A DNA stretch of 35,284 bases. Source: Acidobacteriota bacterium (lineage in GTDB: Bacteria > Acidobacteriota > Vicinamibacteria > Vicinamibacterales > UBA2999). Of the stretch, positions 1 to 35,284 are shown one piece after another (position 1 is the first letter of the stretch; each line of letters begins with the position of its first letter). The notes under the pieces are model-generated. The model had not been told where the DNA came from. It ran no database searches and saw only the letters and a program-made list of their open reading frames with translations. The position numbers and the translations under genes are program-made. The DNA lies in contig JAIVJN010000031.1 of the NCBI GenBank assembly GCA_020200025.1, positions 1 through 35,284 of the forward strand. Reading direction: 5' to 3'.

Positions 1-122
1 TTCGGCTCCGCTTCGCTAGTGACGGCGTTGTCTTGCCCCGCTTCGCGGGGCGTAGACATCTCCTCAGGCAACACGGAAAAACTTGCTTCATTCGTGACGC
101 TCTCAGCCTGAGGAGATGTCTA
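1..122. repeat. Three-hairpin intergenic repeat, copy 1 (left part cut by window edge)
   Basis: Two adjacent stem-loops are visible. GCCCCGC-TTC-GCGGGGC lies at 35-51. A perfect 17-bp inverted repeat, TAGACATCTCCTCAGGC, lies at 53-69 and 106-122 around a 36-base loop. The first bases (CGCTTCGCT) match the right arm of a further hairpin that is complete in copy 2 at 8830-8987. The two copies also share loop sequence (GCTTCATTC, ACGCTC), so they are homologous and not chance palindromes. The right end supplies the TAG stop codon of the minus-strand sulfur-carrier fusion gene. It could be a non-autonomous MITE-like or REP-like element; no transposase is present. Confidence 0.8.
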
Positions 123-1610
123 GTACTTCGGCTGACTCGGATCCACCTGGTCGATCCACCCGAGGATGCCGCCGGTGAGATTTGCCACCCGTCCAAACCC
201 AACGCCGCGAAGAAACGCCGCCGCCTTGGCGCTGCGGGCCCCTGACTTGCACTGACACACGATGGCGGCATTCTGATCGAGCTCCTGATAGCGCTGCGGG
301 AGCTCGCCGAGCGGGATGAGGACCGACCCGGGGATGCGGTTGATTTGGTACTCCTGCGGCTCACGCACGTCGAGCACCAGGACCGGTTCGCCGGCGTCCA
401 ACTTCCGCTTGAGCTCGGTCGCCGTCAGCTCGTTCCCTAATACGCCCTCTCCCTTCTCCCCAGCGTGCGACGCATCGGGTGCGGGCGCCACCCCGCAGAA
501 CTGCTCGTAATCGATCAGCTCGCGCACGGTCGGGTGCGTGCCGCACACCGGGCAGTCGGGATCCTTGCGCAGCTTGAGCTCGCGGAAACGCATCCTCAGC
601 GCGTCGAAGATCAGGAACCGTCCGATCAACGGCTCACCTTTGCCGAGAATCAACTTGATCGTCTCGGTGGCTTGAATGGTGCCGATGACGCCGGGCAGCA
701 CGCCCAGCACGCCACCTTCGGCGCAACTTGGCACCAACCCGGGTGGGGGCGGCTCCGGGTACAAGCACCGGTAGCACGGACCCTCCTTGGTGGCGAAGAC
801 CGATGCCTGGCCTTCGAACCGGAAGATGCTGCCGTACGCATTCGGTTTACCGAGCAGCACACAAGCATCGTTGACCAGGTAGCGGGTCGGGAAGTTGTCG
901 GTCCCGTCGAGGATCACGTCGTAGCCGGCGAAGAGGTCGAGGGCGTTCTCGGAGCTGAGCGCCGTCTCATACATCTGAATCTCCACACCAGGATTGAGCG
1001 CGTTCAGGCGTGTCTTGGCCGACTCGAGCTTCGATCGGCCGACATCGGCGGTGCCATGCAGAAGCTGCCGCTGCAGGTTGCTGAGATCGACGACGTCGAA
1101 GTCGACGATGCCGAGGGTGCCGACGCCGGCGGCCGCCAGATACATCGCCGCTGGCGACCCTAGCCCGCCCGCACCGATACACAACACTTTGGCGGCTTTC
1201 AGCGCCCGCTGCCCGTCCATCCCCACTTCCGGCAGGATCAGGTGACGGCTGTATCGCCGGATCTCGTCGGCCGAAAGCGCCGGCAGCGATGGCGCTTCAA
1301 CGCCGGCCGCGGTCTCCTGCGCGGCGGAGTGGGGTGCGCCGCCCGCGACCGACGGGATGATGCTGACCGTATCGCCACTCTTCACCGGCGTCCGATCCTT
1401 CTGCAAATACCTGATGTCATCGTCGTTCACGTAGACGTTGACAAAGCTGCGCAACTTGCCGTCTTCGGTGAACAGATGCGGCCGCAACCCTGAAAATCGG
1501 GACGTCAAGCCGGCAAGGAGCTCGCCGACCGTGGCACCATCGACCTCGACGCTCTCGAGCTTGTCGGTGAACGCGCGGAGCGGTGTGGGAATGTGAATCT
1601 TGACAGCCAT
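120..1610 (-). CDS. Sulfur carrier / E1-like adenylyltransferase / rhodanese fusion (CysO-MoeZ type)
   Basis: This 496-residue protein combines three sulfur-transfer modules. Residues 1-91 are a ubiquitin-like MoaD/ThiS/CysO carrier ending SVAGG. Residues about 113-360 are a ThiF/MoeB adenylyltransferase with GAGGLGSP (nucleotide binding), DGTDNFPTRY, and zinc pairs CYRC and CPVC. Residues about 395-496 are a rhodanese with the CKSGARS active loop. In known pathways the E1 domain adenylates the carrier's terminal glycine and rhodanese-borne sulfur makes the thiocarboxylate. I start at the ATG before AVKIHIP, where carrier homology begins; the ORF track extends 111 residues further with no homology. 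The neighbours mec-like and cysM point to cysteine synthesis. Oddly, the GG is internal, so a free thiocarboxylate would need cleavage after it. The stop codon comes from the adjacent repeat. Confidence 0.9.
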   Translation of the reverse strand: MAVKIHIPTPLRAFTDKLESVEVDGATVGELLAGLTSRFSGLRPHLFTEDGKLRSFVNVYVNDDDIRYLQKDRTPVKSGDTVSIIPSVAGGAPHSAAQETAAGVEAPSLPALSADEIRRYSRHLILPEVGMDGQRALKAAKVLCIGAGGLGSPAAMYLAAAGVGTLGIVDFDVVDLSNLQRQLLHGTADVGRSKLESAKTRLNALNPGVEIQMYETALSSENALDLFAGYDVILDGTDNFPTRYLVNDACVLLGKPNAYGSIFRFEGQASVFATKEGPCYRCLYPEPPPPGLVPSCAEGGVLGVLPGVIGTIQATETIKLILGKGEPLIGRFLIFDALRMRFRELKLRKDPDCPVCGTHPTVRELIDYEQFCGVAPAPDASHAGEKGEGVLGNELTATELKRKLDAGEPVLVLDVREPQEYQINRIPGSVLIPLGELPQRYQELDQNAAIVCQCKSGARSAKAAAFLRGVGFGRVANLTGGILGWIDQVDPSQPKY

Positions 1611-1692
1611 GTGTGGACTCGAGTGAATCTGGCGGCGAGACCGCAGAGCTTCGTGCCACGCGGAGCTCGTCGTGCTGCGTTGTTCAACGGGC

Positions 1693-1989
1693 TTACTGTT
1701 TGGCGACTCGTTGGTCGATGTCCACGTCTTCTGCATCGAATTGCGATCGATCCGAGCGTAGGCGCCAGGATCGCAGATCGCCGTCGCGTCCAGCCTCGAC
1801 GGCGACAATGACATAGGCGAAGACCGGCCAGGCGTGGCGTGGACCCTCATCGGTGACATTTGCCAGCGCGAGCGCCTCGTATACGACGTCGCCCCGGCCG
1901 ATGAGCGCTCCGCAACACTCATCAGGATAGGTCTCGCGGCCATGCGCCCGAATCGAGTGCTCGACGGAGCCCGACAGGCGGAGCGACAT
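1693..1989 (-). pseudogene. JAMM/Mec-like metallopeptidase lacking its metal-binding segment
   Basis: The 98-residue product matches the start and end of the Mov34/JAMM family that includes mycobacterial Mec, which releases cysteine from CysO-cysteine. The N-terminal part with the conserved Glu (YPDECCGALIG) is present, as is the C-terminal part (AWPVFAYVIV, SWRLRSDRSQFD). The usual middle with HSHP, a further His/Ser and Asp is absent: GPRH runs straight into AWP. Family members are about 135-150 residues, so roughly 40 are missing, in frame. The start overlaps the cysM stop by one base (TGATG), implying translational coupling. As written the protein cannot bind zinc in the normal way. It could be a true decayed gene, a non-catalytic relic, or an assembly deletion. 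Confidence 0.75.
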
Positions 1990-3011
1990 CAGCTCACGTC
2001 CTGCTCGGGCGCATGGTGCGTGGCCGACCGTTCCCCATCGCGATCCATTTCGTCCCAGAAGCGTTCCGACAAGTATTTCTCTCCCCCGTCGCAGAAGATG
2101 ACGACGATGACGGGCGAAGGCGTTCGACGATGGTCGAGGTGCCGCGCCAGCTCGAGCGCGCCGGCAAGGTTGGCGCCGCTCGAGACCCCGAGCAGCAGCC
2201 CTTCTTCGCGCGCGAGCCGGCGCGTGAGCGCGTACGCCTGCTCGGTGCCAACGCGAAGATCGATGGTCGCGAGACCCGGATCATAGATGCCCGGCACGAT
2301 GGCCGACTCCATGTGCTTCAAGCCTTCGAGTCCGTGCAGCGGCGAGTCCGGCTGCACCGACGCGAGCACCGCCGGCGAGCCTGAATCGCGCAGGAAGCGG
2401 CCGACACCCATGAACGTTCCGCTCGTGCCCAGTCCCGCGACAAAGTGCGTCAGCCGGCCGCGGGTCTGTTCGACGATCTCCGGGCCCGTCGACTCGTAGT
2501 GCGCGCGCCAGTTGCCGTCGTTGTTGTACTGGTCGGCGTAAAAATAACGCTCGGGATGCTTCGCGTAGAGAGCTCGCGCGGCGACGATCGCCCCGTCCGA
2601 GGCCTGCATCGGATCGGTGAAGACGATCTCGGCGCCGTAGGCGCGCAAGATGCGCTTCCGCTCAGGCGTGACGTTGGCCGGGACACACAGGGTGACACCG
2701 AAGCCGAGCGCGGCTCCGATCATCGCGTAGGCGATGCCCGTGTTGCCAGAGGTGGCATCGAGCAAGCGTCGCCCCGAACCGAGCGCCCCGCTGCGCAACG
2801 CGTCGCGCACCATCCACCAGGCGGGTCGGTCTTTCACCGAGCCGCCGGGATTCTGCCACTCAGCTTTGGCGTAGAGCTCCACGCCGGGCACATCGCGCTC
2901 GATATGGTTGAGCCGCACGAGCGGCGTGCGCCCGATGGCATCCACGACCGTGGTGGCCTCAGCGGCGTAGCTCGAAATTGTCCCCATGATATCCGACTCG
3001 TTCGGTCTCAC
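1989..3011 (-). CDS. cysM: PLP-dependent cysteine synthase, CysM type
   Basis: Beta-replacement enzyme of the cysteine synthase family (fold type II PLP). The PLP lysine motif NPGGSVKDR, the TSGNTG loop and the glycine-rich phosphate loop GLGTSGT are all visible, and the 340-residue length is near normal. The context with a sulfur carrier and a Mec-like gene suggests the mycobacterial-type reaction, where CysM joins carrier thiocarboxylate to an activated serine (O-phosphoserine in Mycobacterium); substrate choice here is inference. The GTG start at 3011 is preceded by GAGGG eight bases upstream. An ATG eight codons inside is an alternative with a poorer ribosome site. First gene of a three-gene minus-strand operon. 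Confidence 0.9.
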   Translation of the reverse strand: MRPNESDIMGTISSYAAEATTVVDAIGRTPLVRLNHIERDVPGVELYAKAEWQNPGGSVKDRPAWWMVRDALRSGALGSGRRLLDATSGNTGIAYAMIGAALGFGVTLCVPANVTPERKRILRAYGAEIVFTDPMQASDGAIVAARALYAKHPERYFYADQYNNDGNWRAHYESTGPEIVEQTRGRLTHFVAGLGTSGTFMGVGRFLRDSGSPAVLASVQPDSPLHGLEGLKHMESAIVPGIYDPGLATIDLRVGTEQAYALTRRLAREEGLLLGVSSGANLAGALELARHLDHRRTPSPVIVVIFCDGGEKYLSERFWDEMDRDGERSATHHAPEQDVS

Positions 3012-3070
3012 TTAGATTACCCTCGGGAGACGCACGGCGCAATCCACGGCCGTAGACCGACGAGCTTGAG

Positions 3071-3733
3071 GTGTCCATCGACTACGAAAAGGGACGGCGA
3101 CACCTCATGCGGCGCGATCCTGTGCTTGCGCGGATCATCCGCCGAGTCGGTCCCTGCGGGCTCGGAGCCTTGCCCGATCGCGACGCGTTCGTGTCGCTCT
3201 TGGAAGCCATTGCTTCGCAGCAGTTGTCGGCGAAGGCCGCCGACACGATCTTTTGCCGCTTTTGTGACCTCTTCCCGCCCGATCGCAGCCCCGACCCGGC
3301 GCGGATCGCGCGCCTCGACGATGCGGCGATACGAGCGGCCGGCTTCAGCGGTGCAAAGATCGGCTACGTGCGCGACCTCGCGGCGCATGTCGCCGACGGG
3401 CGTCTCGATCTCGCGGCTCTGGAGAGCGCGAGCGACGCCGACGTGATGGCGATGCTCACGCGCGTGAAAGGCATCGGCCGCTGGACCGCCGAGATGTTCC
3501 TGATCTTCCGGCTGAAGCGGCCGGATGTCTTCGCGGTCGACGACCTCGGGCTGGTGAATGCGGTTCAGCGCGCGTATGCGCTGCGCGCGCGCCCCTCGCC
3601 CCGCCGACTCGACGCCATCAGCGAGGGCTGGCGACCCTACCGGTCGCTGGCATCGTGGTATCTGTGGAAGAGTCTGGCACTTCCCGCCGAATCGGCGGCT
3701 CGTGCGGTCACTTCACGCCAACGGTCAACGTGA
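3071..3733 (+). CDS. DNA-3-methyladenine glycosylase II-like (AlkA family)
   Basis: A 220-residue HhH-GPD base-excision glycosylase that would remove alkylated bases from DNA. The helix-hairpin-helix with its GVD-like loop is seen as VKGIGRWTAEMFLIF, followed by the catalytic Asp region FAVDDLGL; the end (PYRSLASWYLWKSL) is typical of the AlkA core without its N-terminal domain. The start is GTG; an internal ATG 12 codons in is possible. It is divergent from cysM with a short gap, and its last 26 bases overlap the end of the convergent SIMPL gene. Confidence 0.88.
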   Translation: MSIDYEKGRRHLMRRDPVLARIIRRVGPCGLGALPDRDAFVSLLEAIASQQLSAKAADTIFCRFCDLFPPDRSPDPARIARLDDAAIRAAGFSGAKIGYVRDLAAHVADGRLDLAALESASDADVMAMLTRVKGIGRWTAEMFLIFRLKRPDVFAVDDLGLVNAVQRAYALRARPSPRRLDAISEGWRPYRSLASWYLWKSLALPAESAARAVTSRQRST

Positions 3734-4204
3734 CCTGACCGCGTATTTCGATTTCCCCGGCCGCCACCGGCGTCGTCTGACGCGCCTCGTCGACGGCCAT
3801 ACGCGCCATCATCATCGATTGAGGCGGCGGAACGACACGCGCACTCGATTCTTCGATGCGGACGATGCGGCCTACCGCCGCACCGGCGCCGGCCGCGACG
3901 GCCTCGGCGCGTGCTCGGGCATCGACGACCGCAAGCCGCAGGGCGTCGCGCTCGATGGCGTCTCGCTGCTTCAGGTCGAAACGGAGACCGTGGATCGACG
4001 TCGCGCCCGTGCCAACTCTTTGGGCTGACGCGAACGATTCTCCGCCCCGATGGTGACCCAGGCGCGATCGGGCGCGGACTTGACCACGCCTTCCCCGGTT
4101 ACGACGATGACCGGTTCTGCGGGCGGCGTCTGGGCAGCGGCGCCTCCGGGCGCGCCGTTGACGAGCAGCAGCGAGACAATCACGACGGCAGGGCGGCACA
4201 ACAC
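3708..4204 (-). pseudogene. SIMPL-domain (DUF541) secreted protein, broken by internal deletion and frameshift
   Basis: Two pieces of one SIMPL-domain protein lie in different frames. The first has a signal peptide (hydrophobic VVIVSLLLV, then AAAQ) and the domain start VTGEGVVKSAPDRAWV, running to about RQPKE. The second begins near VGTGATSIHGLRFDLKQRD and runs to a normal end (IEIRGQVTLTVGVK). About 80 residues of the usual middle are missing, and the join near 4005-4025 is out of frame. I prefer the GTG at 4204, preceded by GGGAAGGA at good spacing; a GTG six bases earlier is possible. SIMPL proteins are periplasmic or outer-membrane associated proteins of poorly defined function. The gene as given cannot make a full product. 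Confidence 0.8.
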
Positions 4205-4231
4205 AATCACGTCCTTCCCAAGGGTGGCTCT

Positions 4232-4294
4232 TAGACCGTTATGCGGCCCGTAACGAGAATTTCGTACCCATTTGTGAATCCGCATAACGGTCTA
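4232..4294. repeat. Palindromic element with TAGAC...GTCTA ends
   Basis: A perfect 15-bp inverted repeat, TAGACCGTTATGCGG, at 4232-4246 and 4280-4294 around a 33-base A/T-richer loop. Its overall plan (about 63 bp, outer TAGAC/GTCTA) matches the larger stem-loop of the elements at 53-122 and 8918-8986, though the inner sequence differs. It lies between the SUMF1-type gene and the SIMPL gene, both on minus, so it sits in the SIMPL 5' region. Confidence 0.75.
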
Positions 4295-4323
4295 GACGGG
4301 CAGAGCGCGTCGAAGGCAACGAG

Positions 4324-4376
4324 AACTAGCCAAGGGCAAACTGACGGGATATCAAGGGCAAAGCCCTTGGCTAGTT
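4324..4376. repeat. Inverted repeat with two alternative hairpins
   Basis: A perfect 14-bp inverted repeat AACTAGCCAAGGGC at 4324-4337 and 4363-4376. Inside it, AAGGGC-AAA-GCCCTT forms a second, tighter hairpin that competes for the right arm. It lies about 80 bases beyond the SUMF1-type gene's stop, so it may serve as its terminator, but there is no clear U-run. Confidence 0.65.
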
Positions 4377-4390
4377 TAGACGCCACCTTG

Positions 4391-4440
4391 GGGCTGGTCG
4401 GGCGGGTCGGGTTGCGCATCAGGCGGGTCGGGCTGGCCCG
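4391..4440. repeat. GGGCTGGT/GGGCGGGT short direct repeats
   Basis: A low-complexity stretch built from 8-9-base units such as GGGCTGGTC, GGGCGGGTC and GGCGGGTC. The reverse complement of 19512-19558 is built from the same units (GGGCTGGTA, GGGCTGGTT, GGGCGGGTA), so this is a repeat family. It lies just beyond the end of the SUMF1-type gene. Confidence 0.6.
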
Positions 4441-4456
4441 ATAACGCCCAATCCGC

Positions 4457-5257
4457 CTAGGCCTTTCGATCGTCGCTGTACGCGACGCGGAAACCGATGC
4501 TGTAGGCATAGGTATCGACCGGCACCTCGTGACGATGCGCGCAGCGGAGTTGGCGCACGTCATGAGTCACCCACGAGCCGCCTCTGACGAGGCGTAGCCG
4601 CCCGATGGACGGTCCTCGCGGATTGCGCTGGTCACCGTTGCGATAGGCGTCGGGGCGATACCAGTCCGCCACCCATTCCCACACATTGCCAACCATATCG
4701 GAAAGGTCGAACGCGTTCGACGGATAGCTGCCGACGGGTCGCGTCCCACGATGGCGCTTCAGCGCGGGCTCGGGGAGGAAGTTGGCGCGCGAGGGGTCGA
4801 TGTCGTCGCCCCAGGGATAGTGACGGCCGTCGACGCCACCACGGGCCGCACGCTCCCACTCGGCTTCGGTGGCGAGCCGCACTGGCTGTCCAATCTGCTC
4901 GCCGAGCCACCGACAGTACATTGCGGCATCCGTGTAGGCCACCAGGGTGACTGGATGACGGCCTCGCTCCTTCGGCATTTTGCCGCCGCGCCAGGCGTAG
5001 GCACCGGCGAGCTCGCGAAACGCCGGCTCTTGCGCCGGGGTGACCACCCGGGGAAGCTCGCGCAGCGCCGGTACGGGATGCGGGCGCTGGCGGACGAAGT
5101 CGGCGTATTGATCGTTGGTGATGGGATGAATCGCCAGGTGGAACGCATCGACGAACACGCGGTGCGCCGGCCGTTCGTCCTCGTCGCCATCGTCGGCGCC
5201 CATCGTAAACTCGCCCGCCGGGACTCGCACAAAGCGAGGGAGCAGCTCGTCAGCCAT
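4457..5257 (-). CDS. SUMF1 / formylglycine-generating-enzyme-like protein
   Basis: A 266-residue single-domain FGE-sulfatase (SUMF1) fold protein. Family landmarks run in order: FVRVPAGEFTMGADDGDEDERP, VTLVAYTDAAMYCRWLG, RLATEAEWERAARGG, MVGNVWEWVADWY, LVRGGSW and a terminal GFRVAY. I see no cysteine pair near the C terminus like that of true formylglycine-generating enzymes, so copper-dependent sulfatase activation is unlikely; the fold is used for many roles. The ATG at 5257 is chosen because domain homology begins there; the 33 upstream ORF codons overlap the divergent gene's promoter. No signal peptide is visible. Confidence 0.88.
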   Translation of the reverse strand: MADELLPRFVRVPAGEFTMGADDGDEDERPAHRVFVDAFHLAIHPITNDQYADFVRQRPHPVPALRELPRVVTPAQEPAFRELAGAYAWRGGKMPKERGRHPVTLVAYTDAAMYCRWLGEQIGQPVRLATEAEWERAARGGVDGRHYPWGDDIDPSRANFLPEPALKRHRGTRPVGSYPSNAFDLSDMVGNVWEWVADWYRPDAYRNGDQRNPRGPSIGRLRLVRGGSWVTHDVRQLRCAHRHEVPVDTYAYSIGFRVAYSDDRKA

Positions 5258-5273
5258 TGCTGGAGTGGCACCG

Positions 5274-5285
5274 AAAGTATACTTT
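5274..5285. promoter_or_regulatory. Symmetric -10-like palindrome shared by divergent genes
   Basis: A perfect 12-bp palindrome AAAGTATACTTT lies in the 34-base gap between divergent starts at 5257 and 5292. It contains TATACT on both strands. On the plus strand TATACT ends nine bases before the ATG, which would give a nearly leaderless mRNA; on minus it lies about 20 bases before the ATG. It may also be a regulator site; no clear -35 boxes are seen. Confidence 0.5.
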
Positions 5286-5291
5286 CCCGTC

Positions 5292-6446
5292 ATGAAGCTC
5301 GAACAGTTCTCCCTGGAGCGAATGCAGTCCACATGGGAGAACGTCGTGGACATCAATTTGTCGGAAAGCGGTGTCCGGCCGCTGTCCCCGCGCGAGCTAC
5401 TTGCCGGGGACGCCCGCGCGATCGATGGCCTTCTCGATCAACCTCTGCTCTACACGCAGTCGAACGGAACCCCGGAGCTGCGTTCGGCCATCGCGGCGCT
5501 GTATCCCGGCGCGTCCGAGTCGCACGTGCAGGTCACCAACGGAGGATCGGAGGCGAACTTCGTGTCTGTCTGGCGGCTCGTCGAGCCCGGCGACGAGGTA
5601 GCGATGCTGGTGCCGAACTATCTGCAAACGTGGGGCCTTGCCCGCGCGTTCGGCGCCACCATTCGCGAATGGCGGCTGATCGAGGATCGGCAGGGCGGAC
5701 GCTGGCGGCCCGACCTCGATGCGCTGGAGCGCATCGTTTCCGGGCGCACGCGACTCATCATCATCTGCACGCCCAACAACCCGACCGGCTCCCGGCTCAC
5801 GTCCGACGAGCTCGATCGCGTCGCCACCATCGCCGCACGTCACGGCACGTGGATCCTGTCCGATGAGGTGTACCGTGGAGCGGAGCTCGATGGCATCGAC
5901 ACGCCGTCGATGTGGGGTCGCTCGGAACGCGCGATCATCACCAGTGGTTTGTCGAAAGCCTACGGCCTGCCTGGACTCCGAATCGGGTGGGCGATTGCGT
6001 CCCCAGCGATGATCGAGTCGCTCTGGTCCTATCACGACTACACCACGATCGGTCCGGGCGCGCTGAGCGATCGGCTCGCGCGTGCGGCGCTCGAGCCCGC
6101 GACGTGCCAGCGCCTCATCGATCGAACGCGCGGGATCCTTCGCGCCAACCTTCCGCTGGTGGAGGAGTGGCTCACCGCTCATGAGACGGGGTTTTCGTGG
6201 ACGCGGCCCGAAGCCGGCGCCATCGTCTACGTTCGCTATCACTACCGCGTGCGCTCGACGACGCTCGTCGACCGTCTGCGCGAGACGCAAAGCGTGCTCA
6301 TCGTGCCGGGCGATCATTTCGGTATGGACGGCTATCTGCGCATCGGATACGGCGAGTCGCCGCATTACGTCCGCACCGGTCTCGCGCGGTTGGACGAGCT
6401 GCTCGCGACGCTGCCGGCCGAGGAGCGCCCAGTCTCCGCGGCATGA
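5292..6446 (+). CDS. Class I/II PLP aminotransferase
   Basis: A 384-residue fold-type I aminotransferase. Visible features are the cofactor-ring segment VPNYLQTWG, the CTPNNPTG loop, the Asp-Tyr pair (SDEVYRGAEL), and the PLP lysine with phosphate-binding residues SGLSKAYGLPGLRIGW. The substrate cannot be told from sequence; related proteins are annotated as aspartate- or capreomycidine-type aminotransferases. The ATG at 5292 follows a TATACT box closely, suggesting leaderless translation; an in-frame GTG at 5265 is less likely because it lies upstream of that box. It overlaps the next gene by four bases (ATGA), so it is probably co-transcribed with homoserine dehydrogenase. Confidence 0.9.
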   Translation: MKLEQFSLERMQSTWENVVDINLSESGVRPLSPRELLAGDARAIDGLLDQPLLYTQSNGTPELRSAIAALYPGASESHVQVTNGGSEANFVSVWRLVEPGDEVAMLVPNYLQTWGLARAFGATIREWRLIEDRQGGRWRPDLDALERIVSGRTRLIIICTPNNPTGSRLTSDELDRVATIAARHGTWILSDEVYRGAELDGIDTPSMWGRSERAIITSGLSKAYGLPGLRIGWAIASPAMIESLWSYHDYTTIGPGALSDRLARAALEPATCQRLIDRTRGILRANLPLVEEWLTAHETGFSWTRPEAGAIVYVRYHYRVRSTTLVDRLRETQSVLIVPGDHFGMDGYLRIGYGESPHYVRTGLARLDELLATLPAEERPVSAA

Positions 6447-7507
6447 GCCGGCCCGAGCTGGCGCTGGCGCTTGTCGGGTTTGGACACGTCGGGCAGCGCT
6501 TCTTACGGCTGCTCGACGAGGTGGCCGATCGCCTCGACTTCGACTGGCGCCTGGTGGCCATCGCGACCAGACGTCATGGATGTGCCGTGGATGCCGACGG
6601 CATCGACGCCGACCGCGCACTGGCGACGATGGAGGGGCGTCTCTCGCTCGAGCGCCTCGATCACGAGCCCCAACAGCGCAGCGGCATCGACGTCGTTCGG
6701 CGCGTCACGGACGTTCTCGCCGACGAAGCCAGCGAGGGCCGGCTCGTGACGATCGAAACAACCCTGCTCGACATCGAGCAGGGTGAGCCAGCCACGGCGC
6801 ACGTGCGCGCCTCGCTCGAAGGGCTCGCTCACGTCGTCACCGCCAACAAGGGACCCGTGGCGTTCGGGTATCGCGATCTCGAATCACTGGCGGAGTCGGT
6901 CGATCGCTTCTTTCTGTTCGAAGGCGCAGTCATGGACGGCGTGCCAGTCTTCAATCTCGTCCGCGAGACCATGCCAGGCGTCGTCGTCGAGGCGTTCCGC
7001 GGAGTGATCAACAGCACCTGCAACTACGTGCTCGCGGAGCTCGAACGTGGCACGCCCTTCGACGATGCGATTGCGGCGATGCAGGCGCAGGGCATCGCGG
7101 AAGCCGACCCCTCGCACGATGTCGATGGATGGGACGCGGCCGCAAAGACGGCAGCGCTCGCCAACGTCCTTCTCGATGCCGTCATCACGCCGCACCAAGT
7201 CGAACGAACGGGCATTCGGGATGTCACGGCGGCCGACGCGTCCGAAGCGGTCGCCAGTGGGCGCCGTATCCGGCTCGTGGCTTCTGCCGCGCGACACGGT
7301 CGCACGATCGAGGCGCGGGTCGAGCCCGAGCTGCTCGATGGCCGCGATCCACTCGCCAATCTCACCGGCACCGAGAACGCGCTCTACTTGAAGACGGATC
7401 TGCTCGGCGAAATCGGCGTCGTGCAACGTACCGGGTCGGTCGCGCAGACGGCGTATGCGCTGCTCAGCGACGTCATGAGGATCAGCCGGCGATTCCGTGA
7501 GTTGTAG
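6443..7507 (+). CDS. hom: Homoserine dehydrogenase
   Basis: NAD(P)-dependent reduction of aspartate semialdehyde to homoserine, the branch to threonine and methionine. The 354-residue protein has the Rossmann start ALVGFGHVGQRF, the NKGPVA segment, the substrate region GVINSTCNYVL, and the catalytic stretch EADPSHDVDGWDAAAK. It ends without the C-terminal ACT domain that gives threonine feedback in longer forms, so regulation must differ. The start overlaps the aminotransferase stop by four bases; the ORF track's longer upstream start is inside that gene and has no homology. Confidence 0.93.
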   Translation: MSRPELALALVGFGHVGQRFLRLLDEVADRLDFDWRLVAIATRRHGCAVDADGIDADRALATMEGRLSLERLDHEPQQRSGIDVVRRVTDVLADEASEGRLVTIETTLLDIEQGEPATAHVRASLEGLAHVVTANKGPVAFGYRDLESLAESVDRFFLFEGAVMDGVPVFNLVRETMPGVVVEAFRGVINSTCNYVLAELERGTPFDDAIAAMQAQGIAEADPSHDVDGWDAAAKTAALANVLLDAVITPHQVERTGIRDVTAADASEAVASGRRIRLVASAARHGRTIEARVEPELLDGRDPLANLTGTENALYLKTDLLGEIGVVQRTGSVAQTAYALLSDVMRISRRFREL

Positions 7508-7540
7508 GCGACACCGCGCCTCGGTTTTCCTCTTTATTCG

Positions 7541-7546
7541 TACAAT
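7541..7546 (+). promoter_or_regulatory. Probable -10 box giving a leaderless mRNA
   Basis: TACAAT lies six bases before the ATG of the CoA-transferase gene, in a short A/T-richer stretch (TCTTTATTCGTACAAT). There is no ribosome-binding purine run before the ATG, consistent with a transcript starting at or near the start codon. No convincing -35 box is visible. Confidence 0.45.
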
Positions 7547-7552
7547 AGCCGG

Positions 7553-8740
7553 ATGACCGCACCGCTCGAGGGCGTGACGGTGCTCGACCTGACGCGCGTG
7601 CTGTCCGGTCCGTATTGCACCATGGTGTTGGGCGATCTTGGCGCCCGCATCATCAAGCTGGAGCATCCAGCCCGCGGCGACGACACGCGCCACTGGGGAC
7701 CGCCGTTCCTAGCCGATCAGAGCGCCTATTTCCTGAGCATCAATCGCAACAAGGAGAGCCTCACGCTCGACTTCAAGCACGTGGACGCCGGCGAGGTTCT
7801 CGCGCGGCTGCTGCCGCGGGTCGACGTCCTGGTCGAGAACTTCCGTCCGGGGACGCTCGATGGATGCGAGCTCGATGCGGACACGCTGCTCCAGCGGTTT
7901 CCGCGTCTCGTGTACTGCTCGATTTCCGGATACGGCCAGACCGGTCCGCGCTCGCGCGAGCCGGGCTACGATGCGGTGATTCAGGCCGAGGGCGGCTTGA
8001 TGAGCGTGACGGGCGATGCCGACGGTCCGGCGTTCCGCCTCGGTGTGGCCATCTCCGACATCACCGCGGGTCTCTTCGCGGCGCAAGGGGTGCTGGCCGC
8101 CCTTCTGGCCCGCGAGCGTACGGGACGCGGCCAGCTCGTCGACGTCGGCATGCTCGACTCGACCGCTGCCCTTCTCACCTATCAAGCCGCCATCCATTTT
8201 GCGACCGGTCAGCCACCGGCGCGCATGGGCAACCGACATCCGACGATTGCGCCCTACGAGACATTCACGGCAACGGATGGCGAAGTGGTCGTGGCAGTCG
8301 GCAACGATGCCATCTGGCGCCGCTTTTGTGCCGCTGCCGGCTTGGACGGCCTCGCCGAGGATCACCGCTTTGCAACGAACCGTGGACGGTTGACGAATTA
8401 CACCGAGCTCAGGCCGATCCTGGCCGAGCGGCTCGGCACGAGGTCACGCGCCGAATGGCTCACACGCTTCACCGCGGCGGGCGTGCCGTGCGGGTCCGTG
8501 CGGAGCGTCGGCGAGGTCCTCGCGGATCCGCACCTGGCCTCGCGACAGATGATCCACGCGCTGCCGCACCCGACGGCCGGATTCGTGCAGGTGATCGGAT
8601 CGCCGCTCAAGCTCTCGGACACACCCACGAGCGTGCGTACGGCTCCGCCCGTCCTCGGACAGCACACCGAGTCGATCCTGTCGGAGCTCGGGTTCGGGTC
8701 GACGGCGATTGACGGGTTGCGATCAGCTGGAGCGGTCTAG
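7553..8740 (+). CDS. Class III CoA-transferase (CaiB/BaiF family)
   Basis: A 395-residue family III CoA-transferase, which moves CoA between carboxylic acids through an aspartyl-CoA mixed anhydride. The N-terminal signature PLEGVTVLDLTRVLSGPY, the segment VENFRPGTLD, SISGYGQTGP, and the catalytic aspartate in VDVGMLDS are present; length is typical (about 390-410). Substrates vary (oxalate, succinate, carnitine, methylsuccinyl and mesaconyl CoA) and cannot be assigned here. It stands alone between homoserine dehydrogenase and a repeat element. A small hairpin just past the stop (CGGCTGATGAAAAGCCG) may end its transcript. Confidence 0.92.
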   Translation: MTAPLEGVTVLDLTRVLSGPYCTMVLGDLGARIIKLEHPARGDDTRHWGPPFLADQSAYFLSINRNKESLTLDFKHVDAGEVLARLLPRVDVLVENFRPGTLDGCELDADTLLQRFPRLVYCSISGYGQTGPRSREPGYDAVIQAEGGLMSVTGDADGPAFRLGVAISDITAGLFAAQGVLAALLARERTGRGQLVDVGMLDSTAALLTYQAAIHFATGQPPARMGNRHPTIAPYETFTATDGEVVVAVGNDAIWRRFCAAAGLDGLAEDHRFATNRGRLTNYTELRPILAERLGTRSRAEWLTRFTAAGVPCGSVRSVGEVLADPHLASRQMIHALPHPTAGFVQVIGSPLKLSDTPTSVRTAPPVLGQHTESILSELGFGSTAIDGLRSAGAV

Positions 8741-8829
8741 CGGCTGATGAAAAGCCGAGCCTTGAAGTCAAGAGGCACAAGGCCGCCTCTTGCCTGGCCT
8801 ACTCCGGTTGCTGGGTTTTTCACCAACCT

Positions 8830-8987
8830 GGCAGCGAAGCTTCGCCCCGAACCGCCAAGAGATCAGCGGGGCTGCGCTTCGCTGCCATAGTATTGTTTTG
8901 CCCCGCCTCGCGGGGCCTAGACATCTCCTGAGGCCATTCGGGAAATTAGCTTCATTCACAACGCTCCCAGCCTTAGGAGATGTCTAG
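8830..8987. repeat. Three-hairpin intergenic repeat, copy 2 (complete)
   Basis: Three consecutive palindromes. The first pairs GGCAGCGAAGC (8830-8840) with GCTTCGCTGCC (8876-8886), with an inner GCCCCG/CGGGGC stem. The second is GCCCCGC-CTC-GCGGGGC at 8900-8916. The third is a near-perfect 18-bp inverted repeat with CTAGACATCTCCTGAGGC at 8917-8934 and its partner at 8970-8987. It is homologous to the element at 1-122, including loop sequence. The rest of the 281-base gap from 8741 holds only small hairpins. Confidence 0.8.
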
Positions 8988-9022
8988 TGTTGCTGGACCC
9001 GCGTTTCGCAACGAGCTTATCC

Positions 9023-9397
9023 ATGGATACCGGCCTCGTCCGTAAACGTCTTCGCTCTGCCGTCGATGCGGCGCGCAGGGAAGCCACGGCACGCCGCTCT
9101 CGCGCTGACGCGTCCGCAAAAGCTTACGAGCAATTCCTCGTCGACGTGGCTGTGCCGGCATTCCGCGCCATGGCCACTGCGCTTCGCGCCGAAGGACTGC
9201 CGTTCGAGGTGATGACCCCGTCCGATGCCGTACGGTTGGTGCCGGAACGCAATCGTGACGATGGGATCACGCTCGAGCTCGATGCGACGGCCGATCCGCC
9301 GATGCCGCTCGTCTCAGTAACGCGTTCGCGGGGCAGCCGCGTCGTCCAGCGCGAGCGAACCGTGAGAGGGGCCGCCACCCCGTACGCCCCCGGATAG
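9023..9397 (+). pseudogene. Conserved hypothetical protein, C terminus lost
   Basis: The 124-codon reading frame begins MDTGLVRKRLRSAVDAA. It is rich in Arg and Ala helices and followed by a beta-rich part (GITLELDATADPPMPLVSV). I recognise the pattern of a conserved helical hypothetical found in Acidobacteriota-type genomes; no function is known. Reading ends abruptly after RERTV, and the following residues come from DNA that is the antisense of the facing ubiE-type gene. Normal members continue about 30 residues more. The convergent ubiE-type gene is cut at the same point, so one deletion seems to have removed both 3' ends. The ATG at 9023 is preferred over the ORF start at 8987, which is in the repeat. 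Confidence 0.6.
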
Positions 9398-9996
9398 CGA
9401 CGGATCGATTCGGGAATATACCGATAGGTGTCCGGATCGCCGTGCAGCACCCACCCCACCACGCTGCCGACGCGGGCGAGATAGCTCAAATAGAGCCGCC
9501 GCAGACGAGCGTCGTCCGGACGATTGAAATCGAGTGAAAGGAACCGGCCACCAGGTTTGAGGACGCGGGCGATTTCCTCGAGAGCAGGGCCGAGCTCCGG
9601 GACATTTCTCAATCCGTAACCCGTCGTGACGACTTCGAACGACGCGCCACGAAACGGCAGCGCCATCATGTCGCCGGTGAGGAAAGCCGGACTGGGCTGG
9701 CCGCGCGCCTTGGCGACGGCGATCTCCAGCATGCGATGAGTGACGTCGAGCCCGACCGTGGCCGCCCCCTTCGCACGAAGCAGGTAGGTGATGTCGCCTG
9801 TGCCGGCAGCTAGATCCAGCGCCCGTTCGCCGGGATGGATGTCGGCGAGCTGCACGAGCCGCTTTTTCCAATGCCGATCGCGACCGTAGGAGAACAGGAC
9901 CGTGATGAGATCGTAGCGGTCCGCAATGGTAGCGAAGAGCCGTCGAACGTGGATGCGCTTGCTCTCCGGCGTATCGAAGGCGGCTTCGAGGGACAC
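9124..9996 (-). pseudogene. UbiE/MenG-type quinone methyltransferase, C terminus replaced by read-through
   Basis: S-adenosylmethionine-dependent C-methyltransferase for demethylmenaquinone or ubiquinone precursors. Homology runs from the start (SKRIHVRRLFATIADRYDLI) through the SAM site LDLAAGTGDITY and the family motifs YGLRNVP and YIPESIRRYPG. At about 9375-9385 it stops and the frame reads on through the antisense of the facing hypothetical gene to 9124. About 30 C-terminal residues, usually ending near GGLMAIH, are missing. The 290-residue ORF length is thus an artefact of the join. The core SAM fold is intact. It starts seven bases after the cupredoxin gene and probably belongs to the metal/redox operon upstream. 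Confidence 0.78.
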
Positions 9997-10003
9997 GCGA
10001 TGA

Positions 10004-10405
10004 TTATCGCGCCACCACCTCGATGACGCCGCGCATCATCTCGGAGTGCGGCCGGCACTGATATTCGTACGTGCCCGGCGCGGTGGGCGCCTCGAACGTG
10101 ACGGAGCCCTGCTGACCGTTGGAGAGAGATCTCGTCGCCACGTCCCACGAGGGAATGGCGAAGTCGTGCACCATGCCCGGCGTCTCATTGCGCACGACGA
10201 TGCGGACCCGCTCACCGGCGGTGACCCGGACGATCGGGTTCATCTCTGGCTGGCCTTCGAGGACGAACGTCATCCCTCTTGTCACGAGGACGATCTGGCG
10301 CGCCGGCGCCCGTTCCGCAACGAGCGGCAGCACCGCAACGATTCCGATGAAAACCGCCGCGCAAACCGCCGCCGTGCGCCAATGTCGTCGAACTACCTTT
10401 GTCAC
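10004..10405 (-). CDS. Exported cupredoxin (plastocyanin-like)
   Basis: A 133-residue protein with an N-terminal hydrophobic export or anchor segment (AAVCAAVFIGIVAVLPLV) followed by a compact cupredoxin domain. Type 1 copper ligands are visible as His in MVHDFAIP, Cys in YEYQCRPH, the following His, and Met in EMM. It probably carries electrons or copper in the periplasm. It lies between the ZIP transporter (74-base gap) and the UbiE-type gene (7 bases) on the same strand, downstream of a multicopper oxidase, so a redox partnership with that oxidase is likely but inferred. Confidence 0.88.
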   Translation of the reverse strand: MTKVVRRHWRTAAVCAAVFIGIVAVLPLVAERAPARQIVLVTRGMTFVLEGQPEMNPIVRVTAGERVRIVVRNETPGMVHDFAIPSWDVATRSLSNGQQGSVTFEAPTAPGTYEYQCRPHSEMMRGVIEVVAR

Positions 10406-10479
10406 GTCACCCTCATGTCATCCCGCCGATGAGCTCTACGCCCGCAGGGTTCGAGCCCCGCCTGCCGGTGCAGTCCGCT

Positions 10480-11757
10480 TTACCCGACGAACATCCCGGT
10501 CACATACATCACAACCACGCCGACGACGAGACCGGCCAGCACGGGACGTTGCAGCAAGTGCCGGCCCACGCCACCTTCGCCTGCGGTCTGCTTCAAAATC
10601 TGGCGCATCACCTGCCCGATGGCGCCGACACCGAAGCCGAGCATGAGCACGGCCCACACCGGCGAGGTGACGAACCCACCGAGCCACGCGCCGGCGATCG
10701 TCGGTACACCGCCGACCAGGCCCAACTTGAGAAGGTTTGCTACTGGCGCACGGGTGCCTTCTCGCGCCAACGGCGCCACGATCGCCAAGCCCTCGGTCGT
10801 GTTGTGCAGCGTGAAGCCGACGATGAGCAGAGAGCCGAGTGCCATTTCGCCGAGCGCGAACGCCGATCCGATGGCGAGGCCTTCGCCAAAGTTGTGGAGG
10901 CCGATGCCGATGGCGACGAGGAGCGCCAGCACCCAACCGGTGCTGGGCCCAGCGGCGGCCGACGCGGCGTTCGTCTTGTTTCGGCGCTCACCGAGGTAGA
11001 AGCCCACCGCATCGAGCGCCACCCAGGCCGCCATCGCTCCGAATACGAACAACGTCACGCCCTGGTACGACTCGGGGACGGCGGCAGCCGACTCGAGGCC
11101 GTCGAGCGCGCCGTCGACGAAGAGAAAAGCTAACAGCCCAACCGTCAACGCCAGCAGAAAGTCGAGGCCGCGCCGGTCGAGTCTGCCGACCAGCGGATAC
11201 CAGAGGAGGCCAATTGCCACGGGGATCACACCGACATACAGGCCAATCAGTGCAAAGACGCCGAAGAACCGTAATGTCGGCCGCGGCGTTTCGACGGCCA
11301 CACCAATCGCGTGATCGAATGTCGCGCCAGTCGACGTGATCAGCCTGACGAGGTGAGATTCGCCTTGCACCCACGGGTACGGAATCACGAGCCTCGTCCG
11401 ATTCAGGTGCTCGAGGCGTGTGCCCTGTTCCGCTTGAAACGTCCAGAACGCATCGTCGACCATCACTTGCGCGATGGTCACTTCGTCGGGGCCGTCGTTG
11501 AGCACACCCAGGACGATCTGGCCCGGGCTGAGCACAGCCCGCTCGATGGAAAGGCGCTCGACCGGCGGATAGCCGTCGCCGGTGACGAAGCTGGACGGCC
11601 CCCTGCCGATCAAGAGCGCCAGCAGGGCGCCGAGCAATACGAGCGGCCCGAGACCGAGCATCCAGGTGACCACGGCGCGGCGTGGAGGCGTCACCGGGGC
11701 GTCAGCCAGCGTCGAGCGCGGAGCACCGAGCGCCCCCGTGCCGACATTACGTGACAC
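10480..11757 (-). CDS. ZIP-family metal transporter with N-terminal extracytoplasmic domain
   Basis: A 425-residue membrane protein. A first membrane span (about residues 33-50) is followed by about 110 residues with beta-rich character (SIERAVLSPGQIVLGVLNDGPDEVTIAQV), probably outside the membrane, then a ZIP core. The core carries the metal-binding helices IGIGLHNFGEGLAIGSAF and GFTLHNTTEGLAIVAPL with their HN..E..A pattern. ZIP proteins import divalent metals (Zn, Fe, Mn). The GTG at 11757 overlaps the oxidase stop by 11 bases; a later ATG would cut into the first span. The extra domain is unusual for a simple ZIP protein. Confidence 0.85.
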   Translation of the reverse strand: MSRNVGTGALGAPRSTLADAPVTPPRRAVVTWMLGLGPLVLLGALLALLIGRGPSSFVTGDGYPPVERLSIERAVLSPGQIVLGVLNDGPDEVTIAQVMVDDAFWTFQAEQGTRLEHLNRTRLVIPYPWVQGESHLVRLITSTGATFDHAIGVAVETPRPTLRFFGVFALIGLYVGVIPVAIGLLWYPLVGRLDRRGLDFLLALTVGLLAFLFVDGALDGLESAAAVPESYQGVTLFVFGAMAAWVALDAVGFYLGERRNKTNAASAAAGPSTGWVLALLVAIGIGLHNFGEGLAIGSAFALGEMALGSLLIVGFTLHNTTEGLAIVAPLAREGTRAPVANLLKLGLVGGVPTIAGAWLGGFVTSPVWAVLMLGFGVGAIGQVMRQILKQTAGEGGVGRHLLQRPVLAGLVVGVVVMYVTGMFVG

Positions 11758-12793
11758 TGCCAGCCTCCGCACGGAACAGTCCCATCCATCCGAGCTCGGC
11801 GAACTCGCTCTGATGGGCGTGGAACATGAAGTCACCGGGATACCGGAACGTGGTCTCGAGGATGGCGCGCTCGCCTTGCGCGAGCACGATTGTGTCGATG
11901 TGCTCGACGTGCGCCGAGGGCGTGCCGGTCCGCGCGGCATCGAAGAACATGCCGTGCAGATGGAAGCTGTTGAGCAGATCGAACTCGGTGAGGTTCACGA
12001 GATAGATGCGCACCGGCCGACCGACGGTGACGCGCACCGGATCGGTCATGTAGGCGTTGGCGATCGAATTGACCGCGTAGACTTCGTTTTCGTTATCGAA
12101 GTTGGTGTCGAACGCGTTCATCACCATGACCATTTCGTCGGCCGGCGCCCGACCGCCTCGGGGATCGACGATGAACGCGCCGTAGAGGCCCTTGTGAATG
12201 TGACGCTTCAGCGGCACGGCGTGGCAGTGATACAAGTGCAGCCCGACCGGCTCGGCATCGAACTCGTACAGGAACGAGCCACCAGGCATGACCTGATGCT
12301 CGGGCAACGATCCGTCCATTTCCGGCGGGTGCCACCCGTGGAAGTGAATGGTGTGCGGGTGCGATCCCTGGTTGACGAACCGAATGCGCAGGTGATCGCC
12401 CTCCGTCGCGCGGATGGTCGGTCCCGGTACCTCGCCGTTGTACGTCCAGGCGGGGAAGAACAATCCGGGAGCGATCTCGATCTCGCGGTCGACGGCGAAG
12501 ATGTCGTACTCGCGCAGCATCGACCCATCGGGGCGCGAGGTTTCTCGGTAGACCTTCTCGCGCTCGGCGTCCGGTAGATGATTGAAGTTGAAACCGCGCA
12601 GGAACCTGACGGCATCGAAGGCCGACTTTTCGACACGCCCGACCGTCCCCATGGCATGGGCGTGAACCGCATGCTCGGCGCTCGTCGGGGACGCCTGACC
12701 GGAGAGGGCCCGAGTCCAGGCTGCCGCTCCTGTGAGAACGGCGCCGAAACCCGCCACCTGCATCCAGTCCCGGCGGGAGAGTGTCCACTTCAT
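11747..12793 (-). CDS. Exported two-domain multicopper oxidase
   Basis: A 348-residue copper oxidase with a twin-arginine-type leader (LSRRDWMQVAGFGAVLTGAAA). Copper motifs are HFHGWHPPE, HLYHCHAVPLKRHIHKGLYG (type 1 Cys-His in domain 1), SFHLHGMF and a final HAHQSEFAELGWMGLF. This order fits small two-domain oxidases or nitrite-reductase-like forms rather than three-domain laccases. Substrate could be a metal ion such as Fe(II) or Mn(II), given the linked ZIP transporter and DtxR-type regulator, but this is inference. First gene of the minus-strand operon with ZIP, cupredoxin and UbiE-type genes. Confidence 0.9.
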   Translation of the reverse strand: MKWTLSRRDWMQVAGFGAVLTGAAAWTRALSGQASPTSAEHAVHAHAMGTVGRVEKSAFDAVRFLRGFNFNHLPDAEREKVYRETSRPDGSMLREYDIFAVDREIEIAPGLFFPAWTYNGEVPGPTIRATEGDHLRIRFVNQGSHPHTIHFHGWHPPEMDGSLPEHQVMPGGSFLYEFDAEPVGLHLYHCHAVPLKRHIHKGLYGAFIVDPRGGRAPADEMVMVMNAFDTNFDNENEVYAVNSIANAYMTDPVRVTVGRPVRIYLVNLTEFDLLNSFHLHGMFFDAARTGTPSAHVEHIDTIVLAQGERAILETTFRYPGDFMFHAHQSEFAELGWMGLFRAEAGSVT

Positions 12794-12795
12794 AG

Positions 12796-12811
12796 TTTTG
12801 ACCGTTCAAAA
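12796..12811. promoter_or_regulatory. Operator-like palindrome next to the oxidase start
   Basis: A perfect inverted repeat TTTTGA-CCGT-TCAAAA lies two bases upstream of the multicopper oxidase start codon, in the 85-base gap shared with the divergent DtxR/MntR-type gene. It has TTGA/TCAA half sites like the second palindrome at 12834-12854. It is likely a regulator binding site; the binding protein is inferred. Confidence 0.5.
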
Positions 12812-12833
12812 TTAAACCACGCCAGTGGCCGAA

Positions 12834-12854
12834 ACGTCAAGCGCGGTTTGACGT
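12834..12854. promoter_or_regulatory. Second operator-like palindrome in the oxidase/regulator gap
   Basis: ACGTCAA and TTGACGT form a perfect 7-bp inverted repeat with a 7-base spacer, 24 bases before the regulator ATG. Together with 12796-12811 it gives a pair of TTGA-type sites suited to autoregulation by the metal-responsive regulator. The plus-strand TTGACG could also act as a -35 box. Confidence 0.45.
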
Positions 12855-12878
12855 GTCTGCTACCATTTGCAAGGGGCC

Positions 12879-13553
12879 ATGTTTCCTTCGAGTACCGTCG
12901 AAAACTACCTCAAAGCCATCTACCTCGGTGGTGAGGGTCAACTCGAAGTTCAGCGTTTGATGCCCATGGGTCAGTTGTCGGCGGCCCTCGGCGTCGCGCC
13001 CGGCACCGCCACCACGATGGTGAAGGCGCTGGCCGAGTCGGGGCTCGTCGAGTACGAGCCGTACAACGGCGTGCGGCTGTCGGCCGCCGGCGAGAAGCTG
13101 GCGGCTCTCGTGTTGCGCCGGCACCGTTTGGTCGAGCTCTTCCTTGTCCGAGTCATGGGAATGCCCTGGGACGAGGTGCACGACGAGGCAGAGCAGCTCG
13201 AGCACGCGGTGTCCGATCGGCTCATCGAACGGATCGATCAGATGCTGGGCCATCCCGAGGTCGATCCGCACGGGGACCCCATCCCCGACCCCGACGGGCA
13301 GTTGCGGCGCCGGGAGTTCGACACGCTGCTCACGTGTCCACTCAACACGCCCGTCCGTGTCACTCGAGTGACCGATCAAGATGCCGCGTTTTTGCGCTTC
13401 CTCGAGAGCCACCATCTGAAGCCAGGTGAGACGACCGAGGTCGAAGCCCGCGATCAGGTGGCCGACAGCGTGCGGCTGCGTGGACAGGACGACCAGCGCA
13501 TCACGATTGGCATGCGCGCCGCCTCGAAGTTGCTCGTGGAAACGGGAATGTAG
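12879..13553 (+). CDS. DtxR/MntR-family metal-dependent regulator
   Basis: A 224-residue three-part regulator. Residues about 1-65 are a winged helix (SSTVENYLKAIYLGG; APGTATTMVKALAESGLVEY). Residues about 70-140 are the dimer and metal-binding domain with MGMPWDEVHDEAEQLEH, containing the typical E..C/H..E ligand pattern region. The last 70 residues are an SH3/FeoA-like domain (LNTPVRVTRVTD). Proteins of this family sense Fe(II) or Mn(II) and repress uptake genes. The ATG at 12879 follows AAGGGG. It is divergent from the oxidase-ZIP-cupredoxin operon, which it probably controls through the two palindromes in the gap. Confidence 0.9.
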   Translation: MFPSSTVENYLKAIYLGGEGQLEVQRLMPMGQLSAALGVAPGTATTMVKALAESGLVEYEPYNGVRLSAAGEKLAALVLRRHRLVELFLVRVMGMPWDEVHDEAEQLEHAVSDRLIERIDQMLGHPEVDPHGDPIPDPDGQLRRREFDTLLTCPLNTPVRVTRVTDQDAAFLRFLESHHLKPGETTEVEARDQVADSVRLRGQDDQRITIGMRAASKLLVETGM

Positions 13554-13597
13554 GGCGGCCCTTCAGGGCCGCCGCGGGCGGGGCCAAAGTTCCGCCA

Positions 13598-14269
13598 CTA
13601 CCTACGGCTACCTCGCGCGAATCGATCGACGACCTCGACGAGGTCGGAGGGCCGATCGACCACGTAGCTCGTCGCAGGTGGATGCTCACGAAAGCGCGCC
13701 GCGCCGAAGCCGTAACGCGCCCAGCCGAACGCAAATCCCGCGGCCGCGGCGGTTTCAGCATCGAAAGGTGTGTCGCCCACGAGCATCGTGGGCAGGTTTC
13801 CAACTCGAGCGGCCAATGCTCTGAGCCCGGCGGGGTTGGGTTTGCGCGGCCACGGACCATCGCCGCCAATCACCTCGTCGAAGAGCTCCGCCAGCGCGAG
13901 ACCGTCCAGAATACGGCGCGAGGGCTCGACCGGCTTGTTGGTGAGCACGGCCAGCCTGGCGCGTCTCGACACGCGTGTCAGCGCATCGCGCATGCCGGGA
14001 TAGGGTCGAGTGTGGTTGAGGAGCCGATTGTCGTAGATTGCCAGGAAACGTTCGAGCGCCCCGGGTGTCTGGGGATCGACTCCAGCCGCCGACAGCGCAC
14101 GCTGTACGAGGAGCGACGCGCCTTCCCCCACCATCGCGCCGACCTCGTCCACCGCAAGCGGCCGCCCGCCGAGGGCAACGACGAGCTCGCTTGCCGACTC
14201 GGCCAGATCCTGTACCGATTCGACCAGCGTGCCGTCGAGATCGAAAACGATGAGCAGCCGGCGCGTCAC
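13598..14269 (-). CDS. HAD-family phosphatase, phosphoglycolate phosphatase-like
   Basis: A 223-residue HAD hydrolase with motif I FDLDGTLVES, motif II LAVLTNKP, the lysine in PRKPNPAGL, and motif IV LVGDTPFDAETAAAAG. The cap and overall length fit phosphoglycolate phosphatases (Gph), which clear the 2-phosphoglycolate released in DNA repair, but the exact substrate is not certain. The GTG start overlaps the queD stop by four bases (GTGA), indicating coupling. Confidence 0.85.
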   Translation of the reverse strand: MTRRLLIVFDLDGTLVESVQDLAESASELVVALGGRPLAVDEVGAMVGEGASLLVQRALSAAGVDPQTPGALERFLAIYDNRLLNHTRPYPGMRDALTRVSRRARLAVLTNKPVEPSRRILDGLALAELFDEVIGGDGPWPRKPNPAGLRALAARVGNLPTMLVGDTPFDAETAAAAGFAFGWARYGFGAARFREHPPATSYVVDRPSDLVEVVDRFARGSRR

Positions 14270-14679
14270 TGCTCAACGGGCTCGCCGTAGGTGGCCCACG
14301 ACGTGGGGGTCTCCCACACGGTGACGCGCACGACGGCAAGCCCTTCCTGACGGGCGTGGTCGAAGATGAGCCGCGCGATGCGCTCAACCGTCGGGTTGCT
14401 GTCGACGATGAAGATCGGTTCGCCCAGTTGCTGCAGCGGCGCGACGAGCGGGTCGTCGTGGCGGAGCACCATCTTGTGGTCCAACTCCCGGTCGACCCAG
14501 CCTTTGACGATGCGCTTGATATCGCTGAAGTCGCACACCATGTTGCGCGAGTCGAGGAGATCGGTACGCACCTCGATCTCGGCCGTCGCGTTGTGGCCGT
14601 GCGGATGCTTGCAGATCCCGTCGTAGTCGAGAAGACGATGGCCGTAGCAGAAGTCGATGCGTTTGGTCACGGAATACAT
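14266..14679 (-). CDS. queD: 6-carboxy-tetrahydropterin synthase / PTPS-like (QueD)
   Basis: A 137-residue protein of the 6-pyruvoyl-tetrahydropterin synthase family, which in bacteria makes the 7-deazaguanine precursor for queuosine. Zinc ligands are His in CYGHRL and the two in HPHGHN; the catalytic region WVDRELDHKMV and the end WETPTSWATY are typical. The ATG at 14679 follows GGAG at seven bases; longer ORF starts have no homology. queC lies divergently 211 bases away, and that gap shows no riboswitch I can support. Confidence 0.88.
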   Translation of the reverse strand: MYSVTKRIDFCYGHRLLDYDGICKHPHGHNATAEIEVRTDLLDSRNMVCDFSDIKRIVKGWVDRELDHKMVLRHDDPLVAPLQQLGEPIFIVDSNPTVERIARLIFDHARQEGLAVVRVTVWETPTSWATYGEPVEQ

Positions 14680-14890
14680 GGAACACTCCAGGGCTGGAGA
14701 ACCACGTGCTGATTGAAGGTCGCCAACGCAGCCTTCCAGCACGCTTCGGTTCTTGGTGGCGGGGCCCAATAGCCGCACCGGCGAGCCACCACATGGCATC
14801 GCATAGGCGCGCGACGCCGGGCGCAGAACACGTGCGATTGTCCTCAGACCCGACACGCCGATGCAATCCCATCTGCGGCATGATTCTCCC

Positions 14891-15634
14891 ATGACGCTCG
14901 TCCTGCTCTCCGGCGGACTCGACAGCGCAGTGCTGCTCGCTCACGAATCGCGCGAGCACGTCGTGCATCCGCTCTTTGTCAGCGTTGGTTTGGCGTGGGA
15001 ATGGGCAGAGCTGCGCGTGCTGGATCGTCTGCTCGCCGCGCCCGTCTTTGCCGGCCGCGTGCGGCCGCTCAGCCGCGCCGAGCTCACCATGCGTGACGTC
15101 TATTCGCCAAGCCATTGGGCGATCCGCGGCACACCCCCCGCGTATGACACGCCGGACGAGGCGGTCTATCTCGCCGGCAGAAATCTCGTGCTCCTGACAA
15201 AGGCGGGTGTCGTCGCCGCCGAGAGACGCCTGCAACGCATCGCGCTCGCTCCACTCGCAGGCAATCCCTTTCCCGATGCCCGTCCGGAGTTTTTCGCCGC
15301 GATGGAGCGGAGTCTGACGTTGGGGCTCGATCACCCGGTGACGGTGGTTGCGCCGTTCTTGCATCGGCAGAAGGCAGACATCATCATGCTGGGGCGAGCG
15401 CTGGGTGTGCCGCTGGAATTGACATTGTCGTGCATGAGCCCGTGCGGGAGAGACGCGAGCGACGTGGCGCGTGGGACAGAGGGCGCGGGGCCGCTGCCCA
15501 TCCACTGTGGCCGGTGCAGCAAGTGCCGCGAGCGCAAGGAGGCGTTCGGCGCCGCGGGTGTTCGCGACCCTACGCCGTACGCAACCGATGAAACCATCGC
15601 TGGCGACACGATCGCTGGCGAAGGAACGAGCTAA
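14891..15634 (+). CDS. queC: 7-cyano-7-deazaguanine synthase-like ATPase (QueC family)
   Basis: A 247-residue PP-loop ATPase. The pyrophosphate-binding SGGLDSAVLL is at the start, and the zinc-binding Cys cluster is near the end (CMSPCG, HCGRCSKCRERKEAF). QueC turns 7-carboxy-7-deazaguanine into preQ0 in the queuosine route, matching the nearby queD; queE and queF are not in the window. The last 15 residues (TDETIAGDTIAGEGTS) contain a small direct repeat in the DNA and lie beyond usual homology, close to where the facing DUF4097 gene is cut. Confidence 0.82.
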   Translation: MTLVLLSGGLDSAVLLAHESREHVVHPLFVSVGLAWEWAELRVLDRLLAAPVFAGRVRPLSRAELTMRDVYSPSHWAIRGTPPAYDTPDEAVYLAGRNLVLLTKAGVVAAERRLQRIALAPLAGNPFPDARPEFFAAMERSLTLGLDHPVTVVAPFLHRQKADIIMLGRALGVPLELTLSCMSPCGRDASDVARGTEGAGPLPIHCGRCSKCRERKEAFGAAGVRDPTPYATDETIAGDTIAGEGTS

Positions 15635-15637
15635 CTC

Positions 15638-16351
15638 TGAATACGAAGGCTCCACCTGCAAGCGGATGCTGCCGTCGCCGGTACGAGCGCGAAGCGCCGT
15701 AGGCGTCGCGTCGAGACCGATGCTGCCATCGTTGGTCTCGAGATCGATGGCGCCCACGATCCCTTCCATCCGGATCGAGCCGTCCCCGGATCGCACGCGC
15801 AGATCGCCGGATACGCGAGCCGCCCGCACGCTGCCGTCGGCCGTGGTGAGAATCACACGACCAGCCACGTCTTCGATGGCAATCGAGCCGTCGCCGCTGG
15901 TGGCTTCGATGTCGCTCTCACGCGGCAGCGCCACTCGTAACCGCGCCTGCGGAGAAATATGCACCCCAACCGTGACGCCCCTGAATTCGCGGCGGCTCGG
16001 GCCAGTCACCTTGAGCACGATGCGGTCGCCGTGCTGCTCGGCTTCTATCTTCATCTCGTCGATGAGCGACTGCTCCATGCCGCGCTTCTCGACTTCCACC
16101 TCGACCTGCTTGCGATCCCACGAGTGAATCTCGATCGAGCCGTCAAAGGTGTCCAAGACGACGACGGGCCGGCCGCTGACGTCGAACGTTCGAGTGTCAC
16201 GCTCCGTCAGCCCTTCGGTGTTCAGGTTCACTTCGCAGCCGGCGAGCGCCACGACGGTCACGACCATCGGGCAAATACGACCGGCCTGACGTGCGCTCCT
16301 GGACGCTACTTGGAGCGCCCTGAGCACGAGTCGACAGGCGGTGACCCTCAT
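15638..16351 (-). pseudogene. DUF4097 beta-repeat lipoprotein, C terminus lost
   Basis: The protein starts after a strong ribosome site (GGGGAGGG) and has a lipoprotein signal ending LAGC. Then come beta-helix-like repeats with recurring DGSI: SGDGSIAI, TADGSVRA, SGDGSIRM, TNDGSIGL, TGDGSIRL. At about RLQVEPS the family pattern stops, and the frame runs on through the antisense of queC to 14384 without a stop. The tail of the usual repeat ladder is missing. DUF4097 proteins are envelope proteins of unknown role. Either a deletion removed the end of this gene up to queC, or the tail has diverged. A large hairpin lies between it and nagA upstream. Confidence 0.7.
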
Positions 16352-16399
16352 GATCCCTCCCCGTCATAGACGCAGAGCCGGAGCGTGGTGTTCCTTCGA

Positions 16400-16459
16400 A
16401 AAGGAAACTGGGCTTCGTTTTTGCCGGCTCACTCCCAAAAACGAAACCCGGTTTCTTTT
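16400..16459. repeat. Long hairpin, AAAACGAAACC repeat family, copy 1
   Basis: A 20-base inverted repeat with two mismatches, 16404-16423 (GAAACTGGGCTTCGTTTTTG) and 16436-16455, extended by an outer A/T stem. It lies between the end of nagA and the start of the DUF4097 gene. The right-arm core AAAACGAAACCCGGTTTC recurs, slightly changed, at 31046-31063. On the minus strand it follows the nagA stop within five bases and may terminate that transcript. Confidence 0.7.
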
Positions 16460-16463
16460 CTTT

Positions 16464-17669
16464 TTAGCCGCCAAAGACGGCCCTCCCGCCAACGAAGGTC
16501 TGGCGGACACGCAGGTCGCGGCCGAGGACGACAAGGTCGGCCAACGCACCCACTCTGACCGCTCCAGCATCCAGCAGGTCGAGCTCCTTGGCGGGAGTGG
16601 TGGCGCACGCCCGAGCGGCGGCCACCACGTCGAGGCCGACCTGCTGAACCAGCATCCGGAAGGCGCCGTCCATCGTCAGGATGCTGCCCGCCAGCGTGCC
16701 GTCCTCGAGCTCGGCAGCCCGCTCGGTGACGATGATGGGGCGTCCGCCGAGACGAGCTCGAGCGCCGGGTCTGAGGCCGGCGCCGGCGGTTCCGTCGGTG
16801 ATGGCCATGATGCGGTCTACACCTTTGGCGGCGATGGCGAACCGGACCAGAGCGGGATGCACATGATGGCCATCACAAATGATCTCGGCGGCAACCTCCG
16901 GACGATCGAGCACGGCGCCGGGCACGCCAGGGGCGCGATGGGCGAGCGGCGACATGCGATTGAAAAGGTGGGTTGCATGCCGCACACCGGCGTCGATTGC
17001 CTGACATGCGACTTCGTAGCTGGCACCGCTGTGGCCGATGGATACGCGCTGGCCACGGCCAACCAGGTCCCGCACGAGGTCGAGCCCGCCATCGATTTCT
17101 GGGGCCAGCGTGACGATAGCGACCACATCCGCATACTCGCCCATCGTTCGCCACACCGCGTCGCCCGTGAAGCTGTCGATGCCGATCGATTCGCTCGTCC
17201 CGGCGGCCAGCGGAGCGGGCGGGCGCCGCAAACACTCCCGCGGCTGGGCGCCGCGGTAATCCGGGTTGATGAAGTTGCTTTCGAGGTGGGCGCCACGCAC
17301 ACGCGCCGCGCCCGACCGCCCGGACGTCTCGCGCACCGCTCGCAGCAGCATCTCGAGATCCGAGGGGGAGCACGCGACGCTGGTCGGACAGAAGGACGTC
17401 ACGCCGTAGCGTGGCAAGCGCTCGGCGACCTGAACGACAGCGTGTGGGCCGTCGAGCACGTCGACGCCAAGCACGCCGTGGACGTGCACATCGACGAAAC
17501 CAGGAACGATCAGGCACTCCGCGCAGTCGATGGTGGCCGCCCCGGCGGGGACCCGCGCGCCGGCAGGCTCGACGGCGGCGATGCGGTCGTCTTCGAGCAC
17601 GAGCAGGCCAGCCGCCAGCACGGCATCGGGCAGGACGAGATCCGCGTGGGCCAGGACGGTCAGCGGCAT
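16464..17669 (-). CDS. nagA: N-acetylglucosamine-6-phosphate deacetylase-like amidohydrolase (NagA)
   Basis: A 401-residue amidohydrolase that would remove acetate from GlcNAc-6-phosphate in amino-sugar recycling. Metal and catalytic features are FVDVHVHG, the glutamate in AHLESNF (usually HLEGPF), the histidines in IGHSGAS and THLFNRMSPL, and the aspartate in AITDGTAGAG. The SNF in place of GPF is a small deviation. The ATG lies one base after the stop of the PIN-like gene, so it is the third gene of an operon starting with the deoxyhypusine-synthase homologue. No other amino-sugar gene is nearby. Confidence 0.9.
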   Translation of the reverse strand: MPLTVLAHADLVLPDAVLAAGLLVLEDDRIAAVEPAGARVPAGAATIDCAECLIVPGFVDVHVHGVLGVDVLDGPHAVVQVAERLPRYGVTSFCPTSVACSPSDLEMLLRAVRETSGRSGAARVRGAHLESNFINPDYRGAQPRECLRRPPAPLAAGTSESIGIDSFTGDAVWRTMGEYADVVAIVTLAPEIDGGLDLVRDLVGRGQRVSIGHSGASYEVACQAIDAGVRHATHLFNRMSPLAHRAPGVPGAVLDRPEVAAEIICDGHHVHPALVRFAIAAKGVDRIMAITDGTAGAGLRPGARARLGGRPIIVTERAAELEDGTLAGSILTMDGAFRMLVQQVGLDVVAAARACATTPAKELDLLDAGAVRVGALADLVVLGRDLRVRQTFVGGRAVFGG

Positions 17670-17670
17670 G

Positions 17671-18105
17671 TCACGCCGACAGTCCGGCCCAGTCGGGATG
17701 CACGTGCAGCTTGCGGCCTTCGAGGGGGAGTGCGGTTGGGGTCCCGCTACCGGTGACCCGCAACACCGCGCGATCGAGCCGCGCCAGCAGGACGGCCAGA
17801 CCGCGCTCGTCCGGCGCCGTGACGACGATGACACCGGGACTTTCGCGGATGGGAAACGCGCGGTCGTCGAGATAGTCGTGATCCAGCGTGACGAGCGTCC
17901 GGCGAAGCTGGCGGGCGAGCCTGAAATGCTGGCTGTCTCGTGCCCGCCGCAGGTCTGGCTCCTCCAGGACGAATAGCACGTCCCACGCGAGTCGATGCCG
18001 CATGAACGCGACCAGGCCCGCCGGCACGTTGGCGTCGGCGTACACGCGGGGGCGCTCCGACGCGCGGTCAGCGAAGGGCGCCAATTCGGACGAGAGCGTG
18101 CCCAC
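17671..18105 (-). CDS. PIN-like (DUF5615-type) protein
   Basis: A 144-residue protein with an acidic, PIN-fold-like pattern: YADANVPAG at the start, LDHDYLDDRAFP in the middle, and SPGVIVVTAPD after it. This resembles DUF5615 and related PIN-like proteins, some of which are toxins or RNases; no antitoxin-like gene is adjacent. The GTG start overlaps the stop of the upstream deoxyhypusine-synthase gene by one base, and the stop is one base before nagA, so it is tightly embedded in an operon. Function is not known. Confidence 0.7.
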   Translation of the reverse strand: MGTLSSELAPFADRASERPRVYADANVPAGLVAFMRHRLAWDVLFVLEEPDLRRARDSQHFRLARQLRRTLVTLDHDYLDDRAFPIRESPGVIVVTAPDERGLAVLLARLDRAVLRVTGSGTPTALPLEGRKLHVHPDWAGLSA

Positions 18106-19391
18106 TATTTCTTCTTCTTCTGTGGTTGCGGCTTCTTTGCTTGCCGCCGCGACGGGCTCGGTCCGGATGGCCGGCTCGCTTTGAGCGGTGTCGCCTGTTT
18201 GGCCGCGCGTGTTGCGGCGTCGGCGGCGGCGCTCGACGTCGGGCGTATGGTCGCCCGTTGCGCCTCCGCTTTGAGGCGATCGACGAGGACGCTCCGTTGA
18301 TCGACGAGACGCTTTCGCGGGCGGCGCCCGTTGGCGTGACCCACCGCGTACTCGCAAAACAGAGGGAAGGCGATCGTCGAATCGCAGTATGCGACAACCG
18401 TGTCGGGCAAAACGCCCGGGTTGACCTTGCCCCAGCTCACCGCCTCGGCCGGCGTGGCGCCAGAGAGCCCGCCCCAGACCACCTGGTCGGTCGTGAACTG
18501 AATGAAATAGTCGTTGCCGCCCTTTGGGATGCCGTAGACCTCCCACAACGTCGGCTGTCCCTGCAGATAAAAGTTCTTGGGCGAGCCGCCGCCGAGGATG
18601 ACGCAGCCGTTCTTCTCTCCAGCGAGGATGATGGCGCACACCTCGTTGACGTCTTTGTTCGCATCGATCATGAGGCGACTGCCGTTCATCAGCTCGTGGT
18701 AGGCGATGTTCATCCCGATGGAGCTGTCGCCAGGCGACGAGGTATAGAGCGGCACGCCGTACTTCGCCGCGCTCGCCACGACCGAGTATTCGTCGCAGCC
18801 CGGACGCGTCTCGAGCAAGTGGTTCCCCAGCACGTAGTGGAAGTCGGCCGTCGAGAGGGCGGTGTCGAGCCCGCTCTGCGTGAGAAAGTCGCGGATGAAG
18901 CGATCGGTGTCGAGCAGCACCTGCGCAGGGAAGAGGACGTCGTAGATGCGAATGATGCCGTCTTTGTAGAGCTCGCGATCGTCGACGAACGGGGACCCCC
19001 GGTGCAAGGTGAAGTTCAGCGCGTAATGCAGATCGTGATACAGATTGGCGCCGGTGCTGATGACGAAGTCGACCAGTCCGCGCTCCATCAGCTCGATGAG
19101 GCAGCCGCCCAGACCCGCCGGCGTCAGCGCCCCGGCAACGGTGAGGCCAATGGTCGTGTCGTGGGCCGTGTCCAGCATCTTGTCCGTGTAGATGCGGCAT
19201 GCCTCGCCGAGGCGGGCGGCATTGAACGCCTGAAAGCCTTCGTCGATGAGGCGTCGCACCTCGGCGCCCCCCTGGGGGCGGTAGTAGCGAATCGGCCGGC
19301 CCGAGAGACGAGAACGGGTCGATGAGGAGGAACCGGGCGATCGATGCGGCACAGGAAAGGAGCCTCCGAGGATGTGCCTCAAGGGTAGCAT
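18105..19391 (-). CDS. Deoxyhypusine synthase family protein with basic C-terminal tail
   Basis: The central 300 residues match the deoxyhypusine synthase family: GALTPAGLGG, FVISTGANLYHD, YTSSPGDSSIGMN, LGGGSPKNF and EAVSWGKVNPG, where the lysine corresponds to the eukaryotic catalytic lysine. In archaea and eukaryotes this enzyme moves the butylamine of spermidine to a lysine of IF5A. Bacteria lack eIF5A, and homologues are thought to act in polyamine metabolism or have unknown roles. A tail of about 75 residues, rich in Ala, Arg and Lys and ending KKPQPQKKKK, is not part of the usual domain. The start is uncertain; I chose the ATG at 19391, but the first 40 residues are not clearly homologous. 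Confidence 0.82.
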   Translation of the reverse strand: MLPLRHILGGSFPVPHRSPGSSSSTRSRLSGRPIRYYRPQGGAEVRRLIDEGFQAFNAARLGEACRIYTDKMLDTAHDTTIGLTVAGALTPAGLGGCLIELMERGLVDFVISTGANLYHDLHYALNFTLHRGSPFVDDRELYKDGIIRIYDVLFPAQVLLDTDRFIRDFLTQSGLDTALSTADFHYVLGNHLLETRPGCDEYSVVASAAKYGVPLYTSSPGDSSIGMNIAYHELMNGSRLMIDANKDVNEVCAIILAGEKNGCVILGGGSPKNFYLQGQPTLWEVYGIPKGGNDYFIQFTTDQVVWGGLSGATPAEAVSWGKVNPGVLPDTVVAYCDSTIAFPLFCEYAVGHANGRRPRKRLVDQRSVLVDRLKAEAQRATIRPTSSAAADAATRAAKQATPLKASRPSGPSPSRRQAKKPQPQKKKK

Positions 19392-19511
19392 CGCGTAAGC
19401 GCAGGTGGGACGGTCCGGCCCGGTCCGGGTGGTCGGGCGGATTCGGCGGGCGCTTTGGGCAAGCTGTTGACGCTGCTGACGCTCCTTCATGTGTCATCTG
19501 GACCTGACCTA

Positions 19512-19558
19512 CCAGCCCTCTACCCGCCCAACCAGCCCTACCAGCCCTACCAGCCCGA
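19512..19558. repeat. Tandem 9-base repeats (CCAGCCCTA)
   Basis: CCAGCCCTA occurs at 19532-19540 and 19541-19549, followed by CCAGCCCGA at 19550; CCAGCCCTC is at 19512-19520. In reverse complement this is GGGCTGG-rich like 4391-4440. It sits in the 212-base gap between the divergent deoxyhypusine-synthase and sigma-54 activator genes. Upstream in the same gap (19410-19450) is a related GGTCGGGCGG-type stretch. Confidence 0.65.
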
Positions 19559-19603
19559 AAATTAACGTCCGTATGACACACAGCCGATAGAGACGAGACG
19601 CCC

Positions 19604-20977
19604 GTGGACGATCTGATGTTTGCCGCTCGCCGTGCCACCGCCGGGAGCTCTGGCCGTGCAGAGCTCGACATCGACGCACGGTTCCGCACGTTGGTCCAGT
19701 CGCCGCTCCGTGCCGGCCTCCTACGTTTTCTGAGTGCCCGACCGGATGAACGGTACGACCTCGAAGCGCTGATGCAGACGTTCGGTCGCATGCGGCTCGA
19801 CGTGGAGAACTGTCTGCACGAGCTCGTCGAGTTCGGCGTCGTGAGCCGACTGACCGGCGAGCCGCCGGCATATGCCGCGGCTCGCCCTCATCACGAACAC
19901 GCGGCACGGCTGCTCGACACGTTTCTCGAACGTCGCGCGGCGGTCGGCATCGAAGATCGCTCGCCGTCGGTGCAGCGCTTCCGCGAGATGATCGGACGCG
20001 ACGAGAAGATGCTGGCCATCTTCGAGTGGATTCGCACGGCGGCCAAGGCGGACATTGCCGTGCTCATCCTCGGCCCGACCGGCTCGGGCAAAGAGGTCGT
20101 GGCCCGGATGATCCACGAGCTCTCGCGGCGCGGATCGGAGAAATTCCAGGCGGTCAACTGCGCCGCCCTGCCCGACACTCTCTTCGAGTCGGAGATCTTC
20201 GGCTATGAGAAAGGGGCATTCACGGGCGCGCACGATCGCAAGCCGGGTCGCCTCGAGCTCGCCAACGGCGGAACGCTGTTTCTGGACGAGGTCGGCGATC
20301 TCTCACTGGTCGCCCAGGCCAAGCTGCTACGCGTGCTCGAAGAGCGACGCTTCGAGCGGCTTGGCGGCAACACGTCGATCCATGTCGATTTCCGGTTGAT
20401 CTCGGCGACGAATCGTCCTCTCGACCTCTTCGTGCGCGAAAGTCGGTTCCGCGAAGATCTTTATTACCGGATCAACGCGTTCTCCATCCGCCTGCCCTCG
20501 CTGCGCGAGCGCGCCGTGGATATTCCGGTGCTGGCCGGACGGTTTCTGGCGCACTACTGCGCCGCCAACGGGCTGCCGCTCGACGGCAAGGTGTTCTCGC
20601 CGGAGTCGGCCAACCTGCTCGTGCGCTATCACTGGCCGGGGAACATTCGCGAGCTCGAAAGCACCGTGTCACGGGCCGCCCTCTCGGCGCCGGGCCGGAC
20701 CATACGACCGGCCGACATCGAGTTTCTGCACGGAACGGCACCGCCGCCGGAGGAGGTCTCCTCGGCCCGCTTGCCCTCGCTCCGCGACGCCGAGCGGGCG
20801 CACGTCATGCGGGTGCTCGAAGCGGTCGAATGGAACAAGCTCGAAGCCGCACGCGTGCTCGACATCAGCCGCGGCACGCTATATCGCAAGATCGACGAGT
20901 ACGGCCTCGAGCCGTCGGCGGCCGAGGGCCGCCGACGGCCCCGTCGCCCGCCGTCAGTGGAGTCGGGGAACACGTAG
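19604..20977 (+). CDS. Sigma-54-dependent transcriptional activator
   Basis: A 457-residue enhancer-binding protein. Residues about 20-95 resemble a winged-helix unit (RAGLLRFLSARPDERYDLEALMQTF) rather than a receiver domain. The AAA+ domain has Walker A GPTGSGKE, the sigma-54 contact loop GAFTGA (residues 204-209), Walker B GGTLFLDEVGD and the arginine finger region FREDLYYRIN. A Fis-type helix-turn-helix closes it (EAARVLDISRGTLYRKIDEYGL). The GTG start is taken from the ORF. It may control the downstream HD-GYP gene, whose 5' region has paired palindromes, but no clear -24/-12 promoter is seen there. Confidence 0.9.
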   Translation: MDDLMFAARRATAGSSGRAELDIDARFRTLVQSPLRAGLLRFLSARPDERYDLEALMQTFGRMRLDVENCLHELVEFGVVSRLTGEPPAYAAARPHHEHAARLLDTFLERRAAVGIEDRSPSVQRFREMIGRDEKMLAIFEWIRTAAKADIAVLILGPTGSGKEVVARMIHELSRRGSEKFQAVNCAALPDTLFESEIFGYEKGAFTGAHDRKPGRLELANGGTLFLDEVGDLSLVAQAKLLRVLEERRFERLGGNTSIHVDFRLISATNRPLDLFVRESRFREDLYYRINAFSIRLPSLRERAVDIPVLAGRFLAHYCAANGLPLDGKVFSPESANLLVRYHWPGNIRELESTVSRAALSAPGRTIRPADIEFLHGTAPPPEEVSSARLPSLRDAERAHVMRVLEAVEWNKLEAARVLDISRGTLYRKIDEYGLEPSAAEGRRRPRRPPSVESGNT

Positions 20978-21087
20978 CCGGTCCGTCTTGCACGAGGATG
21001 CACGGCCCGTTCCTAAAAGAGCAGGACAGGCTTGAGCCGCGATCAGGTCTAGGCTATCCTCGTACTGCTGGGGTTCGGGAGCCCCGA

Positions 21088-21123
21088 GTAATGCAGTACT
21101 GCACGGTAATGCAGTATTGCACG
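21088..21123. promoter_or_regulatory. Two tandem 18-bp repeats, each a TGCAGTAYTGCA palindrome
   Basis: GTAATGCAGTACTGCACG at 21088-21105 is followed at once by a copy with one change (C to T). Each carries a 12-bp palindrome or near-palindrome, TGCAGTACTGCA or TGCAGTATTGCA. They lie in the 257-base gap between the sigma-54 activator and the HD-GYP gene, about 112 bases before the latter's ATG. This is a typical layout for an upstream activator site. A GGGG...CCCC hairpin just before may end the upstream transcript. Confidence 0.55.
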
Positions 21124-21234
21124 GCCGTGACTGACCAGCCCTGGCGAGACGTCTGACCGATTGCGGTGTGCGGCGGAGGCGAGTGCCACCGGTGCACACC
21201 GAACGGCGCCACGGTTGTTCAGGAAAGTTGAGGC

Positions 21235-23757
21235 ATGAAGGCACTCCCCCTCGCCGCCCGCCTCTACGTCGGTTTCATCATCGCGATCGGCGCCGCTCTG
21301 CTCGTCGGGCTGGCGCCGCTGGCGCGGGTTGACCGGCCCGATCTTTTCCTCGCGCTGCTGCTGCTGTCGACCGTCACCTCGCCCTTTAAGGTCAGCCTCC
21401 CACTCAGCAAGAGCGGTTCGTCGATGTCGGTATCGTACGCCGTCGACTTCGCCGCGCTCCTCCTGCTCGGTCCTCATGAAGCGATGTTGGTCGCGGTCGC
21501 CAGCGCGTGGAGCCAGTGCACGTTCCGCATGAAGACGCCCAACGCGCCCTACCGCACGCTGTTCAGCATGGCGTGCCTGGCTATTACGGTGCAGATGACG
21601 GGCTTGGTCTATGGCTGGCTCGGCGGCGTGCCTGGTACGCTGGGGCATTCGGTCCCGAACATCGTGCGCTCTGTGGTTGGCGCCGCCACGACCTATTTTG
21701 CGTTCAACACCTGTATGATCGCGGTGGCGATCGCGCTCTCCACGAGGCAATCGTTTTTCAGCGTGTGGAACCAGAACTTCCTGTGGAGCGCGCCCAGTTA
21801 CTTCGTGGGCGCCGGCGCCGCTGCCGCGGCGACGTGGGCCATCGTCGCCTCGGGCGGCGTGTGGCTGGCTCTCCTCGCGGCCGCGCCGCTCTACCTCACG
21901 TATCGAACCTACAAGGTGTACCTTGGCCGTATCGAAGACGAACGCCGGCACGGCTCCGAGATGGCCGACCTGCATCTGGCGACGATCGAGGCGCTGGCCC
22001 TCGCCATCGATGCCAAGGACCAGACGGCGCAGACACACATCCGCCGGGTGCAGGTCTATGCCGCCGGGTTGGCGCGGGCGCTCGGGATGACCGACAACGA
22101 GATCCAGGGTGTGAAGACGGCTGCGCTCCTTCACGACATCGGCAAGCTGGCCGTGCCCGAGCACATCCTGTCGAAGCCGGGACCGCTCACGCAGGAAGAG
22201 TTCCAGAAGATCCGCATCCATCCGCAGGTGGGCGCCGAGATCATCAGTGCCGTGTCGTTCCCGTATCCCGTCGCGCCGCTCATCTTGAGTCACCACGAGC
22301 GGTGGGACGGCAAGGGCTATCCGCAGGGTCTGACCGGCGAGGAGATCCCGCTCGGTGCCCGAATCCTCTCGGTCGTCGACTACTTCGACGCCTTGACGTC
22401 CGATCGTCCGTACCACAAGGCGATGACCCACGACGCCGCGCTCGCGCTCCTCACTCAGGAGTCGAGCCGTGCGCTGGATCCGGCAGTCGTGCAGATGTTC
22501 ATCACGATGCTGCCCGTGCTCGCGGCCGAGGCCGAGAAGCTCGAGGTGGGCCCCACGCGTCGCCTCACGCTCGAATCGACGTCCGATCTCGGACGGCCGG
22601 CGGTCGGCTTCCAGCCCGAGAGCAAGAGCAGCACGGTCTTCGAGGACATCGCGCTCGCCCACCGCGAGATCTACGCCCTTTACGAGATTGCCCAGACGAT
22701 GGGCACCAGCCTCGGCGTCTCCGACACAATGGCGCTCATCTCGTCGAAGTTGAGCAGCCTGGTGCCGTTCTCGTCGTGCGCGCTGTCTCTCTACAACAAC
22801 GAGAGCGACACGTTGCGTTGTCGCTTCGCCACGGGCGTCGAGGCCGACATCATCGGCACGATGATGGTGCGGAGCGGCCAAGGGCTCACCGGCTGGGTGG
22901 CGCGTAACAAACGGCCGCTTGTCAACGCCAGGCCCAGCGCCGATTTCGAAGCCGCCGGGTTCACCGCGCGTGCCACCGGCCTGCAGTCGGCGCTCGTGGC
23001 GCCGCTCGTCTACAACGACCGCTTCATCGGAACGCTGGCGGTCTATCACGCGGAGCCCGATTTCTATACCGACGACCATCGGCGTCTCCTCGATCGGGTG
23101 TGCGAGCAAGCCTCCGCCGTCATCCACAACTCGATCGTCTTCGAGCAGACCCAAGAGGATTCGCTGACCGACGCGCTCACGAGCCTCCCGAACACGCGGT
23201 TCATGTTCATGCACCTGACACGCGAGCTGGCGCGCGCCGAGCGTCTCAAGTCGGAGGTCGCGCTGCTCGTCATGGATCTCGACAACTTCAAGGAGATCAA
23301 TGACAGCTACGGACACCATGTCGGCGACCGCGCCCTGCGCGAGGTGGCTCCGGTCCTCCGCAGCACCATCCGGCCCTACGACATCTGTGTCCGTTACGCG
23401 GGCGACGAGTTCATCGTCGTGCTCGCCGGGTGCGGCATCGAGGAAGCGGAGCGCAAACGCGTCGAGTTGCAGCGCGCCGTGGACGAGCTCGTGTTCGAGG
23501 CGCGGCCGGATCGTCGTCTGCCGATCGCCGTCAGCATCGGCGCCGCGATTTACCCACATGACGGCGAGACGTACGAGGCGCTCCTTGCCACCGCCGACAG
23601 CCGCATGTATCGTGACAAGACGCGGCGCAAGCAGCAGCAGCCGCGGTTGGCGGCCGCTGCCACCGGCACTGACGGCTCTCCTGTTTCCGTCGGTGCGGTG
23701 CCGCTGCCCGAAGTGACCGACATCGATATTCAGCGGGCCGGCATGGGGGTACTCTGA
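21235..23757 (+). CDS. Membrane HD-GYP / GAF / GGDEF cyclic-di-GMP protein
   Basis: An 840-residue signalling protein. About 220 N-terminal residues hold several membrane spans. An HD-GYP phosphodiesterase domain follows, with HDIGK (His300-Asp301) and HHERWDGKGYP (from 353). A GAF domain lies around residues 455-610. A C-terminal GGDEF domain has AGDEF (722-726) in place of GGDEF, a change compatible with cyclase activity in some proteins. It could both degrade and make cyclic di-GMP. The ATG has GAGG close upstream. The sigma-54 activator gene upstream and paired palindromes suggest regulated expression. Confidence 0.92.
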   Translation: MKALPLAARLYVGFIIAIGAALLVGLAPLARVDRPDLFLALLLLSTVTSPFKVSLPLSKSGSSMSVSYAVDFAALLLLGPHEAMLVAVASAWSQCTFRMKTPNAPYRTLFSMACLAITVQMTGLVYGWLGGVPGTLGHSVPNIVRSVVGAATTYFAFNTCMIAVAIALSTRQSFFSVWNQNFLWSAPSYFVGAGAAAAATWAIVASGGVWLALLAAAPLYLTYRTYKVYLGRIEDERRHGSEMADLHLATIEALALAIDAKDQTAQTHIRRVQVYAAGLARALGMTDNEIQGVKTAALLHDIGKLAVPEHILSKPGPLTQEEFQKIRIHPQVGAEIISAVSFPYPVAPLILSHHERWDGKGYPQGLTGEEIPLGARILSVVDYFDALTSDRPYHKAMTHDAALALLTQESSRALDPAVVQMFITMLPVLAAEAEKLEVGPTRRLTLESTSDLGRPAVGFQPESKSSTVFEDIALAHREIYALYEIAQTMGTSLGVSDTMALISSKLSSLVPFSSCALSLYNNESDTLRCRFATGVEADIIGTMMVRSGQGLTGWVARNKRPLVNARPSADFEAAGFTARATGLQSALVAPLVYNDRFIGTLAVYHAEPDFYTDDHRRLLDRVCEQASAVIHNSIVFEQTQEDSLTDALTSLPNTRFMFMHLTRELARAERLKSEVALLVMDLDNFKEINDSYGHHVGDRALREVAPVLRSTIRPYDICVRYAGDEFIVVLAGCGIEEAERKRVELQRAVDELVFEARPDRRLPIAVSIGAAIYPHDGETYEALLATADSRMYRDKTRRKQQQPRLAAAATGTDGSPVSVGAVPLPEVTDIDIQRAGMGVL

Positions 23758-23835
23758 TCAGCGTGTAGAGTTCAAAATGCAGAGAGCCTGTGAATCAATA
23801 GCCGCGAAAGCCACGCCCCTCGACTCCGCTCTGGG

Positions 23836-23916
23836 CGTCCTGAGCAACGTCGAAGGACGATGATCACGAAGAAAGGATATTGAGACCTTCTTCCCTCCGT
23901 GTGCTTCGTCCTTTCG
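23836..23916. repeat. Composite palindromic REP-like sequence
   Basis: CGAAGGACGA at 23851-23860 pairs with TCGTCCTT at 23906-23913. Inside it, GAAGAAAGG faces CCTTCTTC. The left part (GTCCTGAGCAACGTCGAAGGACGA) resembles widespread bacterial repeats of the CCTGAGC...GTCGAAGG type. It fills much of the 173-base gap between the HD-GYP and reductase genes and may also terminate the HD-GYP transcript. Nothing else is seen in that gap. Confidence 0.55.
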
Positions 23917-23930
23917 CTGTGCACTGAGAC

Positions 23931-24635
23931 GTGCCGTCCCTCATCCTCACCGCCCGCGACGTCGAACACGCCACCCCTCGCACGCGCATCATTCGGCTGG
24001 CGCTCGACGCTCAGCCGTTCTCCTTCCTCGCTGGTCAAGCGGTGATGGCCGGGCTGCCGATCGGAGCGGTGCGCAAGCCGTACTCGATCGCATCCTCACC
24101 TGCACAAACCGCGCGCGCACGCGAGATTGAGCTGCTCGTGCAGATCGAGGAGACCGACGCCGCCGACCCGCATCTCGACCGGGCCACGCCGGGCACGGCT
24201 GTCGAAATCACAGGGCCCTTCGGCAGCTTCGTGCTCCCTCACACGATTCCCGAGCGGCGGCTGTTCTTTCTTGCCGGCGGCACCGGTATCGCACCGCTCC
24301 GCTCGATGATGTGGGACGGCCTCGAGCGAAACCTCGCCGATCGTGTCGCCGTGGTTTACAGCGCGCGAAGTCCGGAGGAGTTTGCCTACGAGAGCGAGCT
24401 GCGTCGTCTCGCGACCGAGGGGCGGATCGAGTTGCACCTGACGGTCACCCGTGATGTGGTATCCACGTGGGGCGGCCTGCGCGGCCGCATCGATCGCCAG
24501 TTGGTTGCCAGTGTGCTGCGCGAGCCCGTCACCCACTGCGTCGTCTGCGGCCCGCCCGCGCTCGTCGCCGACGCCACCGACCTACTGCGCGATCTGGGCG
24601 TCGACGAGCAGCGTATTCTCACCGAGCGCTACTGA
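23931..24635 (+). CDS. Ferredoxin-NADP reductase-like flavoprotein
   Basis: A 234-residue two-domain FAD/NAD(P)-binding oxidoreductase. The flavin-binding motif RKPYSIASSP and the ETDAADPHLDRATPGTAVEITGPFG region precede the nucleotide-binding motif AGGTGIAPLRSM, and CGPPALV follows near the end. There is no iron-sulfur Cys cluster, so it would take its electron partner separately; that partner is unknown. The GTG start lacks a clear ribosome site. A strong hairpin follows the stop. Confidence 0.85.
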   Translation: MPSLILTARDVEHATPRTRIIRLALDAQPFSFLAGQAVMAGLPIGAVRKPYSIASSPAQTARAREIELLVQIEETDAADPHLDRATPGTAVEITGPFGSFVLPHTIPERRLFFLAGGTGIAPLRSMMWDGLERNLADRVAVVYSARSPEEFAYESELRRLATEGRIELHLTVTRDVVSTWGGLRGRIDRQLVASVLREPVTHCVVCGPPALVADATDLLRDLGVDEQRILTERY

Positions 24636-24649
24636 CGAAACACGGAGTC

Positions 24650-24680
24650 AAGGCAGAAGGCAGAAGGCCTTTTGCCTTTT
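24650..24680. terminator. Intrinsic terminator between convergent genes
   Basis: A 12-bp stem (24650-24661 with 24667-24678, one G-U pair) and 5-base loop, ending in TTTT on the plus strand. It lies 15 bases past the reductase stop and 7 bases before the convergent fabI stop, so it can serve the plus strand and perhaps both. Confidence 0.65.
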
Positions 24681-24686
24681 GCGTCT

Positions 24687-25460
24687 CTACATGCCAATCG
24701 TGTGATAGCCGGCGTCGACCATCAGCACTTCCCCGGTGACGCCACGGCTGGCATCGCTCAGGAAGAAAAGGCTGGCATCACCCACCTCGGCGGCGTCGAT
24801 GTTGCGGCGAAGCGGAGCGCGCTCGCGAGCGATGGTGAGCATCGCCGAGATGCCGCCGATACCAGCCGCGGCCAGGGTCTTGATCGGTCCGGCCGAGACG
24901 GCGTTGACCCGGACGTTGTCCGGCCCGAGATCGGCGGCGAGATAGCGCACCGACGCTTCGAGTGCCGCCTTGGCCACGCCCATCACGTTGTAATTGGGGA
25001 ACACACGCTCGCTGCCCAGGAAGGAGAGCGTGACGATGCTGCCGCCGCCGCGTGCCTGCATCAACGGACGCGTGGCCCGAGCGAGGCCGATGAGCGAGTA
25101 GGCGCTCACGTCGAGGGCGTTCTTGAAGCCTTCGCGCGACGTGTCGCTGAATCGATTGGTCAGCTCGTCGCGCGCGGCGAACGCGACGCCGTGCACGAGG
25201 AAGTCGAGGCCACCGTGCTCGGCCTCGATGCGTTCGGCCACCGTCTGCAAGGCGACATCATCTTGAACGTCGAGCGAGAGCAGCAGCGGACGCGGTGTCA
25301 ACGTGTCGGCGAGCTCGCTGACGTGCTCTTCGAAGCGATCCTGATAGGTGAGAACGAGAGTGGCGCCGGCGGCTGCAGCGCGCTGTGCAATCGCCCACGA
25401 CAGAGACCGCTTGTTGGCAACGCCGACGACGAGACCGATTTTTTGCGCGAGAACGCTCAT
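24687..25460 (-). CDS. fabI: Enoyl-[acyl-carrier-protein] reductase (FabI type)
   Basis: A 257-residue short-chain dehydrogenase that carries out the last step of each fatty-acid elongation cycle. The FabI-type start GLVVGVANKRSLSWAIAQ, the catalytic Tyr-Lys in NYNVMGVAKAALE, and SAGPIKTLAAAGI are visible. The ORF track runs 158 codons upstream because the preceding gene has lost its frame; the true start is the ATG at 25460, where FabI homology begins. The stop of the preceding gene's correct frame is four bases before this ATG, consistent with an operon. Confidence 0.93.
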   Translation of the reverse strand: MSVLAQKIGLVVGVANKRSLSWAIAQRAAAAGATLVLTYQDRFEEHVSELADTLTPRPLLLSLDVQDDVALQTVAERIEAEHGGLDFLVHGVAFAARDELTNRFSDTSREGFKNALDVSAYSLIGLARATRPLMQARGGGSIVTLSFLGSERVFPNYNVMGVAKAALEASVRYLAADLGPDNVRVNAVSAGPIKTLAAAGIGGISAMLTIARERAPLRRNIDAAEVGDASLFFLSDASRGVTGEVLMVDAGYHTIGM

Positions 25461-25464
25461 GCAC

Positions 25465-25934
25465 TCAGCGTTTCTTACCGCCACGGCCGCGTCCACCCCG
25501 CCCACGCTCGGCACGATTGCCCGACCAGCCGCCTGGGCCCTGGCTGCGATCGCCGCTGTGGCGGCCGTGTCCCGCGGGGCGCGGTCCACCGAATCTCGAC
25601 GGCCCGCCCGATCCGTGCACCTCGCTTCCGCGGCGCCTGGTGCCGCCGCCACCTTGGCGAGGACCTCCAGGCCGCCATCGTCAGTCACCTGGACGGCGCG
25701 CGGGGGCGGGTGGAGCCCCTCTAGCACTTGGCCGACCAAACCGGGCGACGCTTTCTTACGACGCTGCGGCGGTACCCGCGCTTGTTTGTATTCGTGCTCG
25801 GTGTCGCACGAGGCGCATCGAGTCTGTTGAATCTTGTCCTCGACCATCGCCACGATGGCGTGATCGGTGATGCGGCGCTCACGCGGACAGTAGTCGTCCA
25901 CGACGTCACCAGGCCGAAGCCGGCGTTGCTCCAT
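25465..25934 (-). pseudogene. Cys-containing, Arg/Gly-rich-tailed hypothetical, frame broken
   Basis: The first part (RLRPGDVVDDYCPRERRITDH, then CASCDTEHEYKQ and a basic KK stretch) has the C-R-E...C-x-x-C pattern of a small zinc-type module. In the track it then reads through into fabI. In another frame, from about 25670 down, the same strand encodes about 70 residues rich in Gly and Arg (GPRQGGGGTRRRG) ending GRGGRGRGGKKR and a stop four bases before fabI. This low-complexity tail looks like the real C terminus, so a deletion or frameshift lies near 25665-25690. RGG tails often bind RNA; function here is unknown. Confidence 0.65.
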
Positions 25935-26070
25935 GCATTCCCCCGAAAACGATTCAGATCACTGTCAGGTGGGAAGCTGAACTCGACGGGGCGGTTACCC
26001 CGCAATCGTACAGTTTGATCGATTGAACAGAGACAGTGAGCGCAGGTGCGTGCGAGTGTAGCAAACGGGC

Positions 26071-27456
26071 TCACTGAGAGCAAGCCGAAAGCCACGCGCG
26101 GGTTTCCGCGAGCGCCGCGCTGACCGCCTCGGGATGGGTCGATTGCGGCGTGCGCCGCGCGCGCACGGACGACTCGGCGGAGATGGCCGCGGTGACGTCA
26201 GCGCCAAACGAGGGGTCCCATTGCTGCCATTCGGCGAGTGAGAGATCGACAAAGCTACGACCCTCCGAGACGAGGTGGCGGACCATGCCCCCGACAACCT
26301 CATGGGCTTGGCGGAACGGCAGCCCCCGGGCCACCAGATAGTCGGCGACGTCGGTCGCCAGGAGCAGGCCCGACGCGGCCAACCGCGCGCGCTCGGGACG
26401 AAGCGTGAGGCGGGCGACGACGGCGGTCGCGGCGCCAAGGGAGACCGTGATCGTGTCCTCGGCGTCGAAGACCGGCTCCTTGTCTTCCTGAAGGTCTTTG
26501 TTGTAACCGGTCGGCAACCCTTTGATCGTGACGAGCAGGCCCGTGAGGGCCCCGATGGCACGACCCGCCTTGCCTCGCACGAGCTCGAGCGGATCGGGAT
26601 TCTTCTTCTGCGGCATCATGCTGCTGCCGGTCGCCGACTGATCGGCAAGCTCGAAGAATCCGAACTCGTCAGACGTCAGAAGGATGAAGTCCTCGGCCAG
26701 GCGTGAGAGGTGCACCATCGTCAGCGCGACGGCGTGCAAAAAGGTGACGCAGAAGTCGCGATCGGACGAGGCATCGATGCTGTTTGCGACCACCCGGGTA
26801 AAACCCAGTCGAGCGGCGAGTTGACCTGTATCGACGGCGTAGTTCGTGCCCGCCACGGCACCAGAGCCGAGTGGCAGCGCATTGGCTTCTTCACGTGCGA
26901 CGGCGAAGCGGGTGTGATCGCGCCGCAGGGCGGCCACGTGGCTGAGCAGATAGTGCGCGATCGTAACCGGCATGGCGCGCCGCATATGCGTATACGCGGG
27001 CATGACCGCCACCTCGGCGCGCTCGGCCTGATCGGCGAGCGTCGCGACGAGCCGCTCGATTTGCTGCTGTAACAATGGAATACGCCGGCGGAGATACAGC
27101 CGCAGATCGAGCGACACCTGCTCGTTGCGCGAGCGCCCCGTGTGCAGGCGCCGGCCCGCGTCGCCGACTCGTGCCACGAGCTCTCGCTCGACAAAGCTGT
27201 GGACGTCTTCGTCGTCTCCACTCACCCAGGCCGGATTGTGCCGGCCCGCGTCGAGAATGGCGGTGAGGCCCTGGCGAATCGCTGCCGCATCCGCAGCGTC
27301 GAGAATGCCGGCCGCTGCGAGCGCCTCGGCCCACGCCAGGCTGCCCGCGACATCGTCCTCGAACAATCGCCGATCGAAGGGGAACGAGACGCCGAAGTCG
27401 AACGCCGCTGGATCGGGAGCGTCGTCGAACCTGCCGGACCACAGATGCTGGGACAT
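26071..27456 (-). CDS. argH: Argininosuccinate lyase
   Basis: A 461-residue member of the fumarase/aspartase superfamily that splits argininosuccinate into arginine and fumarate. It starts LWSGRFDDAPD and carries HTGRSRNEQVSLD and the signature GSSMMPQKKNPDPLEL. Length and both ends are normal. It follows argG on the minus strand across a gap with a perfect hairpin. The 136 bases downstream, before the next gene, hold a small CGGGG...CCCCG hairpin and nothing else I can support. Confidence 0.95.
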   Translation of the reverse strand: MSQHLWSGRFDDAPDPAAFDFGVSFPFDRRLFEDDVAGSLAWAEALAAAGILDAADAAAIRQGLTAILDAGRHNPAWVSGDDEDVHSFVERELVARVGDAGRRLHTGRSRNEQVSLDLRLYLRRRIPLLQQQIERLVATLADQAERAEVAVMPAYTHMRRAMPVTIAHYLLSHVAALRRDHTRFAVAREEANALPLGSGAVAGTNYAVDTGQLAARLGFTRVVANSIDASSDRDFCVTFLHAVALTMVHLSRLAEDFILLTSDEFGFFELADQSATGSSMMPQKKNPDPLELVRGKAGRAIGALTGLLVTIKGLPTGYNKDLQEDKEPVFDAEDTITVSLGAATAVVARLTLRPERARLAASGLLLATDVADYLVARGLPFRQAHEVVGGMVRHLVSEGRSFVDLSLAEWQQWDPSFGADVTAAISAESSVRARRTPQSTHPEAVSAALAETRAWLSACSQ

Positions 27457-27500
27457 AGGCGATCTTCGGACTAGGACGACACGACGATCACGAAGATACC

Positions 27501-27541
27501 CGACCGGGTTGCTCTCATGAGACTCCAGAGCAACCCGGTTG
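27501..27541. repeat. Perfect hairpin between argG and argH
   Basis: ACCGGGTTGCTCT at 27503-27515 and its exact complement at 27527-27539 enclose an 11-base loop. It lies in the 117-base gap inside the argG-argH transcription unit. There is no U-run on the minus strand, so it is more likely a processing or stabilising hairpin or a REP element than a terminator. Confidence 0.65.
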
Positions 27542-27573
27542 GCTCTCGCGGTTGGTGTTCCTTCGTGTTGTCG

Positions 27574-28701
27574 TCACCGAACCGGCACTAATTCGTCCGT
27601 GTTGTCCACCGCCGCCACTCGATCGTCGAGCGCGAAGGGTGACTGGCGCCCGACGACGTGGCAATCGCCTTTGAAGAGCTTGAGGCGGATTGTGCCGGTA
27701 ACACGCTCCTGCACGCGTTCGACAAACGCATCGAGCGCCTCGCGAAACGGGGTGAACCAGAGGCCGTTGTAGACGATATCCGCGTACTGTGTGGCCACTT
27801 GCTGCTTGAAGCGGTGCAGCGCCGTCGACATCACGAAGCTCTCGAGCTCTTTGTGGGCCATGTGGAGGACGACGGCGGCGGGCGCTTCGTAGATCTCGCG
27901 CAGCTTCACGCCGACCAACCGGTTTTCGACCATGTCGATCCGACCGACGCTGTGCGCGCCGGCAATGGTGGTCAAGCTCTCGACGATTTCCGTAAACGAC
28001 ATCGGGACGCCGTTGATCGCGGCCGGCAGGCCGCGCTCGAAGGCCATCTCGACATAAGCCGGCTGCATCGGGGTGTCGGCCGGCGACTTGGTGAGCGCGT
28101 AGATTTCCTCGGGCGCCTCCTGCCACGGGTCGACCAGCACGCCCCCGGTGATCGAGCGTCCCCACAGGTTGCTGTCGACGCTGTAGGGGCTGCCCGGTGT
28201 CGCCCGTACGGGGATGCCGTGCTCGATCGCGTACGCGATCTTGTCGGCCCGCGACAGGCCGCGGAGGCGAGCGGGGGCCACGACACGAAGGCTCGCGTCG
28301 ATGCTGCTGACCAGCACTTCGAGGCGAATCTGATCGTTGTCACGCCCGGTCGCCCCATGTGCGACCGCCACGGCGCGCTCGATGTGGGCGATCTCGACGA
28401 GCTTCTTGGCGATGAGGGGGCGGCCGAGGGCGGTGGCCATCGGATAGCGCTCTTCGTACAACGCGTTCGCTTTGAGCGCGGGCAGCACGTAATCGCGCGC
28501 GAGCTCTTCGCGGACATCGAGCACGTGGCAGCGGACGGCGCCGGCTGCGAGCGCGCGGTCGCGCATCGCGTCGAGTGGTTTACCCTGCCCGAGATCGAGG
28601 GTGACGGCGACGACTTCGGCCTGGTATTGCTCCGCCAGCCAACGAATGGCGACCGAGGTGTCGAGTCCGCCCGAGTACGCGAGAACGATGCGCTCTGCCA
28701 T
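27574..28701 (-). CDS. argG: Argininosuccinate synthase, C terminus short
   Basis: A 375-residue protein joining citrulline and aspartate with ATP. It has the N-type ATP motif LAYSGGLDTSVAIRWL, the citrulline and aspartate region (AHGATGRDNDQIRLE), and SPYSVDSNLWGRS. The family usually continues after VVGRQSPFAL with YDxxLATY and a GFIKLWGLP helix, giving about 400 residues. Here it changes to DDRVAAVDNTDELVPVR and stops, about 25 residues short. The catalytic core is complete, but the lost helix helps tetramer contacts. This may be another deletion or natural divergence. Confidence 0.88.
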   Translation of the reverse strand: MAERIVLAYSGGLDTSVAIRWLAEQYQAEVVAVTLDLGQGKPLDAMRDRALAAGAVRCHVLDVREELARDYVLPALKANALYEERYPMATALGRPLIAKKLVEIAHIERAVAVAHGATGRDNDQIRLEVLVSSIDASLRVVAPARLRGLSRADKIAYAIEHGIPVRATPGSPYSVDSNLWGRSITGGVLVDPWQEAPEEIYALTKSPADTPMQPAYVEMAFERGLPAAINGVPMSFTEIVESLTTIAGAHSVGRIDMVENRLVGVKLREIYEAPAAVVLHMAHKELESFVMSTALHRFKQQVATQYADIVYNGLWFTPFREALDAFVERVQERVTGTIRLKLFKGDCHVVGRQSPFALDDRVAAVDNTDELVPVR

Positions 28702-28725
28702 GTCGCGTTCGCCCAGTGCTCCGAG

Positions 28726-29289
28726 TCAGCGGCGGATCGCGGGCTCGGCACCCTGACGGCGGGCCCCACGTTCCTCACGACGATCCGGTTCTCGCCAGCC
28801 TATCCACGGCTTGCGCACGCGTGGCGGCGAAGCTTCGCGCTTCTCGGCGAATCCCTCGAATTCGTTCGCCACCGTTCGCGCCGCGCGTGCGTCGCGGCAG
28901 ATGACGAGAATCGTGTCGTCGCCGGCAATGGTCCCGATGATGGCCGGGAGCCGTGCGCGGTCGATGGCCAGCGCCAGGAGGGCGGCTTGTCCCGGACCGG
29001 TTCGCATGACCACGAGCTGCTGCGACACATCCAATGACTGCATGTACTGCCCGAGCGCCCGGCTGAGCGCCGGCAGCGCGGCCGGCTCGGTTGGGGCATC
29101 GAGCCCGGCCGGCTGATACGCCCCGTCGGTCGCCCGCTTGACCAGGCCCAAATCTTTGATGTCTCGCGATAGTGTCGCCTGCGTGACGTCGAATCCCTGG
29201 GCGATCAGCCGGCGGCGCAGTTGATCCTGGCTGCGGACCGCTTCGTGCTCGACGATCTCGCGAATGGCCGATTGGCGTCGCGCTTTCAT
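28726..29289 (-). CDS. argR: Arginine repressor
   Basis: A 187-residue ArgR/AhrC protein. The DNA-binding winged helix is MKARRQSAIREIVEHEAVRSQDQLRRRL then VTQATLSRDIKDLGLVK. The C-terminal arginine-binding hexamer domain has VVMRTGPGQAALLALAID and TIAGDDTILVICRD. A basic tail of about 35 residues (WIGWREPDRREERGARRQ) goes beyond the usual end. The ATG at 29289 is where homology begins. It is divergent from the argC operon and leads the argG-argH genes; the gap holds ARG-box-like sites. Confidence 0.92.
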   Translation of the reverse strand: MKARRQSAIREIVEHEAVRSQDQLRRRLIAQGFDVTQATLSRDIKDLGLVKRATDGAYQPAGLDAPTEPAALPALSRALGQYMQSLDVSQQLVVMRTGPGQAALLALAIDRARLPAIIGTIAGDDTILVICRDARAARTVANEFEGFAEKREASPPRVRKPWIGWREPDRREERGARRQGAEPAIRR

Positions 29290-29317
29290 AAATATGCAGT
29301 AGAAAGAATAGTATACA
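29285..29317. promoter_or_regulatory. ARG-box-like sites at argR start
   Basis: Two arginine-box-like half-palindromes. TTCATAAATATGCA at 29285-29298 matches 11 of 14 positions of an ideal TGAATATTTATTCA on the minus strand and overlaps the argR start. AGAATAGTATACA at 29305-29317 has a similar form with one base less. On minus, TATACT here is a likely -10 box for argR. Confidence 0.5.
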
Positions 29318-29370
29318 CATGAAAGGCGTTCTGTCACTAGATTTCTCCGTTGACGAGGCCCGCGGCTGGA

Positions 29371-29384
29371 TGTATAAATATTCT
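29371..29384. promoter_or_regulatory. ARG-box-like site over the argC promoter
   Basis: TGTATAAATATTCT matches 12 of 14 positions of an ideal ARG box (TGAATAAATATTCA) and includes a TATAAA/TATTCT -10-like element 36-50 bases before the argC ATG. ArgR binding here would block argC transcription. The rest of the 130-base gap shows nothing more. Confidence 0.55.
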
Positions 29385-29419
29385 TTCTGACGCATACGCG
29401 CGGGGCAGAGTGAGGAGAG

Positions 29420-30213
29420 ATGATCGAGTCGCACGTTTCCCAGGCTGTCGCGTTCCCGTCGCGCCCCGGACTCGCCACCCGGGTCGCGGTGGTCGGGGCC
29501 ACGGGCTATGCCGGGCAGGAGTTGGTGCGTCTCCTGGCGCGGCACCCTGCGACGCAGTTGACTGTCGCGACGGCGTCGCAGGCGACGAGCACGCCGCGCC
29601 GCCTGCCTGCGCTCGCCCGCGTATGGGAGGGAGAGATCGGCCCGCTCGAGATCGATCGCGTCATCGATGAAGCCGACGTGGTGTTCCTCGCGTTGCCGGA
29701 AGCCGCATCCGCCGATCTGGCGCCGAGCTTTCTGGCGGCGGGTCGGCGCGTCATCGATTTGTCAGGCGCTTTCCGGTTGCGCGACGACGATACGCGGGCG
29801 CGCTGGTATGCCGCAACCGCGTCGCTGCCTTCGCGCATCGACACGTGCCCGAGATGGAGCAGACGCTCGGTCGTGCCGTGACGTTCGTGCCGCATCTCGT
29901 TCCGCTCGATCGGGGCATCTTGACGACCGTGTACACGCGACTGGCGCCAGGGACGCCGGCGCGGCGCGTGGCAGAAGTGTTCGAAGCCGCCTATGCCGCC
30001 GAGCCGTTCGTTCGGCTGACGGGTCGTCAGCTTCCCGAAATCAAGCACGTGGCGTGGAGCAACTTCTGTGACATCGGGTGGGCAGTCGATGAAACGGGCG
30101 GCCGCTTGGTCGTCGTGTCGGTCATCGACAACCTGCTGAAGGGTGCGGCGGGATCCGCCGTGCAGAACTTCAATGTGGCCCTCGGGCTCGACGAGCGCGC
30201 GGGCCTGTTGTGA
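29420..30213 (+). pseudogene. argC: N-acetyl-gamma-glutamyl-phosphate reductase, internal deletion with frameshift
   Basis: ArgC makes N-acetylglutamate semialdehyde. The N-terminal part is good (VAVVGATGYAGQELVRLL; VFLALPEAASADLA; VIDLSGAFRLRDD). The C-terminal part is in another frame (AHRHVPEMEQ, FVPHLVPLDRGILTTVY, VVVSVIDNLLKGAAGSAVQN). The join is near 29826-29836. About 120 residues of the usual 340 are missing, including the Pro-Gly-Cys nucleophile and the substrate loop that follows. As given no active enzyme is made, yet both flanks are well kept. The ATG at 29420 follows GAGGAG. The stop overlaps the argB start by four bases. Confidence 0.85.
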
Positions 30214-31040
30214 AGGCCAGAGGGACGATTCGCCCGGTCGTCTTGAAGGTAGGCGGCGAGCTTCTCGACGACCCGCGGAAGAGAAGAGTCATGGCACGAG
30301 CCATCGTGCGGGTGGCGGCCTCCGTTCCGCTCGTCGTCGTGCACGGCGGCGGCCGCGAGATCGACGCCGCGCTGGCGAATGCGCAGATCCCCAAGCGGCA
30401 GGTGGATGGGCTGCGGATCACCGACCAGGCAACGCTCGGCGTCGTAGTTGCGGTGCTCGCCGGCTCGGTGAACACCACGCTCGTCGCTGCCGTCAACGCC
30501 GCGGGCGGCAGGGCGGTCGGCCTGACGGGCGCGGACGCGGACGTCTGCCGGGTCGGGCGGGCGCCCCGCCATCGGACGACGACCGGCGAGCTGGTGGATC
30601 TCGGGCTCGTGGGACGACCCGTCGACGAGGGGCCGTCGCGCCTGGTGGCGACGCTGGTGCGCGATGGGTTCGTGCCGATTGTGGCGTCGATCGGCGCGGC
30701 CAAGAATGGCACCCTGTTCAACGTGAACGCCGACACGCTGGCCGGAAGCCTCGCGACGCGCCTCGCCGCCTCGCGGCTGGTCATCGCTGGCGGCACGGCA
30801 GGCGTCCTCGATGAAAGTGGTCAGACGATACCGATGCTCGATCGGGCAGCGGCGTCGGACGCGGTCCAGTCCGGGACAATCAGCGCCGGCATGGTTGCCA
30901 AGTTGAGCGCCTGCCACGACGCGCTCGCTGGCGGTGTGTCCGACGTGATCGTGGCCGACGGCACGCGGCCGCCGCGGCTGGCGTCGTTGCTGACCACGGC
31001 CAGAGTGCGGCGCGGCGCATGGACGCAGATTGTGGGCTGA
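30210..31040 (+). CDS. argB: Acetylglutamate kinase
   Basis: A 276-residue amino-acid kinase phosphorylating N-acetylglutamate. The start VVLKVGGELLDD, the HGGGREID loop, DGLRITD, and the ATP region NVNADTLAG and IAGGTAGVLD are visible. It is complete. The GTG start overlaps the argC stop (GTGA), so translation is coupled to the C-terminal argC frame; this confirms that frame as the native one. A perfect small hairpin follows before argD. Confidence 0.95.
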   Translation: MKARGTIRPVVLKVGGELLDDPRKRRVMARAIVRVAASVPLVVVHGGGREIDAALANAQIPKRQVDGLRITDQATLGVVVAVLAGSVNTTLVAAVNAAGGRAVGLTGADADVCRVGRAPRHRTTTGELVDLGLVGRPVDEGPSRLVATLVRDGFVPIVASIGAAKNGTLFNVNADTLAGSLATRLAASRLVIAGGTAGVLDESGQTIPMLDRAAASDAVQSGTISAGMVAKLSACHDALAGGVSDVIVADGTRPPRLASLLTTARVRRGAWTQIVG

Positions 31041-31045
31041 GCGAC

Positions 31046-31068
31046 AAAACGAAACCGAGTTTCGTTTT
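31046..31068. repeat. Perfect hairpin between argB and argD, AAAACGAAACC family, copy 2
   Basis: AAAACGAAAC-CGA-GTTTCGTTTT, a perfect 10-bp stem with a 3-base loop, fills the 41-base gap. Its core matches the right arm of the 16400-16459 hairpin (AAAACGAAACCCGGTTTC). A U-run on the plus strand (GTTTTCC) could make it a weak internal terminator within the arg operon. Confidence 0.65.
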
Positions 31069-31081
31069 CCGGAATAGACCA

Positions 31082-32353
31082 ATGAGCAACACGATGGCAC
31101 AGCCGACTCTCGACGAGGTGCAAGCGCTCGAGGCGCAGCACGTACTGCAGACCTACAAGCGGGCGCCCGTGGTCTTCGTCCGCGGCGAGGGCACGCGCCT
31201 CTTCGACTCGTCCGGTCGCTCGTACCTCGACTTCGTTTCGGGCATCGGCGTGGCGGTGTTGGGACATGGGCATCACGGACTCGCTGCGGCGATCACGGAT
31301 CAGGCGCGCACGCTGATTCAGACGTCGAACCTCTATTTCCACCCGCTGCAGGGACAATTGGCCCAGCGCCTCTCGGCCCTGTCCGGCCTCGAACGCGCGT
31401 TTTTCTGCAACAGCGGCGCGGAGGCCATCGAGGCGTGCCTGAAGTTCGCCCGACGCTATTGGTACAGCGCCGGCCACCCGAGCCGCACCGACTTCGTGGC
31501 GCTCGAACACGGCTTCTCCGGGCGCACGATGGGCGCGTTGTCGGTTACGGGGAACGCCCAGTACCGTGATCCGTTCGGCCCGCTCGTTCCGGGGGTCACG
31601 TTCGTGGCGCCCGACGACGGGGACGCGCTGGCGCACGCGGTGACGGAGCGTACGGCCGCCATTCTCGTCGAGCCCATCCAGGGCGAAGGGGGCGTGCGTC
31701 CGCTGTCGGGCGCCTTCGCCGACGCGATCGAAGCGGCGTGCGCACGCACGGGTGCGTTGCTGATTGCCGACGAGGTGCAGTGTGGTCTCGGCCGCACGGG
31801 CGAGCCGTTCTACTTTCCGCTCCTCGGCCTCACGCCGGATCTCGTGTCGGTCGGCAAGGCGCTCGGATCTGGCGTGCCCATCGGCGCATGCCTGGTCGCC
31901 GAGCACGTCGCCGCTCGCGTGGCGCCAGGCGATCACGGCAGCACGTACGGCGGCAACCTGCTCTCGACACGCGCGGCGCTCTACGTGCTCGAGCAGCTCA
32001 CGGGCTCGACGGCCGCCGTTCCCTATCCCGCTCCCGGCTCGGCGATCGGTGGGCTGATTGCACACGTTCGCGATGTTGCCGATACCTTCGACCAGGCGCT
32101 CACGCTGCTCAAGACGCGGCATGGCGTCGTCGCATCGGTGCGCGGCGCGGGCGTGATGCGCGGCCTCGAGCTCACCGTCGACGCCTCACCCGTGGTCGAC
32201 AACGCGCGCGCGGCCGGCCTGCTCGTGAATCGAACGGCCGAACGCGTGGTACGGATGCTTCCGCCGCTGACCGTCACGACAGCGGAAATCGCGGAGGCGA
32301 TGGACGTGCTGGGTGAAGTCCTGGCGACCGTGCCAGCAGAGACAACGAAATGA
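31082..32353 (+). CDS. argD: Acetylornithine aminotransferase
   Basis: A 423-residue class III PLP aminotransferase. It has FFCNSGAEAIEACLKFAR, the segment VEPIQGEGGV, LIADEVQCGLGRTG, and the PLP lysine in SVGKALGSG; STYGGNLLSTRAAL is also typical. Slightly longer than usual owing to a 20-residue insert near TGSTAAVPYPAPGSA. The ATG at 31082 is chosen; earlier ORF codons overlap the hairpin. The stop overlaps the next ATG by four bases (ATGA). Confidence 0.95.
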   Translation: MSNTMAQPTLDEVQALEAQHVLQTYKRAPVVFVRGEGTRLFDSSGRSYLDFVSGIGVAVLGHGHHGLAAAITDQARTLIQTSNLYFHPLQGQLAQRLSALSGLERAFFCNSGAEAIEACLKFARRYWYSAGHPSRTDFVALEHGFSGRTMGALSVTGNAQYRDPFGPLVPGVTFVAPDDGDALAHAVTERTAAILVEPIQGEGGVRPLSGAFADAIEAACARTGALLIADEVQCGLGRTGEPFYFPLLGLTPDLVSVGKALGSGVPIGACLVAEHVAARVAPGDHGSTYGGNLLSTRAALYVLEQLTGSTAAVPYPAPGSAIGGLIAHVRDVADTFDQALTLLKTRHGVVASVRGAGVMRGLELTVDASPVVDNARAAGLLVNRTAERVVRMLPPLTVTTAEIAEAMDVLGEVLATVPAETTK

Positions 32354-32837
32354 ACATGACCATGGCGGTTCCGGACTGCGATCGACGACGGGCTTGGGTG
32401 GCACGGCGCGCGCCGCGTGCGGCGTCGGACATCACCCTGCGATCGGCGGCCCCCGATGAAGCCGAGGGGGCCGCATTGTCGCCTGTGCGGAGCTTGCGCC
32501 CCTCAGCGGCGCGGTGGCCGAAGTCCGCTCGCTGGTCGTTCACCGCCACGCGCGCGCCTTGGGCATCGGTCGGCGGCTCGTCGACGAGTTGCAGCGGCAG
32601 GCCCGCGTGGAAGGATACGATCGGCTGTGTGCATTCACGCACGAGCCCGGCTATTTCGTACGCATGGGCTTCTCGATCGTGCCGCACACGTGGGTGCCAG
32701 AGAAAATCGCGCACGATTGCACCGGCTGCGCACTGTTCCGCCGCTGTGGGCAGCACGCCGTGGTGCTGACCTTGCGCGACGGTCGACCGGCGACATCAGG
32801 TCCCGGCGCCGTCTCGTTGCCGGCGCCGCGGGGTTAA
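32350..32837 (+). pseudogene. ArgA-like GNAT N-acetyltransferase, internal deletion with frameshift
   Basis: The start (DITLRSAAPDEAE) is in frame with the ATG at 32350. From about 32466 the family sequence continues in another frame: GRIVACAELAPLSGAVAEVRSLVV, the acetyl-CoA loop RALGIGRRLVDEL, and the end DCTGCALFRRCGQHA. Such short GNAT proteins in arg operons act as N-acetylglutamate synthases. About 35-40 residues of the normal N-terminal half are missing at the join. The remaining ArgJ could supply the acetylation if it has the bifunctional form, so loss here might be tolerated. Confidence 0.78.
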
Positions 32838-32838
32838 G

Positions 32839-34065
32839 GTGCCCGAGCTCGTCACCTCGCAACTGCAAGCGATCGAAGGCGGCGTCACGGCGCCACGCGG
32901 CTTCAGCGCCGCCGGCGTGGCCTGCGGCATCAAGGCCAGTGGCAAACCGGATCTTGCACTCATCGTCGCGGATGTTCGCGCCAGCGCCGCGGCCATCTTC
33001 ACGACGAATCAGGCGCAAGCGGCGCCCCTGCTGGTCTGCCGCGAGCACATCGAGCGCACGGCAGGGCGCGCGCGCGCGATCGTGACCAACAGCGGATGTG
33101 CCAACGCGTGCACAGGCGCCAGGGGCATGGCCGACGCTCGCGACATGGCGCAGTGGGCCGCCGATGCGGTCGGCTGCCCCGTTGAAGAAGTGCTGGTCGC
33201 GTCGACCGGAGTGATTGGCGTTCATCTCGCGATGGACGCCGTTGGCCGCGGCATCGCCGCCGCACGCGAGGCGCTTTCGGCCGCCGGCGGCGCGCACGCG
33301 GCCCTCGCCATCATGACGACCGATCCGTTTCCCAAGGCCTGCGCCGCCTCGGTGACGACCGACGCGGGCACATTCCGGGTCGGTGGTATGGCGAAGGGCT
33401 CGGGCATGATCGAGCCGCGCATGGCGACGATGCTCGGCTACCTCACGACCGACGCACACATCGACCCGGTGCGGCTTCGGCAAGCCTTGGTCGAGGCGTG
33501 CCGAGATACGTTCAACGCCATCACCGTCGATGGTGAGAGCTCGACGAACGATTCGGTGTTTGCGCTCGCGAGTGGCACCAGTGGCGTCTCCATCGATAGC
33601 GCCCTCTACCCAGCGCTCGTCGAAGGTTTTCGCTTCGTCGCCAAGGAGCTGGCGCTCGACATCGTTCGGGGCGGCGAGGGAGCGACCAAGGTGGTCGCCA
33701 TCACGGTTACCGGCGCGAGGACGTGGACCGATGCCTCGACCGCCGCGCGCGTGATTGCCAACTCGCCGCTGGTGAAGACGGCCCTTCACGGCGCCGATCC
33801 GAACTGGGGACGGCTCGTCGCCGCCGCGGGGCGATCGGGCGTGCCCTTCTCGGTCGATCACGCGAGCGTACGGATCGGTGAGGTCCTCCTCTTCGACAAT
33901 GGTCAACCGCACGACGACCGGGCTGCGCTGGCGGCGGAATACCTCCAGGGCTCGGACTTGACGATCGAGGTCGACCTCGGAACGGGCGGCCCGAGCCGAG
34001 CCACCATCTACACGTGCGACCTCTCCGCGGAATACGTCAGGATCAACGCCGAATACCGGACGTGA
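32839..34065 (+). CDS. argJ: Ornithine acetyltransferase / glutamate N-acetyltransferase
   Basis: A 408-residue ArgJ, which moves the acetyl group from acetylornithine to glutamate and so recycles it. The self-cleavage site lies in KGSGMIEPRMATML, where the Thr becomes the new N terminus and nucleophile; VTNSGCANACTG and DPNWGRLVAAAGRSG are also typical. Whether it also uses acetyl-CoA is not clear from sequence. The GTG start lies one base after the GNAT stop. It ends two bases before argF. Confidence 0.94.
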   Translation: MPELVTSQLQAIEGGVTAPRGFSAAGVACGIKASGKPDLALIVADVRASAAAIFTTNQAQAAPLLVCREHIERTAGRARAIVTNSGCANACTGARGMADARDMAQWAADAVGCPVEEVLVASTGVIGVHLAMDAVGRGIAAAREALSAAGGAHAALAIMTTDPFPKACAASVTTDAGTFRVGGMAKGSGMIEPRMATMLGYLTTDAHIDPVRLRQALVEACRDTFNAITVDGESSTNDSVFALASGTSGVSIDSALYPALVEGFRFVAKELALDIVRGGEGATKVVAITVTGARTWTDASTAARVIANSPLVKTALHGADPNWGRLVAAAGRSGVPFSVDHASVRIGEVLLFDNGQPHDDRAALAAEYLQGSDLTIEVDLGTGGPSRATIYTCDLSAEYVRINAEYRT

Positions 34066-34067
34066 CC

Positions 34068-35027
34068 ATGCCTTCTGTCGAGACTTCCCTCCCGCGACTT
34101 CGATGCAAGGATCTCTTGTCGATCCTCGATTTGAATCATGGCGAGCTCGAGACGGTGCTCCGCCTCTCGTCGCGGCTGAAGACGGAGCGGACCTTGGGCC
34201 TTCGCGCCCCGACCGCGCACGTGCTGGACGGACGGCACGTCGGCCTGCTCTTCGAGAAGCCGTCGCTGAGAACACGGGTCACGTTCACCATTGGCGTGCG
34301 GGAGTTGGGGGGCGAAGTCGTGGAGATCTCCGCAGACGTCATGCACGCGGATCGCGAGCCGCTGCACGATGTCGCCCGCAATCTGGAACGCTGGGTCGAT
34401 GCGATCGCGATCCGCACATTTGCTCAGGATCGGCTCGTCCAGCTTGCTCAATCCACCCGAGATCTGCACGTCATCAACGGCTTGTCCGATGACGAGCATC
34501 CCTGCCAGGCGCTGGCGGATCTGCAGACACTATCGGAGCTCTGGGGCTCGCTGCCGGGACGGATCGTGGCCTACGTCGGCGACGGCAACAATGTCGCAAC
34601 GTCACTCGTCCACGCCGCGCTCATGTCAGGTGTGTCGGTCCGCGTCGCCACCCCGAAAGGGTATGAGCTGCCGCGCGCGGTGATCCAGGCAGGAGCGAGC
34701 ATTGCGACACACGGGGCCGAGCTGACGGAGCTCAGCGATCCCGCCAGAGCGGTGGCCGGGGCTGACGCCGTTTACACCGATGTGTGGACCTCGATGGGCC
34801 AGGAGGTCGAGTACGCCGAGCGAAAGGCCGTCTTCCGCACGTATCAGGTCGACGGGCGGTTGATGGCGCAGGCCAAGCCGGGCGCCATCTTCATGCACTG
34901 CCTCCCGGCGCATCGCGGCGACGAGGTGACCGACGAGGTGATCGAATCGCCGGCCTCGGTGGTGTTCGACCAGGCCGAGAATCGGCTGCACGCACAGAAA
35001 GCGTTACTGCTGATGCTGCTCGGTTGA
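34068..35027 (+). CDS. argF: Ornithine carbamoyltransferase
   Basis: A 319-residue carbamoyltransferase forming citrulline. The carbamoyl-phosphate loop is EKPSLRTRVTF (SLRTR where many have STRTR), with DEHPCQALADLQTL, the ornithine-side DVWTSMGQE, and MHCLPAHRGDEVTDEV. The PSLRTR form occurs in known argF genes and in acetylornithine types; given argJ, ornithine is the likely substrate. The ATG at 34068 follows the argJ stop; an in-frame GTG two codons earlier overlaps that stop. Its end overlaps the convergent gene at the edge by 24 bases. Confidence 0.93.
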   Translation: MPSVETSLPRLRCKDLLSILDLNHGELETVLRLSSRLKTERTLGLRAPTAHVLDGRHVGLLFEKPSLRTRVTFTIGVRELGGEVVEISADVMHADREPLHDVARNLERWVDAIAIRTFAQDRLVQLAQSTRDLHVINGLSDDEHPCQALADLQTLSELWGSLPGRIVAYVGDGNNVATSLVHAALMSGVSVRVATPKGYELPRAVIQAGASIATHGAELTELSDPARAVAGADAVYTDVWTSMGQEVEYAERKAVFRTYQVDGRLMAQAKPGAIFMHCLPAHRGDEVTDEVIESPASVVFDQAENRLHAQKALLLMLLG

Positions 35028-35284
35028 CGGCGCGGCGATCCGGCGAGCACGCATCAACACTTGGATTTCATCCGGCCGTCCGTTCTCGTATTCGAGACGC
35101 TGCCGACCCTCAGCGTCGGTTGCAATCACGGCAGGCATCGAGCTCGCGGTCACCGTCCAACCGACCGGAAGCAGAACCGTGTTTCGCGGCCGGCTAGCAG
35201 CTCGGTCCCACACGAGCTCGTCACCGTCCAGACGGTAGCGCTCCGCGTCGGTATAGGTCTCTGAGACACGGATCCGTGCAGAGT
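35004..35284 (-). CDS. Unknown protein, C-terminal part only (runs off the window)
   Basis: The frame is open from the right edge to a stop at 35004, about 93 residues. The ORF track starts it at 35213, but coding-like sequence continues upstream (RIRVSETYTDAERYRLDGDEL). It has a beta-rich look: LLPVGWTVTASSMPAVIATD, then LEYENGRPDEIQVLMRARR, a pattern of secreted or envelope beta-domains. I do not know its function. It converges on argF and overlaps its 3' end. Confidence 0.6.
   Translation of the reverse strand, partial: SARIRVSETYTDAERYRLDGDELVWDRAASRPRNTVLLPVGWTVTASSMPAVIATDAEGRQRLEYENGRPDEIQVLMRARRIAAPSTEQHQQ

Follow-up and report, generated by a model that had tools for sequence, protein, structure and literature searches.

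A multicopper oxidase, ZIP transporter and cupredoxin next to a DtxR/MntR-type regulator in an Acidobacteriota genome: a probable route for iron or manganese uptake

Genes of the locus

The window (the whole stretch of 35,284 nucleotides analysed here, contig JAIVJN010000031.1 of an Acidobacteriota bacterium of the order Vicinamibacterales) carries a multicopper oxidase (MCO), a ZIP transporter and a cupredoxin on one strand, facing a DtxR/MntR-family regulator across an intergenic region with two palindromes (Table 1). These identities, including the outer beta-domain of the ZIP protein, were proposed in a sequence-only reading and are borne out by Pfam profiles, fold and motifs; as a whole, that observation is partly confirmed and mostly holds. 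Its description of the genes as packed with overlaps is right for MCO and ZIP (GTG at 11757, MCO stop at 11747–11749) and wrong further on, since gaps of 74 bp and 7 bp separate ZIP from cupredoxin and cupredoxin from UbiE. The name of the HAD-type gene was read from the sequence, with no profile search behind it.

Table 1. Features of the locus, in coordinates of the window.
Feature	Position	Strand	Remarks
Two-domain multicopper oxidase (MCO), 348 aa	11747..12793	−	Tat-exported
ZIP transporter carrying a TM anchor and a beta-sandwich at its N-terminus	10480..11757	−	Probable GTG start 11757
Exported type-1 cupredoxin, 133 aa	10004..10405	−	
DtxR/MntR-family regulator, 224 aa, DR2539-like	12879..13553	+	
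Operator TTTTGACCGTTCAAAA, consensus ATTTTGA-N4-TCAAAAT	12796..12811	.	Predicted; over −10 box of MCO promoter
−35 element TTGACG of MCO promoter	12835..12840	−	Left arm of second palindrome
Second palindrome ACGTCAAGCGCGGTTTGACGT (ACGTCAA...TTGACGT)	12834..12854	.	Present; unconserved in relatives
UbiE-type methyltransferase, C-terminus lost	9124..9996	−	Syntenic neighbour outside cassette
HAD-type phosphatase-like gene	13598..14269	−	Opposite edge of conserved syntenic frame

The MCO matches Cu-oxidase_3 (2.8e-25) and Cu-oxidase_2 (1.8e-22), begins with a twin-arginine leader (SRRDWM) and possesses all copper ligands: the T1 site in domain 1 (H147, C190, H198, axial L203) and the trinuclear HxH motifs H150/H152, H189/H191, H278/H280 and H325/H327. 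With four HxH motifs and the T1 Cys and His confined to domain 1 (the domain-2 motif FHAHQSEF contains no Cys), it fits type C of MCOs, which have two domains and T1 in the first. Copper nitrite reductase NirK was rejected as an identity: the TIGR02376 score is 97.5 bits against the 296.3 needed, and HCH and HAH trinuclear motifs are present. Across the host order the T1 axial residue is Leu; other phyla have Leu in 48/56 sequences and Met in 8/56. An axial Leu is typical of high-potential laccases, suggesting that the enzyme is probably of high potential. Two acidic residues beside the HAH motif, E330 and E333, show no variation (55/55) and are candidates for a metal site. The nearest solved homologues, 7rab and 3gdc (E 5e-104 and 2e-96), are both labelled just "multicopper oxidase", and a literature search for a paper pairing 7rab with a multicopper oxidase found none.

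The transporter scores 26.7 bits against Pfam PF02535, under the gathering cut-off of 35.1, and its best NCBIfam match, the zinc transporter ZupT (1.9e-10), is also under cut-off. Because of the low Pfam score, we base its assignment on fold and motifs. The predicted model has eight TM helices following the beta-domain and the fold of BbZIP (Foldseek best 5tsa/7z6m, E 1.2e-7, probability 1.0). Metal-site motifs are HNFGEG (H289/E293) in TM4 and HNTTEG (H319/E323) in TM5, and H289/N290/E293 and H319/N320/E323 are invariant (27/27 and 60/60). The protein is a divergent branch of ZIP (SLC39) transporters. Its N-terminal extension comprises one TM helix (27–59) and a seven-stranded sandwich (70–153), predicted with a pLDDT of about 93. 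A copper site in this domain was considered and rejected: the nearest folds are FlaG/FlaF beta-sandwiches, PCuAC and CopC are weak Foldseek matches, and a conserved Cys/Met cluster is absent. One His of the domain is kept within the host order, not across all phyla.

The cupredoxin matches Copper-bind (1.8e-7) and has the full set of type-1 copper ligands (H80, C117, H120, M123/M124). The UbiE-type methyltransferase downstream (Pfam match 3.5e-41) is chimeric in the window, its last ~30 residues being replaced as it reads into a truncated convergent gene.

Regulator and operator

The regulator contains all three domains by Pfam (Fe_dep_repress, Fe_dep_repr_C and FeoA), with key residues K12, H101 and E105/E108/H109 and a FeoA/SH3-like C-domain. 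Deinococcus radiodurans DR2539, which represses the Nramp gene mntH on Mn(II) and Fe(II) at an inverted repeat, has Lys in place of Glu11, a key His98 and SH3 features (PMC3327659). The window protein belongs to the same subclass: Lys replaces MntR Glu11, His98 is kept, Glu stands for DtxR Cys102, and the SH3/FeoA domain is present. The systems differ in their target, Nramp there and MCO-ZIP-cupredoxin here, in the TTTTGA half-site of the host order and at position 9, which is Asn in the host order and Asp in MntRs. A Bacillus-type MntR, which needs Asp8 and Glu11, was rejected, the window regulator having Asn9 and Lys12. The nearest structures are 8pvt/8pw0 and 5zr4/5zr6, and the structural neighbours are Mn regulators.

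Two TTGA-type palindromes had been proposed between the divergent genes. The first, TTTTGACCGTTCAAAA, occurs exactly in 23/26 orthologous intergenic regions (the window's own counted) and is the sole exact match in its own genome; a reversed control pattern gave 0. A −35 TTGAC lies 26–29 nt ahead of this operator in 22/26 of the regions. The second palindrome did not stand as an operator: it is found in the window only, and the −35 box of the MCO promoter, read on the minus strand, makes up its left arm. In other phyla the sequence ahead of MCO or DtxR-MCO contains a palindrome of related form, TTTAG-N6-CTAAA, exactly in 23/55 cases (control 0.04%) and with at most one mismatch in 38/55 (control 1.7%). 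Further operator sites precede TonB-receptor-like and porin-like outer-membrane genes.

Unexpectedly, 12/25 relatives have DtxR joined in frame with a signal peptide and an outer-membrane barrel; this fusion is absent from the window's genome.

Conservation and exchange of the cassette

A survey of co-occurrence, suggested by the sequence-only reading, shows that the gene set is conserved. Among the 80 best-matching loci with a beta-domain ZIP, 79 have an MCO directly upstream on the same strand, and in the remaining one a contig end cuts off the neighbour. Records with the pair are titled as at least 12 phyla, a count taken from those titles, and include cultured Paenibacillus, Bacillus and Cohnella. 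In the host order, MCO-ZIP-cupredoxin stands opposite a divergent DtxR gene wherever contigs reach, except for two genomes with DtxR elsewhere. Such near-obligate pairing in very different cell types suggests specific coupling.

The cassette occupies one position in a syntenic frame, HAD-DtxR-operator-[X]-UbiE, in which relatives have MCO-ZIP-cupredoxin, FeoB or Nramp as X. The FeoB version has a second DtxR/FeoA gene alongside, and one genome has MCO-ZIP-cupredoxin-Nramp at the site. Among 81 DtxR orthologues, MCO is the neighbour of 26, FeoB of 20 and Nramp of 9, with one orthologue counted under both MCO and Nramp; for 27, none of the three is close by, which in some cases is explained by contig ends. 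Linkage changed among MCO, FeoB and Nramp at least 10 times on the DtxR tree. Irrespective of linkage, the regulator ligands are the same (K12, H101 and E105 do not vary among host-order copies linked to MCO, FeoB or Nramp). All three alternatives are thus found at the same site, with the same regulator and operator. FeoB is rarer in genomes with MCO (2/12 vs 25/31 in family f1, Fisher p 0.0002); this trend loses significance once the tree is considered, so we rejected it as proof and use it as a hint only. For Nramp, a similar anticorrelation with MCO was looked for in the genomes and was not seen.

The exchange bears on the identity of the metal. A plain importer of zinc, similar to ZupT and unconnected with the oxidase beside it, would agree with the best NCBIfam match. 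However, ZupT itself is broad-range, and Zn-sensing regulators are of Zur/SmtB types; a DtxR regulator of the class that senses Mn/Fe, together with replacement by FeoB or Nramp, makes this reading very improbable. Copper acquisition or homeostasis, in which MCO would turn Cu(I) to Cu(II) for import by ZIP, as for MCO1 of Nitrososphaera viennensis, draws on the fact that oxidase and cupredoxin are both copper proteins. It also has a published model in that archaeon, where the authors propose metal oxidation and uptake by the adjacent MCO1 and zinc/iron permease (NVIE_000600/NVIE_000590), weakly induced under Cu limitation (log2 FC 0.81 and 1.33; PMC7785015). We nevertheless consider it unlikely, given a regulator of the Mn/Fe-sensing class, unlike CueR, CsoR or CopY, and FeoB or Nramp at the same site and operator in relatives.

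UbiE follows MCO-ZIP-cupredoxin, Nramp, FeoB or an empty site alike. It adjoins MCO units in 13/29 loci and is missing beside those of other families. The gene set had also been read as a possible respiratory branch linked to copper, with a quinone methyltransferase at its end, and UbiE does lie 7 bp downstream of the cupredoxin in the window. That suggestion is hardly credible, with UbiE indifferent to the cassette and truncated here, and no membrane oxidase subunit within the unit. As UbiE follows every cassette type, we regard it as a neighbour outside any such branch and reject it as a functional partner.

Proposed function and known systems

The MCO-ZIP pair is probably a little-known route for iron or manganese uptake, since the two genes almost always occur together and lie here, under an Fe/Mn-sensing switch, where relatives have a standard importer. 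Judging from sequence, we think it likely that the unit is an Mn/Fe-repressed, oxidase-assisted cassette for uptake of Fe(II) and/or Mn(II) in metal starvation. With enough cytoplasmic Mn(II) or Fe(II), a DR2539-type repressor on ATTTTGA-N4-TCAAAAT would cover the −10 box and switch MCO-ZIP-cupredoxin off, as operator position and homology suggest. When metal is scarce, ZIP would bring in the divalent ion, aided by an O2-consuming oxidation that MCO may perform at the outer face. The cupredoxin would be the electron partner of MCO, and the membrane-anchored beta-domain its probable docking surface. Relatives have FeoB or Nramp in its place, at a single site behind a single operator, and this exchange suggests that the cassette fills the same role.

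By analogy with Fet3-Ftr1, the substrate of MCO may be the metal itself, which we consider possible rather than probable; alternatives are a metal-holding ligand or Cu(I). ZIPs carry divalent ions, which makes oxidation of Fe(II) or Mn(II) ahead of import chemically awkward. We give a little less than an even chance to an accessory MCO within a correctly assigned uptake system, acting on catechols, humics or siderophores, or clearing Cu(I) that would poison ZIP, with the transported metal not oxidized. The T1 axial residues agree with this, as does the laccase-like character of many two-domain MCOs. Closer coupling is suggested by the almost constant partnership with a single transporter across very different cell types and by a putative metal site at E330/E333. 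The earlier interpretation, in which a DtxR/MntR regulator controls linked oxidation and uptake of metal, is partly supported: uptake accords with pairing, conserved operator and FeoB/Nramp exchange, and oxidation of the transported metal is still inferred.

The closest described case is the archaeal MCO1-permease pair, the only one found in a literature search for a bacterial MCO-ZIP system. It shares a two-domain MCO, an axial Leu and an adjoining zinc/iron permease; however, the available part of its description discusses it for copper and mentions no DtxR operator, cupredoxin partner or FeoB/Nramp exchange. Compared through the published description, the two pairs are candidate homologues. 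Ferroxidase-permease iron uptake is exemplified by Fet3-Ftr1 of yeast and Mco4 of the fly (PMC12218971). Fet3-Ftr1 likewise pairs a starvation-type MCO with a permease, but the permease here folds as ZIP rather than Ftr1, and the MCO is two-domain and bacterial. The bacterial iron systems EfeUOB and FtrABCD also have exported redox or cupredoxin partners serving an inner-membrane metal permease. There, an Ftr1-like permease works with EfeO/EfeB or FtrA/B/D, in contrast to MCO and ZIP here.

We speculate, while considering it rather doubtful, that MCO and beta-domain ZIP form a general, undescribed bacterial Fe/Mn importer, a counterpart of Fet3-Ftr1 built on ZIP and replacing FeoB or Nramp. 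An oxidase docked on the outer domain of ZIP would oxidize the metal or its ligand, and some two-membrane bacteria would add an outer-membrane barrel, sometimes in one polypeptide with the repressor. If true, a ZIP scaffold gave rise to metal import coupled to an oxidase, and a pair common to at least 12 titled phyla would be reassigned from "laccase" and "zinc transporter" to iron/manganese acquisition. A large group of two-domain MCOs with no assigned function, possibly including the archaeal MCO1 group, would gain a testable role. Cultured carriers (Paenibacillus, Bacillus, Cohnella and Croceifilum) make the system amenable to experiment.

The oxidase–transporter cassette and its conservation

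The oxidase, ZIP transporter and cupredoxin genes face a divergent DtxR/MntR gene, the arrangement recognized in the sequence-only reading (table). The multicopper oxidase (MCO) is of the two-domain type with its T1 site in domain 1, and its nearest structures are 7rab and 3gdc. It bears a twin-arginine leader, T1 ligands H147, C190 and H198 with axial L203, and four HxH motifs. These ligands and motifs are conserved in 28/28 MCOs of the order Vicinamibacterales, one ambiguous residue at H278 excepted; nearly all of 56 homologues outside the phylum retain the set, the axial residue being Leu in 48 and Met in 8. Identity as a nitrite reductase was ruled out. A second multicopper oxidase of the same genome (L062:7519-9192 on contig G000:C427, a 620-codon open frame) shows weak similarity (32–39%). 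Cupredoxin ligands H80, C117, H120 and M124 are conserved.

The suspected extra beta-domain of the ZIP transporter appears in its AlphaFold2 model, where one membrane helix is followed by a confident seven-stranded beta-sandwich, similar to FlaG/FlaF soluble domains, and then by eight more membrane helices. The transmembrane part structurally matches BbZIP, and H289/E293 and H319/E323 show no variation in 27 members from the order and 60 homologues elsewhere.

The source assembly is metagenome-type (82% complete, 5% contaminated), and titles of the contigs matched in the order are mostly Acidobacteria or Vicinamibacterales. Excluding the genome itself, the oxidase was found in 29 of 99 genomes of the order (57–76% identity), and the three-gene cassette is unbroken at those loci as far as contigs extend. 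A divergent DtxR gene is present at 25; the others comprise two contig ends and genomes G046 and G075, which carry DtxR elsewhere. A search with the ZIP alignment across genomes yielded at least 577 confirmed relatives. Among the best 80 of these, the co-occurrence proposed for survey is borne out: MCO lies immediately upstream on the same strand in 79, and the remaining locus is truncated by a contig end. A DtxR-type gene is nearby in 46 of these best 80. Judged by title, the set spans at least 12 phyla, although some MAGs may be mistitled; Paenibacillus, Bacillus, Cohnella and Croceifilum are cultured representatives. Three Gemmatimonadota loci in this set have a separate outer-membrane barrel gene directly 3′ of ZIP (L090:4845-5579, L117:6749-7498, L130:7155-7913), a relative of the DtxR-fused barrel found in the order (see below).

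Coordinates of the cassette, its surroundings and related loci
Feature	Position or loci	Strand	Remark
Convergent gene	8987-9397		3′ end lost
UbiE methyltransferase	9124-9996	minus	
Cupredoxin	10004-10405	minus	
ZIP transporter	10480-11757	minus	
Two-domain multicopper oxidase	11747-12793	minus	
First palindrome (operator)	12796-12811		ATTTTGA-N4-TCAAAAT
Second palindrome	12834-12854		
DtxR/MntR regulator	12879-13553	plus	divergent from oxidase
DtxR–barrel fusion loci	L034, L035, L036, L039, L040, L045, L046, L049, L051, L053, L056, L059		four families
Operator copies before outer-membrane genes	L181:7167-7182, L186:1991, L178:1838, L187:2110, L176:1797, L179:2034, L180:2110		

Operator and regulator

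Of two palindromes proposed between the divergent genes, the first is conserved and the second occurs in the window only. TTTTGA-N4-TCAAAA is exact in 23/26 orthologous intergenic regions, with 1–3 mismatches in the other 3. Since TTGAC stands 26–29 nt before it in 22/26 regions, the palindrome overlaps the −10 box, a position that would suit a repressor site. The genome holds one exact copy (reversed control pattern, 0). In other phyla, TTTAG-N6-CTAAA precedes MCO or DtxR–MCO in 38/55 loci when one mismatch is allowed (control 1.7%), and the match is exact in 23/55 (shuffled control 0.04%). Further copies of the candidate operator stand before genes for TonB-receptor-like proteins, for an O/P-type porin and for additional outer-membrane proteins (TraF_2-like), which suggests that outer-membrane genes belong to the regulon.

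The regulator's ligand positions are N9, K12, H82, E86, H101, E105, E108 and H109; these residues are identical in the order's MCO-, FeoB- and Nramp-linked regulators, save one Asp at position 9, where other phyla have Asp, as in MntR. Its nearest structures are Mn regulators. DR2539 of Deinococcus radiodurans, an mntH repressor responding to Mn(II) and Fe(II), is marked by Lys replacing Glu11 and a functional His98 (PMC3327659); this Lys is shared by the window regulator (K12).

In 12/25 relatives the DtxR reading frame stays open past the regulator and, with no conserved start codon in between, encodes first a stretch resembling a signal peptide, in most cases with AxA-Q at its end, and then a ~240-residue beta-barrel that has Phe near the C-terminus; the window DtxR ends before the fusion point. 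In the model of one such fusion (mean pLDDT 70), the regulator part folds as DtxR and the barrel part matches FapF. It would be very unusual, if true, for one polypeptide to contain both a repressor acting in the cytoplasm and a barrel that is exported.

Exchange of transporters at one site

An operator search covering relatives with and without the oxidase revealed that, where the oxidase is missing, exact operators adjoin FeoB or Nramp. These sites share a common layout, in which a HAD gene is followed by a DtxR orthologue (69–82% identical in most cases), the operator, a transporter and UbiE. The transporter slot holds Nramp (e.g., L175, L188, L211), FeoB accompanied by another DtxR/FeoA-type gene (L177, L181, L189, L190) or MCO-ZIP-cupredoxin; it is empty, with UbiE opposite DtxR, at L192, L193, L197 and L201. 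At L040 the cassette is followed by Nramp (7255-8589, between cupredoxin and UbiE), placing both transporters behind one operator. Neighbours of 81 DtxR orthologues were MCO (26), FeoB (20) and Nramp (9; one counted for both MCO and Nramp), and 27 adjoin none of these, in part from contig ends. The DtxR tree implies at least 10 changes among the three types, with low support in places. FeoB is rarer in oxidase-carrying genomes, a difference not significant with tree-aware pairs. In genome G011, a DtxR orthologue with an in-frame TAG (L219:3069-3731) adjoins neither transporter nor operator; G026, of the same genus, has MCO-ZIP-cupredoxin at that site.

Possible mechanism and the UbiE end

With Fet3-Ftr1 as a working analogy, Mn/Fe would repress the cassette through the regulator, ZIP would import Fe(II)/Mn(II), the oxidase would dock on the ZIP beta-domain and the cupredoxin would serve as electron partner. 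Because ZIPs carry divalent ions, oxidation of a ligand or of Cu(I) by MCO is an equally likely alternative to this Fet3-Ftr1-type scheme. The sole described analogue that we found, likened by description rather than sequence, is in Nitrososphaera viennensis, where MCO1 lies beside a zinc/iron permease and is discussed for copper (PMC7785015). Our literature search, which covered few subscription papers, found no account of a bacterial MCO-ZIP system; given that coverage, its novelty is not proven.

The window UbiE is missing its final ~30 residues and reads head-to-head into the convergent gene; both are whole in relatives, and the junction near 9375 represents either a deletion or a misassembly. 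The interval that separates the truncated gene from a CaiB-like gene contains, at 8829-8887 and 8917-8987, a hairpin of 21 nt and an inverted repeat of 18 nt (CTAGACATCTCCTGAGGC / GCCTTAGGAGATGTCTAG); together they may represent a small mobile element close to the deletion.
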